A stretch of 42,625 nucleotides of DNA from Candidatus Bathyarchaeota archaeon (lineage in GTDB: Archaea > Thermoproteota > Bathyarchaeia > Bathyarchaeales > Bathycorpusculaceae), in assembly GCA_937873375.1 (NCBI GenBank), contig CALMWK010000086.1, forward strand, positions 1-42,625, in the 5' to 3' direction. The position numbers and the translations under genes are program-made. The notes beneath the pieces were generated by a model that was given only the letters and a program-made list of their open reading frames with translations, was not told the origin of the DNA and did no database searches. This document shows, piece after piece, positions 1 through 42,625 of the stretch (the first letter of the stretch is position 1; each line of letters begins with the position of its first letter).

Positions 1-85
1 CTAGTATTTGCTTTGCAACTTCCAAAAAACCAACATCATCATCAACATGCAAAACACGCAAGGTCTGATTATTCTTCAATAACAT
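1..85 (-). CDS. Response regulator receiver domain, N-terminal fragment (runs off left edge)
   Basis: Reading leftward from an ATG at 85, the 28 visible codons give MLLKNNQTLRVLHVDDDVGF and then LEVAKQIL. A hydrophobic strand followed by three consecutive Asp residues is the first beta strand and acidic pocket of a CheY-like receiver domain, which accepts phosphate from a histidine kinase. The phospho-accepting Asp, expected around residue 60, lies outside the window. The frame is open upstream to another ATG at 145, but a box A-like TTAAGTATA at about 127-135 on this strand lies inside that extension, so the start at 85 is preferred. Any output domain is unseen. Confidence 0.75.
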   Translation of the reverse strand, partial: MLLKNNQTLRVLHVDDDVGFLEVAKQIL

Positions 86-244
86 CACCGCAGTAGGAAT
101 CCGATAAAAAATTTTACAGTGAATGTTATACTTAAGGTTTGACATAAATCAAGTTAAACAAAAGCCTAAAGAGGCACAGCAAATTTTCAAGTAGCCAAAA
201 CGTTAATACCCAATACAGCCATGAATTTGTGTGAAGGAATTTTA

Positions 245-562
245 GTGAAAACAGTAATCATCAAAAACGTAAACGCGTTCCAAAATCCACATACCGTTGA
301 AGCTAAAAAAATTTACTCTACCGAAAACGCTGAAGTAATACACATGGCATTGGAGCCGGGGCAATCGTTGAAGAAGCACACAACACCCGTGAACGTGTTT
401 TTCTATATCCTCGAAGGAAAAGGCTCAGTCGAGATAGGTGAAGAAAAACAAGAAGTTGAAAAAGACACGCTGATTGATAGCCCCAAGAACATTCCTCATC
501 TGCTTAGCAACACCGGAGAAGGGCTTTTCCGGTTTTTAGTTGTTAAACTGCAAGAAAAATAG
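245..562 (+). CDS. Small single-domain cupin protein
   Basis: This 105-residue protein is one conserved beta-barrel of the Cupin_2 type. Cupin motif 1 is recognisable as GQSLKKH followed by YILEGKGSVEIG, and motif 2 as DSPKNIPHLLSNTG. Motif 1 keeps only the first His of the usual HxH pair, so metal binding may be altered. Such small cupins bind small ligands or metals; the substrate cannot be read from sequence. The frame is open from an ATG at 221, but the GTG at 245 has a Shine-Dalgarno-like GAAGGAA just upstream and begins directly at the first cupin strand, so I chose it. It is divergent from the response regulator fragment at the left edge. Confidence 0.8.
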   Translation: MKTVIIKNVNAFQNPHTVEAKKIYSTENAEVIHMALEPGQSLKKHTTPVNVFFYILEGKGSVEIGEEKQEVEKDTLIDSPKNIPHLLSNTGEGLFRFLVVKLQEK

Positions 563-709
563 GGCAGTCCATAAGTGAGCATGTTCATCGGGTACCATTA
601 TGCGTTCTTGATTATGAATAAAGATTTCATGCCAAGAACTCTTTTAACCTTCTGTAAAGAAAAATAGTTCACGGATAAACAAATCAATAATTTTCTTGAG
701 AGGAACATT

Positions 710-1042
710 TTGCCCAAACCCGTAGTATCCAATGAAGGTTTCAATAAGCTAATCGCTAAAGCATTTGACGAAAGTTTGTCCTCCTTAGGTGAGCCTTCCA
801 AAGAGGCAATCTACAAGTATTTAGACGAAACATTTAATCTCAAAAAATGGGAAATCCCCTACCGAATAGATGTTGTTGAACGGGTTATTGAAAAAATTTT
901 TGGCGTAGGTGCAAGCCCACTTGAATGTTTAATAAAGAAAAACCTGTTAAGCAAAATAGAGTCAACATGCATTTTGGTTGAACTTCCAGCCTATTTAGAC
1001 ACTGTAGCTACATACAACCGCATCAAAAAGAAGAGCCCCTAA
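710..1042 (+). CDS. Small NitrOD5-like (DUF3227-like) archaeal protein
   Basis: The 110-residue product is helical. It has a segment FDESLSSLGEPSKEAIYKYL, then an Asn/Leu-rich turn, then IEKIFGVGASPLECLIKK. This arrangement of a first helix, KEAI..YL, a spacer and a closing GxGA..E.LI.K helix resembles the NitrOD5 (DUF3227) output-type domain of archaeal proteins; this is an assignment from memory of the pattern, not a search. The start is a TTG at 710 with a strong Shine-Dalgarno sequence GAGAGGA at 698-704, five bases away. It stands alone between the cupin gene and a convergent coiled-coil gene. No enzymatic residues are evident; a regulatory or protein-binding role is inference. Confidence 0.6.
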   Translation: MPKPVVSNEGFNKLIAKAFDESLSSLGEPSKEAIYKYLDETFNLKKWEIPYRIDVVERVIEKIFGVGASPLECLIKKNLLSKIESTCILVELPAYLDTVATYNRIKKKSP

Positions 1043-1191
1043 TTTTTTACCCACAGCCGTGTATCTACGCTATAATCAGATTACTTAATTTGTCGCAGCA
1101 AAAAGTGAAATCACGGTCACAAGAGACCTCAACACAGGCTGGCAGAACCCTAAGGATACGCCTTATTGATTTGCAACTGGTTTTAGCGTAC

Positions 1192-1428
1192 CTACTTTAA
1201 TTCTTGAAGCCGCAAAAGCTTACTCTTAAACCTTGTAATATCCTGTCCCACCTGCTTCATCCTCTCAACGTAAACGTTTTCGGTGATGTTTCCATACATA
1301 AACTCCAATTCGACAGCGTGAAAACGGTCATCAATTTTGGATATTTGCGTTTCCAAATCAGAAAACATGTTTTTAAGCTGTTCGATTAACCCCTCAATCT
1401 CTTTAAACAGCGCATCATACTCAACCAT
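1192..1428 (-). CDS. Small coiled-coil protein of unknown function
   Basis: The 78-residue product is rich in Glu, Lys, Leu and Ile with heptad-like spacing (FKEIEGLIEQLKNMF, then LETQISKIDDRF, then RFKSKLLRLQELK), so it is probably an alpha-helical coiled coil. A break around YGNITENVYVERM in the middle suggests two helices folding back as a hairpin. The ATG at 1428 has GGAACGG upstream and is preferred over the GTG at 1455, which would add nine residues. It shares a divergent promoter region of about 120 bp with the phosphatidyltransferase gene at 1551. I do not recognise a family; cytosolic location is assumed because there is no hydrophobic segment. Confidence 0.6.
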   Translation of the reverse strand: MVEYDALFKEIEGLIEQLKNMFSDLETQISKIDDRFHAVELEFMYGNITENVYVERMKQVGQDITRFKSKLLRLQELK

Positions 1429-1550
1429 GATTTTCCGTTCCTGCTCAAAAAGCACTACATTTCAAGCTTTACATTGAATGCTTGTTCTTATTACGCAGAA
1501 TAAGTTTTTAAAACTTTAGAATACCTATACGATAGACGGAAGTACAGTGA

Positions 1551-2069
1551 ATGTGGGCATTCAAGAGAAACATCCCTAACGCAATAACCAGTATTCGCTT
1601 AACTGCGTTACCGTTTCTCATATGCTCCTTCAATCTTGAACTTACCTTTGTTGTTTATGCCCTGTTTCTTTTCTCAATTGGAACCGACTTTTTAGACGGA
1701 TACATCGCAAGAAAAACCCAGTCAACCTCAAAATTCGGTTCCCATCTGGATACAGCCGTTGATTTTCTTTTTATCACAGGAATGTATGGCGTCTTTATAA
1801 CCAAAGGAATGTTTCAGCCATGGATTCTTCTTCTCATAACTCTTGTTTTTGCGCAATTCATTTTAACAAATTTCTACGCAAAACAGACCATTTATGACCC
1901 AATCGGCAAGTACTACGGCAGCTTACTCTTTGGCGGAATAGGCTTAACCTTGCTTTTTCCATTGCAGATAATCTACACTATAGTCACTGTCGGAATTGTT
2001 TTTTCAACGGCGGCTGCCCTCTTAAGCCGACTAGTGTATTTCTACGCAAAGAAGCAAAAACATAACTAA
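1551..2069 (+). CDS. CDP-alcohol phosphatidyltransferase (integral membrane)
   Basis: This 172-residue membrane enzyme transfers a phosphatidyl-type group from a CDP-activated lipid to an alcohol, a step in polar lipid head-group synthesis. The full family signature DG-x2-AR-x8-G-x3-D-x3-D is present at about residues 49-71: DGYIAR, then G, then two Asp spaced by three, which hold the two metal ions. Several hydrophobic segments follow, as in the usual six-helix fold. Length is normal. Whether the acceptor is glycerol phosphate, inositol phosphate or serine cannot be told. A box A, TTTTTAAAA, lies about 40 bp before the ATG. The stop is two bases from the convergent secreted-protein gene. Confidence 0.88.
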   Translation: MWAFKRNIPNAITSIRLTALPFLICSFNLELTFVVYALFLFSIGTDFLDGYIARKTQSTSKFGSHLDTAVDFLFITGMYGVFITKGMFQPWILLLITLVFAQFILTNFYAKQTIYDPIGKYYGSLLFGGIGLTLLFPLQIIYTIVTVGIVFSTAAALLSRLVYFYAKKQKHN

Positions 2070-2070
2070 T

Positions 2071-3252
2071 TCAGCCGAAGTTCACGGTTTGGTTCCAGTA
2101 GTAAATCTGTTGATATTTACCTTCAACTGGAAACGCTGGGTCATCGTATACAATATCCAATTGCAAACCATACCTTGATAATAGTTCGCGAGAGAGTGCC
2201 CAAATTTGAGGTGATTTCTCGTCAGGTCCCCACCAACCCCAAATTCTATCTTCAGGATGGCGCATGCCCCAACCGTAATTTTTTGGCAAAACCAAAACTG
2301 CTTCTGCTTCAATTGAACCCTGAGTAACATGGGGATTTTTCACTACATTATGCCAAAATTGTTCCAGCGCCTCAAAATGCTCATCAGTCATTACGCCATA
2401 ATCGTTGCCGTCTATTGTTGGATAATTAAAGATTACAATGTATTTTGCGCCTGCGTCGTAAGCGCTTTGCATTTGGTGATAGATGTTTTCGCCAGTGTCC
2501 AAGAACGGTGGTTGGCCATACTTCCAGGTTATAATTGCGCCCCAAGTTTTGTTCTGTAAGTGTGCGGCTCCCCGTACCATGGCAATATCTTGTTCCATAG
2601 TGTGGTTCCAGCCTATTTGGGCAAGTACAACGTCGTATCCTGCCAAGTAGTCAAACCAGTAGAGGGCATAGTCTGAAACGAAAACGTCCAGAGTGCTGTT
2701 TTTTGCAGTTATAAAACCTCGGTCGAATTCTTTGAAACCACTGGTATACAGGTTGGCTATGGAATCATAAGTTAAGTCTGCGTATGTAGCATTTCTGGGT
2801 AATATGTCGTCTTCAGTCCAATTGTAGTCAATGTATATGCCTCCGGGCTCATCATAGAGGTACACACCTAAAACTTTCTCACCCCAACGTTCTTGCGCAT
2901 TGTTAAGCCGAGATAGCCGCCAAAGCAAGTTTTTCTCCTGTAAAATTCTTGGAGTGAGGTCACCAAAATAAACAACAATGCTCAAACCTGAATTAACCGC
3001 GTAATCACATATCTCATTTGTTGCTGTTTCATTTTCACTAATTGGACCTGACTGTAAAACAAACAGGTTAGTGTACGTTTTCGCCCTGTCAATTAGCAGT
3101 TTTGCTTCTGCTGTGGTGTTTCCGCAGAATGCGACGCCAACGTAACACTGTTCTTTGTTTTCGGGTGCACTTGTCGAATATGTTTGTGCGAAGAACGCAA
3201 TGGCTGAAACCGAAAGCAACAAAACCAATGCAACCGCTAACGCTTTTTTCAA
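2071..3252 (-). CDS. Secreted glycosylatable protein, possible glycoside-hydrolase-like TIM barrel
   Basis: The 393-residue product begins with a positively charged tip and hydrophobic core (MKKALAVALVLLLSVSAIAF), a typical signal peptide. At least eight N-x-S/T sequons (NTT, NET, NWT, NAT, NST, NHT, NKT, NQT) suggest an N-glycosylated surface protein. The middle has short beta-strand/helix alternation with LFVLQSG, GVYLYDEPGG and YIVIFNYP, which resembles a (beta/alpha)8 glycosidase-like barrel with an acidic DEP loop. The Trp-rich C-terminal part (IWGWWGPDEKSP) could bind sugar. I cannot name a family or substrate. The start is a TTG at 3252; no other start fits the signal peptide. An 8-bp inverted repeat lies 29 bp upstream (3281-3304). 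Confidence 0.75.
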   Translation of the reverse strand: MKKALAVALVLLLSVSAIAFFAQTYSTSAPENKEQCYVGVAFCGNTTAEAKLLIDRAKTYTNLFVLQSGPISENETATNEICDYAVNSGLSIVVYFGDLTPRILQEKNLLWRLSRLNNAQERWGEKVLGVYLYDEPGGIYIDYNWTEDDILPRNATYADLTYDSIANLYTSGFKEFDRGFITAKNSTLDVFVSDYALYWFDYLAGYDVVLAQIGWNHTMEQDIAMVRGAAHLQNKTWGAIITWKYGQPPFLDTGENIYHQMQSAYDAGAKYIVIFNYPTIDGNDYGVMTDEHFEALEQFWHNVVKNPHVTQGSIEAEAVLVLPKNYGWGMRHPEDRIWGWWGPDEKSPQIWALSRELLSRYGLQLDIVYDDPAFPVEGKYQQIYYWNQTVNFG

Positions 3253-3280
3253 TCGGCAAATGCAGCTCCATCAAACTGTA

Positions 3281-3304
3281 GTAAACATGGTTACTTATGT
3301 TTAC
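3281..3304. promoter_or_regulatory. Perfect 8-bp inverted repeat, candidate operator of the secreted-protein gene
   Basis: GTAAACAT at 3281-3288 and ATGTTTAC at 3297-3304 are exact reverse complements with an 8-bp spacer, giving a 24-bp dyad. The spacer itself adds a third half-site-like GTTAC. It sits in the region where the promoter of the secreted-protein gene (TTG at 3252) should lie, so a repressor bound here could cover the promoter. No regulator gene is adjacent. Confidence 0.45.
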
Positions 3305-3347
3305 CAACTATTTGGTTGCAGACACATATCTTTTTTGTCAGGATACT

Positions 3348-3644
3348 TCACGCGGTTGTTTGTGCATGTAATTTTTTGCGTTTTTTCATCATCTTTTTGA
3401 AGCTTAACGCAAAAACCATGAACCAGAATACAAGCGTAATTAACCCCAACACAAAACTCACATAATTCGCCATAAACAAGAACCCCACTTCAAAACCAAT
3501 GATTGCCACAAACGTCAAAAAAGTCCCGCTAACACTAAACCCCTTCAGAACATTTCTGTCTTTTAGCACGGCGCGCATCAGAAGCAAAACCGCAACAAGA
3601 TTCACTGCATTACCAAAATTCATTGCAGCATCAACAGCATTCAT
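3348..3644 (-). CDS. Three-helix small membrane protein
   Basis: The 98-residue product has three hydrophobic segments: around residues 10-25 (NLVAVLLLMRAVL), 38-60 (FLTFVAIIGFEVGFLFM) and 62-85 (FVLGLITLVFWFMVF). A basic tail KKMMKKRKK follows and should stay cytoplasmic. The start ATG at 3644 has GAAGGATAG six bases upstream. Three helices in about 100 residues, with a polar Lys/Ser-rich loop after the first, recall half-transporters of the SemiSWEET type, but I see no diagnostic PQ motif, so this is only a size and topology comparison. It is followed by the secreted-protein gene on the same strand after 95 bp; co-transcription is possible. Confidence 0.6.
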   Translation of the reverse strand: MNAVDAAMNFGNAVNLVAVLLLMRAVLKDRNVLKGFSVSGTFLTFVAIIGFEVGFLFMANYVSFVLGLITLVFWFMVFALSFKKMMKKRKKLHAQTTA

Positions 3645-3916
3645 AATGGTCTATCCTTCAGGTAGGTTCATATTGATTTTTATTCTGCCTTAAATTGCTG
3701 CCGATAAGCAACAAAAATTTCCAACAAATAAATTAACACTGGCTCGGAGTTGGTAAGTTATGCACCGTTTTGGCATAAGCCATCAAAAAAGAGGACTGCC
3801 AATATAGAAGGTAATTGCATATGCATTAAATTATGAGCTATATACGTAAGTGAACAGATACTAATTGTGGTTAAACATAAAATTTGGTGAGCGCCGTACA
3901 ATTAGTGTAAAAATAT

Positions 3917-5161
3917 GTGAGGGAAGAAGAGTTGACAAACGAAAAAAGAATTACACCTAAGAAAGCGACAGACCACGAACAGACTTTTCTCAAGGCGCTG
4001 AGTAGCAGCATAATTGATTCAATTAGCGACGAACTTTTAGTTATTGATCCCACTGACTACAGAATAGTGAAAGCAAACCAAGCATTATTGACTCGGTTGA
4101 AACTGCACGAAAAAGATGTGCTTGGACAAACTTGTTATAAAGTAACCCATCACGCATCCGAACCGTGTAAACCGCCTCAAGATATTTGCCCCATTCAAGA
4201 ACTAGTGCAAACGGGTAAATCCGTCACTGTTGAACACATCCATTTTGACAAAGACAATAAAAAATTCTATGTAGAAATAACCACTCATCCAATTAAGAAC
4301 CGCGAGGGTAAAACCATTCTTATAACTCATATTGCAAAGGACATCACCCAAAAAAAGCAGATGCAGGAAGAACTTCTAAAATCGGAAAGACTTGCTGTCG
4401 TTGGAGAGTTAGCGCTCCAATTAGCCAATGACCTGAGGAACCCTTTGCAAGCTATAAACAGTGCAACATACTGGCTCAAAAAAGAGTGTGCCCATCTTCA
4501 AAGCTCGCCTAAAGGGACAGAAATATTGAGTGCCATAGGTGATTCAGTAAAATACGCTGACAAACTTGTAGAAGGTTTGCTCGATTTTGCATCGACAAAA
4601 AGGCCTCAGCTTAAGAAAGTTGATGTTAACATCGTAATTAAGGAGACCTTGGCGCAAGTTGAAGCACCAAAGGAAGTGAACATAATCACTGAGCTGGGTA
4701 ACCTTCCTCAAATAGAAGCAGACGCGAACATGTTGAAACGGGTTTTTCTGAACTTAACTGTGAATGGAATACAGGCAATGGTGAAAGGGGGAACGCTGCG
4801 GGTTTCAACTATCAAAAACAAAGGTTTTGTGGAAGCCAACTTCAAAGACACAGGCATCGGTATCCAAAGAGAAAAATTGGACAAAATATTCAAACCGCTC
4901 TTTAGCACTAAATCTAAAGGCATGGGACTCGGTTTAGCTATTTCCAAGAGACTCATAGAAGCGCACGGAGGAAGCATCTCCGTAGAAAGTGAAGTCACAA
5001 AAGGAACAGTTTTCACTGTTAAGCTGCCCATGGTCCAACCCGAATTGAAACGTTCCTCCAATATAGGGTCTAATATTCTTGTGGTAGACAATAAGGAAGA
5101 CATACTCGAAAAGGTTAAAAAATTAATTCAAGAGAAAAAGCAAACCAAAAACAGGACATAG
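3917..5161 (+). CDS. PAS histidine-kinase-like protein lacking the phosphoacceptor His, with a receiver stub
   Basis: The 414-residue protein has a PAS domain (about 30-148), a dimerisation/phosphoacceptor region (about 150-225), a HATPase_c domain (about 255-375) and a short tail. The PAS domain holds three Cys (73, 84, 91) that could bind a ligand or sense redox state. In the H-box the usual AHExRNP reads ANDLRNP: codon AAT at 4427-4429 puts Asn171 where the phosphorylated His should be. The ATP-binding half looks intact (N-box NLTVNGIQAM, DTGIGI, GMGLGL). The last 35 residues contain ILVVDNKEDILEKVKKL, the first strand and helix of a receiver domain, then stop. It therefore looks like a pseudokinase, perhaps an allosteric partner of another kinase. 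The start is GTG at 3917; TTAAACATAAAAT about 40 bp upstream may be box A. Confidence 0.85.
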   Translation: MREEELTNEKRITPKKATDHEQTFLKALSSSIIDSISDELLVIDPTDYRIVKANQALLTRLKLHEKDVLGQTCYKVTHHASEPCKPPQDICPIQELVQTGKSVTVEHIHFDKDNKKFYVEITTHPIKNREGKTILITHIAKDITQKKQMQEELLKSERLAVVGELALQLANDLRNPLQAINSATYWLKKECAHLQSSPKGTEILSAIGDSVKYADKLVEGLLDFASTKRPQLKKVDVNIVIKETLAQVEAPKEVNIITELGNLPQIEADANMLKRVFLNLTVNGIQAMVKGGTLRVSTIKNKGFVEANFKDTGIGIQREKLDKIFKPLFSTKSKGMGLGLAISKRLIEAHGGSISVESEVTKGTVFTVKLPMVQPELKRSSNIGSNILVVDNKEDILEKVKKLIQEKKQTKNRT

Positions 5162-5220
5162 TTGTGACACTAATAATCTGTCGGCACCACAAAACCTGTA
5201 TGCTACTTTTTTATTAGGAA

Positions 5221-5352
5221 GCCAAGATGCTTTGGCGGACCACAGTTCTTGGCGTGACACGCAAAGAGGGACAGTGTTTTTCGAGAGGGTTGGGCTAAGG
5301 AGCCTCCGCGTCTTGCCAAGGGTGACCCGCCAAAGCGCAGGCACGCATGCGT
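5221..5352. ncRNA. Nested inverted repeats in a 375-bp gene-free gap, candidate structured RNA
   Basis: The gap 5162-5536 has no convincing gene. Within it GCTTTGGCGG (5229-5238) pairs perfectly with CCGCCAAAGC (5327-5336). Stacked inside are ACC (5239-5241) with GGT (5321-5323) and CTTGGC (5248-5253) with GCCAAG (5315-5320), leaving a 3-nt bulge on one side and a 6-nt bulge on the other. Two small hairpins fit the interior: ACAC/GTGT (5257-5260 with 5274-5277) and GGCT-AAGG-AGCC (5293-5304). A perfect 10-bp palindrome ACGCATGCGT follows at 5343-5352. Strand is unknown. It shows none of the conserved motifs of tRNA, SRP RNA, RNase P RNA or H/ACA guide RNA that I can recognise. The remainder to 5536 is AT-rich with nothing evident. 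Confidence 0.35.
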
Positions 5353-5536
5353 TGGGTTGTTATTCCCTGAACCTTTGTTCTTTGTTTAGAGTTAAATGGG
5401 TTTTCGACTGTGTTTTTGTACTTCGAAGTTTAAAAAAATCTGAAAAATGGCCAAAAAACGGTGAACGCCTCGAAAACTCAAAGGAGAACCTCTTCTTTTC
5501 TAAGTATACCGAAGAATTTTATGAGAGCATCGAAGT

Positions 5537-5887
5537 TTATGTGTATTCTCTGAAGGTGTGGCTGCATTTTGTGCAGCGGAAGAATTGCGTTGACGCTTCA
5601 TCACCGCCACGTGTTTGCACTTGCCAAACGTAGCATAGGTGGTTCCCGCATTTTGGGCATTCCATTTTGAGAGTGGGCATGGTGCTTACTTCTTGCTCTT
5701 TCGGAATAACGGTCACAACTTCTTGATGACTATGCTTGATGACTTTGCCTGCTCCGGCTTCAACCCTGTCGCAAGCTTCGGACTTTACATAATCACATTT
5801 GCTACAGGCAAGCACTACCGAGACGCCGGTGCTTGTTTCAGTTTTTTTCGGCCTCAGAACAGAACCGCATTCTGGACAAAATTCCAT
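5537..5887 (-). CDS. tfs: Transcription factor S (TFIIS-like RNA polymerase cleavage factor)
   Basis: The 116-residue protein has two zinc ribbons. The N-terminal ribbon uses C4, C7, C28 and C31; the C-terminal TFIIS-type ribbon uses C77, C80, C105 and C108. The acidic pair D96-E97 within TRGGDEAST is the catalytic element that inserts into the RNA polymerase funnel and stimulates cleavage of backtracked transcripts. The architecture matches archaeal TFS of 100-115 residues. The frame is open from a GTG at 5902, but the ATG at 5887 gives the normal MEFCPECG beginning and has GTGGAAG upstream. A box A ATATAAGT at about 5951-5958 suggests its own promoter, separate from nikR upstream on the same strand. 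Confidence 0.92.
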   Translation of the reverse strand: MEFCPECGSVLRPKKTETSTGVSVVLACSKCDYVKSEACDRVEAGAGKVIKHSHQEVVTVIPKEQEVSTMPTLKMECPKCGNHLCYVWQVQTRGGDEASTQFFRCTKCSHTFREYT

Positions 5888-6069
5888 ACTATAAACTTCC
5901 ACTATTCCTTATTTGGACACTGTTGTCTCTTTTTTGAAAGGCGTAACATGATATAAGTATGACTCTTCTAAACGTAACACCTCATGTAGCATGTGGAGAA
6001 TCAGAATAGCCATCTTTTGAATAATCCCTGAATTGCTGTCGGGTGTGATGATAGCGCTAAGTGTTTTTT

Positions 6070-6456
6070 TTAAAGTAGCGTTACTTTGACTTCTGAGATT
6101 TGCTTGTTTGCTTTTAAGGCTTGGATAAGTGACTTTATTGTTTGGGCTTCGCCTTTGGCTACGATGATTTCTACGCATGAATCGGCATCAACGTGCATGT
6201 GGAGAAACGTGAGAACAGTGCTGCTGTAGTTGTGTTGGAGGTCGGTTATTTGCCCGCGTCGGGCGTCTCGTTGGTAGATGAGTGTTATGGTGACCGCGAT
6301 TCTGCCTGTGAGGTCTTCAAGTTTTTTGCCCTCTGACAGGTATGCTCTAAGGGCTTGTCTGACGATTTCGGAGCGGTTAGCGAAACCTTGCTGGCGGATG
6401 TATTCGTCGATTTTTTCTAGCATGCTTTTTGGGATGGATATGCTTATGATGCTCAT
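6070..6456 (-). CDS. nikR: NikR-type nickel-responsive ribbon-helix-helix regulator
   Basis: The 128-residue protein has an N-terminal ribbon-helix-helix DNA-binding domain (ISISIPKSMLEKIDEYI, then NRSEIVRQALRAYL) and a C-terminal ACT-like metal domain. The four nickel ligands of the family are all there: H75, H86, H88 and C94 in LQHN, LHMHV and DSC, offset by one from the Escherichia coli residues 76, 87, 89 and 95. NikR tetramers bind Ni and then repress target promoters. The open frame continues upstream to 6621, but the hydrophobic Asn/Phe-rich extension is unlike NikR and overlaps the divergent gene, so the ATG at 6456 is used. It is divergent from a ZIP permease, its probable target; the intervening 100 bp would hold the operator. 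Confidence 0.9.
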   Translation of the reverse strand: MSIISISIPKSMLEKIDEYIRQQGFANRSEIVRQALRAYLSEGKKLEDLTGRIAVTITLIYQRDARRGQITDLQHNYSSTVLTFLHMHVDADSCVEIIVAKGEAQTIKSLIQALKANKQISEVKVTLL

Positions 6457-6556
6457 ACAGTTATTAAGAATCTTGTTGTAGACATATAAGCTTTTATTAA
6501 AAAATAGAAAAAAGTTAATAAATACTGGTGCCGCAACAACCTGCCGAGAAACCAAA
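6457..6556. promoter_or_regulatory. Divergent nikR/ZIP promoter region with candidate operator
   Basis: The 100-bp spacer holds both promoters. GTTAATAAATA at 6514-6524 is a good box A for the ZIP gene (ATG 6557), and GCTTATATG read leftward around 6482-6490 is one for nikR (ATG 6456). TTATTAA at 6494-6500 and TTAATAA at 6515-6521 form an inverted repeat with a 14-bp spacer, and a further TTATTAA lies at 6461-6467. A second, wider dyad is TTGTTG (6473-6478) with CAACAA (6534-6539). Either could be a NikR site; the classical E. coli half-sites GTATGA/TCATAC are not present as such. Confidence 0.55.
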
Positions 6557-7306
6557 ATGCTTGAGTGGGTATTCAGCTTAGTCAGCGTCACATTGGTCAG
6601 CTTAATTTCTTTAGTAGGCATAGCAGCGCTATGGCTGAATGATAAAACCCTGCAAAAAATACTCCTCTACTTGGTCAGCTTCTCTGCTGGAAGTTTGTTC
6701 GGCGACGCATTCATCCACCTCATCCCAGAAGCAATCGAAACAAGTGTACCAATTGCGTCGGTGTCCCTGCTCATCCTTTTCGGTATCCTTTTTTCATTTA
6801 TAATGGAACGTTTTCTGCAATGGAGACACTGCCACATACCAACCTCCAGCGCGCATCCTCACTCGTTTGCCTACATGAACCTATTCGGAGACGCCATCCA
6901 CAATTTAATTGACGGGTTGATAATTGGCGGCAGCTATCTGGTAAGCATCCCGGTCGGCGTAGCTACAACTCTGGCAGTGATATTTCATGAGATTCCCCAA
7001 GAACTCGGCGATTTCGGCGTTCTAGTCTATGGTGGTTTCACAAAGAGGAAGGCGCTTTGGTTCAACTTTTTAACTGCTTTAACGGCAATTGTGGGTGCCT
7101 TAATTGCCCTTGCGTTGGGTTCCTTAATGGAGGGCTTCTCTCAGTTAGTGATACCTTTTGCTGCGGGGAACTTCATCTACATCGCAGGCTCCGATTTGAT
7201 TCCTGAACTGCGCAAGGATACACCTGAACTGAAAAAGTCTGCTTTGCAGATGGTGTGTATTGTTGGCGGTGTTTTGATAATGTTGCTGCTTTTGCTGCTT
7301 GAGTAA
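6557..7306 (+). CDS. ZIP-family metal permease
   Basis: This 249-residue inner-membrane protein has about eight hydrophobic segments and the two hallmark metal-site helices of ZIP transporters: GDAIHNLIDGLIIG at about residues 113-126 and VIFHEIPQELGDFGVL at about 141-156. Their His, Asn, Asp and Glu side chains form the binuclear transport site. A cytoplasmic His-containing loop (RHCHIP, then SAHPHSF) precedes them. ZIP proteins import divalent Zn, Fe, Mn, Co or Ni. Divergent pairing with nikR suggests that nickel, or a metal whose uptake is tuned by nickel, is relevant; this is inference. Box A lies at 6514-6524, so the leader is only about 10 bases. Confidence 0.9.
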   Translation: MLEWVFSLVSVTLVSLISLVGIAALWLNDKTLQKILLYLVSFSAGSLFGDAFIHLIPEAIETSVPIASVSLLILFGILFSFIMERFLQWRHCHIPTSSAHPHSFAYMNLFGDAIHNLIDGLIIGGSYLVSIPVGVATTLAVIFHEIPQELGDFGVLVYGGFTKRKALWFNFLTALTAIVGALIALALGSLMEGFSQLVIPFAAGNFIYIAGSDLIPELRKDTPELKKSALQMVCIVGGVLIMLLLLLLE

Positions 7307-7336
7307 GCTTCGCCGCAACTTTCTCGATTGATGTTC

Positions 7337-7363
7337 TGTTCCTTGGGGGGAACAAACTGTTCC
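7337..7363. repeat. Three alternating hexamers forming two mutually exclusive hairpins
   Basis: TGTTCC (7337-7342), GGAACA (7349-7354) and TGTTCC (7358-7363) lie in order. The middle element can pair with the left one (loop TTGGGG) or the right one (loop AAC), but not both. It lies 31 bp after the ZIP stop codon and just upstream of the AATATA box A (7391-7396) of the next gene, so it could be an operator for that gene, a transcript end of the ZIP gene, or a switch. Confidence 0.45.
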
Positions 7364-7416
7364 ACGGCGAATCATAACTATCACTTTTCCAATATACGCT
7401 TTAGGTGTCCCTGAAC

Positions 7417-8394
7417 ATGAACAAAAGAATCACCAGCCCAGATAAACGCACAATTTCTCTCGGATTCATAGTACTCGTAGTAGTTTGCGCCTACTTCACC
7501 TTGGCGCTATACGATTTGATTCAAAGTGCCATATTCAGTAACCTCTTGGTTTCGCATGTCCCCTTGTATGAAGAGCTTATGCCTATGGCTTGGTGGCGCA
7601 GCCTATTCTACGCCAGCGAACTCGGAGGTTCAGTAGGAGGCATCCTGCGTTTCATAGCCAGCTGCTTAGCGCTGTACGCAGCTTTCGTGTACTGGAGAAA
7701 AAAAGACGCCGCAATACCCCAGATAAAACGCAAAGTGGGCGCCGCGTTGCTGCTGGAGGCAGGCTACTTCCTCTGCTTCATTCCCAGCGCCGTCTTGGGC
7801 TTCGTGTTTCCAACCACCGGCGGAAACGTCTGGTACTTCGGCACAACCCCCGTTAACGAGGTGCTGTTCGTCGCGGGTTTCGCCTGCCTCGCTATGGTGC
7901 TGGTGATTCCGCCCGTGCTGTTCAAGCTGCGAGCACTAATTCTGCAGGCCAAGCCGCGCCCAGAAATAGTCAGATGGAGTTGCATCGCCGCGGTGGCTTA
8001 CTTGTTTGCGGTTTTCTGGTTCAACTCAACCATGCAGTGGGTTGGCATGATAACCACCTTCGGCGCGGACATGTTGCTTGACCCCGTGAACCTCGCAGGG
8101 TTCCTGCCATCAGTCTTCGGTTTGCTCATAATAGCCATCGCAGGACTATGGTATACGCTTCCAGCCATCAAAAACGGCAACGCCGAATTGAATCAGCCCC
8201 GTTTAGGCGCCACCGCAGCCGCGTTCGGAGCCTACTACGTTTTCGCTGTACTTGTCTACTTCATCGGTGGAGGATACGCTGCGCGCCCATGGGCATGGTA
8301 TGAAATGATAGTGCCCCACAACCCCTACTTGTGGTGCATCATCTTCCTCGCGGTGGGCTTGCCTCTGCTGGCGCGCTACAAAATCCGAACGTAG
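7417..8394 (+). CDS. Polytopic membrane protein of unknown function (about eight helices)
   Basis: The 325-residue product has about eight hydrophobic stretches, for example SLGFIVLVVVCAYFTLAL, LLLEAGYFLCFIPSAVLGF, VLFVAGFACLAMVLVIPPVL and FGAYYVFAVLVYFIGGG. Short polar loops and a basic C-terminus (ARYKIRT) suggest an integral membrane protein of the cytoplasmic membrane. I recognise no transporter or enzyme motif. The frame opens at a GTG at 7405, but the ATG at 7417 is 23 bp from the box A AATATA at 7391-7396, the spacing expected of a leaderless transcript, so I use it. Its GC content looks higher than that of its left neighbours. The stop is six bases from the end of the convergent RecA-like gene. 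Confidence 0.7.
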   Translation: MNKRITSPDKRTISLGFIVLVVVCAYFTLALYDLIQSAIFSNLLVSHVPLYEELMPMAWWRSLFYASELGGSVGGILRFIASCLALYAAFVYWRKKDAAIPQIKRKVGAALLLEAGYFLCFIPSAVLGFVFPTTGGNVWYFGTTPVNEVLFVAGFACLAMVLVIPPVLFKLRALILQAKPRPEIVRWSCIAAVAYLFAVFWFNSTMQWVGMITTFGADMLLDPVNLAGFLPSVFGLLIIAIAGLWYTLPAIKNGNAELNQPRLGATAAAFGAYYVFAVLVYFIGGGYAARPWAWYEMIVPHNPYLWCIIFLAVGLPLLARYKIRT

Positions 8395-8399
8395 CCGCG

Positions 8400-9131
8400 T
8401 TACATGAAGTCCATTAGGGACATGTTGTCTGAGGGAAATTCAGCTGTACCCAACATGAAGCGCGGGTGCTTCTCTAATTCAAAGTCGCGCTCATACTTTG
8501 TCAACCTCAAACCTATGACTACGTTGGCCCTTAGACAGGTCAACGTGCGGAGGCTAAAGTTGCGGTTGCTGCTTGGACGCGAAAGATAAGTGGCAATGAC
8601 TATTACGTTGTTTTCTTTGGCAAAATTCTGCAAGTACGCCGTTATTTGGCTGAAAACTCCGCGTGCTTCCTCGTCAGGGGCGTCTTCGTCTAAGAATAGA
8701 CCTGCAATGTCGGATATTACTACGATTTTGGCGTTGAATCTTTGTACGGTTTCTTTTAGGCGCTCCATTATAAGCATCGTCATCTGGTATGCTGTGAACG
8801 CCTTCTGAACGTTGATTCTGTTTAGTGTTTGGTCGGGGTCAAGGTGATGCGCCTGAGCAAGGCGGGCTATATGGGTGGGTTTGTACGTGTTTCCCCCGTC
8901 GATGAATATGACGTTGCTGTTTAAACCGCCTAACTGGGTGGGTAATTGTGCTCTGACGCACAGCAGGGAAGTTAATGAAGTAAATGATTGTGAGCCGTAG
9001 ATGACTGCGAAGTCGCCAGGTGCGAAGCCTGGGAACAACTCGGTTACTTTTTGCATGTTCATCGAGAACAACGTAGTTGACGCTTTAGCTTTCGTTTTTG
9101 GTTTAGTTTGAACTATCAGGTTTTGAGACAT
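8400..9131 (-). CDS. RecA/RadA-superfamily protein with a degenerate Walker A motif
   Basis: The 243-residue protein resembles the core ATPase domain of archaeal RadA paralogues and KaiC-like proteins: a basic N-terminal linker, an approach strand (LFPGFAPGDFAVIYGS), a middle VIFIDGG strand, Walker B KIVVISDIAGLF and a later strand NVIVIATYLSRPSS. The expected P-loop GxxxSGKT reads GSQSFTSLT, so the nucleotide-binding Lys and following Thr/Ser are missing. ATP hydrolysis of the usual kind is therefore doubtful; it may be a structural RadA paralogue acting in recombination, which is inference. The ATG at 9131 is preferred over a GTG at 9164 because the box A CTTAAAAGC at about 9182-9190 would place the transcript start near 9160. 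Confidence 0.75.
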   Translation of the reverse strand: MSQNLIVQTKPKTKAKASTTLFSMNMQKVTELFPGFAPGDFAVIYGSQSFTSLTSLLCVRAQLPTQLGGLNSNVIFIDGGNTYKPTHIARLAQAHHLDPDQTLNRINVQKAFTAYQMTMLIMERLKETVQRFNAKIVVISDIAGLFLDEDAPDEEARGVFSQITAYLQNFAKENNVIVIATYLSRPSSNRNFSLRTLTCLRANVVIGLRLTKYERDFELEKHPRFMLGTAEFPSDNMSLMDFM

Positions 9132-9254
9132 TGCCTTCAGGGCTCCGCTTCTATTGAAAACCACTTTCGGCTGTTCTGTGCTTTTAAGCTATCTTTGAAA
9201 AGACTGTATGGCGCAGTGGGGAGAGGTCAGTAAAAGTGAACAGATTGCTTTTGT

Positions 9255-9330
9255 AAATTGGGACTTTTTGGGACTTTTTAGATGCGGTTAGCTATTTTTA
9301 GATGCTGCCAGTTGCTGTTAGCTGCTTCTC
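9255..9330. repeat. Cluster of short direct repeats in an intergenic region
   Basis: GGGACTTTTT occurs twice in tandem (9260-9269 and 9270-9279). TTTTTAGATGC occurs at 9275-9285 and again 20 bp later at 9295-9305, each followed at a short distance by GTTAGCT. The pattern looks like slipped or decayed direct repeats. It lies upstream of the RecA-like gene and before the small ORF at 9400. Nothing else is evident from 9191 to 9356. Confidence 0.5.
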
Positions 9331-9356
9331 ATGAGAGATCTGTTGTGATTTTTGTC

Positions 9357-9383
9357 TATACCCCCCTTATTTATAGGCTCAAC
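9357..9383 (+). promoter_or_regulatory. C-run/TATA element, copy 1
   Basis: TATA, six C, then TTATTTATAG and GCTCAAC. It matches the element at 39692-39718 at 23 of 27 positions without gaps. The TTTATA core (9370-9375) is about 27 bp before an ATG at 9400, the spacing of an archaeal box A to a leaderless start. The C-run immediately upstream of the box is also found in the tandem TATA array of the TBP promoter. Confidence 0.55.
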
Positions 9384-9399
9384 ACCTGCTGAGGCTCAC

Positions 9400-9576
9400 A
9401 TGTTGACGGTCTACGCGTTTCTCTGTAGGAAAGTGTTTGCCGGACAAAACCTGAGCAGGAAAACAAGCCTTTCACTCTGCAATTGCAGGCGACTTCTCTA
9501 CGAACACCAAATTGAAGGGGGAATTGTCAACGATAAAATAACCGTGGTCACTGCACGCATGTTGCTGGGCTTTTAA
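9400..9576 (+). CDS. Possible 58-residue small protein
   Basis: The open frame runs from ATG 9400 and gives a basic product, MLTVYAFLCRKVFAGQNLSR onward, with a CNCRR segment in the middle and a C-terminal part EGGIVNDKITVVTARMLLGF. I recognise no family. Support comes mainly from position: the C-run/TATA element at 9357-9383 is correctly spaced for a leaderless transcript beginning at this ATG. There is no Shine-Dalgarno sequence. It converges on the DUF4365-like gene, with 22 bp between stops. It could instead be a non-coding RNA from the same promoter. Confidence 0.35.
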   Translation: MLTVYAFLCRKVFAGQNLSRKTSLSLCNCRRLLYEHQIEGGIVNDKITVVTARMLLGF

Positions 9577-9598
9577 CGGGTTACTCGTTTAGTCAGGA

Positions 9599-10507
9599 TT
9601 ACGGAGAATGAAGAGGTAGACTAGCCTTTTTCTGTTCTATTCCAGAAATAACCTCCGATATTTTTGGCACACCTTTAACTCGATTCTTATCCCAATTTGG
9701 GTCATCTTTACATTTTTTGATTGCGAAGTCATAGTTAGTTCTTGCTTCTTCATACTTCTCAAGTTGTTGGCAAATGTCTCCCATTAACTCAAAGTGGTCA
9801 TAATGAGCCTTATCAAAGTCTGTGAGTATTCTGCACAACCGATAAGCTTCATCCAAATCCTTTCTCGAAAAGTGGTCTCTAATTAAGAAATTGAGCGAGA
9901 ATCGGATTCTCTGAGCAAATTTATTTCTTGCTCTTTCAGATAATTCTATATTCGGGAAATCGAAAAACGCATATCCGGGAGTTATTCCTGTTCCGCCTTT
10001 TAAAAAAACTTCAGGGATACCGTTAGCAGCATTAACCAGAATTGTGTCCTGTTCAATTTTCTGAATGAATTCACTGTTTGGGTCTTTTGCTTTTTTCAAA
10101 ACGTGAGATTTATCAACCTTTAGCGTTATGCTTTTCGAATTTTTATTTAACTTTTTAGTCCAGAGTTCTCGGTTAGCCTCAACAGAAATCCAGTAGCAAA
10201 CATCATTTGATATATCATAAACAGCTATGAAAACTGGTGATAACTGGTCTAGCCAAAAAAGCGCGGTCTCCCGCCTAATCGACTTCTTCCACGCATCTTT
10301 TACCTGATTCGTTGATTTTACCTCGACCCAAAAAGATTTGTTTGAAGGTCTGCCCTTGAGCAATAACTTGCAGTAGAAATCTATGGAATATTCAAAGAGA
10401 GGCACTGGTCGAAAAACTTGGCTAAAGAACTTAAGCTTTGCTTCAGTCTCAGATTCGCCAATTCCGCCGTAAGTTTGACGTTTAGTTATTCCAATGTCTT
10501 CCAGCAA
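9599..10507 (-). CDS. DUF4365-like PD-(D/E)xK nuclease domain with TPR-like C-terminus
   Basis: The 302-residue protein begins with the GE-containing helix (GIGESETEAKLKFF), followed by a restriction-endonuclease-like core in which D43 (SIDFYC) and E62-V-K64 (FWVEVKST) fit the PD-(D/E)xK catalytic triad. This order matches DUF4365, a domain often associated with defence genes. The C-terminal third (about 200-290) is helical, with EAYRLCRILTDFDKAHYDHF and QQLEKYEEARTNYDFAIKK resembling tetratricopeptide repeats that could bind a partner. The start is uncertain: TTG at 10507 is the only usable codon after the upstream stop, with a weak ribosome site. The gene is visibly more AT-rich than its neighbours and stands alone, suggesting lateral transfer. 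A defence role is inference. Confidence 0.65.
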   Translation of the reverse strand: MLEDIGITKRQTYGGIGESETEAKLKFFSQVFRPVPLFEYSIDFYCKLLLKGRPSNKSFWVEVKSTNQVKDAWKKSIRRETALFWLDQLSPVFIAVYDISNDVCYWISVEANRELWTKKLNKNSKSITLKVDKSHVLKKAKDPNSEFIQKIEQDTILVNAANGIPEVFLKGGTGITPGYAFFDFPNIELSERARNKFAQRIRFSLNFLIRDHFSRKDLDEAYRLCRILTDFDKAHYDHFELMGDICQQLEKYEEARTNYDFAIKKCKDDPNWDKNRVKGVPKISEVISGIEQKKASLPLHSP

Positions 10508-10616
10508 TAGTATTCCAAGCTTTGTATCAATCGCATTTACCTATTATTTTTTTCTGTAATCTGTTCTTCAAGTTACCCTACAAATAAATTGCCAAAACTA
10601 GACAAAACCATCCGGT

Positions 10617-11558
10617 TCAGCGTATTTGTTTTAGCAGTTGGCATGCCATGCAGAGTTCGCCCACTGAGGGGTCTCCGCATTCTTTACACTCTTTAAATTC
10701 GCCTTTCTCCGTGATGCTGCTTATGGCGGGGCGTAGTTTTTCCAGAGACTTAAAAACCGTGAATTTGGTTCCCGCGTGCCGCTCTTCAATTTGGTTTAGC
10801 AATACGCGTATGTCGTTGCGCAACGCCTCTGAAGCGTACGGGCAGGGTGTACTCTGAAAAGGCAAACCCTTAACGTATGCATATAATGCGCTTTCTTTTT
10901 CAGGAATCTCGCACAGAGGCTTAACTTTTTGAACCAGCCGCGGATGTACTTGGTCAGTAACGGGTTTTTCAGATGCCAACCGCGTAATATCCCCATGAAA
11001 AACATTCAACAGCGAAGTCTGCACTTCATCATCCAGCGTGTGCCCCGTAGCAACCTTGTTCGCGCCAACTTCTAAGGCCGCAACGTTCAACGCTTTCCTG
11101 CGCAACACACCACAAAAAGCACAAGGTGTCAATTCATTTTTTCGTTCGCGCATCCGCTGAACTATTTCATCTAACGTGAAGCCATAAAGCGACTTAAAAG
11201 ATACACTGTGATTTTCAATTTTAAGTTTTTTACAGGTTTCCGCCGCAATTTCCAAGGCTTCATCTCGATAACCCTTTATGCCTTCATCAACTGTCACTGC
11301 CACAAGCGAAGCTCTTGGAAATTTCCGCTCCATACTTGCAAGAACATTCAGTAGGGTTATGCTGTCTTTGCCGCCTGAAACCGCGATGGCTATGCGGTCG
11401 TTGTAGCTGAGCATTTTGTAGCGTGTTATGGTGGCTCTGACTTTGTTTTCTATGGATTCAGAGAAGCACCGTTTGCAGAGCCTCTCGCCACTGTAGATTC
11501 GATGGAAAAAAGCTGTTCTGCGTTTGCACGCGGTACATTTCGCGGCGTTTCGGCTCAT
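10617..11558 (-). CDS. ttuA: tRNA 2-thiouridine synthetase TtuA/NcsA
   Basis: The 313-residue protein activates the C2 carbonyl of a tRNA uridine by adenylation and replaces the oxygen with sulfur. N-terminal zinc ligands C8, C11, C28 and C31 are followed by the PP-loop SGGKDS at 61-66. C146 and C149 (TPCAFCG) together with C239 (STPCPYA) are the three Cys that hold the Fe-S cluster in this family. A second zinc finger, C291, C294, C303 and C306, closes the protein. The family includes TtuA (T54) and Ncs6/NcsA (U34); archaeal members are usually assigned to U34 in tRNA-Lys, -Glu and -Gln. The start overlaps the leader of the divergent nucleotidyltransferase. Confidence 0.93.
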   Translation of the reverse strand: MSRNAAKCTACKRRTAFFHRIYSGERLCKRCFSESIENKVRATITRYKMLSYNDRIAIAVSGGKDSITLLNVLASMERKFPRASLVAVTVDEGIKGYRDEALEIAAETCKKLKIENHSVSFKSLYGFTLDEIVQRMRERKNELTPCAFCGVLRRKALNVAALEVGANKVATGHTLDDEVQTSLLNVFHGDITRLASEKPVTDQVHPRLVQKVKPLCEIPEKESALYAYVKGLPFQSTPCPYASEALRNDIRVLLNQIEERHAGTKFTVFKSLEKLRPAISSITEKGEFKECKECGDPSVGELCMACQLLKQIR

Positions 11559-11657
11559 GAAGTATTCACGTTAAGTAGTTTTGATTGGCGAATTACTAAT
11601 AAACCATTCACCCTAATTTCACTGGAAGAGACGATTCAGTTGACCAAGAAGCCTGAC

Positions 11658-12350
11658 ATGCGCCCAGACATAACAGAAGTCACCTACGACAGCGAACGCT
11701 GGAACTATCTGCAAACGTACAGAGAAAAAGCCGCACAAATAATCGCGGCACTAGAAAGGTTCCACCTGCAAGCCATAGTACACGGCAGCATAGCACGCGG
11801 CGACGTAACCAAAACCAGTGACATAGACATCTTCATAATTGACCCCCCCAGCTCTTTCCAAATCGAAACCGCACTGGAAACCGCAAAAATACGTGTAAAC
11901 GCGCGTTTGGTGGTTCAGGCAACGCCGTCTTACGCCATGAAAGCCTACATCGAACTTGACGAGGCAACGTCGGTCTCGTTTCCGTTGATGCGTATGCGAA
12001 ATGTGGAGCGTGAGTTTTACAGGTTCAGCGGCGAAGTAACCCTTGCACAGTTGAAGCAGAATTTGCGGGTGGCAGGCGTAGACAAACGACTAATGCTCAT
12101 CGAACCCGCTGAGAACGGGCACGTTGAAAGCAGCATCATTGGACGCGAAGATCAAACCGCAAAAACTCTAGGAGTCGCCGTGGAGACAGTATTAGATCGT
12201 GTTCATGCGTTACTAAAAAGAGATGCCGTAGGCAGAACAGGCACATTCATAAAACGGGAGCTGTCGCCTGACGAAACCTTCGAAATGGCACTTAAACATC
12301 TGTCTGACGAGAACCCTGCGGTGAGAAGAAGGCAAAAAAGCGACGCCTAA
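11658..12350 (+). CDS. Predicted nucleotidyltransferase (Pol beta superfamily)
   Basis: The 230-residue protein has the nucleotidyltransferase signature VHGSIARGDVTKTSDIDIFI at about residues 41-60: G43-S44 and the metal-binding D55-x-D57. The C-terminal part is helical with a possible helix-turn-helix (LGVAVETVLDRVHALLK). Members of this superfamily transfer NMP groups to proteins, RNA or small molecules; the substrate is unknown. The frame is open back to 11502, across the start of the divergent ttuA, so that extension is unlikely; ATG 11658 or TTG 11640 are the realistic starts, and a box A TACTAATAAAC near 11593-11603 fits both. The stop overlaps the stop region of the convergent TBP gene by 4 bp. 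Confidence 0.8.
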   Translation: MRPDITEVTYDSERWNYLQTYREKAAQIIAALERFHLQAIVHGSIARGDVTKTSDIDIFIIDPPSSFQIETALETAKIRVNARLVVQATPSYAMKAYIELDEATSVSFPLMRMRNVEREFYRFSGEVTLAQLKQNLRVAGVDKRLMLIEPAENGHVESSIIGREDQTAKTLGVAVETVLDRVHALLKRDAVGRTGTFIKRELSPDETFEMALKHLSDENPAVRRRQKSDA

Positions 12351-12934
12351 GCTTTGGCGTGCGCCCCTTCAGCTTCAGGGTAGTATATAAGTTCTTTTTC
12401 TTCCAGCAACTTCTGGATCTTGTCAACAGCTTCGTAGACTTGTTCTTCTTTCTTGGCGCCTACACAGACAAGTTTTCCAGCGCTGAAAATTAGGAAAACC
12501 ACTTTCGGCTCGGGCATTCTAAATACCGCGCCTGGAAACTGCTCTGGTTCATACATGACCCGTTCAAGCTTGTAAACGAGGCTTTCAAGGTCAATTTCTC
12601 CGCCTAACTCAGCGGAAGCAACGATATTTTGGATCATAACAACCGGTTTCTCGGTTATTTGGATGCCTTGCCCTCGGAGCTCTTTGACTACTTTTTCCAC
12701 TGCGCTGCGTGATTCTTTCTCGGATTTTGCGCCAGTGCAAACCATTTTGCCAGTGCCGAAAATTAGAGTGGCAGTTTTGGGTTTTTTCAGACGGAAAACC
12801 AAGCCGGGGAAAACGCTGGGGTTGTATTCGGTCTGAGGGAATTTTTCCACAATTTTTTGTAAATCAATTTTCTGGTTCAAAGATACGGAGGCTACAATGT
12901 TTTGGATGGAGATTAACGGTTTTCTTTTGCTCAT
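12347..12934 (-). CDS. tbp: TATA-box-binding protein
   Basis: The 195-residue protein is two direct repeats of the TBP saddle fold. Repeat 1 contains IQNIVASVSL, FPGLVFRLKKPKTATLIFGTGKM and VCTGAKS; repeat 2 contains IQNIVASAEL, FPGAVFRMPEPKVVFLIFSAGKL and VCVGAKK. The paired Phe residues that kink the TATA box and the FGTGK/FSAGK strands are present. It binds box A and recruits TFB and RNA polymerase. Length is normal. The ATG at 12934 is about 31 bp from the nearest of three TATA units in its own promoter (12958-12994), so autoregulation is plausible. It lies 100 bp downstream of the pelota gene on the same strand. Confidence 0.97.
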   Translation of the reverse strand: MSKRKPLISIQNIVASVSLNQKIDLQKIVEKFPQTEYNPSVFPGLVFRLKKPKTATLIFGTGKMVCTGAKSEKESRSAVEKVVKELRGQGIQITEKPVVMIQNIVASAELGGEIDLESLVYKLERVMYEPEQFPGAVFRMPEPKVVFLIFSAGKLVCVGAKKEEQVYEAVDKIQKLLEEKELIYYPEAEGAHAKA

Positions 12935-12957
12935 TTAGATTCCCGTGTATTGGTACA

Positions 12958-12994
12958 TTTATATATAAAGGGGTATATAAAGGGGTATATAATA
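12958..12994 (-). promoter_or_regulatory. Tandem TATA array in the TBP gene promoter
   Basis: On the + strand TATATAAAGGGG is repeated exactly at 12962-12973 and 12974-12985, with a partial third TATATAA at 12986-12992. Read in the direction of the TBP gene this is CCCCTTTATATA twice and then a final TATA. Centres lie about 31, 43 and 55 bp before the ATG. Only the nearest has normal core-promoter spacing, so the upstream units may be extra binding sites for TBP itself. Confidence 0.75.
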
Positions 12995-13035
12995 GGCTAC
13001 CTTATAAGCACTCTGCATCGGAAATACACTTTTTT

Positions 13036-14124
13036 TTATTGAGAATCTGAACGGTAAACTGGGAACCTCAGTAAACCTGCAATTCCGCCCAAAGCAAGCA
13101 ACTTGGAACCCGCTTCATGTTCAGTGCTGACCACGGTAACGCCGCCGTTGCGTTGTTCCACTTCACGCATGATTTTCTCCAAACTTAACCGATGGTCCCT
13201 CTCGGACTCCCGTAGCATCGTGTCTGCCAGAACCAGTTTTTCCACAGCACCCATGGTCACAGCGTTTTCAACGTCTACAACGCCGTAGGTAACGGTGGCG
13301 TCGCCTTTACCCAGCCGCTTCATAACTTCTTCCATAACTTCAGTTTCTTCGAGAACCCGCATCTGATGCGCTGCTCTTAGAAGAACGCCTGAGCGGAGGG
13401 CTTCGTAGATGCCGCTTACGCCACCGTTGTTGACACTTTTTACGTCTGCAACTGACGCTGAGATGTCGCTGGCGTGTTCTGAAATGTACTTGGCGAGGTC
13501 GTTTTTCATGAAGCTTACACCCAAAATGACTATAGAGTTATGAGTGGGCATCCAAAGCTGACGTAAGCTACTAAGAACACGTTTAAAACATTCATTTGTG
13601 GCGCCGCTTCGCTTCTCAGCTTCTTTCTTGCCGGGCAGCTTTATGCGTTCGTCCACTCTGACTTCGACGCCATACTGCTTAGTCTCCGCGATGGCGTAGC
13701 CTTCATCGTCAATAGCTACAATCAGCAGGGCTTTTTCGGTTTCACTTGCCCGCTGCAACCTATCCAACACATGTTTCGGCCACTCCTTTTTCACTATGGT
13801 AACAGGCTGATTCAAAGCAACACTTATGGTGTGGTGTGCGCCTGTGGGAATTATGTCTGGGGCGTGGCAGATGATGCCGTGAACACGAAGCTTACCCAAA
13901 AACTTGTCCCACCCAACAGATTCAACGGTGACGCCCATGAAGGCTGAGACGCGTTCCCCACTTTTCGGTCGGGAGGCTTCCGTGTCTGATTTTATGGCTC
14001 GCGAAGAATAAGCGTAGACCTCGTCGCCCTCGTAGATGACGTTGTAGAGGTGCCAAAGGTCATCCGCGGAGTCAGGAACCACTTTGATGAAGCCTTGGTG
14101 CAGGTTTTTCTCGGTTATTTTCAC
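13036..14124 (-). CDS. pelA: mRNA surveillance protein pelota (Dom34)
   Basis: The 362-residue protein has the three domains of aPelota: an N-terminal Sm-like domain (VKITEKNLHQG, then DSADDLWHLYNVI), a central eRF1-like domain 2, and a C-terminal L7Ae-like domain. It binds empty ribosomal A sites on stalled ribosomes and, with aEF1A and ABCE1, splits them. The long frame begins at 14238, but the first 38 residues are unlike pelota and overlap the divergent gene region. The GTG at 14124 aligns with the normal beginning of the family, and no in-frame ATG is nearby. Nuclease activity is claimed for some archaeal members; I see no evidence either way. It is transcribed toward the TBP gene. Confidence 0.92.
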   Translation of the reverse strand: MKITEKNLHQGFIKVVPDSADDLWHLYNVIYEGDEVYAYSSRAIKSDTEASRPKSGERVSAFMGVTVESVGWDKFLGKLRVHGIICHAPDIIPTGAHHTISVALNQPVTIVKKEWPKHVLDRLQRASETEKALLIVAIDDEGYAIAETKQYGVEVRVDERIKLPGKKEAEKRSGATNECFKRVLSSLRQLWMPTHNSIVILGVSFMKNDLAKYISEHASDISASVADVKSVNNGGVSGIYEALRSGVLLRAAHQMRVLEETEVMEEVMKRLGKGDATVTYGVVDVENAVTMGAVEKLVLADTMLRESERDHRLSLEKIMREVEQRNGGVTVVSTEHEAGSKLLALGGIAGLLRFPVYRSDSQ

Positions 14125-14251
14125 GTGTGTGCATCTCAGTTGGCTATTCAAGTATGAGTTGAGGTAGAAATATGCTGTGGAAAACAGGGTTTCTTTGGAT
14201 AAGTGGCTGGTTTGGAAAACCTTAAATTCATTTGCCACCCCAAATTGGTTG

Positions 14252-14584
14252 ATGGTTATGTCTACAAAACTCGGTGATTACCTCTCGGAGTACATCCAAG
14301 GTCGCGTAGGCGTCTTCAAAAAATACCTCATAGCGGCGTTAGATAACAAAGACCAGTGCATTTGGTATTTGGAATCAAGCGAAGGCATGCTGGTGCCGTC
14401 TTCAGATTTGAAAAACTGTGAACTGCTACGTGATGCGCAACTTTTGAATGAGGACATACGAGTCTCAAGAAACGGCAGAAACACCTACAAAATTTATTGC
14501 TTAACCGATTTTGGCAGGAAAATTGCTCAGCAAATAAGGCAAGAAGGCTTAATTGACGAAGAAAAAGAAAACAAGGGCCCCTAA
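14252..14584 (+). CDS. Small winged-helix protein
   Basis: The 110-residue product has helical segments GRVGVFKKYLIAAL and LKNCELLRDAQLLNED, then a beta-hairpin wing (IRVSRNGRNTYKIYCLTDFG) and a final helix RKIAQQIRQEG. The recognition-helix-then-wing order and the YxLTxxG closing strand are typical of archaeal winged helix-turn-helix regulators. No ligand or metal site is seen. ATG 14252 lies about 28 bp from the box A TTAAATT (14222-14228), so the transcript is nearly leaderless; a second ATG at 14258 is equally possible. It is divergent from the pelota gene and could regulate either itself or that neighbour, which is inference. Confidence 0.65.
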   Translation: MVMSTKLGDYLSEYIQGRVGVFKKYLIAALDNKDQCIWYLESSEGMLVPSSDLKNCELLRDAQLLNEDIRVSRNGRNTYKIYCLTDFGRKIAQQIRQEGLIDEEKENKGP

Positions 14585-14651
14585 CCTGCTTAGGTAACTC
14601 CGCTATTTCCCTTTTCTTGATTTATCCACTTTGACAGCTAATACTGGGCAC

Positions 14652-16844
14652 CTATATCAGATGTAGCAAGTTTATGAACAGCGGTATGAAAACGATTGAC
14701 AGCGTACTGAGCAGCTTAATTAGTACGTGCAAGCTGGGTCCTGCTGTGTCTTTCAGTGGGTCGCCAACTGTGTCTCCTACGACTGCAGCTTGGTGGGCTG
14801 GACTGTTTTTGCCGCCTAAGTTGCCTGCTTCGATGTATTTCTTGGCGTTGTCCCATGCACCTCCGCCTGTGTTCATGAACAGTGCCAGTGGAACAGCCGT
14901 TAAGGTGGCACCGATGACGAGTGCTCCGACTGCAATGGGTCCTAAGAGTATACCGACGATTATTGGGACGACTAGGACCACTAAGGCTGGCATGACCATG
15001 CCTTTAAGCGCGGATTTGGTGCTGATGTCTACAGCTCTACCGTAGTCTGGTTTCTCAGTTCCTTGCAGGATACCCGGTTTTTCTCTGAATTGACGCCGAA
15101 CTTCGGCGACCATTTCTGAGGCTGCTTTGCCGACTGCATTAATGGCTTGTGAGGAGAACAGAAAAGGCATCATTGCACCAATGAAGCCAGCTACGAGTAC
15201 TGCTGGATTGGAGATGTTGAATATGAGCACGGAGGAGTTCAGTGGCTCTATTGGTAGGACCCAGTGGACTTTTGCGGCGTACGATATGGTTTCTTGGCTA
15301 TATGTTTGGAAGAGCAATTGTGCGGCGAGTAGGGCGGAGCCCAAGGCGAATCCTTTGGTTAACGCTTTGGTGGTGTTGCCTACGGCGTCGAGAGCTTCCA
15401 TGGTTTCTTCTGCACCTTTTTCACCGGACATCTCAGCTATGCCTGCAGCGTTGTCAGCGATTGGTCCAAAGCCGTCTAAGGCAAGAACCATGCCCATTAC
15501 TGCCAGCATACCCATGGTTGCAAGCGTTGTGCCGTAGATGCCTCCGATGAAGGGGTCTATGCCTGTTTGTATGGCGAATTGTGTGCCGAACCAGTAGGAG
15601 GCTATGATGGCTATGACTAGCGAGATTATGGGTAACGCTGTTGTTTCAAGCCCGACGGCAATGCCTGTGATGATGTTGGTTGCGCTTCCGGTTTCGCTGG
15701 CTTTGGCTATTTTCTTTACTGGTCCGCGGTCTCGTCCAGTGTAGTAGTCAGTAATGTAATCAATAGTGACGCTGGCAACAAGTCCTGAGAGCAAGCAGAA
15801 GTATAGGTACATGTTGCCTAGGAAGAAGATTGTCGCTATAAGGAATAGAATCGCCGACACTATAGTTGTAACTAAGAGCCCTTTTCTGAGTGCCTTCATT
15901 GGGTGTTTCGCTTCTGCCTCATTAAGTTTCACAAAGGGCATGCCGATAAGGGTAGCAAATATTCCCAGTGCTCGAGCAATAAGCGGGAAGATTAGGAAGA
16001 TTAGGTTTCCTGTGGCTGCGCTGATTAAGCCACCTATGATCATGCCGCCGATGTTTTCGCCTGTGGCGGATTCGAAGAGGTCTGCACCTCTGCCTGCGCT
16101 GTCTCCGACGTTGTCTCCTACGTTGTCAGCGATACAGGCAGGGTTGCGTGGGTCATCTTCGGGGATGCCGGCTTCAACTTTGCCGACGAGGTCCGCGCCG
16201 ATGTCTGCAGCTTTGGTGTAGATGCCGCCGCCTAACTGTGCAAATAGCGCAATTAATGATGCACCAAAACCCATGCCGACGATTCCGGTTGCAGCAGCTC
16301 TCCCCAGATCAGCAGCTTCCGCAATTGCGTGGTTACCAAAAAGTGACCCATAACCGCCATAGATAAGAAAGAGAAAACTTACGCCTAAAAGCGAGAGGCC
16401 CACAACGGCAAAACCCATGGTTGCGCCGCCGTAGAAAGCGGTTTTGAGGGCTGCTTCTGCACCGTTTTTGGCCGCGGCTACAGTGCGGACGTTTGCTTTG
16501 GTGGCGTTGTCCATGGCTATGTAGCCTGCTGCTAGGGAGGCAACGGCGCCCACGATGAACGCGATAGCCGTGTCTATGCCAAGTGCTAATGCAAGCAAGA
16601 CAAAGAGGACAACCGTGATGGCTGCTATGGTTTTGTATTGTCTTTTGAGAAATGCGTAGGCGCCTTCGCGTATGGCGTCGCCGACTTCGACGGCTTTAGG
16701 TCCACCTGAACTCATTTTGCCTATGCGACGCATAAGTAAAAGCGAAACCACAATAGCGAGGACGCCGGCAATTGGCGCAATCCAAAAGACAGTTGGTGAA
16801 TCAAAAACGGTTATCCCGAATACACTTTGAAGGGGCAGTACCAT
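14652..16844 (-). CDS. hppA: Membrane-bound proton-translocating pyrophosphatase, K+-independent type
   Basis: The 730-residue integral membrane enzyme couples PPi hydrolysis to cation pumping. The substrate-binding loops are intact: DIGADLVGKVEAGIPEDDPRN and the adjacent NVGDNVGDSAGRGADLFES in the first half, and GDTVGDPLKDTAGPSLH near the C-terminus. About 16 hydrophobic helices are expected. GNTTKALTKG carries Lys and Thr at the positions that are Ala in K+-dependent enzymes, marking the K+-independent H+-pumping class. The open frame reaches 16901, but a box A ACATATAAATC lies inside that extension at about 16882-16892, so ATG 16844, with AGGTCG upstream, is the likely start. It probably recovers energy from PPi made in biosynthesis. 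Confidence 0.95.
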   Translation of the reverse strand: MVLPLQSVFGITVFDSPTVFWIAPIAGVLAIVVSLLLMRRIGKMSSGGPKAVEVGDAIREGAYAFLKRQYKTIAAITVVLFVLLALALGIDTAIAFIVGAVASLAAGYIAMDNATKANVRTVAAAKNGAEAALKTAFYGGATMGFAVVGLSLLGVSFLFLIYGGYGSLFGNHAIAEAADLGRAAATGIVGMGFGASLIALFAQLGGGIYTKAADIGADLVGKVEAGIPEDDPRNPACIADNVGDNVGDSAGRGADLFESATGENIGGMIIGGLISAATGNLIFLIFPLIARALGIFATLIGMPFVKLNEAEAKHPMKALRKGLLVTTIVSAILFLIATIFFLGNMYLYFCLLSGLVASVTIDYITDYYTGRDRGPVKKIAKASETGSATNIITGIAVGLETTALPIISLVIAIIASYWFGTQFAIQTGIDPFIGGIYGTTLATMGMLAVMGMVLALDGFGPIADNAAGIAEMSGEKGAEETMEALDAVGNTTKALTKGFALGSALLAAQLLFQTYSQETISYAAKVHWVLPIEPLNSSVLIFNISNPAVLVAGFIGAMMPFLFSSQAINAVGKAASEMVAEVRRQFREKPGILQGTEKPDYGRAVDISTKSALKGMVMPALVVLVVPIIVGILLGPIAVGALVIGATLTAVPLALFMNTGGGAWDNAKKYIEAGNLGGKNSPAHQAAVVGDTVGDPLKDTAGPSLHVLIKLLSTLSIVFIPLFINLLHLI

Positions 16845-17032
16845 TTTCAAACGACCTGAATTATAATTCGTTATCCTGTTTGATTTATATGTGTTTTCCA
16901 TGATTACCTTTACAGCTGTTTAATGTATCATTTAGTAGGAATTGCAACTGTGGAGTTTGTAGGATTGGATTTTTAAGGCAGATGGACATATCTCCAAGTG
17001 TTGCGTACACTTTGTAACATAAGGGATGCCCA

Positions 17033-18163
17033 ATGCCTCAAAGATTAGTCGTGGTTAAGGTTGGAACCAGCGGCATAACCACTAGCGAAGGAAAGCTGGA
17101 TACAAAAGAAATGGCTAAACTAGCCGCCCAGATAGCGGCTGCCGTGAAAAGTGGCGACAAGATAGTTTTCGTAACTTCTGGCGCTGTAGCTGCTGGTATC
17201 GCTGAGTTGGGCACTTCTGGGAAGACTCAAGATGTTGTTTTCCAGCAGGCGGCTGCGGCGGCTGGGCAAAGTGTGCTTATGGCAAAGTACCGCGAGCTCT
17301 TCAGGCAACATGGCTTGAAAGTGGCACAGATTCTGTTGACAGCGGAGGACTTGTCGAACCGCGCCTCATACGTGCACACCTGCAACGTGCTTGGCATGCT
17401 CTTAAAGCTGGATGTGGTTCCGATAATTAACGAAAACGACGTCACCAGCGTGGACGAACTTATGCCCGTAAACGAGGGCTACAAGGTGAACTTTAGCGAC
17501 AACGACATATTGTCGGTGCTGGTGGCTAACGCCATAGGTGCCGACCTCGTGGTTATTCTGTCAGATGTTGACGGCTTGTACACAAGTGACCCGTCGAATC
17601 CTGACGCTGTCATGATAAAAACTGTCGAGAACATTACAGCTGAGTTGAAGAATTCGTTGAACGGGAAAAGCAAGGTGGGTAGGGGGGGCATCCAGAGCAA
17701 GGTCAAAGCTGCTGAGATAGCGACTACCTCAGGCATACCCTTGGTTATCGCTAACAGCAGAAGGGAAAACGTAATCGTTGACATTCTCGCGGGAAAAAAA
17801 GTGGGCACTTACTTTAAGCCCCAAACAAAAATGAAAGCAATCAAACGGTGGATAGCCTACGGCGCCGCGGTGAAGGGGCAAATTTACGTTAATGAGGGCG
17901 CCAAAAAAGCCATCTTGGAAGGTTCCAGCCTTTTGCCTGTGGGCGTCACAAAAGTAGTGGGGCACTTCAAAGCTTGCGACGTGGTCAGTCTTGTTGACGA
18001 AGAGGGCGTGGAGTTTGCGAAGGGAAACCCGAATATTACCAGTGGGGAGTTAAACCTAATTAAAGGGTTGCAAGTAACTGAGGTAAAAAAGAAGCTTGGG
18101 TCTAAGTGCCCCAAAGAAGTTATTGAACATAGGAACATTCACCTTATTGAGGGAGAAAAATGA
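17033..18163 (+). CDS. proB: Glutamate 5-kinase
   Basis: The 376-residue enzyme phosphorylates the gamma-carboxyl of glutamate, the first step of proline synthesis. The amino-acid-kinase domain (about 1-255) shows KVGTSGIT, VTSGAVAAGIAEL, INENDVTSVDEL, LSDVDGLYTSDP and GRGGIQSKVKAAEIAT. A C-terminal PUA domain (about 275-370) is present as in the long bacterial form. The ATG at 17033 has AAGGGATG upstream; a box A-like ATTTTTAAG is near 16968-16976. It overlaps proA by 4 bp (ATGA), so the two are an operon. Many archaea make proline by other routes, so a canonical ProBA pair is notable; pyrroline-5-carboxylate reductase is not in the window. Confidence 0.95.
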   Translation: MPQRLVVVKVGTSGITTSEGKLDTKEMAKLAAQIAAAVKSGDKIVFVTSGAVAAGIAELGTSGKTQDVVFQQAAAAAGQSVLMAKYRELFRQHGLKVAQILLTAEDLSNRASYVHTCNVLGMLLKLDVVPIINENDVTSVDELMPVNEGYKVNFSDNDILSVLVANAIGADLVVILSDVDGLYTSDPSNPDAVMIKTVENITAELKNSLNGKSKVGRGGIQSKVKAAEIATTSGIPLVIANSRRENVIVDILAGKKVGTYFKPQTKMKAIKRWIAYGAAVKGQIYVNEGAKKAILEGSSLLPVGVTKVVGHFKACDVVSLVDEEGVEFAKGNPNITSGELNLIKGLQVTEVKKKLGSKCPKEVIEHRNIHLIEGEK

Positions 18164-19407
18164 GCACAATACTTGAAATCTGCAAGAGAGCAAAAGCTGC
18201 CTCTTACGAAATGGCGAAGCTTTCATCTGAAACGAAAAATAACGTGCTGTGCCGCATGGCTAATGCGTTGGAAGCAAACACAGACAGAATCCTAGAAGCG
18301 AACAGGCAGGATGCGGAAGCGGCAAGAGCCCGAGGATTAAAACCTGCCCTGCTGGACCGTTTAGCGTTGGATAAGAAAAAAGTTGCTACCATGGCGCGTT
18401 GCCTGCGCGAAGTAGGTGGATTAGCTGACCCTGTGGGCGCCATTGAACGCACGTGGACTCGACCCAACGGCTTGATTATGGGGCAGGTGCGCGTGCCTAT
18501 GGGTGTTGTGGGCGTGATTTACGAGTCAAGACCTGACGTGACTTCGGATGCTGCGGGTATCTGCATTAAGTCAGGTAACGCTGTGATTCTCAGGGGCGGC
18601 TCAGACGCCCTAAACAGTAATGTCACCATCGGCGAAGTTCTCCGTGAAGCTTTAACGGGTACAGGTGTGCCTGCGGATGCGATTCAGGTGGTTGGTTCCC
18701 CTGACCGTGCGGTGGCAGAGGAGTTTATGCAGATGCGCGAGTACGTGGATGTGCTTATTCCCCGTGGAGGCGCAGAACTGATTAAGGCAACCATTGAGAA
18801 GTCACGCATACCCGTTATCGAGACGGGAACGGGAAACTGCCATATTTACGTTGAAGAAGACGCCGATTTAGACCAAGCAATCCCCATAGTCATTAACGCA
18901 AAATGCCAAAGACCCGGAACATGTAATGCTGCTGAGAAACTGTTAGTTCACAGCAAAATCGCAGAACGTTTCCTGCCCAGTGTAATCGCGGTGCTTAGAT
19001 CAAAAAAAGTTGAAGTCCGAGGCTGCGAGCAAACACAAAAGATATTTCCACATGTGAAACCTGCCACGGAAGAGGACTGGGGTACGGAATATCTTGACTT
19101 GATAATTGGCGTGAAAGTTGTGAAGGACTTAGACGAGGCTATTGCGCACATTAACAAGTATGGCACCAAGCACTCTGACGCTATCTTGACGACAAATTTC
19201 GATAAAGCCTTGCGTTTCATCAAGGAAGTGGATTCTGCAGCGGTCTACTGGAACGCGTCTACACGGTTCACGGATGGCAACCAGTTTGGGTTAGGCGCAG
19301 AAATCGGCATTAGTACCCAGAAACTGCATGCCAGAGGTCCTATGGGCGTTCAGCATTTGACTACGACGAAGTACTTTGTTCTGGGTAGAGGGCACATCAG
19401 AGAATAA
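18160..19407 (+). CDS. proA: Glutamate-5-semialdehyde dehydrogenase (gamma-glutamyl phosphate reductase)
   Basis: The 415-residue enzyme reduces glutamyl 5-phosphate, made by ProB, to the semialdehyde with NADPH. Family landmarks are MGVVGVIYESRPDVTSDAA, LRGGSDALNSN, PRGGAELI, ETGTGNCHIYVEEDADL and the catalytic-Cys block AKCQRPGTCNAAEK at about residues 245-259. The last part, FTDGNQFGLGAEIGISTQKL followed by HARGPMGV, is intact. Length and order are those of bacterial ProA. The start codon overlaps the proB stop by 4 bp, indicating translational coupling. It ends 27 bp from a convergent gene. Confidence 0.96.
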   Translation: MSTILEICKRAKAASYEMAKLSSETKNNVLCRMANALEANTDRILEANRQDAEAARARGLKPALLDRLALDKKKVATMARCLREVGGLADPVGAIERTWTRPNGLIMGQVRVPMGVVGVIYESRPDVTSDAAGICIKSGNAVILRGGSDALNSNVTIGEVLREALTGTGVPADAIQVVGSPDRAVAEEFMQMREYVDVLIPRGGAELIKATIEKSRIPVIETGTGNCHIYVEEDADLDQAIPIVINAKCQRPGTCNAAEKLLVHSKIAERFLPSVIAVLRSKKVEVRGCEQTQKIFPHVKPATEEDWGTEYLDLIIGVKVVKDLDEAIAHINKYGTKHSDAILTTNFDKALRFIKEVDSAAVYWNASTRFTDGNQFGLGAEIGISTQKLHARGPMGVQHLTTTKYFVLGRGHIRE

Positions 19408-19434
19408 CGACAACACAACAAGAACAGGCTCGCC

Positions 19435-19962
19435 TTAAGGCAATCTACCTTTTTCTTCTTCTGCAAGCCTCTCTGACGCAGTTTTCTTTAACTCGCAGCG
19501 CAGTTTAGCTTCTTCCAGCATTATCTGGGCTTCTTCCTGTTTTTGCCTTACCGCTTCCGTGATTGCGGATTTGCTTTTGTCAAAAATCAATGCCAACTCA
19601 TCAAAGCTATATTCGGGATGAATTGGGCTGGGCTTTATTCTGGGGAAGAGTTCTTTAATTTTCGGGTCTTCCTCAGTAACTTTCTTGGTATCTTCGGTTG
19701 GTTTGCTGCCGAAGTAGAACAGGGCGACAACGAGTTTTAGCTTTTTTGTCATGTTGGGATTGCACATACTAACAGGGTAAAGAGCCATTAGGTTAAGAAA
19801 GTAGCTTTCAGCAAACGGGGCAACCCCCAAATGTGATTCGTTTTGCAGCCGCTCATGAAATGTGCATATTTTTTCAACAATCTGTTGAGCCGTCAAATCA
19901 CCAAGAAAGGTTTCTTTGTCAGGTAATTTTACGCCCCGAAGCTCCAACTCGCACAGACTCAT
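19435..19962 (-). CDS. Unknown protein with a possible C-terminal helix-turn-helix
   Basis: The 175-residue product is soluble and mostly helical. The first half has Cys residues (MSLCELEL; later SMCNPNM) without a metal-finger pattern. Residues about 118-145, YSFDELALIFDKSKSAITEA, look like a helix-turn-helix of the sigma/resolvase kind, and a charged helical tail (EEAQIMLEEAKLRCELKK) follows, which may form a coiled coil. I do not recognise a family. ATG 19962 is used; a GTG at 19971 would add three residues. It is convergent with proA and divergent from the S30e gene. A DNA-binding role is only suggested. Confidence 0.6.
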   Translation of the reverse strand: MSLCELELRGVKLPDKETFLGDLTAQQIVEKICTFHERLQNESHLGVAPFAESYFLNLMALYPVSMCNPNMTKKLKLVVALFYFGSKPTEDTKKVTEEDPKIKELFPRIKPSPIHPEYSFDELALIFDKSKSAITEAVRQKQEEAQIMLEEAKLRCELKKTASERLAEEEKGRLP

Positions 19963-20140
19963 CTTTCTCACTCAAGTTAACCGAACAGGTTTCTCCATTC
20001 GATAAGCCAAGCATGCTTTAAAAGCTGCCCTTCTAGCCACTCCATAAAGTTTACGATAAAAAAGTTCGGCATATGGCGCATTATTCAGGTAAAGGTTTAA
20101 GTGCTACATTTCTTCTTATTCTGCAAACAGGTCGAATATA

Positions 20141-20302
20141 ATGCCAACTCACGGTTCACTATCCAAAGCTGGAAAAGTCCGAGCGCAAACACCAAAAATC
20201 CAGGCGCAAGAACACACAAAGGCAAGCCCAAAAAACAGGACTCGCCGAAACTACGAAAAACGCGTAGTTCTACAACGCAAGCCTGGACAAAACTGGATGT
20301 AA
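20141..20302 (+). CDS. rps30e: Small-subunit ribosomal protein S30e
   Basis: The 53-residue product begins [20 protein letters not shown] and contains [19 protein letters not shown], both diagnostic blocks of S30e, a small basic protein of the archaeal/eukaryotic 30S/40S subunit located near the decoding head. Length matches the family. It is easily missed because of its size, and overlapping frames on both strands are longer. The ATG is certain from the conserved MPTHGSL start; box A candidates are TTTAAGTG (20097-20104) and the nearer AATATA directly before the ATG. It is followed after 95 bp by elp3 on the same strand. S30e is found in TACK and Asgard archaea but generally not in Euryarchaeota. 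Confidence 0.95.
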
Positions 20303-20397
20303 GCGTTAAATCACCACACTTTTCAAGCACAATTTTTCTTCAAGTCTAGCGTAGTTTATGTATCAGTAAACCGAACTTTTAACTCGGTACCCGCATC

Positions 20398-21987
20398 TTG
20401 GATAAAGACAACGCCGCCCGAGAAATCATAACTGCTTTACTGCTTTTACCTAAACCTACCTCTAACGATGTACACCGCCTCAAACTTGAAGTTGCTGCAA
20501 AACACCACCTGCACAAGATTCCGTCAAACACCAACATAATAGCAGCGTTGACCCTGAAAGAAAAACGGGTACTTTTACCTATTTTGCGCAGAAAAAACGC
20601 CCGAACCCTCTCAGGCGTCACAGTCGTTGCTGTCATGACTAAACCGCAGCCGTGCCCGCAGCCTGAACCCTGCGCTTACTGCCCAGGAGGACCCACCCGC
20701 GGTGCACCCCAAAGCTACACGGGGCATGAACCAGCAGCGCTTCGTGGAGTGCAAAACAACTATGACCCTTACTTGCAGGTTCGTAGCCGCATAGACCAAC
20801 TTACAGCAATTGGGCACAACGTGGACAAAATAGAACTCATAATCATGGGTGGAACATTTCCATCAACGCCGCCAGAGTACCAAACGTGGTTCATCCAACG
20901 CTGCCTAGACGCAATCACCGAAAAAGAATCAGCAAGCTTGGAAGAGGCAAAAGCCAATGCTGAAAACAGCAAAACACGCAACGTAGGCATAACGGTTGAA
21001 ACCCGCCCTGACTGGGCAAAACAACCCCACATAGACGCCATGCTGAACATGGGCGTAACACGCGTGGAAATAGGCGTTCAGAACCCCGACGACGAAATCT
21101 ACCGTTTAGTCGAACGCACCCACACAGTCGCCGACGTAAAAGAAGCCACACGCATCGCAAAAGATTCTGGGTTAAAAATCGTGTACCACCTCATGCCTGG
21201 AATGCCTGGCTCAAACCGCCAAAAAGACATAGACGCCTTCAAAACAGTGTTCACCGACCCCGCATTCAAGCCTGACATGATCAAAATTTATCCGTGCCTC
21301 GTCATAGACGGCACAAAAGTCAGCCAATGGCACAAAAAAGGCATCTACAAGCCGTACTCCACCGAGGAAGCAGCAGAGCTAATTGCTGAAGTTACAAAGA
21401 CGATTCCTCCTTGGGTTCGTGTCATGCGTGTGCAGCGGGACATTCCAGCGCAGCTGATAACGGCGGGCGTCAACAAAAGCAACCTGCACCAAATAGTGCA
21501 CCAAACACTCGCAGAGCAAGGCGAAAGATGCAGGTGTATCCGATGCAGGGAAGTTGGACACCGCGCCGCGGTTAACAATGTTAAGCCTGACTTGGACAAA
21601 GTCAAAATCACATCCACCACATACGAGGCTTCGGAGGGCAAGGAAGTGTTCTTGTCAGCGGAAGACCCCGAAAACGACGTTTTAATTGGCTACTTGCGCC
21701 TGCGTGTGCCATCCGCGAAAGCGCACAGACCCGAAATCACAGCTGTTCCTTCGGCTATTGTGCGGGAGCTTCACGTTTACGGTCCACTGGTACCTGTAGG
21801 CAAACATTCAGCCACGGCATGGCAGCACAAAGGCTACGGCGCAGTTCTGCTCAGCGAGGCAGAGCGTGTGGCAAAAGAATTTTATGATTTAAAGAAGCTT
21901 TTAGTTATAAGTGCGTTAGGCACAAAGAAGTATTACATGCGGTTTGGTTACAGCCGTGATGGAGTTTACGTTTCAAAAAATCTCTGA
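20398..21987 (+). CDS. elp3: Archaeal Elp3, tRNA U34 carboxymethyluridine synthase
   Basis: The 529-residue enzyme combines a radical-SAM domain (about 75-340) with a C-terminal GNAT acetyltransferase domain (about 385-529). The cluster Cys are in CPQPEPCAYCPGG; MGGTFPSTP, VETRPDW and RVEIGVQ are further Elp3 landmarks, and CRCIRCREVG is the zinc site. In the GNAT part RELHVYG and QHKGYGAVLLSEAE bind acetyl-CoA. It adds a carboxymethyl group at C5 of wobble uridine. The start is TTG at 20398; TTTTAA near 20373 fits a leaderless transcript. It is followed 11 bp later by gatD, which works on a substrate tRNA of Elp3. Confidence 0.95.
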   Translation: MDKDNAAREIITALLLLPKPTSNDVHRLKLEVAAKHHLHKIPSNTNIIAALTLKEKRVLLPILRRKNARTLSGVTVVAVMTKPQPCPQPEPCAYCPGGPTRGAPQSYTGHEPAALRGVQNNYDPYLQVRSRIDQLTAIGHNVDKIELIIMGGTFPSTPPEYQTWFIQRCLDAITEKESASLEEAKANAENSKTRNVGITVETRPDWAKQPHIDAMLNMGVTRVEIGVQNPDDEIYRLVERTHTVADVKEATRIAKDSGLKIVYHLMPGMPGSNRQKDIDAFKTVFTDPAFKPDMIKIYPCLVIDGTKVSQWHKKGIYKPYSTEEAAELIAEVTKTIPPWVRVMRVQRDIPAQLITAGVNKSNLHQIVHQTLAEQGERCRCIRCREVGHRAAVNNVKPDLDKVKITSTTYEASEGKEVFLSAEDPENDVLIGYLRLRVPSAKAHRPEITAVPSAIVRELHVYGPLVPVGKHSATAWQHKGYGAVLLSEAERVAKEFYDLKKLLVISALGTKKYYMRFGYSRDGVYVSKNL

Positions 21988-21998
21988 GGAACTGAAGC

Positions 21999-23354
21999 AT
22001 GAGCCAAAATGAAGCAAATTTGGGTTACAAGGGCGAAGCGCTAGAAGCGCTGACAAAGGCAGGATGCGAAGTAGGCGACATAGTTCGTGTTACAGGAGAC
22101 GGCAAAACCTACGAGGGCATCTTGATTCCCCGTTCAGAATCTGGCAACAACAAGCACGTAGTTGTTAAGTTGAAGAGCGGCTACAACGTCGGCATCCGCC
22201 TCTCAGCAAACGTGAAAATCGAAAAAGTCGGCAAAGGGGTCAAGCCCAGTTTTGCGTCACCTCCACTTCCACCACAGAGAGAGGAACTGCCAAAAATCGT
22301 GATTATGAGCACTGGCGGCACCATAGCTAGCCGCGTGGATTACCGCACAGGCGCTGTCCGTTCAGCGATTTCCGCCAGCGACTTGTACGGCGTCGTCCCT
22401 GAACTAGCCGACCTTGCACAGGTAGACACGCAAATTCTGTTCAGCATCTACAGCGAAAACATCACACAGAAGCACTGGACAAAAATCGCCCAAACCGTCG
22501 CCGAACACATCGCGCAGGGTGCAAAAGGCGTAATCATAGCGCATGGCACGGACACCATGGCTTACACTGCTGCGGCGCTGAGTTTTGCGTTGCAGAACCT
22601 ACCCGTTCCAGTAATAGTGGTTGGTGCGCAGCGTAGTTCTGACCGCCCCAGCTCGGACGCAGCCACAAACCTAATCGGCGCCGTGAAAGCGGCAGCGTAT
22701 GGGCCATTCGCTGAAGTTGTTGTTGCTATGCATGAGACCGTGGCAGACACGACTATCTCGTTTAACCGCGGAACCAAAGTGCGCAAGTGCCACACCAGCC
22801 GAAGAGACACCTTCAAACCCGTAAATGGTCTGCCAATCGCGCGAACAGCCGACAACAACGAAGTCACCATGCTAACAACAGATTACAGGAAACGTGACCC
22901 CTCAGCTCAGCTTGTTTTGAAGCCGAATTTCAGCGAGAAAGTTGCGTTAGTAAAGTTTTATCCTGGTTTTGACCCTTCTCTGATTGATTGGTACGCGGAA
23001 AGAGACGTGAAAGGTATACTTCTGGAAGGCTCAGGCTTGGGACACGTGAGCGCGCGCTGTTTTGGAGCCATACAGAACGTGGTTAGCCAAGGCGTGATTG
23101 TTGCGTTGGCATCGCAGTGCATTTGGGGACGCGTAAACATGAACGTATACGACACAGGACGCGACCTGCTCTCGCTGGGCGTTATTCCATGCGATGATAT
23201 GTTCCCTGAAACGGCTCTGGTGAAACTCATGTGGACACTTGGACAAAACCGCGACGTGGAAGAAGCAAAGAAGCTGTTCAAAACCAATGTTGCGGGCGAG
23301 TTTTCGCCGCGGACGCTTCCGCAGGAGACGCAAATCAAAGAGGGAGGAGCCTAA
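21999..23354 (+). CDS. gatD: Glu-tRNA(Gln) amidotransferase subunit D
   Basis: The 451-residue subunit frees ammonia from asparagine or glutamine for GatE. An N-terminal Tudor-like domain (about 1-85, VGDIVRVTGDGKTYEGILIP) is followed by an L-asparaginase fold with the two catalytic Thr sites (MSTGGTIASR and AHGTDTMAYTAAAL) and the VVGAQRSSDRPSSDAA loop; the catalytic Lys is in GTKVRKCHTS. GatD is found only in archaea and always with GatE, which follows after a single base. The ATG at 21999 is preceded by GAGGAACTGAAGC. Part of an elp3-gatD-gatE operon. Confidence 0.97.
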   Translation: MSQNEANLGYKGEALEALTKAGCEVGDIVRVTGDGKTYEGILIPRSESGNNKHVVVKLKSGYNVGIRLSANVKIEKVGKGVKPSFASPPLPPQREELPKIVIMSTGGTIASRVDYRTGAVRSAISASDLYGVVPELADLAQVDTQILFSIYSENITQKHWTKIAQTVAEHIAQGAKGVIIAHGTDTMAYTAAALSFALQNLPVPVIVVGAQRSSDRPSSDAATNLIGAVKAAAYGPFAEVVVAMHETVADTTISFNRGTKVRKCHTSRRDTFKPVNGLPIARTADNNEVTMLTTDYRKRDPSAQLVLKPNFSEKVALVKFYPGFDPSLIDWYAERDVKGILLEGSGLGHVSARCFGAIQNVVSQGVIVALASQCIWGRVNMNVYDTGRDLLSLGVIPCDDMFPETALVKLMWTLGQNRDVEEAKKLFKTNVAGEFSPRTLPQETQIKEGGA

Positions 23355-23355
23355 A

Positions 23356-25251
23356 ATGGCAGTGGACTACGCCAAAGTCGGGTTAAAAGTCGGCTTAGAA
23401 ATTCACCAGCAACTAGCCACCGCCTCAAAACTGTTCTGCAGTTGCCCGCCCATGCTGTTTAAGGATGAGCCGCAAATGGTTTTTCTGCGCAGGCTCCGAC
23501 CCACCCAAAGCGAACTGGGACAAATAGACCCGTCAGCGTACTTTGAGTTTCAGAAGGGCGTCAAAGTCCTCTACGAAGCAAACCGCGAAACCGCTTGCCT
23601 CGTCGAAATGGATGAGGAACCACCGCACCCGCTGAACAAGGAAGCCGTAGAAACGGTGCTGACGGCGTCTTTAATGATGAACATGCAGCCCGTCGACGAA
23701 GTGCATGTCATGCGCAAAACCGTCATAGATGGCTCCAACACAACGGGGTTCCAACGAACCTGCATTGTTGCCTTAGATGGCTGGATTAAGGTTGGCGAGA
23801 AAGTTATTCCGATGCAAGCGGCAAGTTTGGAGGAAGATGCTGCGCGGAAAATCGGTACTGAAGCTGATGGGAAAATAATTCGCTACCGCATAGACCGCTT
23901 AGGCATTCCACTAATCGAGGTTGCGACGGCGCCTGTGATTTACTCGCCGATGGAAGCTCAGGAAGTGGCTTTGGCGATTGGTAGGATTCTCAGAGATACG
24001 GGCAAAGTTATGCGGGGCTTGGGTACAATACGTCAAGACTTGAACGTGTCGCTGCCAAATGGGGCACTTGTGGAGATTAAGGGTGTTCAGGCGTTGGATT
24101 TGATTTCTACGGTGGTGGAGTACGAGGTTCAACGTCAACTGAACCTCATAACCGCAAAAGATGAACTGACCAGCAAAGGCGTCAAAGCCCAAGACATCAA
24201 AGAAGACATAGTCGACGCCACAGATGTATTCAAAGACACAAAATGCAAAGTCATCAAAAAAGCGATAGACAAGAAAAACGTCGTCAAAGCCCTAAAACTC
24301 ACAGGATTCGCAGGTTTCCTGAAGCGCGAGTTAGCGCCCAATTTCCGCATAGGCACGGAATTGTCTGACCGCGCGAAGTTCTGGGGCAGAGTGGGCGGCA
24401 TATTTCACACTGACGAGATGCCCAACTACGGCGTAACCACCGAAGAAGTCAAAGCACTAAGAAAAGCAGTTTCTGCTGGTGCTGAGGACGCGGTGGTTTT
24501 TGTGGCGGATACTGCTGAGAACACTGTGGATGCTTTGAAAGCCGTTGTGGAGCGGGCCCGAGAAATTTTAACGGGTGTCCCTGCTGAAACGCGCACTGCA
24601 AAAGAAGATGGAACCACGCGGTACATGCGTCCAAGACCTGGCGCTGCAAGGATGTATCCTGAAACGGACATTCCGCCAACGTTGATTACAAGTGAGTTCG
24701 TGGAGCACGTCCGTGAGAATTTGCCTGAGTCTGCGGAAAAGAAACTGCAGCGTTTGGCAAAAGAGTACGGTTTGAATGAAAAGTTGGCTACGCAGATTGT
24801 TGACTCAGAGTACAACACATTGTTTGAGAACATCGTCAAAGAGAGCGATGTATCTGCCACAACTGTTGCTGTGTTTCTGACGGAAAGTTTGAAGGCGCTA
24901 AAGCGCGATGGGATCGCAGTTGAGAACGTAGCTGACGAGCAAATCAGGGAGATGTTCAGACGCATCGGTTCAGGTGAGCTTGCCAAGGAGGCAGTGTCCG
25001 ACGTTTTTGCTTGGCTGTCAAAAAATGAAGGCAAAGTAGTTCGTGATGCGGTGGATGCGTTGGGTTTGAAAATGCTGTCAAAAGAAGAAATAACTGTGCT
25101 CGTTGACCGTGTTATGGCAGAGAACAAGCAGTCGATTGAGAAGCTTGGGAAAAACGCTTTTGGCATGTTGATGGGTTTAGTTATGAAGGAAGCCAGAGGC
25201 AAAGCAAAACCCAATGATGTCAGCGAATTAGTCAAGCAAAAACTGAGTTGA
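23356..25251 (+). CDS. gatE: Glu-tRNA(Gln) amidotransferase subunit E
   Basis: The 631-residue subunit binds misacylated Glu-tRNA-Gln, phosphorylates the glutamyl group and amidates it with ammonia from GatD. The GatB/E cradle domain begins VGLKVGLEIHQQL and includes LFCSCPP, EMDEEPPHPLN and DGSNTTGFQRT. A GAD-like insert and a C-terminal YqeY-like tail domain (SELVKQKL end) follow. The frame is open from 23239 inside gatD, but ATG 23356, with GGGAGGAG just upstream, is the family start, one base after the gatD stop. A long antisense frame at 24426-25235 is a codon-bias shadow. Confidence 0.97.
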   Translation: MAVDYAKVGLKVGLEIHQQLATASKLFCSCPPMLFKDEPQMVFLRRLRPTQSELGQIDPSAYFEFQKGVKVLYEANRETACLVEMDEEPPHPLNKEAVETVLTASLMMNMQPVDEVHVMRKTVIDGSNTTGFQRTCIVALDGWIKVGEKVIPMQAASLEEDAARKIGTEADGKIIRYRIDRLGIPLIEVATAPVIYSPMEAQEVALAIGRILRDTGKVMRGLGTIRQDLNVSLPNGALVEIKGVQALDLISTVVEYEVQRQLNLITAKDELTSKGVKAQDIKEDIVDATDVFKDTKCKVIKKAIDKKNVVKALKLTGFAGFLKRELAPNFRIGTELSDRAKFWGRVGGIFHTDEMPNYGVTTEEVKALRKAVSAGAEDAVVFVADTAENTVDALKAVVERAREILTGVPAETRTAKEDGTTRYMRPRPGAARMYPETDIPPTLITSEFVEHVRENLPESAEKKLQRLAKEYGLNEKLATQIVDSEYNTLFENIVKESDVSATTVAVFLTESLKALKRDGIAVENVADEQIREMFRRIGSGELAKEAVSDVFAWLSKNEGKVVRDAVDALGLKMLSKEEITVLVDRVMAENKQSIEKLGKNAFGMLMGLVMKEARGKAKPNDVSELVKQKLS

Positions 25252-25260
25252 AAAACAAAC

Positions 25261-25292
25261 TTTTCCTTTATTTTTTCTGGTTTGACATTTTT
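25261..25292 (+). terminator. T-rich transcription terminator after gatE
   Basis: Ten bases after the gatE stop, runs of T4, T3, T6, T3 and T5 separated by one to five bases form a 32-bp T-rich tract on the coding strand, the usual form of intrinsic archaeal termination. It separates the elp3-gatD-gatE operon from the next gene set. Confidence 0.6.
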
Positions 25293-25342
25293 GTAGCAAA
25301 AATCCTAAAAAGGCAAAGCACTGTTGTATAGCGTGGATTAAC

Positions 25343-25837
25343 GTGCAAAAAAAATTGGTAGAAGAGAAAAAGGAAGGTTTCTCAATACGCGTCAAAATCG
25401 GCGAGTACGAAGTGGAACTCAGCGGAACCCACAGTGAAGTTATGAAAACCGTGAAGAACCTTCCAACACTCATAGCTAACATTAACAAAGCGTTTGAAAG
25501 CGCAAAGCCTAAAACCATTGCAACAATCACCGTAAAAACCTCAGAAGCCACCAACACCTCTTCTGAAGCGCCTACCCAAAGCTACCCGAAGATAGCTGCA
25601 ACGGAGCGCGCGGAGGACGCCATTTTGAAAGCTCTGGACAGTGACTGGGGCAAATGGAGACCCCGAACCATGGAAGAGCTACAAGAAGTCATGAAATTCA
25701 ACAACCTCAAGTATCCTGGGCTCGTTTTGCCTTCAATTCTTGAAGCATTAGCTGAGAAGGGACTGGTTAAGCGGTGGAACACGAATACAGGTTTTGTTTA
25801 CATTTTAGCTGAAAAGAAAAACGCAAAAGGCGAATAA
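25343..25837 (+). CDS. Paralogue 1 of a three-gene set: N-terminal beta domain plus winged-helix C-terminus
   Basis: The 164-residue protein starts with a beta-hairpin and helix (SIRVKIGEYEVELSGTHSEV, then KTVKNLPTLIANINKAF), continues through a low-complexity Thr/Ser/Pro linker (about 60-85), and ends with a helix-turn-helix-like domain (ATERAEDAILKALDSDWGKW, then YPGLVLPSILEALAEKGLVK). The same order is seen in the next two genes. I do not recognise a family; a sensor domain tethered to a DNA-binding wing is one reading. Start GTG 25343 lies about 35 bp from a box A-like CTAAAAAG. Four bases separate it from the next gene. Confidence 0.7.
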   Translation: MQKKLVEEKKEGFSIRVKIGEYEVELSGTHSEVMKTVKNLPTLIANINKAFESAKPKTIATITVKTSEATNTSSEAPTQSYPKIAATERAEDAILKALDSDWGKWRPRTMEELQEVMKFNNLKYPGLVLPSILEALAEKGLVKRWNTNTGFVYILAEKKNAKGE

Positions 25838-25841
25838 AAGA

Positions 25842-26312
25842 ATGAAACGTATTGAAGCACACATAAAAACGTCATTTGGCGAAGTCACAATCGAAGCTGA
25901 CACGCCGCAGGAAATTCTGAACATGCTTGAAAGCATCCCTGAGAACTTCGTGGAGAAAATGTCTGACTTCGTAACGAACAAACTTGTGCCTTCGGGCGCA
26001 CAGCTGAAGGGTATTGTTGAACCCACTACAGAAGGTCCAGTTATCGTGACGCGGGAGAACCTTACCCACTACGAGGCGGTAGGGCTGGTTCTGTACGCGT
26101 CTGATGACCGAAAGAATACGGCGGCACAAATTCAGAAGCTTCTGGAGTCAAGCGGCATCAAAAGTATGGTTCCCGCACGATTAAACGAAATGACCAAGAG
26201 GGGGCAAGTTTTCAAACCTGATCCATCCAAACCCGAGTTCAAGCTGACCATTCAGGGCGAGAAATGGGTTGAAGACGACGTTTTAACGAAGATTAGAGGC
26301 AAAATGAGTTGA
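25842..26312 (+). CDS. Paralogue 2 of the three-gene set
   Basis: The 156-residue protein repeats the layout of its neighbour: a beta-hairpin plus helix (AHIKTSFGEVTIEADTPQEI, then NMLESIPENFVEKM), a central linker, and a C-terminal winged-helix-like part (NLTHYEAVGLVLYASDDRKN, then LLESSGIKSMVPARLNEMTK, then RGQVFKPDPSKPEFKLTIQG). The last piece reads as recognition helix then wing. No enzyme motif. The start ATG follows the previous stop by four bases and its stop overlaps the next start, so the three are certainly co-transcribed. Confidence 0.7.
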   Translation: MKRIEAHIKTSFGEVTIEADTPQEILNMLESIPENFVEKMSDFVTNKLVPSGAQLKGIVEPTTEGPVIVTRENLTHYEAVGLVLYASDDRKNTAAQIQKLLESSGIKSMVPARLNEMTKRGQVFKPDPSKPEFKLTIQGEKWVEDDVLTKIRGKMS

Positions 26313-26821
26313 CCCCAAAACCCGACGGCATCACTGTGCAGGTCAAATACAAGAACGTAGAAAAAACGTTTCAGGGGTCTGCTGAGGAAACGTGGCTTCT
26401 GCTGAGCAGGTTCTTCAGTGAGTTCATTCCCACCTTTGAAGTTGCCAGCAAGCTTTGGCTCAGCGTTGATTTGCAGAGTCTCGCAAAAGACTGCGAAGGC
26501 TTAATAGCGTTTTCCCCTGAAGGACCAAACGTACTGGCGCCCAAAAACAAGTTGACGGATAACGAGACGTTGGCGCTGTGGTTGCTGGCAAGCTACCTTG
26601 GATGTAAACTCAACTTTGCGGGTGGCGATGCGCTCTCTAAGGATGAATTGCAGATACGGCTGGGTAAAAGCGGCAAAATAACAAGCACACGCCTTGGAGA
26701 GTTAGTGAAAAACGATGTTGTAGCCAAAACCGCTGACGACAAGTTCAGGATGACAACTTTCGGTGTCGCCCAGATGCAGAAGGATGTCATACCAAGGATA
26801 AAATCGAAAATCCTCAGCTAA
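26309..26821 (+). CDS. Paralogue 3 of the three-gene set
   Basis: The 170-residue protein has the same plan: ITVQVKYKNVEKTFQGSAEE and then LLSRFFSEFIPTF form the N-terminal strand-strand-helix, and NKLTDNETLALWLLASYLG, then LQIRLGKSGKITSTRLGELV and the DKFRMTTFGVAQM wing form the C-terminal half. The linker is shorter. The start is the TTG of a TTGA overlap with the preceding stop. The three paralogues have diverged strongly, so duplication is old. MntP follows after about 105 bp with its own box A. Confidence 0.7.
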   Translation: MTPKPDGITVQVKYKNVEKTFQGSAEETWLLLSRFFSEFIPTFEVASKLWLSVDLQSLAKDCEGLIAFSPEGPNVLAPKNKLTDNETLALWLLASYLGCKLNFAGGDALSKDELQIRLGKSGKITSTRLGELVKNDVVAKTADDKFRMTTFGVAQMQKDVIPRIKSKILS

Positions 26822-26926
26822 AACTACCCGAAGCTTCACGCTTCTAACGTAAACCGTTGGAAAAATACGGCAAATCCTATATTGTAGCAGACACTTTTGG
26901 GAGAAGCTAACCACAGAGTGCCAAAA

Positions 26927-27484
26927 ATGGACGCCGCCACAATAATCCTAATCGCTGTTGGCTTAGCCATGGACGCTTTCGCCGTCTCAATCGCAACTGG
27001 GATAACCACAACACAGCAAAAGCGGAAAACTGCCTTTGTGATGGCGTCGTCTTTTGGAATCTTTCAAATGCTCATGCCTCTGATTGGCTGGTCGGTGGGT
27101 CTCACCTTTAGCGACTTGATTGTGGGAATTGACCATTGGATAGCATTTGGTCTCTTAGCGTTCATCGGCTCAAAGATGATTTATGACTCAACCAAAAAAG
27201 AAGACCCCGGCAAAAACAATACACTCAAAATCTCTTCACTTTTGACTTTAGCCGTTGCCACAAGCATCGACGCTTTAATGGTTGGTTTAAGCTTTGCATT
27301 TCTCCAAACACCCATTGCGGTGCCAATTCTTGTGATTGGAATTGTAACGTTCGCCCTTTCATACGTTGGCGTTATTTTTGGCTGCGCCATAGGAAGCTTT
27401 TTTGGAAACAAAATCAAAATCGCTGGCGGATTAATCCTAATAGCAATCGGAGTAAAGGTCCTCTTAGACCACCTGATACTTTAA
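26927..27484 (+). CDS. mntP: MntP-type manganese efflux pump
   Basis: The 185-residue membrane protein is two repeats of three helices. Each repeat carries the conserved acidic helix of the family: GLAMDAFAVSIATG (about 9-22) and ATSIDALMVGLSFAF (about 107-121), whose Asp residues are needed for Mn export. The frame opens at a TTG at 26897, but ATG 26927 gives the normal start of the first helix. TATATTG (26878-26884) is a plausible box A. MntP proteins expel excess Mn2+; in bacteria they are often controlled by MntR or a Mn riboswitch, neither of which I see here. Confidence 0.88.
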   Translation: MDAATIILIAVGLAMDAFAVSIATGITTTQQKRKTAFVMASSFGIFQMLMPLIGWSVGLTFSDLIVGIDHWIAFGLLAFIGSKMIYDSTKKEDPGKNNTLKISSLLTLAVATSIDALMVGLSFAFLQTPIAVPILVIGIVTFALSYVGVIFGCAIGSFFGNKIKIAGGLILIAIGVKVLLDHLIL

Positions 27485-27581
27485 AGATAATCAAACCCCG
27501 CATCTGTTGCGTCAGTTGACTTTTTTGGAAACGCTAAAATGCCCCTTACGCTAAATCTACGTTACAAGGAGCCTCACTTAA

Positions 27582-28628
27582 ATGCCCTACAACGAACTCC
27601 GAAAAGACTACCTCCTAGATCGCTGGGTCGTAATTGCCACTGAACGCGCCCGAAGACCAGTAGACTTTGCCAAACAAAAAAATGAGCCCGCCAAAACCTC
27701 AAATTGCCCGCTGTGCGCAGGCAACGAACACATGACCCCGCCTGCCGTGCTGGTTTACTTGCCTTCCAACGGTGGCATACGGAAGGACAAAGACGAAGGC
27801 GACTTCCGCCACAAAAACTGGATAATCCGATGCATACCCAACCTCTACCCCGCCTTTACACCCCCAAAAGAACCAGCTGACACAGAACACATAATGGAAA
27901 GTGACAGCTTCGGCTACGCCATTGGACACCACGAAGTCCTCGTTGAATCCCCAAACCACACCGACCACCCCGCCAACGCATCACTACCCCAACTGGTCCA
28001 CCTGATAAACGCCTACAAAGACCGCCTCAGCGAACTATCCACAAAACCCTATGTGAAGTATCTGCAGGTTTTCCGCAACCACGGCTTAGAAGCAGGCGCT
28101 TCCCTTTCACATGCTCACAGCCAAATAATCGCAACACCGTTCATTCCCAAAACCGTAAACGACGAAATGGTGGCAAGCAAAACCTACTGGAATAACCACA
28201 AAAGCTGTGTCTTCTGTGACCTCATAAAGCAAGAAACCCAAACCCCCCGATTCATAGCAGCAAATGAGCATTTCACGGTTTTTGCGCCTTACGCAAGTGT
28301 TTACCCCATGGGGTTCTGGGTAGTCCCCAAACGCCACAGCCCCAGCTTCCTTGACCTCACAGAGTCAGAGACACAAGCATTTGCAGAAATTCTAAAAATT
28401 ACCCTGACAGGCTTGAAGGATTTGGTGAATGACCCACCCTACAACTACGGCTTCCACTTAGCCATAAACAAAGACGCCCAAGAGTATTACCACTGGCACC
28501 TTGAAGTCTACCCGAAGCTATCCATTTGGGCAGGATTCGAGAAAAGCACAGGTATGTACATCAACACGGTTCCGCCTGAAACCGCAGCCGCAGAACTCAA
28601 AAAAACCATCCAAACCCTAAAAACCTAA
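27582..28628 (+). CDS. galT: Galactose-1-phosphate uridylyltransferase
   Basis: The 348-residue enzyme exchanges UMP between UDP-glucose and galactose 1-phosphate (Leloir pathway) or acts as a related UDP-sugar nucleotidyl transferase. It has zinc ligands in SNCPLCAGNEHMTP, the N-terminal HIT-like half, and the active-site block LSHAHSQIIATPFIP, where HAHSQ contains the uridylylated His. A second HIT half ends with YYHWHLEVYPKL. The start ATG at 27582 follows AAGGAGCC. Its last 12 bp overlap the convergent debranching-enzyme gene. Archaeal members may also handle glucose 1-phosphate; substrate range is not readable. Confidence 0.92.
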   Translation: MPYNELRKDYLLDRWVVIATERARRPVDFAKQKNEPAKTSNCPLCAGNEHMTPPAVLVYLPSNGGIRKDKDEGDFRHKNWIIRCIPNLYPAFTPPKEPADTEHIMESDSFGYAIGHHEVLVESPNHTDHPANASLPQLVHLINAYKDRLSELSTKPYVKYLQVFRNHGLEAGASLSHAHSQIIATPFIPKTVNDEMVASKTYWNNHKSCVFCDLIKQETQTPRFIAANEHFTVFAPYASVYPMGFWVVPKRHSPSFLDLTESETQAFAEILKITLTGLKDLVNDPPYNYGFHLAINKDAQEYYHWHLEVYPKLSIWAGFEKSTGMYINTVPPETAAAELKKTIQTLKT

Positions 28629-30692
28629 AACTTCTTTTTCATACTTCGGTCTAACCTGCAGGGCATCCTCCGCATAAGCCCGCAAAGGCTCCGCGACGCT
28701 CCACGCCTGAGAAATGCAGCCCCTTGTGGTATGAGGTTGGTCGCCGTCAAGGATTTCGGTTATGGTTCCCAAGCATGCCCGCGAGATTTGCCTCGTGAAC
28801 AAAGGCCAAACAAAGCTGCTGGTGGCTAACTTTGCATTTTGGTCCATGGAACATTTAGTTTTGCGAAACGCCGTCATGAACGGTCCAAGAAGCCAAGGCC
28901 ACACGGTGCCGTTATGATACGCTGCGTCTCTGCTTTGCCTGCTCCCCCAACAAGTTCCCCTGTAATTGGGGTCTTTGCGTTCCAGAGTGCGCAAACCATA
29001 CGGAGTAACGAGTTCCCGTTGCACGGCGTCAACGATTTTTCTGTCTTCTTCAGGGTTAAGCATCGTGAAATCTAGTGCCACAGCGAAAATCTGGTTAGGT
29101 CGCAAAGAAGCATCCACCCCAAACTCGCCCACCACATCAAACAAGCAGTTTCTTTCTTTGCTCCAGAACTTCTTGGCGAAACTTTTTCTGCATTTTTCCG
29201 CCATTTCCGCATAGTTTTCGGCTAAACTTTTTTCGCTAAACCTTTCAGCCAGCAGTTGCGCAGTCTTCAGTGCGTTGTACCATAACGCTTGAATCTCCAC
29301 GGCTTTTCCTGCTCGGGGCGTGACTGCTTTGTCAGCTACTTCGGCATCCATCCACGTGAGCCGTTCGCCATGCGCAAGCAAACCGTCGCTGTCTAAGTGT
29401 ATTCCAAAGCTGGTGCCCTTTGCGTGTTGTTCAATGATGTCTGTTAGGTTGTTCCAAAGCTGGCTTTGAACGAATTCAAAATCGCCTGTATACTTGAGGT
29501 ACTGCAAAACCGCGTTAACATACCATAATGTGGCGTCAACCGTGTTGTACGCGGCTTGCCCCGACTGGTCAGCCAAGAAGTTCGGAATCAAACCTTGCTT
29601 ACAGTGGGCATTAAAATTTGCGAGCACGTTTTTGGCGTCTTCAAACTTGCCAGTTGTCAGCATCAAGCCAGGCAGGGAAATGAACGTGTCTCGTCCCCAT
29701 GTTTCAAACCAGTGGTATCCCGCTATGACGCTTCTTTTGTTGTCTGAGCCTTTGACTGTGAAGGAGTCTGCGGCTAAGAGAATCCAGCTTAACCAGTCAC
29801 TCGGGGACGCTGCAGGGTGCGACCCATAAAAATCAGTCAGCAAAATGCTATTTTGTTCAGTTTCTTGTTTGAACAAGCTGTCAACTTCGGCTATGTCAGT
29901 GCCGATTGTGCCTAAAGTTTGGGCGTTTTGCTGGCTACTTTCGCCTGCCGCTGCGATTACGGCAAATTTTTCTTTGCTGCTCTTTGGAACATTCAGTTCG
30001 TAATAGCCAGGTTGGTAACAGTCGTCGGAGCTGCTTTCTCCGCGCATCACCTCTAAGCGGTAACGCAGTCGCTCTATCCAGTTGGGTTTTTCATGGAATT
30101 CGCCACTGGTTGTCCGAACGGCTATGGATGCTTTCGGCTGGTTGAAGGTTAATTGCACTTCGCGGGGGCTGATTTGCTGTTGAGTGAATTTTAACGGGGT
30201 CGCGGATTTGTCGATGACCGAGTGGAAGTGCCTGCAGGTTAAAAGCGGAAAAACTCTAACCATAACTTCAGCGTTTGTGCCGTTTGTCACGTTGTAAACT
30301 GTGATTGTAACGTTTTTTCCTTGAAGCATAAAAACAGTTTTTTGCACTTCAATGTTCTCTATGCTGTAGGTGTATTTTGGAAAGGGCGAAACCGAGAATT
30401 CTTTGAGGTGTATGAAGCCTTTAGGGAAAAAAGTTTCTTGAAACTCGTTGGCGCCCAGCATGTAAACTTTGTTGCCCACTTGCACTTCTTCATCCAGTTT
30501 GGCGAGGCACACTGTTCGGTCGCCTGGCGGATGCAGCGCAGCTACAAGTAAGCCGTGGTACTTCCGCGTGTTCACGCCCAATACGGTGCTGGATGCGTAG
30601 CCGCCAAGCCCGTTGGTGACCAGCCACTCTTTTTTGAGGGCTTCGTCAAACCGTGAAAGCTCCTGAGCTAACTTCAAAGTGGGTAGGTTCAT
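28617..30692 (-). CDS. Archaeal glycogen debranching enzyme (amylo-alpha-1,6-glucosidase)
   Basis: The 691-residue enzyme has the N-terminal GDE_N domain (GLGGYASSTVLGVNTRKYHG, about 27-46) and a C-terminal (alpha/alpha)6 barrel of the GH133 type. GYHWFETWGRDTFISLPGLM and WMDAEVADKAVTPRAGKAVE contain the acidic active-site residues, and SRDAAYHNGTVWPWLLGPF closes the substrate groove. It hydrolyses alpha-1,6 branch points of glycogen or related glucan. No signal peptide, so cytosolic. It follows the DUF89 gene directly with no gap and is the last gene of the apparent operon mgsA, tpiA, DUF89, GDE. Confidence 0.93.
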   Translation of the reverse strand: MNLPTLKLAQELSRFDEALKKEWLVTNGLGGYASSTVLGVNTRKYHGLLVAALHPPGDRTVCLAKLDEEVQVGNKVYMLGANEFQETFFPKGFIHLKEFSVSPFPKYTYSIENIEVQKTVFMLQGKNVTITVYNVTNGTNAEVMVRVFPLLTCRHFHSVIDKSATPLKFTQQQISPREVQLTFNQPKASIAVRTTSGEFHEKPNWIERLRYRLEVMRGESSSDDCYQPGYYELNVPKSSKEKFAVIAAAGESSQQNAQTLGTIGTDIAEVDSLFKQETEQNSILLTDFYGSHPAASPSDWLSWILLAADSFTVKGSDNKRSVIAGYHWFETWGRDTFISLPGLMLTTGKFEDAKNVLANFNAHCKQGLIPNFLADQSGQAAYNTVDATLWYVNAVLQYLKYTGDFEFVQSQLWNNLTDIIEQHAKGTSFGIHLDSDGLLAHGERLTWMDAEVADKAVTPRAGKAVEIQALWYNALKTAQLLAERFSEKSLAENYAEMAEKCRKSFAKKFWSKERNCLFDVVGEFGVDASLRPNQIFAVALDFTMLNPEEDRKIVDAVQRELVTPYGLRTLERKDPNYRGTCWGSRQSRDAAYHNGTVWPWLLGPFMTAFRKTKCSMDQNAKLATSSFVWPLFTRQISRACLGTITEILDGDQPHTTRGCISQAWSVAEPLRAYAEDALQVRPKYEKEVLGF

Positions 30693-31574
30693 TTACGGCA
30701 TCAGCTTCGCAATATTCTTGCCGCGTGGGGCACAGAAATAGTTTGCGACTGGCTGACATTTGGTGCGGAACATCAGGAAGTGCGGCTTTTTGAGTTTGTA
30801 TTCAGTTAAGGTTTCAGCGTACCCCATGCCCTTGGCAAAAATCAAGGGAGCGTCTTCGTAGACTTTAAGAAACTCAGGCGAAACTAGCTTTAACTGTAAA
30901 CCGACGGCGTCTGCGCCTGTGGTCAGCACTTCGTCAGCAAGTTTATCCATACCCGAGAACGCGACATCTTCCATAGTGGCGTCGTTTATGACGGGCGCGC
31001 TTTTCACCACGTAGGTAACGTGAATACCCATGTTTTTCAACTGCTCCACCAGCAGGGTGTCGAAGACGATTTCGCCTGCGTTATCTGCCAAATAGAGGAC
31101 TTTGCCTGTTTTGTTTGCCAACTCGTACGCTTTTTCCACATCGTCTATAAAGAGGTCTTTAGCTGCGTCTTTGACTGTTTTGCGCAGGTCTTTGAGGGTG
31201 AAGCTGTGCCCGGGGATGTCAAATTCCATGATGTTGCCGACTATAGCACATAAGCAGGCTTTTTTGAAGCGGTCCTGCTGGTTGTAGCCCTCTTCGATAA
31301 GTTTGTGAGCGTAAGGAAGAAGTTCTAAGGCTTTTTGATTGCTTAGCTTTTTTGTTCGCTGGTATGGGTCAGGGTTGCTTGTGAGTTGACGTATTAGGCG
31401 GTCTCGTTTGGTGCCAAGGTCTGCTGCGACGGAGGTGGGTTTGAATTCTCGGTTTAAAAGTTTAATGAGTTCAGCAGCAGTTCTGAAGCGCAAAGCGGGG
31501 TTAGTGGTTGCCATGTAGGTTTCTGCCATGCCTCTGGAGAGAAGGCAACTGGCGCATTCGGCTTCGACTTTCAC
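30693..31574 (-). CDS. DUF89 (ARMT1-like) metal-dependent phosphatase-type protein
   Basis: The 293-residue protein matches archaeal DUF89: an N-terminal Cys pair (ECASCLLSRGM), a helical cap, and the Rossmann-like core with the metal-binding ADNAGEIVFDTLL (about 184-196), VVKSAPVINDAT and LIFAKGMGYAETL. Characterised DUF89 proteins are metal-dependent phosphatases that remove phosphate from sugars or damaged metabolites. Its position between TIM and the debranching enzyme supports a sugar-phosphate substrate, though that is inference. It is separated by 14 bp from the tpiA stop. Confidence 0.88.
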   Translation of the reverse strand: MKVEAECASCLLSRGMAETYMATTNPALRFRTAAELIKLLNREFKPTSVAADLGTKRDRLIRQLTSNPDPYQRTKKLSNQKALELLPYAHKLIEEGYNQQDRFKKACLCAIVGNIMEFDIPGHSFTLKDLRKTVKDAAKDLFIDDVEKAYELANKTGKVLYLADNAGEIVFDTLLVEQLKNMGIHVTYVVKSAPVINDATMEDVAFSGMDKLADEVLTTGADAVGLQLKLVSPEFLKVYEDAPLIFAKGMGYAETLTEYKLKKPHFLMFRTKCQPVANYFCAPRGKNIAKLMP

Positions 31575-31588
31575 GAAACTTCCCAGCT

Positions 31589-32822
<1,234 letters not shown>

Positions 32823-32910
32823 GTTTTTCGCCTTTCCGCGGTTTAGTTAGGCTTCTGTGGAACGTGCCTATAACAGTTTCCAACGTAAACTATGGTGCTT
32901 ATAAGCTGTT

Positions 32911-33678
32911 GTGTATGTTCTGTGTGGATTTTGGATTGTTAGTTCAGCCGTAGTAAGTCTTAAATCGCGCTATACGCCAGTTATTAATGGGGGAAATCCA
33001 AGCACGAGTGCACTGAAGAGTCTAGCCAAAGGCTTTTTAGCCATGGCAACGGCTGTCTGGGTCTTCATAGTAATCCTACTTGTCGGGGCAGGTGACGCTT
33101 GGCTTGGGCTGTTTTACTTCTTGATTTTCCTTATTCCGCTCTCAGGCGCCGCAGTTTTGAGGCTAAACGGAAGGCATGTCAACACGGAAAAAGTTGACCG
33201 ACACGAAAAACAAAGAAACATACTGTTCTCACTACAGGGGGTTGCGTTGGCGTGTTGGGCATTCGACCTTGCCACAACCTACTACGCCATAGACGTGACT
33301 AGGTTTGCAACGGAGATTAACCCGTTAGGTTGGCCTTTGGGCATCTTGGGCGCGTTAGCGTATTATGGTCCCACTTTGGCTATGGTGTATGTTTTATTGT
33401 TCAAGATTAATCAGAAGTCGTCCATTTACGTGGGCGTCGTGCTTTCAGTAGTTTCGCTAATGATGGGCGCGATGAACTTTAACGCTGGTGCACTGAACTT
33501 TAGAGTTTTCCTCTCCACAGCTTACATCATGCCCGAATTCCGCATGAATTTGCTTGCATTAGTTGTGATTGCAGACGTAATTTCTATTGCGGCGTTGACA
33601 AGAATGTACCACAGCGGGCAGTTCACGAAAACTCTGGGAAAACTACATAGTATTGTTTCGTCATTGTTCTGTGTCTAA
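32911..33678 (+). CDS. Polytopic membrane protein of unknown function
   Basis: About six hydrophobic helices are visible, for example ATAVWVFIVILLVGAG, FYFLIFLIPLSGAAVL, LGALAYYGPTLAMVYVLLF and VGVVLSVVSLMMGAMNF. A charged cytoplasmic loop (NTEKVDRHEKQRN) precedes the third. I recognise no family. The frame opens with GTG at 32911, but the box A GCTTATAAGC (32889-32898) puts transcription start near 32918, after that codon. ATG 33043, with AAAGGC upstream, begins just before the first helix and may be the true start (211 residues). It is divergent from mgsA. Confidence 0.6.
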   Translation: MYVLCGFWIVSSAVVSLKSRYTPVINGGNPSTSALKSLAKGFLAMATAVWVFIVILLVGAGDAWLGLFYFLIFLIPLSGAAVLRLNGRHVNTEKVDRHEKQRNILFSLQGVALACWAFDLATTYYAIDVTRFATEINPLGWPLGILGALAYYGPTLAMVYVLLFKINQKSSIYVGVVLSVVSLMMGAMNFNAGALNFRVFLSTAYIMPEFRMNLLALVVIADVISIAALTRMYHSGQFTKTLGKLHSIVSSLFCV

Positions 33679-33731
33679 AAAAGACACGTTTTAAAATGTG
33701 AAAAAGACAGTATTGTTGAGGTGAGCATGGT

Positions 33732-33911
33732 ATGGGTTGGGGCAGTGCAGGAACTCCGCCGTGGGTGGACGAGGAAAAAATCGACGAAGAAAAGAAGAAA
33801 CGCGAAAACAAAGCAAAAGAAGCCGCAGTTAACGCTTTAGAGAAGGAAAATGACAAACTCAAAAAGCAAATAGCCGAACTAGAAAAAGAACTCAAAAAGC
33901 TAAAAAAGTAA
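33732..33911 (+). CDS. 59-residue coiled-coil small protein
   Basis: The product starts with MGWGSAGTPPWVDEEK and continues as a very charged helix ending EKENDKLKKQIAELEKEL followed by KKLKK, a textbook leucine/isoleucine heptad coiled coil. The Gly/Trp/Pro-rich head could be a docking peptide. The ATG has GAGGTGA about 9 bases upstream, and TTTTAAAATG near 33689-33698 is a suitable box A, so it has its own promoter. It is followed by a T-rich terminator. An antisense frame at 33623-33895 is a Ser/Phe-rich shadow. Function unknown; such peptides may dimerise or bind a larger partner. Confidence 0.7.
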   Translation: MGWGSAGTPPWVDEEKIDEEKKKRENKAKEAAVNALEKENDKLKKQIAELEKELKKLKK

Positions 33912-33923
33912 AGTAACCTCGAC

Positions 33924-33945
33924 TTTTTCCTTTTTACAGTTTTTT
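33924..33945 (+). terminator. T-rich terminator of the small coiled-coil gene
   Basis: Runs of T5, T5 and T6 separated by two and four bases follow the stop at 33911 by 12 bp. The tract overlaps the stop codon of the convergent acetyltransferase gene on the other strand. Confidence 0.55.
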
Positions 33946-34410
33946 GCTCATGACGTAGGCATCTTCGCCGTCGCTGTAGTACCCGCCAATCGTTCGCGTA
34001 ACCTCTAACCCCGACTTCTTGTACAAGTCAATGCCTGCGTTGTTGGTCACTCGGACTTCTAAGAAAATCTGCTTAGCCTTATACTGAACCATGCCTTCCA
34101 TGGCCGCCTTAATCAAAGCCGTCGCCACACCCTTACGCCTGCCTTTTGGCAGAACTGCAATGGAAACTACATGACCCTTACGCACCAAGCCGCCTAATCC
34201 TAAATTGGATAAACCCACTTCAATGCGGTTCATGATATAACCGACTATGTCGCCGTTCTCCTCTGCTACAATAAACGTCTCTGGAAAACGTTGATGTAAA
34301 TCCATAAAGAACATGTCAGTGTAGTTTTCAGGCAAGCAAACACGATTAATCTGCATTACCGCTTGCAAATCGTCAGGCATGAACTTTCGAAGCGTAAAGG
34401 TTTCCTGCAT
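33934..34410 (-). CDS. RimI/Ard1-like N-alpha-acetyltransferase
   Basis: The 158-residue GNAT protein has VVSIAVLPKGRRKGVATALI (about 82-101), which contains the acetyl-CoA-binding R-R-K-G-V-A loop, and LEVRVTNNAGIDLYKKSGL (about 118-136), the block typical of archaeal N-terminal acetyltransferases. It probably acetylates protein N-termini, as archaeal Ard1/NAT does; ribosomal S18 specificity as in bacterial RimI should not be assumed. It follows the LarA-like gene after 51 bp on the same strand and may be co-transcribed. Confidence 0.88.
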   Translation of the reverse strand: MQETFTLRKFMPDDLQAVMQINRVCLPENYTDMFFMDLHQRFPETFIVAEENGDIVGYIMNRIEVGLSNLGLGGLVRKGHVVSIAVLPKGRRKGVATALIKAAMEGMVQYKAKQIFLEVRVTNNAGIDLYKKSGLEVTRTIGGYYSDGEDAYVMSKKL

Positions 34411-34461
34411 TTTTTCGCCTTCCTAAATCTGAACTTCCAGACGGAACTTAAAGCTTACGTT

Positions 34462-35766
34462 TTAAATTAGTTCAACCGCTTGCGACGAATCTTCAACAGG
34501 GGCTTTAAACTCAGGCAAAGTGAAGTTGCCATACGGAATCGCCCAAACCCGCGCCGCTTTCCCTGCAATGTTAAACGCTTCATTTAAGGCGTCATTCACA
34601 GCGCGTGCAGTTTTCAATTTGAAGATGTTTGTCGCGTAATAGTCAGGCAGTGAAGAGACCAAGATAATTTTGTGGTTGCTCAGCGCCTTTAACAGATAAT
34701 ACGCTTTATGACCGCCAAGGACAAAGTTGCGCTTAATCTCACGCTCCACCGACTTCAAATCGCCAAACCGCATCATCCAATCATAAAACACTTGATTCCC
34801 ATGACCCTCAGGACACTCGGCAACCAAAACAACAACGCCGCCTCGCTTCACGGCTTCCAACGCGGCATCCAGCGCCTTATACGCCTGAAACAGGTTAATG
34901 TCCGCTGGAGAACCACCGCAACTGACAACCACAATGTCTGCCCTGCGGTCAACTGTTACACGGTACATCTCGTCAACCAGCTTAACAGCCTCCAAAAACG
35001 CCTGCTCCAAATCACCCGCAAAAGCTTTGACAACTTCACACTTGCTGTTGGTGACCACATTCAAAACAAAATCCGCTTTCGCCAGCTTCGCAGCCTCAAC
35101 CATGTCCTCATGCACAGGATTACCCGTCAACACGCCTGTTCTGGCGTCAGCATGCAACATCAAAGCATGGTTATGCTTAATTGTTTCCTCACCAGCCACA
35201 GCAGGCAGAACACTTTTGCGTCCTCCACTGTAACCAGCATAATAGTGAAAGCCTACGTCGCCAAGCAAAACCTTCACGTCTGCTTCAGCGAAAACGCGGT
35301 TCAAATAAATCTTGTTCCCATGATGCGTATTGCCAACATGTACAAGGTCCTGCGCTTTACAGTCATGGCTCACTGTTTTGACACGGTTAAACGCTTCTTC
35401 ACCGACAATTTTTACTGCCTCATCACGCGTAACCGCCCGATGGGTACCTGTTCCAAAAATAACCGTGACATTATCATCCTTCACACCCGCCATGTTCAAT
35501 TCATCAAGCACAGGCAAAAGCATCACGTCAGTTGGCGTACGCCGCGTAGCATCATTAACAACGATTGCTACTTTGCTTTCGGGTAGAGCAATTTCGCTCA
35601 GCCGCCTGTTACCAACGGGAATGGGCTCTTTGAGGGCGCGCTCAACTTCCGCTTTTGCGTCGGGGCAACTGGTTTGCTCTTTGGGTTCGATGGATCCGAG
35701 GAGGTTTCGGGCTTGAACCCTGACGCACACGTCAGTTTTTCCATAAGGGAGCCAAACGTCAACCAT
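34462..35766 (-). CDS. larA: LarA-family (DUF2088) nickel-pincer enzyme, lactate racemase-like
   Basis: The 434-residue protein retains the residues that hold the nickel-pincer cofactor and act in catalysis in Lactiplantibacillus LarA: R75, H109 (108 in that enzyme) in GTGTHRAVT, H174 in VGFHYYAGYSGGRK, K184 in the same loop and H200 in IKHNHAL. K184 binds the cofactor covalently. LarA homologues racemise lactate or other alpha-hydroxy acids, so the exact substrate is open. The cofactor makers LarB, LarC and LarE are not in the window. A box A TTTAAATTATAC (35781-35792) lies close upstream of the ATG. It is nickel-dependent, as is the nikR gene at 6070. Confidence 0.88.
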   Translation of the reverse strand: MVDVWLPYGKTDVCVRVQARNLLGSIEPKEQTSCPDAKAEVERALKEPIPVGNRRLSEIALPESKVAIVVNDATRRTPTDVMLLPVLDELNMAGVKDDNVTVIFGTGTHRAVTRDEAVKIVGEEAFNRVKTVSHDCKAQDLVHVGNTHHGNKIYLNRVFAEADVKVLLGDVGFHYYAGYSGGRKSVLPAVAGEETIKHNHALMLHADARTGVLTGNPVHEDMVEAAKLAKADFVLNVVTNSKCEVVKAFAGDLEQAFLEAVKLVDEMYRVTVDRRADIVVVSCGGSPADINLFQAYKALDAALEAVKRGGVVVLVAECPEGHGNQVFYDWMMRFGDLKSVEREIKRNFVLGGHKAYYLLKALSNHKIILVSSLPDYYATNIFKLKTARAVNDALNEAFNIAGKAARVWAIPYGNFTLPEFKAPVEDSSQAVELI

Positions 35767-35972
35767 TAAGCATCACGAGTATAATTTAAAGACACGTCTT
35801 AAGCATCTATTAAGCCTTATCACAAATCAGCCCAATCAATCATAGAAGAGTGTGTAAGACTTTCCGAGCAATACAGTTCTTGCAAAACCACTTGCCGGTC
35901 CAGATTAAGTTATTAACCGCGAAATCGACACTAAACACAAAACCACAAACCCACACACGGAGAAAACACGGT

Positions 35973-36755
35973 ATGCCTCAAGCCAAAATCGGTCTGTCCA
36001 TGCTCTATTGTCTTGGTGAACCCTTCGGCAAAATGGTCAAACGAGTAAGCAAAGTGCAAACCGACTACGTTGAAGTAGTGGATGACGGCTTACACACGTT
36101 AAACAAAAAACGCGTTGCCCAACTACGCGAAGCCGCAAAAACCACAGGCGCAAAATTCACGTTACACTCGCCCTTTGCGGATATAAACATCGCTTCACCC
36201 AGCAAACCAATGCTCCAAGCATCCCTAAAACGGCTCACACAATCAATCAGCTACGCAAGTGCGTTAGACGCTGAATTGTTGGTTCTTCATCCGGGAAGCA
36301 AAACAGGCATCAGCATGTTTTATCCCGGCGCTGATTGGAAACAAAACGTCAAAAGCATTCAAGTCCTGCATGCGACAGCGGAAGATTACGGCGTTAGGCT
36401 CGCCATCGAAAATCTGCCTGAAAAATACGGTTTCCTCATGAAAAGCGCAGAGGACTTCCAGCGTTTCTACAAAGAAACCAACCTGCCCATAGGCATCGTT
36501 CTAGATGTTGGGCACGCTAACTTGGAAAAACAAATAGAACCCTTCCTCACGGAAATCCCAGACAAACTGGTACATTTACACCTTAGCGACAACATGGGCG
36601 AAATCGACCAGCACCTTGGCATCGGCTACGGCGCAATAAACTGGCAACAATTCGCCGCAACTATAAAGAAAACGGGCTTCAAAGGCATCATAATGACCGA
36701 ATCCGTGGAACACGTAGAAGAAAGCGTCCAGAAGCTGCGGCAACTATTCGCCTAA
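35973..36755 (+). CDS. Xylose-isomerase-like TIM barrel / AP endonuclease family 2 protein
   Basis: The 260-residue protein is a (beta/alpha)8 barrel of the AP endonuclease IV/sugar isomerase superfamily: KFTLHSPFADINIASP, LLVLHPGSKTG, LAIENLPEKYGF, IGIVLDVGHANLE, LVHLHLSDNMGEIDQHLGIG and IIMTESVE supply His, Glu and Asp metal ligands in the canonical order. It could be a DNA-repair nuclease or a sugar-phosphate epimerase; sequence alone does not decide. The frame opens at 35850 but ATG 35973, after GGAG, starts the first barrel strand. Its last 12 bp overlap the convergent RNase Z gene. Confidence 0.85.
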   Translation: MPQAKIGLSMLYCLGEPFGKMVKRVSKVQTDYVEVVDDGLHTLNKKRVAQLREAAKTTGAKFTLHSPFADINIASPSKPMLQASLKRLTQSISYASALDAELLVLHPGSKTGISMFYPGADWKQNVKSIQVLHATAEDYGVRLAIENLPEKYGFLMKSAEDFQRFYKETNLPIGIVLDVGHANLEKQIEPFLTEIPDKLVHLHLSDNMGEIDQHLGIGYGAINWQQFAATIKKTGFKGIIMTESVEHVEESVQKLRQLFA

Positions 36756-37664
36756 AGGAAGTTCCAGTTCTAAGAAATCCTCGGCAACCTGCGTGTTCGC
36801 GAAGACTTTTTTTGCCTGACCCAAAAGAAGCTGTGGTTCGGAGTATCTGGCGCTTATGTGTGTGAGAACAAGACTCTTCGCTCCAGCGCTTTTTGCTTCT
36901 TCTGCCGCTTGACTTGGCGTAGAATGCCCATCTAACTCAGCTTTCTCAATCAACGCATCATCAAACGTGGCTTCGTGAATAACCAAATCAGCATCAGCCG
37001 CAAACTCCGCAAACGCTTTGAAGGGTCGTGTGTCGCCTGTGTAAACAATTTTGCGTCCCTTACGCTGTGGACCACTGACATCTTCGGGTTTCACGGTTTT
37101 GCCATCTTTCAACGTGAGTGTTTCTCCATGTTGCAGTTGGCTCCAAGCTTGCCCTTGACGAATGCCCAAAGCTTTGGCTTTCTCAGGGTGAAATTTTCCT
37201 GGTCGTGGCTTTTCCACAAAAGCATAAGCGAAACTTGTAACACCATGATTTGTGTGCTCTGCGGTTATTGTGTATTCTTCTTCGTTGCACACTAAACCCG
37301 CATTGGTTACCTCGTGGATTTCAACTGGGTAAGTTAAGCCGAACTGCAACGATTCTTGAAGACACGCCAAAAAATGCGCTGTTCCAACTGGACCGTAAAC
37401 TTCAACTGGTTTCTGCCTATCCATCAAAGCCATAGTCTGCAGTAGCCCAGGCAAACCCAGCACATGGTCGCCATGCATGTGGGTGAGGAAGATTTTGAGT
37501 TTTTTGTGAAACCCCGTTTTTGCCCGTATCATTTGTCGTTGTACTGCTTCGCCGCAGTCAAACATTAACTGCTCGTTTCCCCTCTGCAAAAGCACCGCTG
37601 GCAAACTGCGTTGCGCTGTTGGGATGGCTCCTGCTGTGCCTAGGAAGATTATGCGTATGCTCAT
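36744..37664 (-). CDS. rnz: Ribonuclease Z (tRNA 3'-processing endonuclease)
   Basis: The 306-residue metallo-beta-lactamase enzyme cuts the 3' trailer from pre-tRNAs. Diagnostic features are FLGTAGAIPTAQRSLPAVLL at the N-terminus, the zinc motif LTHMHGDHVLGLPGL, a flexible arm region around PRPGKFHPEKAKALGIRQG, YTGDTRPF, and the late HEATFDD and HSTPSQAAEEA/LTHISARY His blocks. Length matches tRNase Z short form. It is the last gene of the prs, trm-G10, rnz set, 9 bp after the trm-G10 stop. Confidence 0.95.
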   Translation of the reverse strand: MSIRIIFLGTAGAIPTAQRSLPAVLLQRGNEQLMFDCGEAVQRQMIRAKTGFHKKLKIFLTHMHGDHVLGLPGLLQTMALMDRQKPVEVYGPVGTAHFLACLQESLQFGLTYPVEIHEVTNAGLVCNEEEYTITAEHTNHGVTSFAYAFVEKPRPGKFHPEKAKALGIRQGQAWSQLQHGETLTLKDGKTVKPEDVSGPQRKGRKIVYTGDTRPFKAFAEFAADADLVIHEATFDDALIEKAELDGHSTPSQAAEEAKSAGAKSLVLTHISARYSEPQLLLGQAKKVFANTQVAEDFLELELPLGE

Positions 37665-37673
37665 GGTTTGGTT

Positions 37674-38711
37674 TTACTCCTTTTCGAACACGGCCACTTC
37701 CCGCGTTAACGTGCGATGCACGTAGGCGAAGTGGGATTCGATGTGGCGGTAGCCGAGTTTTTTGCCGACTTGTTTGATGCCTAATGTTTTGGGTGAAGCG
37801 ATACAAATCCGTTGCCCTTGACTTAGAAGTTCGTAGGCTGAGGTTAAAACGCCTTCAACGATGGCTTTGGTGTTGCTTTTGAGAGTCGTTGCGCTTCTGC
37901 CGTATGGCGGATCAGTCACCACGCAGTCCACTTTGGAGAAGGGCAGTTTTCGTGCGTCTGCGATGACTATGGCTTCTGCGGTTAAGCCGAAGTGTTTCAG
38001 GTTACGTTTAGCGCCATCTGCCATGCGTCTTTGCACGTCCATAGCGATTGCACGTGCGCCGATGAGTGTGGCTTCGATTGCGGTGCTGCCTGTGCCGCAG
38101 AAGGGGTCAAGAACGTAGGTGCCTTCGTGTGCGTGTGCGAGGTTGACCATGCAGCGTGCGAGTTTGGCGTTCATGGCTGATGGGTGGAAGAACGGTTTTT
38201 TTCGGGCTCGGCGTTCCACGAAGGGTTTTGGGATGATTTCGGCGAGTTTTAAGCCGAAGATGAATTTGTTATTGGTTAGGATGCCGTAGAAGGATTTGTC
38301 GGGTTTTCTGAGGTTGACCTTGGCGTGTGGGGTGTTTTGGAGTATGAGTTTGCCCATTAGGCGTTCGTGGTGCATGGTGGCTTCTTTGGTGGTGTATTCT
38401 TTGATGCGTCTTATGCGAACTTCGAAGGTTTCACCTTCAGCCAAAACTTCTTTGAAGTTGGTGTTGTTTGCGGTTTTTGTTATGGCTTCGTCTGTTGCGT
38501 CGCAAGTGAACAGTTCCAGTCCACAGATTCGCGTGTAGCCACTTCTACGGTAAACCTGCTTTATACTTTCGATGGCTGCTTCTAGGCGTACGGTTTGGTC
38601 CAGCTTCTCCGTTATGCTATAAGCAAATCCTTCGGCTTCCAGAATTGCCTTTAACTCAGAAAAGGAAAGAGACTCGTATTCTCCGCTTATGAGAAAGAAG
38701 AGTTTAGCCAC
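37674..38711 (-). CDS. trmG10: tRNA (guanine-10-N2) methyltransferase, Trm-G10 type
   Basis: The 345-residue enzyme has an N-terminal THUMP-type RNA-binding region (about 50-160) and a Rossmann methyltransferase domain. LDPFCGTGSTAIEATLIGAR binds S-adenosylmethionine and VTDPPYGRSATT is the N6/N2 amino-methylase catalytic motif. It methylates G10 of tRNA at N2, once or twice. Its start overlaps the prs stop by 8 bp and rnz follows 9 bp downstream, so the tRNA-processing genes are coupled to PRPP synthesis in one operon. Confidence 0.92.
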   Translation of the reverse strand: MAKLFFLISGEYESLSFSELKAILEAEGFAYSITEKLDQTVRLEAAIESIKQVYRRSGYTRICGLELFTCDATDEAITKTANNTNFKEVLAEGETFEVRIRRIKEYTTKEATMHHERLMGKLILQNTPHAKVNLRKPDKSFYGILTNNKFIFGLKLAEIIPKPFVERRARKKPFFHPSAMNAKLARCMVNLAHAHEGTYVLDPFCGTGSTAIEATLIGARAIAMDVQRRMADGAKRNLKHFGLTAEAIVIADARKLPFSKVDCVVTDPPYGRSATTLKSNTKAIVEGVLTSAYELLSQGQRICIASPKTLGIKQVGKKLGYRHIESHFAYVHRTLTREVAVFEKE

Positions 38712-39588
38712 TTGCTTGCGCCTTAAGTTCTTGGCTGATTAGGGGTGCCAGTGTGACTTTGCTGTTTTTGGTGGGTACGCTGTCTGTGGAGACGATTTCT
38801 TCAACACCAGCGTCGAGGATGCGTTTTTCTGCGTCGCCAATCAGCAGCCCATGTACGCATGCTGTGTAAACGTGTGTTGCGCCTTGTTCGCGCAGGATTT
38901 TTGCTGCGCCCACGATTGTGCCGCCTGTGCTGATGATGTCGTCCAATATAACGACGGTTTGGTCTTTGACGTTGAGGTGCTTGCCTGTCTGCGTGGTTTG
39001 CCCTGTGTAACGGTCACGGTACTTTTCTAAGTGTCCGCTTTCTCCGCCAAAAACCTGTTTGGCTTGGTCTGCGATGTACATGGCACCTTTGTCAGGTGAG
39101 AGAGCGAAGGCTTTTTTGCAGCCTTTCTGGACAAAGTATTGGGCTAAGAGTGGGATGGCGCTTAGGGTTTTTGTTGGAAACGGGAACTTGCTTAACGCGT
39201 CTTCAGCGTGCACGTTGACGGTGATTAGCTGGTCGATTCCTGATGCGTGTAACATGTTTGCGATGGCTTCGATGCTTATGGTTTCGCCTTGTAGGAAAAT
39301 TTTGTCTTGCCGTGCATAAGCAAGGTACGGCACAACAGCAGTCACTTTTTTTGCTCCGTTCCGTTTTGCAGCGTTCGCCAAGAACGCAAGCTGCATGAGG
39401 CGTGTGTCCTGCGGAGCACAAGTGGTCTGCACTATGGCGACGTGTTCACCTTGCACGTTGCCTTCCAATCGGACGTAGGATTCGCCGTCAGGAAAAATCC
39501 TCGAAGCGACATTAACTTTGTCGAAGCCAGTTAGCTGTGAGATTTTTTCGCCCAACTCTGTGGAAGCTGGACCGGGAATAATCTTCAT
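38704..39588 (-). CDS. prs: Ribose-phosphate pyrophosphokinase
   Basis: The 294-residue enzyme makes PRPP from ribose 5-phosphate and ATP for nucleotide, His and Trp synthesis. The divalent-metal loop VNVHAEDA, the flexible KEKYR-like loop region (LEKYRDRYTGQT) and the PRPP-binding VVILDDIISTGGTIVGAAKI are all intact. Length is that of archaeal type III PRPP synthases, shorter than bacterial. ATG 39588 has CAGAGGAAAAC upstream; GAGCTTAAAGC near 39627-39637 is a likely box A. Confidence 0.95.
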   Translation of the reverse strand: MKIIPGPASTELGEKISQLTGFDKVNVASRIFPDGESYVRLEGNVQGEHVAIVQTTCAPQDTRLMQLAFLANAAKRNGAKKVTAVVPYLAYARQDKIFLQGETISIEAIANMLHASGIDQLITVNVHAEDALSKFPFPTKTLSAIPLLAQYFVQKGCKKAFALSPDKGAMYIADQAKQVFGGESGHLEKYRDRYTGQTTQTGKHLNVKDQTVVILDDIISTGGTIVGAAKILREQGATHVYTACVHGLLIGDAEKRILDAGVEEIVSTDSVPTKNSKVTLAPLISQELKAQASG

Positions 39589-39691
39589 TTTGTTTTCCTC
39601 TGGGTGTGAACTGTTTGATTCTAAGCTTTAAGCTCTAAACCCATTTTAACTTATCCATGCAGTGCTGTGGAGACTGTTGCTGGGGCAAACT

Positions 39692-39718
39692 TATACCCCC
39701 TCTATTTATAGATTCAAC
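39692..39718 (+). promoter_or_regulatory. C-run/TATA element, copy 2
   Basis: TATA, five C, then TCTATTTATAG and ATTCAAC. It matches the element at 9357-9383 at 23 of 27 positions without gaps. Read rightward it would start a transcript near 39735 that runs antisense into the 3' end of the PAS kinase gene; read leftward, its nearly palindromic CTATTTATAG core could serve prs with a roughly 100-base leader. The distant GGGGGT at 39751-39756 can pair with ACCCCC at 39695-39700. Confidence 0.5.
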
Positions 39719-39756
39719 TAAAAATTCTCTGAAATTTGTGTCCGAGATAACGGGGG

Positions 39757-42625
39757 TTAACTTTGCAGCTTACGCTTTTTTGGTATGTTGAATTCAAAGC
39801 GTACACCTTTACCTGGTTCACCCGTTTCCGTGACTGCCCAGCCGTATATGTCGCTGGTGCGTTTGATCAGATAGAGACCGAACCCTGTGCCTTTTCCAAC
39901 GCCTTTTGCGAAGAGGTGCTTTTTGGTTTCTGCGTCTATGCCCACGCCATCGTCGTCATAGATGATGCTGCTGGAGCCGTCATCCTTCTTGGTGTGGTGC
40001 ACTTTTATCTGGGTTAACTTTTCGCCGTATTTCAGTGAGTTGTCAATTAAATTGTGGAATACCGTTGTGAGCATCGAGTCCGCTAATACGCTGAAGTCTT
40101 TGCACTCGTTGATGATTTGAACGCCTTTTAAGTCCGCGAACAGTGAAGCAGCTTGGTCAACAACTGTGCCTACGTTTATACGTGTGAGTTTTTCATTGCC
40201 CAGCAACTCGTAAGCCTTCGCAAACTCCAAAATGCGTACAACATTGTCACTAGACTGCTTAACCTTATCCAGATATTTCTGCACCGCAACATTGTCGCCT
40301 GCCTGTTTTTTCGCCAAGAACACATTTCCGTTAATTGCTGCTAGTTTGTTGCGTACGTCATGCCGTGTGAAGTTTCCCACTACTTCAAGTTTCTCGTTGA
40401 GCAGTTCAGACTGTTTAAGCGCCGCTTCAATTTGCTCCTCAGCTGTGATGATTGCAGACATGTCTTTGTATACTGATACGATGCCGATTCTCTTGTCGCC
40501 AACCAAGACGGGCGCCACAGAAATAAACATGGGTAGCAGGGAGCCGTCTTTGCGTTTGCCGTTAAACTGAGAGCTAACCGGATGTGAAATGCCTTTTTCA
40601 GCAAATGCGCGAGCTTCTTGCTGCAGTTCTTCAGGCAATACGACTTCGATTAGGTTTTTGTCTTTGACTTCTTCAAGGGTGTATCCGAAAACTTCAGTAA
40701 ACTTGGGGTTAACGTCAACAATACGGTAGTCTTCATCAGCATATGAAACAGCTTCGGGGTTTGAATCAAATAGGGCTTTGAATTCCTGATGGCTTTCTTT
40801 GAGCTCTTTTTCTTTCTGCTTCTTCTCAGTTATGTCCACAGCCAGTTCCGATGCAGCTATGATATTTCCATCTTTATCCCTGATGGGGGTAGCGATGATG
40901 TCAACCCAGTACGGTCTGCCATCAACCGTTGTGGAGCAGTATTCATGAGAATTCATAGTTGCTTTTCCCGCGAAAATTTTTGTAACCCCACAATCTGGGC
41001 AAGGCGCATCTAGAGTATTCAGTACCTTGTAGCAAAGTTTTCCTTCTGCATCGCCCTTGTATTGGCGTATGAAGTTGTTCGCCCACGTTATGTGGTAGTC
41101 TTTGCTGATTATTACAAAGCCGGCGCCGATGCTTTGTGTAACAGCCTCAAGCGTATCCCGTTCTTTTCTAACTTCATCTGCCATTTTCCTGCGCTGGGTG
41201 ATGTCTTCTATTAGCGAGGCGACGCCGATGAGTTTGCCTTCAGAATCAACCAAAGGTGTGTTGAACCATGCACAGCGTATTGTCTGACCTGTCTTGGTGA
41301 TATTCTCGTTTATAGATCGGTTCCCGCCATGTTGAGCCAGCAGCGCGTTCCAGACTTCGTTGACGTGTTTTTTTGCGGATTCTGGCAAAATTAAATTGGC
41401 GTGTTGGCCGATTGCTTCCTTGCGCGAGAAGCCAAAGATTTGTTCAGCTGCTGGATTCCAGTTTGTGACCTTGAAATCTGTGTCCCATTCGATAACGGCA
41501 AGAGGGGTCTGTTCAAAGTGTAACACTAGTTTCTGCCGTGATAGGCGTAGTTCATCCTCAGCTTTTTTGCGCTCAGTTATTGGCACTGCAAGTGCTACTG
41601 CAGCAATAACGTTTCCCTCTTCATCTTTCAGAGGCGTGACTCTTAACTCAATCCAGATTGTTTCGCCACTAGAATTAACTGTTTTATATTCCTGAACATC
41701 CAAAGATGCATTTTGCTTAAAGATTTTCTCTACTCCACATTCAGGACAAATCACTCCTAATTTGTTAAAGCCCTCATGGCATTTCTTGTTTGGTGCAACA
41801 CCCAAATTCATAAAGTGATTATTAACCCAAACTACCTGGTAATTCGTGTCAATAACAGCTAGACCCGCATCTATTCCTTGACTTGCAGATTCAAGAATCC
41901 TAAAGGAGTCATTCCGCTCAGCTTCCGCCCGTTTGCGTTCGGTGATGTCTACGTCTGTGCCTCGGTACCCCAGAAAGCTTCCGTCATTATCCAGTATTGG
42001 CAGACCACTAGTGGAAAGCCAGACCAAACTGCCACCCTTGTGAACGTTTCGGTTAACAAATCCGCGGAAAGCCTGTTTCTGCGCAAACACAGTCAACGCT
42101 GCCTGCTTGAGCTCTTCTCTTTCCTCAGGGGGAAATTGAGAAACAGATAGGTTACTGATGCACTGGCACTTGCGCTTGAGCTCTTCTCTTTCCTCAGGGG
42201 GAAATAGGTCGTAGAAGTGTTTTTTCCCGACAACTTCCTCAGGCTTGTACCCAAGCATGTTTTCCACAGCTGGGCTAACATAGGTGTATAAGCCATCGGC
42301 GTTAACTTCCCAAATCCACTCCTGAGCGTTCTTCGCCACCTGCCTAAAACGCTCCTCGCTCACCCGCAACGCTTCTTCAGCTTTCCTACGTTCGGTGATG
42401 TCTTCTAATTCGGCAACGAAAAGGACAGGTTTGCCTTCTTTGTCCCGTATTGCACTAACCATGGCTTTTCCGTTAATTATTGTTCCATCTTTTCTAATGT
42501 AACGTTTCTCTTGACTGAAAAAGCCGACGCGCCCAGAAATGAGCTCTTTTACACCTTCACTGCCTTCATGGACATCGTCGGGGTGCGTTATTTCCTTGAC
42601 CGTTAGTTTTCGCAGCTCCTCCTCT
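39757..42625 (-). CDS. Multi-PAS sensor histidine kinase (N-terminus beyond right edge)
   Basis: At least 955 residues are in frame to the window edge; the methionine at 42462 is internal because a PAS sequence continues upstream of it (EEELRKLTVKEITHPDDVHE and on). Five complete PAS domains and one partial one precede the kinase core. Two of them carry similar Cys clusters (KLCYKVLNTLDAPCPDCGVT and KKCHEGFNKLGVICPECGVE), suggesting metal, haem or redox sensing. The H-box FTRHDVRNKLAAI keeps its His, unlike the kinase at 3917. N-box FHNLIDNSLKYGE, DDDGVGID and GFGLYLIKR complete the HATPase domain. No transmembrane helix or receiver domain is visible. A 69-bp in-frame duplication lies at 42105-42205. 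Confidence 0.92.
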   Translation of the reverse strand, partial: EEELRKLTVKEITHPDDVHEGSEGVKELISGRVGFFSQEKRYIRKDGTIINGKAMVSAIRDKEGKPVLFVAELEDITERRKAEEALRVSEERFRQVAKNAQEWIWEVNADGLYTYVSPAVENMLGYKPEEVVGKKHFYDLFPPEEREELKRKCQCISNLSVSQFPPEEREELKQAALTVFAQKQAFRGFVNRNVHKGGSLVWLSTSGLPILDNDGSFLGYRGTDVDITERKRAEAERNDSFRILESASQGIDAGLAVIDTNYQVVWVNNHFMNLGVAPNKKCHEGFNKLGVICPECGVEKIFKQNASLDVQEYKTVNSSGETIWIELRVTPLKDEEGNVIAAVALAVPITERKKAEDELRLSRQKLVLHFEQTPLAVIEWDTDFKVTNWNPAAEQIFGFSRKEAIGQHANLILPESAKKHVNEVWNALLAQHGGNRSINENITKTGQTIRCAWFNTPLVDSEGKLIGVASLIEDITQRRKMADEVRKERDTLEAVTQSIGAGFVIISKDYHITWANNFIRQYKGDAEGKLCYKVLNTLDAPCPDCGVTKIFAGKATMNSHEYCSTTVDGRPYWVDIIATPIRDKDGNIIAASELAVDITEKKQKEKELKESHQEFKALFDSNPEAVSYADEDYRIVDVNPKFTEVFGYTLEEVKDKNLIEVVLPEELQQEARAFAEKGISHPVSSQFNGKRKDGSLLPMFISVAPVLVGDKRIGIVSVYKDMSAIITAEEQIEAALKQSELLNEKLEVVGNFTRHDVRNKLAAINGNVFLAKKQAGDNVAVQKYLDKVKQSSDNVVRILEFAKAYELLGNEKLTRINVGTVVDQAASLFADLKGVQIINECKDFSVLADSMLTTVFHNLIDNSLKYGEKLTQIKVHHTKKDDGSSSIIYDDDGVGIDAETKKHLFAKGVGKGTGFGLYLIKRTSDIYGWAVTETGEPGKGVRFEFNIPKKRKLQS
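42105..42205. repeat. Exact 32-bp direct repeat, in-frame duplication inside the PAS kinase
   Basis: Positions 42105-42136 and 42174-42205 are identical over 32 bp, 69 bp apart, exactly 23 codons. In the protein FPPEEREELK appears twice, separated by RKCQCISNLSVSQ. The repeat falls at the loop after the PAS helix cap and inserts 23 residues, including two Cys. Confidence 0.9.

What the first reader, a model, noticed from the sequence alone, without database searches (positions are those of the whole stretch)
12958..12994. TBP gene promoter carries an exact tandem array of TATA boxes
TATATAAAGGGG repeats exactly with a 12-bp period and a partial third copy directly upstream of the gene for the TATA-binding protein. 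Only the nearest copy has core-promoter spacing. The extra copies may titrate or load TBP and so form an autoregulatory sensor of TBP level.
Basis: partly seen in the sequence, partly recalled or inferred. Interest (0 to 1): 0.62.

Follow-up and report, generated by a model that had tools for sequence, protein, structure and literature searches.

The report
Multi-TATA promoter of a TBP gene
In a family of uncultured archaea, the gene for the protein that recognises TATA boxes has a promoter with three or more TATA-like boxes, an arrangement very rare at other genes there; in this genome one box has been copied in tandem, and the promoter may measure the amount of the protein, although no experiment shows that yet.

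Summary
The array is real: TATATAAAGGGG, 12-bp period, 2.6 exact copies at 12962-12992, 28-58 nt upstream of a TBP gene (minus strand, ATG at 12934) in a Bathyarchaeia MAG. It is not chance: 4 TATA-like boxes in 80 nt against 0 of 20,000 shuffles, and the longest short-period self-match among 241 upstream regions. The exact array is young: shared with one congener, degenerate in a second, absent from three others. What is old is a promoter with three TATA-like boxes (A, B, C, about 16-18 bp apart), kept upstream of this paralogue (tbp1) across much of the family and almost unique to it. The array is a 12-bp tandem duplication of box B; extra boxes also arose in other lineages. The claim that only the nearest copy has core-promoter spacing is contradicted: the middle copy sits at the conserved core position (about 43 nt before ATG, Shine-Dalgarno-like motif at -10), and the nearest lies where the promoter-proximal (melting) element should be. 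Best explanation: TBP-level sensing, with B as core TATA and TBP on flanking boxes competing with productive assembly. The architecture is well supported; the feedback is inferred. Rivals: redundant start sites, a dedicated regulator, tolerated slippage.

The parts
12347..12934 (-). tbp1, TATA-binding protein gene (195 aa), ATG at 12934
   Evidence: PF00352 E 1.3e-62; NCBIfam TBP models
12962..12992 (-). tandem array, unit TTTATATACCCC on the coding strand, 2.6 copies
12958..12969 (-). box C (nearest copy), TTTATATATAAA, at the promoter-proximal/melting position about 18 bp after... the core box of orthologues; here 12 bp downstream of B2
   Evidence: position against 49 orthologues; promoter-proximal element position from PMC5316973
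12974..12981 (-). box B2 (middle copy), TTTATATA: predicted core TATA box, centre about 43 nt before ATG
   Evidence: 42.5 nt is the commonest box B position in orthologues; 46 of 49 lie within 38.5-48.5 nt
12986..12992 (-). box B1 (distal copy), TTATATA: duplicate of box B, keeps the A-B spacing of relatives
   Evidence: comparison with G001, G003, G006
13002..13007 (-). box A, TTATAA, upstream TATA-like box
   Evidence: family alignment
12941..12944 (-). Shine-Dalgarno-like GGGA, 10 nt before ATG
   Evidence: the same motif peaks at 6-12 nt in generic genes of the congener G006
12950..12951 (-). predicted transcription start (inference: about 27 nt after the centre of B2)
   Evidence: spacing rule from PMC5316973; not mapped
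13036..14238 (-). pelota gene, same strand, upstream neighbour
   Evidence: TIGR00111 E 2.5e-77

Best explanation
The array is a lineage-specific 12-bp duplication of the core TATA element (box B) inside an older tbp1 promoter that has three TATA-like boxes (A, B, C). B2, the middle copy, is the core TATA and starts a short leader with a ribosome-binding site. A, B1 and C are extra TBP sites that overlap the space needed by the complex at B2 and its melting or start region. Most likely, at low TBP only productive assembly at B2 matters, while at high TBP the flanking boxes fill and block it, so TBP limits its own synthesis. Shown by sequence: box architecture, conservation, gene specificity, duplication, core position. 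Inferred: start site, TBP binding to each box, and the negative sign of the feedback.
For: Box B sits within 38.5-48.5 nt of ATG in 46 of 49 orthologues, and the middle copy is the one at that place. TATA-like hexamers per 80 nt: 2.86 in tbp1, 0.34 generic, 1.3 tbp2, 0.5 in TBP genes of more distant Bathyarchaeia. A second TATA-like box at the C and A positions: 38 and 41 of 49 tbp1 against 1 and 2 of 41 generic TATA promoters. The B-C pair occurs 18 times in 91 genomes, 17 times at tbp1. The boxes change letters between lineages but remain TATA-like, as expected if TBP is the ligand. Extra boxes arose more than once. Precedent: in Haloferax volcanii raised TBP2 protein went with lower TBP2 transcript, and the authors suggest autoregulation (PMC4895103).
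Against: No binding, start-site or expression data exist. C lies at the promoter-proximal A/T-rich position, where generic promoters are also somewhat A/T-richer, so part of its conservation may be for melting. The exact array is absent from three of five congeners with the gene. Orthologues are related, so counts are not independent.
Confidence: 0.42

Rival explanations
1. Redundant core promoters: A, B1, B2 and C each nucleate their own initiation complex, giving several start sites and robust or stronger expression, without feedback.
For: Complexes at A, B1 or B2 would all give an mRNA with the whole coding sequence and the Shine-Dalgarno-like motif (spacings). Box number is raised repeatedly in evolution.
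Against: Box C would give a start about 2-4 nt before ATG and lose the Shine-Dalgarno-like motif, yet C is conserved. Other genes that need strong expression do not show such clusters in the sample.
Confidence: 0.24
2. Dedicated regulator: some or all of the boxes are operators for a separate DNA-binding protein that happens to like A/T-rich palindromes (TATTTAAATA; TTATATACCCGTAGGTATATAA in G006).
For: C is a 10-bp palindrome in most of the family and B-C form an inverted repeat in G001, G003 and G006. tbp1 and tbp2 promoters share an AGATG-N2/3-TATA-like stretch that is rare elsewhere.
Against: The three boxes have different sequences, and all resemble TATA boxes; the sites are almost only at tbp genes, so the regulator would have hardly any other target. 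Complementarity just outside the C core is not above permuted flanks (P 0.12); wider positions give P 0.003-0.02 but rows are related, so this is inconclusive.
Confidence: 0.18
3. Tolerated slippage: the extra copy is a neutral short duplication in a promoter whose A and C elements are only A/T-rich context.
For: The exact array is limited to two species plus a degenerate third. Duplications of other periods occur elsewhere at this promoter.
Against: A and C are TATA-like in about 80% of tbp1 promoters but in 2-5% of generic TATA promoters. The copies in G002 and G005 have changed letters but are still TATA-like.
Confidence: 0.16

Closest known systems
[quoted passage not shown] PMC5316973)
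   Same: Box B with a leader and a Shine-Dalgarno-like motif fits the layout; box C lies at the promoter-proximal position
   Different: A and C are full TATA-like boxes, and the window genome has a tandem duplicate of B; generic promoters of the same genus do not
Proposed TBP2 autoregulation in Haloferax volcanii (PMC4895103)
   Different: Inferred there from transcript levels; no cluster of TATA boxes is described in the passages read
Eukaryotic TBP autoregulation model (PMC2928763)
   Same: TBP level feeds back on its own gene
   Different: Eukaryotic, a positive-feedback model, and the TBP promoter is thought to be TATA-less
Homotypic clusters of transcription-factor sites and negatively autoregulated archaeal repressors (own knowledge, not tested)
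   Same: Repeated sites for one protein in the promoter of its own gene; competition with initiation
   Different: Here the suspected regulator is the general factor itself

Membership tests
Archaeal core promoter | TATA box at a fixed distance upstream of the start, with leader and Shine-Dalgarno-like motif | tested here: met
   Box B within 38.5-48.5 nt in 46 of 49, motif near -10 in most; transcription start not mapped
Archaeal core promoter | BRE (A-rich) directly upstream of the TATA box | tested here: inconclusive
   Generic motif search gave a weak A-rich stretch before TTTA; tbp1 box B is preceded by AGATG or, in the window, by CCCC
TBP-autoregulated promoter | Several TBP sites beyond the core TATA, conserved and specific to the TBP gene | tested here: met
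   Sequence only:
TBP-autoregulated promoter | TBP binds the extra sites and its level changes transcription of the gene | not testable with these tools
   Needs footprints and in vitro transcription
Conserved tandem array | Exact array kept in relatives | tested here: not met
   Exact 20-mer only in G000 and G005 among 7 genus genomes; G002 degenerate
Operator of a dimeric dedicated regulator | Palindrome with covarying arms across orthologues | tested here: inconclusive
   Adjacent flanks P 0.12; wider positions P 0.003-0.02 with related rows

The most novel reading that the evidence does not exclude
A general transcription factor is the direct sensor of its own level through a cluster of its own recognition boxes: TBP occupying surplus TATA boxes shuts the core promoter of tbp1. 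This would be homeostasis of a basal factor without a dedicated regulator, kept across an archaeal family and tuned by duplication of boxes.
Probability: 0.35. Interest if true: 0.75.

Novelty: new variant of a known kind. Interest (0 to 1): 0.5.

Why it matters
How archaea hold their basal transcription factors at a useful level is poorly known. A compact, conserved cis element nearly exclusive to one TBP gene makes direct self-sensing testable with purified parts. It also shows that the two TBP paralogues of this family carry different, gene-specific promoters, which bears on why the cells keep two.

Tried and rejected
1) Nearest copy as core TATA: rejected, because orthologues hold B at about 42.5 nt and the nearest copy would give a leader too short for the Shine-Dalgarno-like motif. 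2) Divergent promoter, or a promoter kept because of pelota: the upstream gene is on the same strand, and the promoter is also present where pelota is not adjacent (pelota found in 18 of 48 loci). 3) Assembly artefact: a similar array is in an independent MAG, G005. 4) A wider regulon: the B-C pair and the 12-bp array are almost only at tbp1. 5) Extended palindrome at C as operator: adjacent flanks not above permutation, wider ones doubtful. 6) De novo motif search on 241 upstream regions gave only a weak A-rich/TTTA motif, so start-site claims rest on spacing. 7) The two TFB genes of the same genome show no TATA cluster (start codons assigned mechanically). 9) No paper on tandem TATA boxes at archaeal tbp genes was found in the open-access library; most subscription papers are not in it.

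Full report
OBSERVATION. The window at 12958-12992 (plus strand) is TTTATATATAAAGGGGTATATAAAGGGGTATATAA. Two exact 12-mers TATATAAAGGGG stand at 12962 and 12974 and a partial third at 12986. It is the best-scoring tandem repeat of the window. The gene downstream is on the minus strand with ATG at 12934 and is a TATA-binding protein. On its coding strand the region reads GTGCTTATAAGGTAGCCTATTATATACCCCTTTATATACCCCTTTATATATAAATGTACCAATACACGGGAATCTAAATG. The upstream neighbour, on the same strand, is pelota, so the roughly 100-nt intergenic stretch serves one gene.

WHERE IT IS. Named relatives recovered with the TBP alignment are nearly all labelled Candidatus Bathyarchaeota or Bathycorpusculum, so the window is from a Bathyarchaeia MAG. 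The genome has two TBP genes with products 65-67% identical and two TFB genes. The product of the window gene, tbp1, is 92-96% conserved in the genus. Of 91 family genomes, 88 have a TBP match. Orthologues like tbp1 (72% or more) are in a subset; several genomes show only the other type (about 60-67%), called tbp2 here.

RELATIVES. Among six genus members with the gene, the array is exact in the window genome and nearly so in G005. It is degenerate, but still a row of TATA-like boxes, in G002. It is absent from G001, G003 and G006, which have a single TTATATACCC followed by GTATATAAA. Spacings show what happened: in the window genome the distance from box A to the first B copy equals the A-B distance of relatives, and the distance from the second B copy to ATG equals their B-ATG distance. 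So the array is a tandem duplication of box B with its conserved tail (TTATATACYCC; tail conserved among 44 orthologues).

FAMILY-WIDE ARCHITECTURE. Upstream regions of 62 tbp1-like genes were read. Forty-nine have box B, TTATATA, most often 42.5 nt before ATG and within 38.5-48.5 nt in 46 of them. They commonly have box A (TTTATAAATAGATG) about 16 bp upstream and box C (TATTTAAATA) about 18 bp downstream, and a Shine-Dalgarno-like motif near -10. In 400 kb of the congener G006 plus the window, TATA-like hexamers gather about 30-55 nt before the start codon and Shine-Dalgarno-like motifs at 6-12 nt. The middle copy of the window is therefore the best candidate for the core TATA. With TATA at about -27 (PMC5316973) the start site should be near 12951.

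IS IT SPECIAL? The mean number of non-overlapping TWTAWA in the last 80 nt is 2.86 for tbp1, 0.34 for 241 generic upstream regions (mechanically called open reading frames, so start codons are uncertain) and 0.36 for shuffled tbp1 regions; the window has 4, not reached in 20,000 shuffles. Generic TATA promoters have a further TATA-like hexamer at the C position in 1 of 41 cases and at the A position in 2 of 41; tbp1 in 38 and 41 of 49. Orthologues are related, so these are not independent counts, but the tree spans several genera. The B-C pair occurs 18 times in 91 genomes, 17 times at tbp1 (compared with the gene places). tbp2 genes have fewer such hexamers, mean 1.3 in 20, and a different conserved element: AGATGTATTTATAAA occurs 28 times in 91 genomes, 25 times at a tbp2 gene. 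TBP genes of more distant Bathyarchaeia have a mean of 0.5. A TATA cluster is thus not general for TBP genes; it marks tbp1 of this family.

RECURRENT EXTRA BOXES. G027 has a 13-bp duplication of B (GGCTTTATATACT twice), G028 a further TTATATAC between B and C, G016 a doubled C, and G024 and G020 a further box upstream. These lie outside the window's genus in the gene tree, so extra boxes arose more than once. Whether by selection or slippage the present data do not separate.

MECHANISM. The most likely ligand of all boxes is TBP, because the boxes differ in letters between lineages yet remain TATA-like, and because the cluster is at the TBP gene. Boxes 12-18 bp apart are unlikely to carry two complete initiation complexes (inference from footprint size). 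TBP at A, B1 or C would then compete with the productive complex at B2, and C also covers the region to be melted. That gives negative feedback on TBP level. An archaeal precedent exists in Haloferax volcanii, where raised TBP2 protein went with lower TBP2 transcript (PMC4895103). The opposite sign, loading or strengthening, cannot be excluded.

RIVALS. Redundant start sites, a dedicated regulator using the partly palindromic boxes (flank test inconclusive), and tolerated slippage with promoter-proximal A/T preference (generic promoters are also A/T-richer there) remain. None explains both the gene specificity and the TATA-like nature of all boxes as simply, but none is refuted.

VERDICT. The exact array is a young variant of an older conserved multi-TATA promoter, which is the more interesting finding.

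Noticed in passing
G000:C149 (L012, L251) and tbp2 orthologues in the family: The second TBP gene has its own nearly gene-exclusive promoter 15-mer AGATGTATTTATAAA (25 of 28 occurrences in 91 genomes lie at a tbp2 gene).
   Followed up: partly
L246 and L257 around position 1500 (reverse strand): The tbp2 15-mer also precedes a stretch alike in G060 and G083 (CAACAGCAACCATAGATGTATTTATAAA ... GTGGCGAT.TCTCCCGC) with no obvious coding start; possibly a non-coding RNA; no Rfam match.
   Followed up: partly
L059-L072 upstream regions: More divergent tbp1-like genes (72-79% identity) lack boxes A-B-C; many share ATCGAAACAGTTATCGTGTTGAA instead, a different conserved promoter element.
   Followed up: no
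window 14177-14584 (+): 135-aa reading frame whose start overlaps the start of pelota on the other strand; looks like a small winged-helix protein by eye but matches no Pfam or NCBIfam family.
   Followed up: partly
window 11502-12350 (+): Nucleotidyltransferase-domain protein (PF01909) whose end overlaps the end of tbp1 by a few bases (convergent genes).
   Followed up: no
L089 12433-15206: CRISPR-like array in the congener G006: repeat CTTTCAATTCCCGTTACTTGGGATTATCCTTTGAAGC with spacers of about 38 bp.
   Followed up: no
L085 18707-19789 and L090 7078-7767 (minus strand), upstream regions: Two probable regulator genes in G006 (by eye an AbrB/PhoU-like protein and a winged-helix riboflavin-kinase-like protein) are among the few others with three TATA-like hexamers upstream; possible autoregulated promoters.
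   Followed up: no
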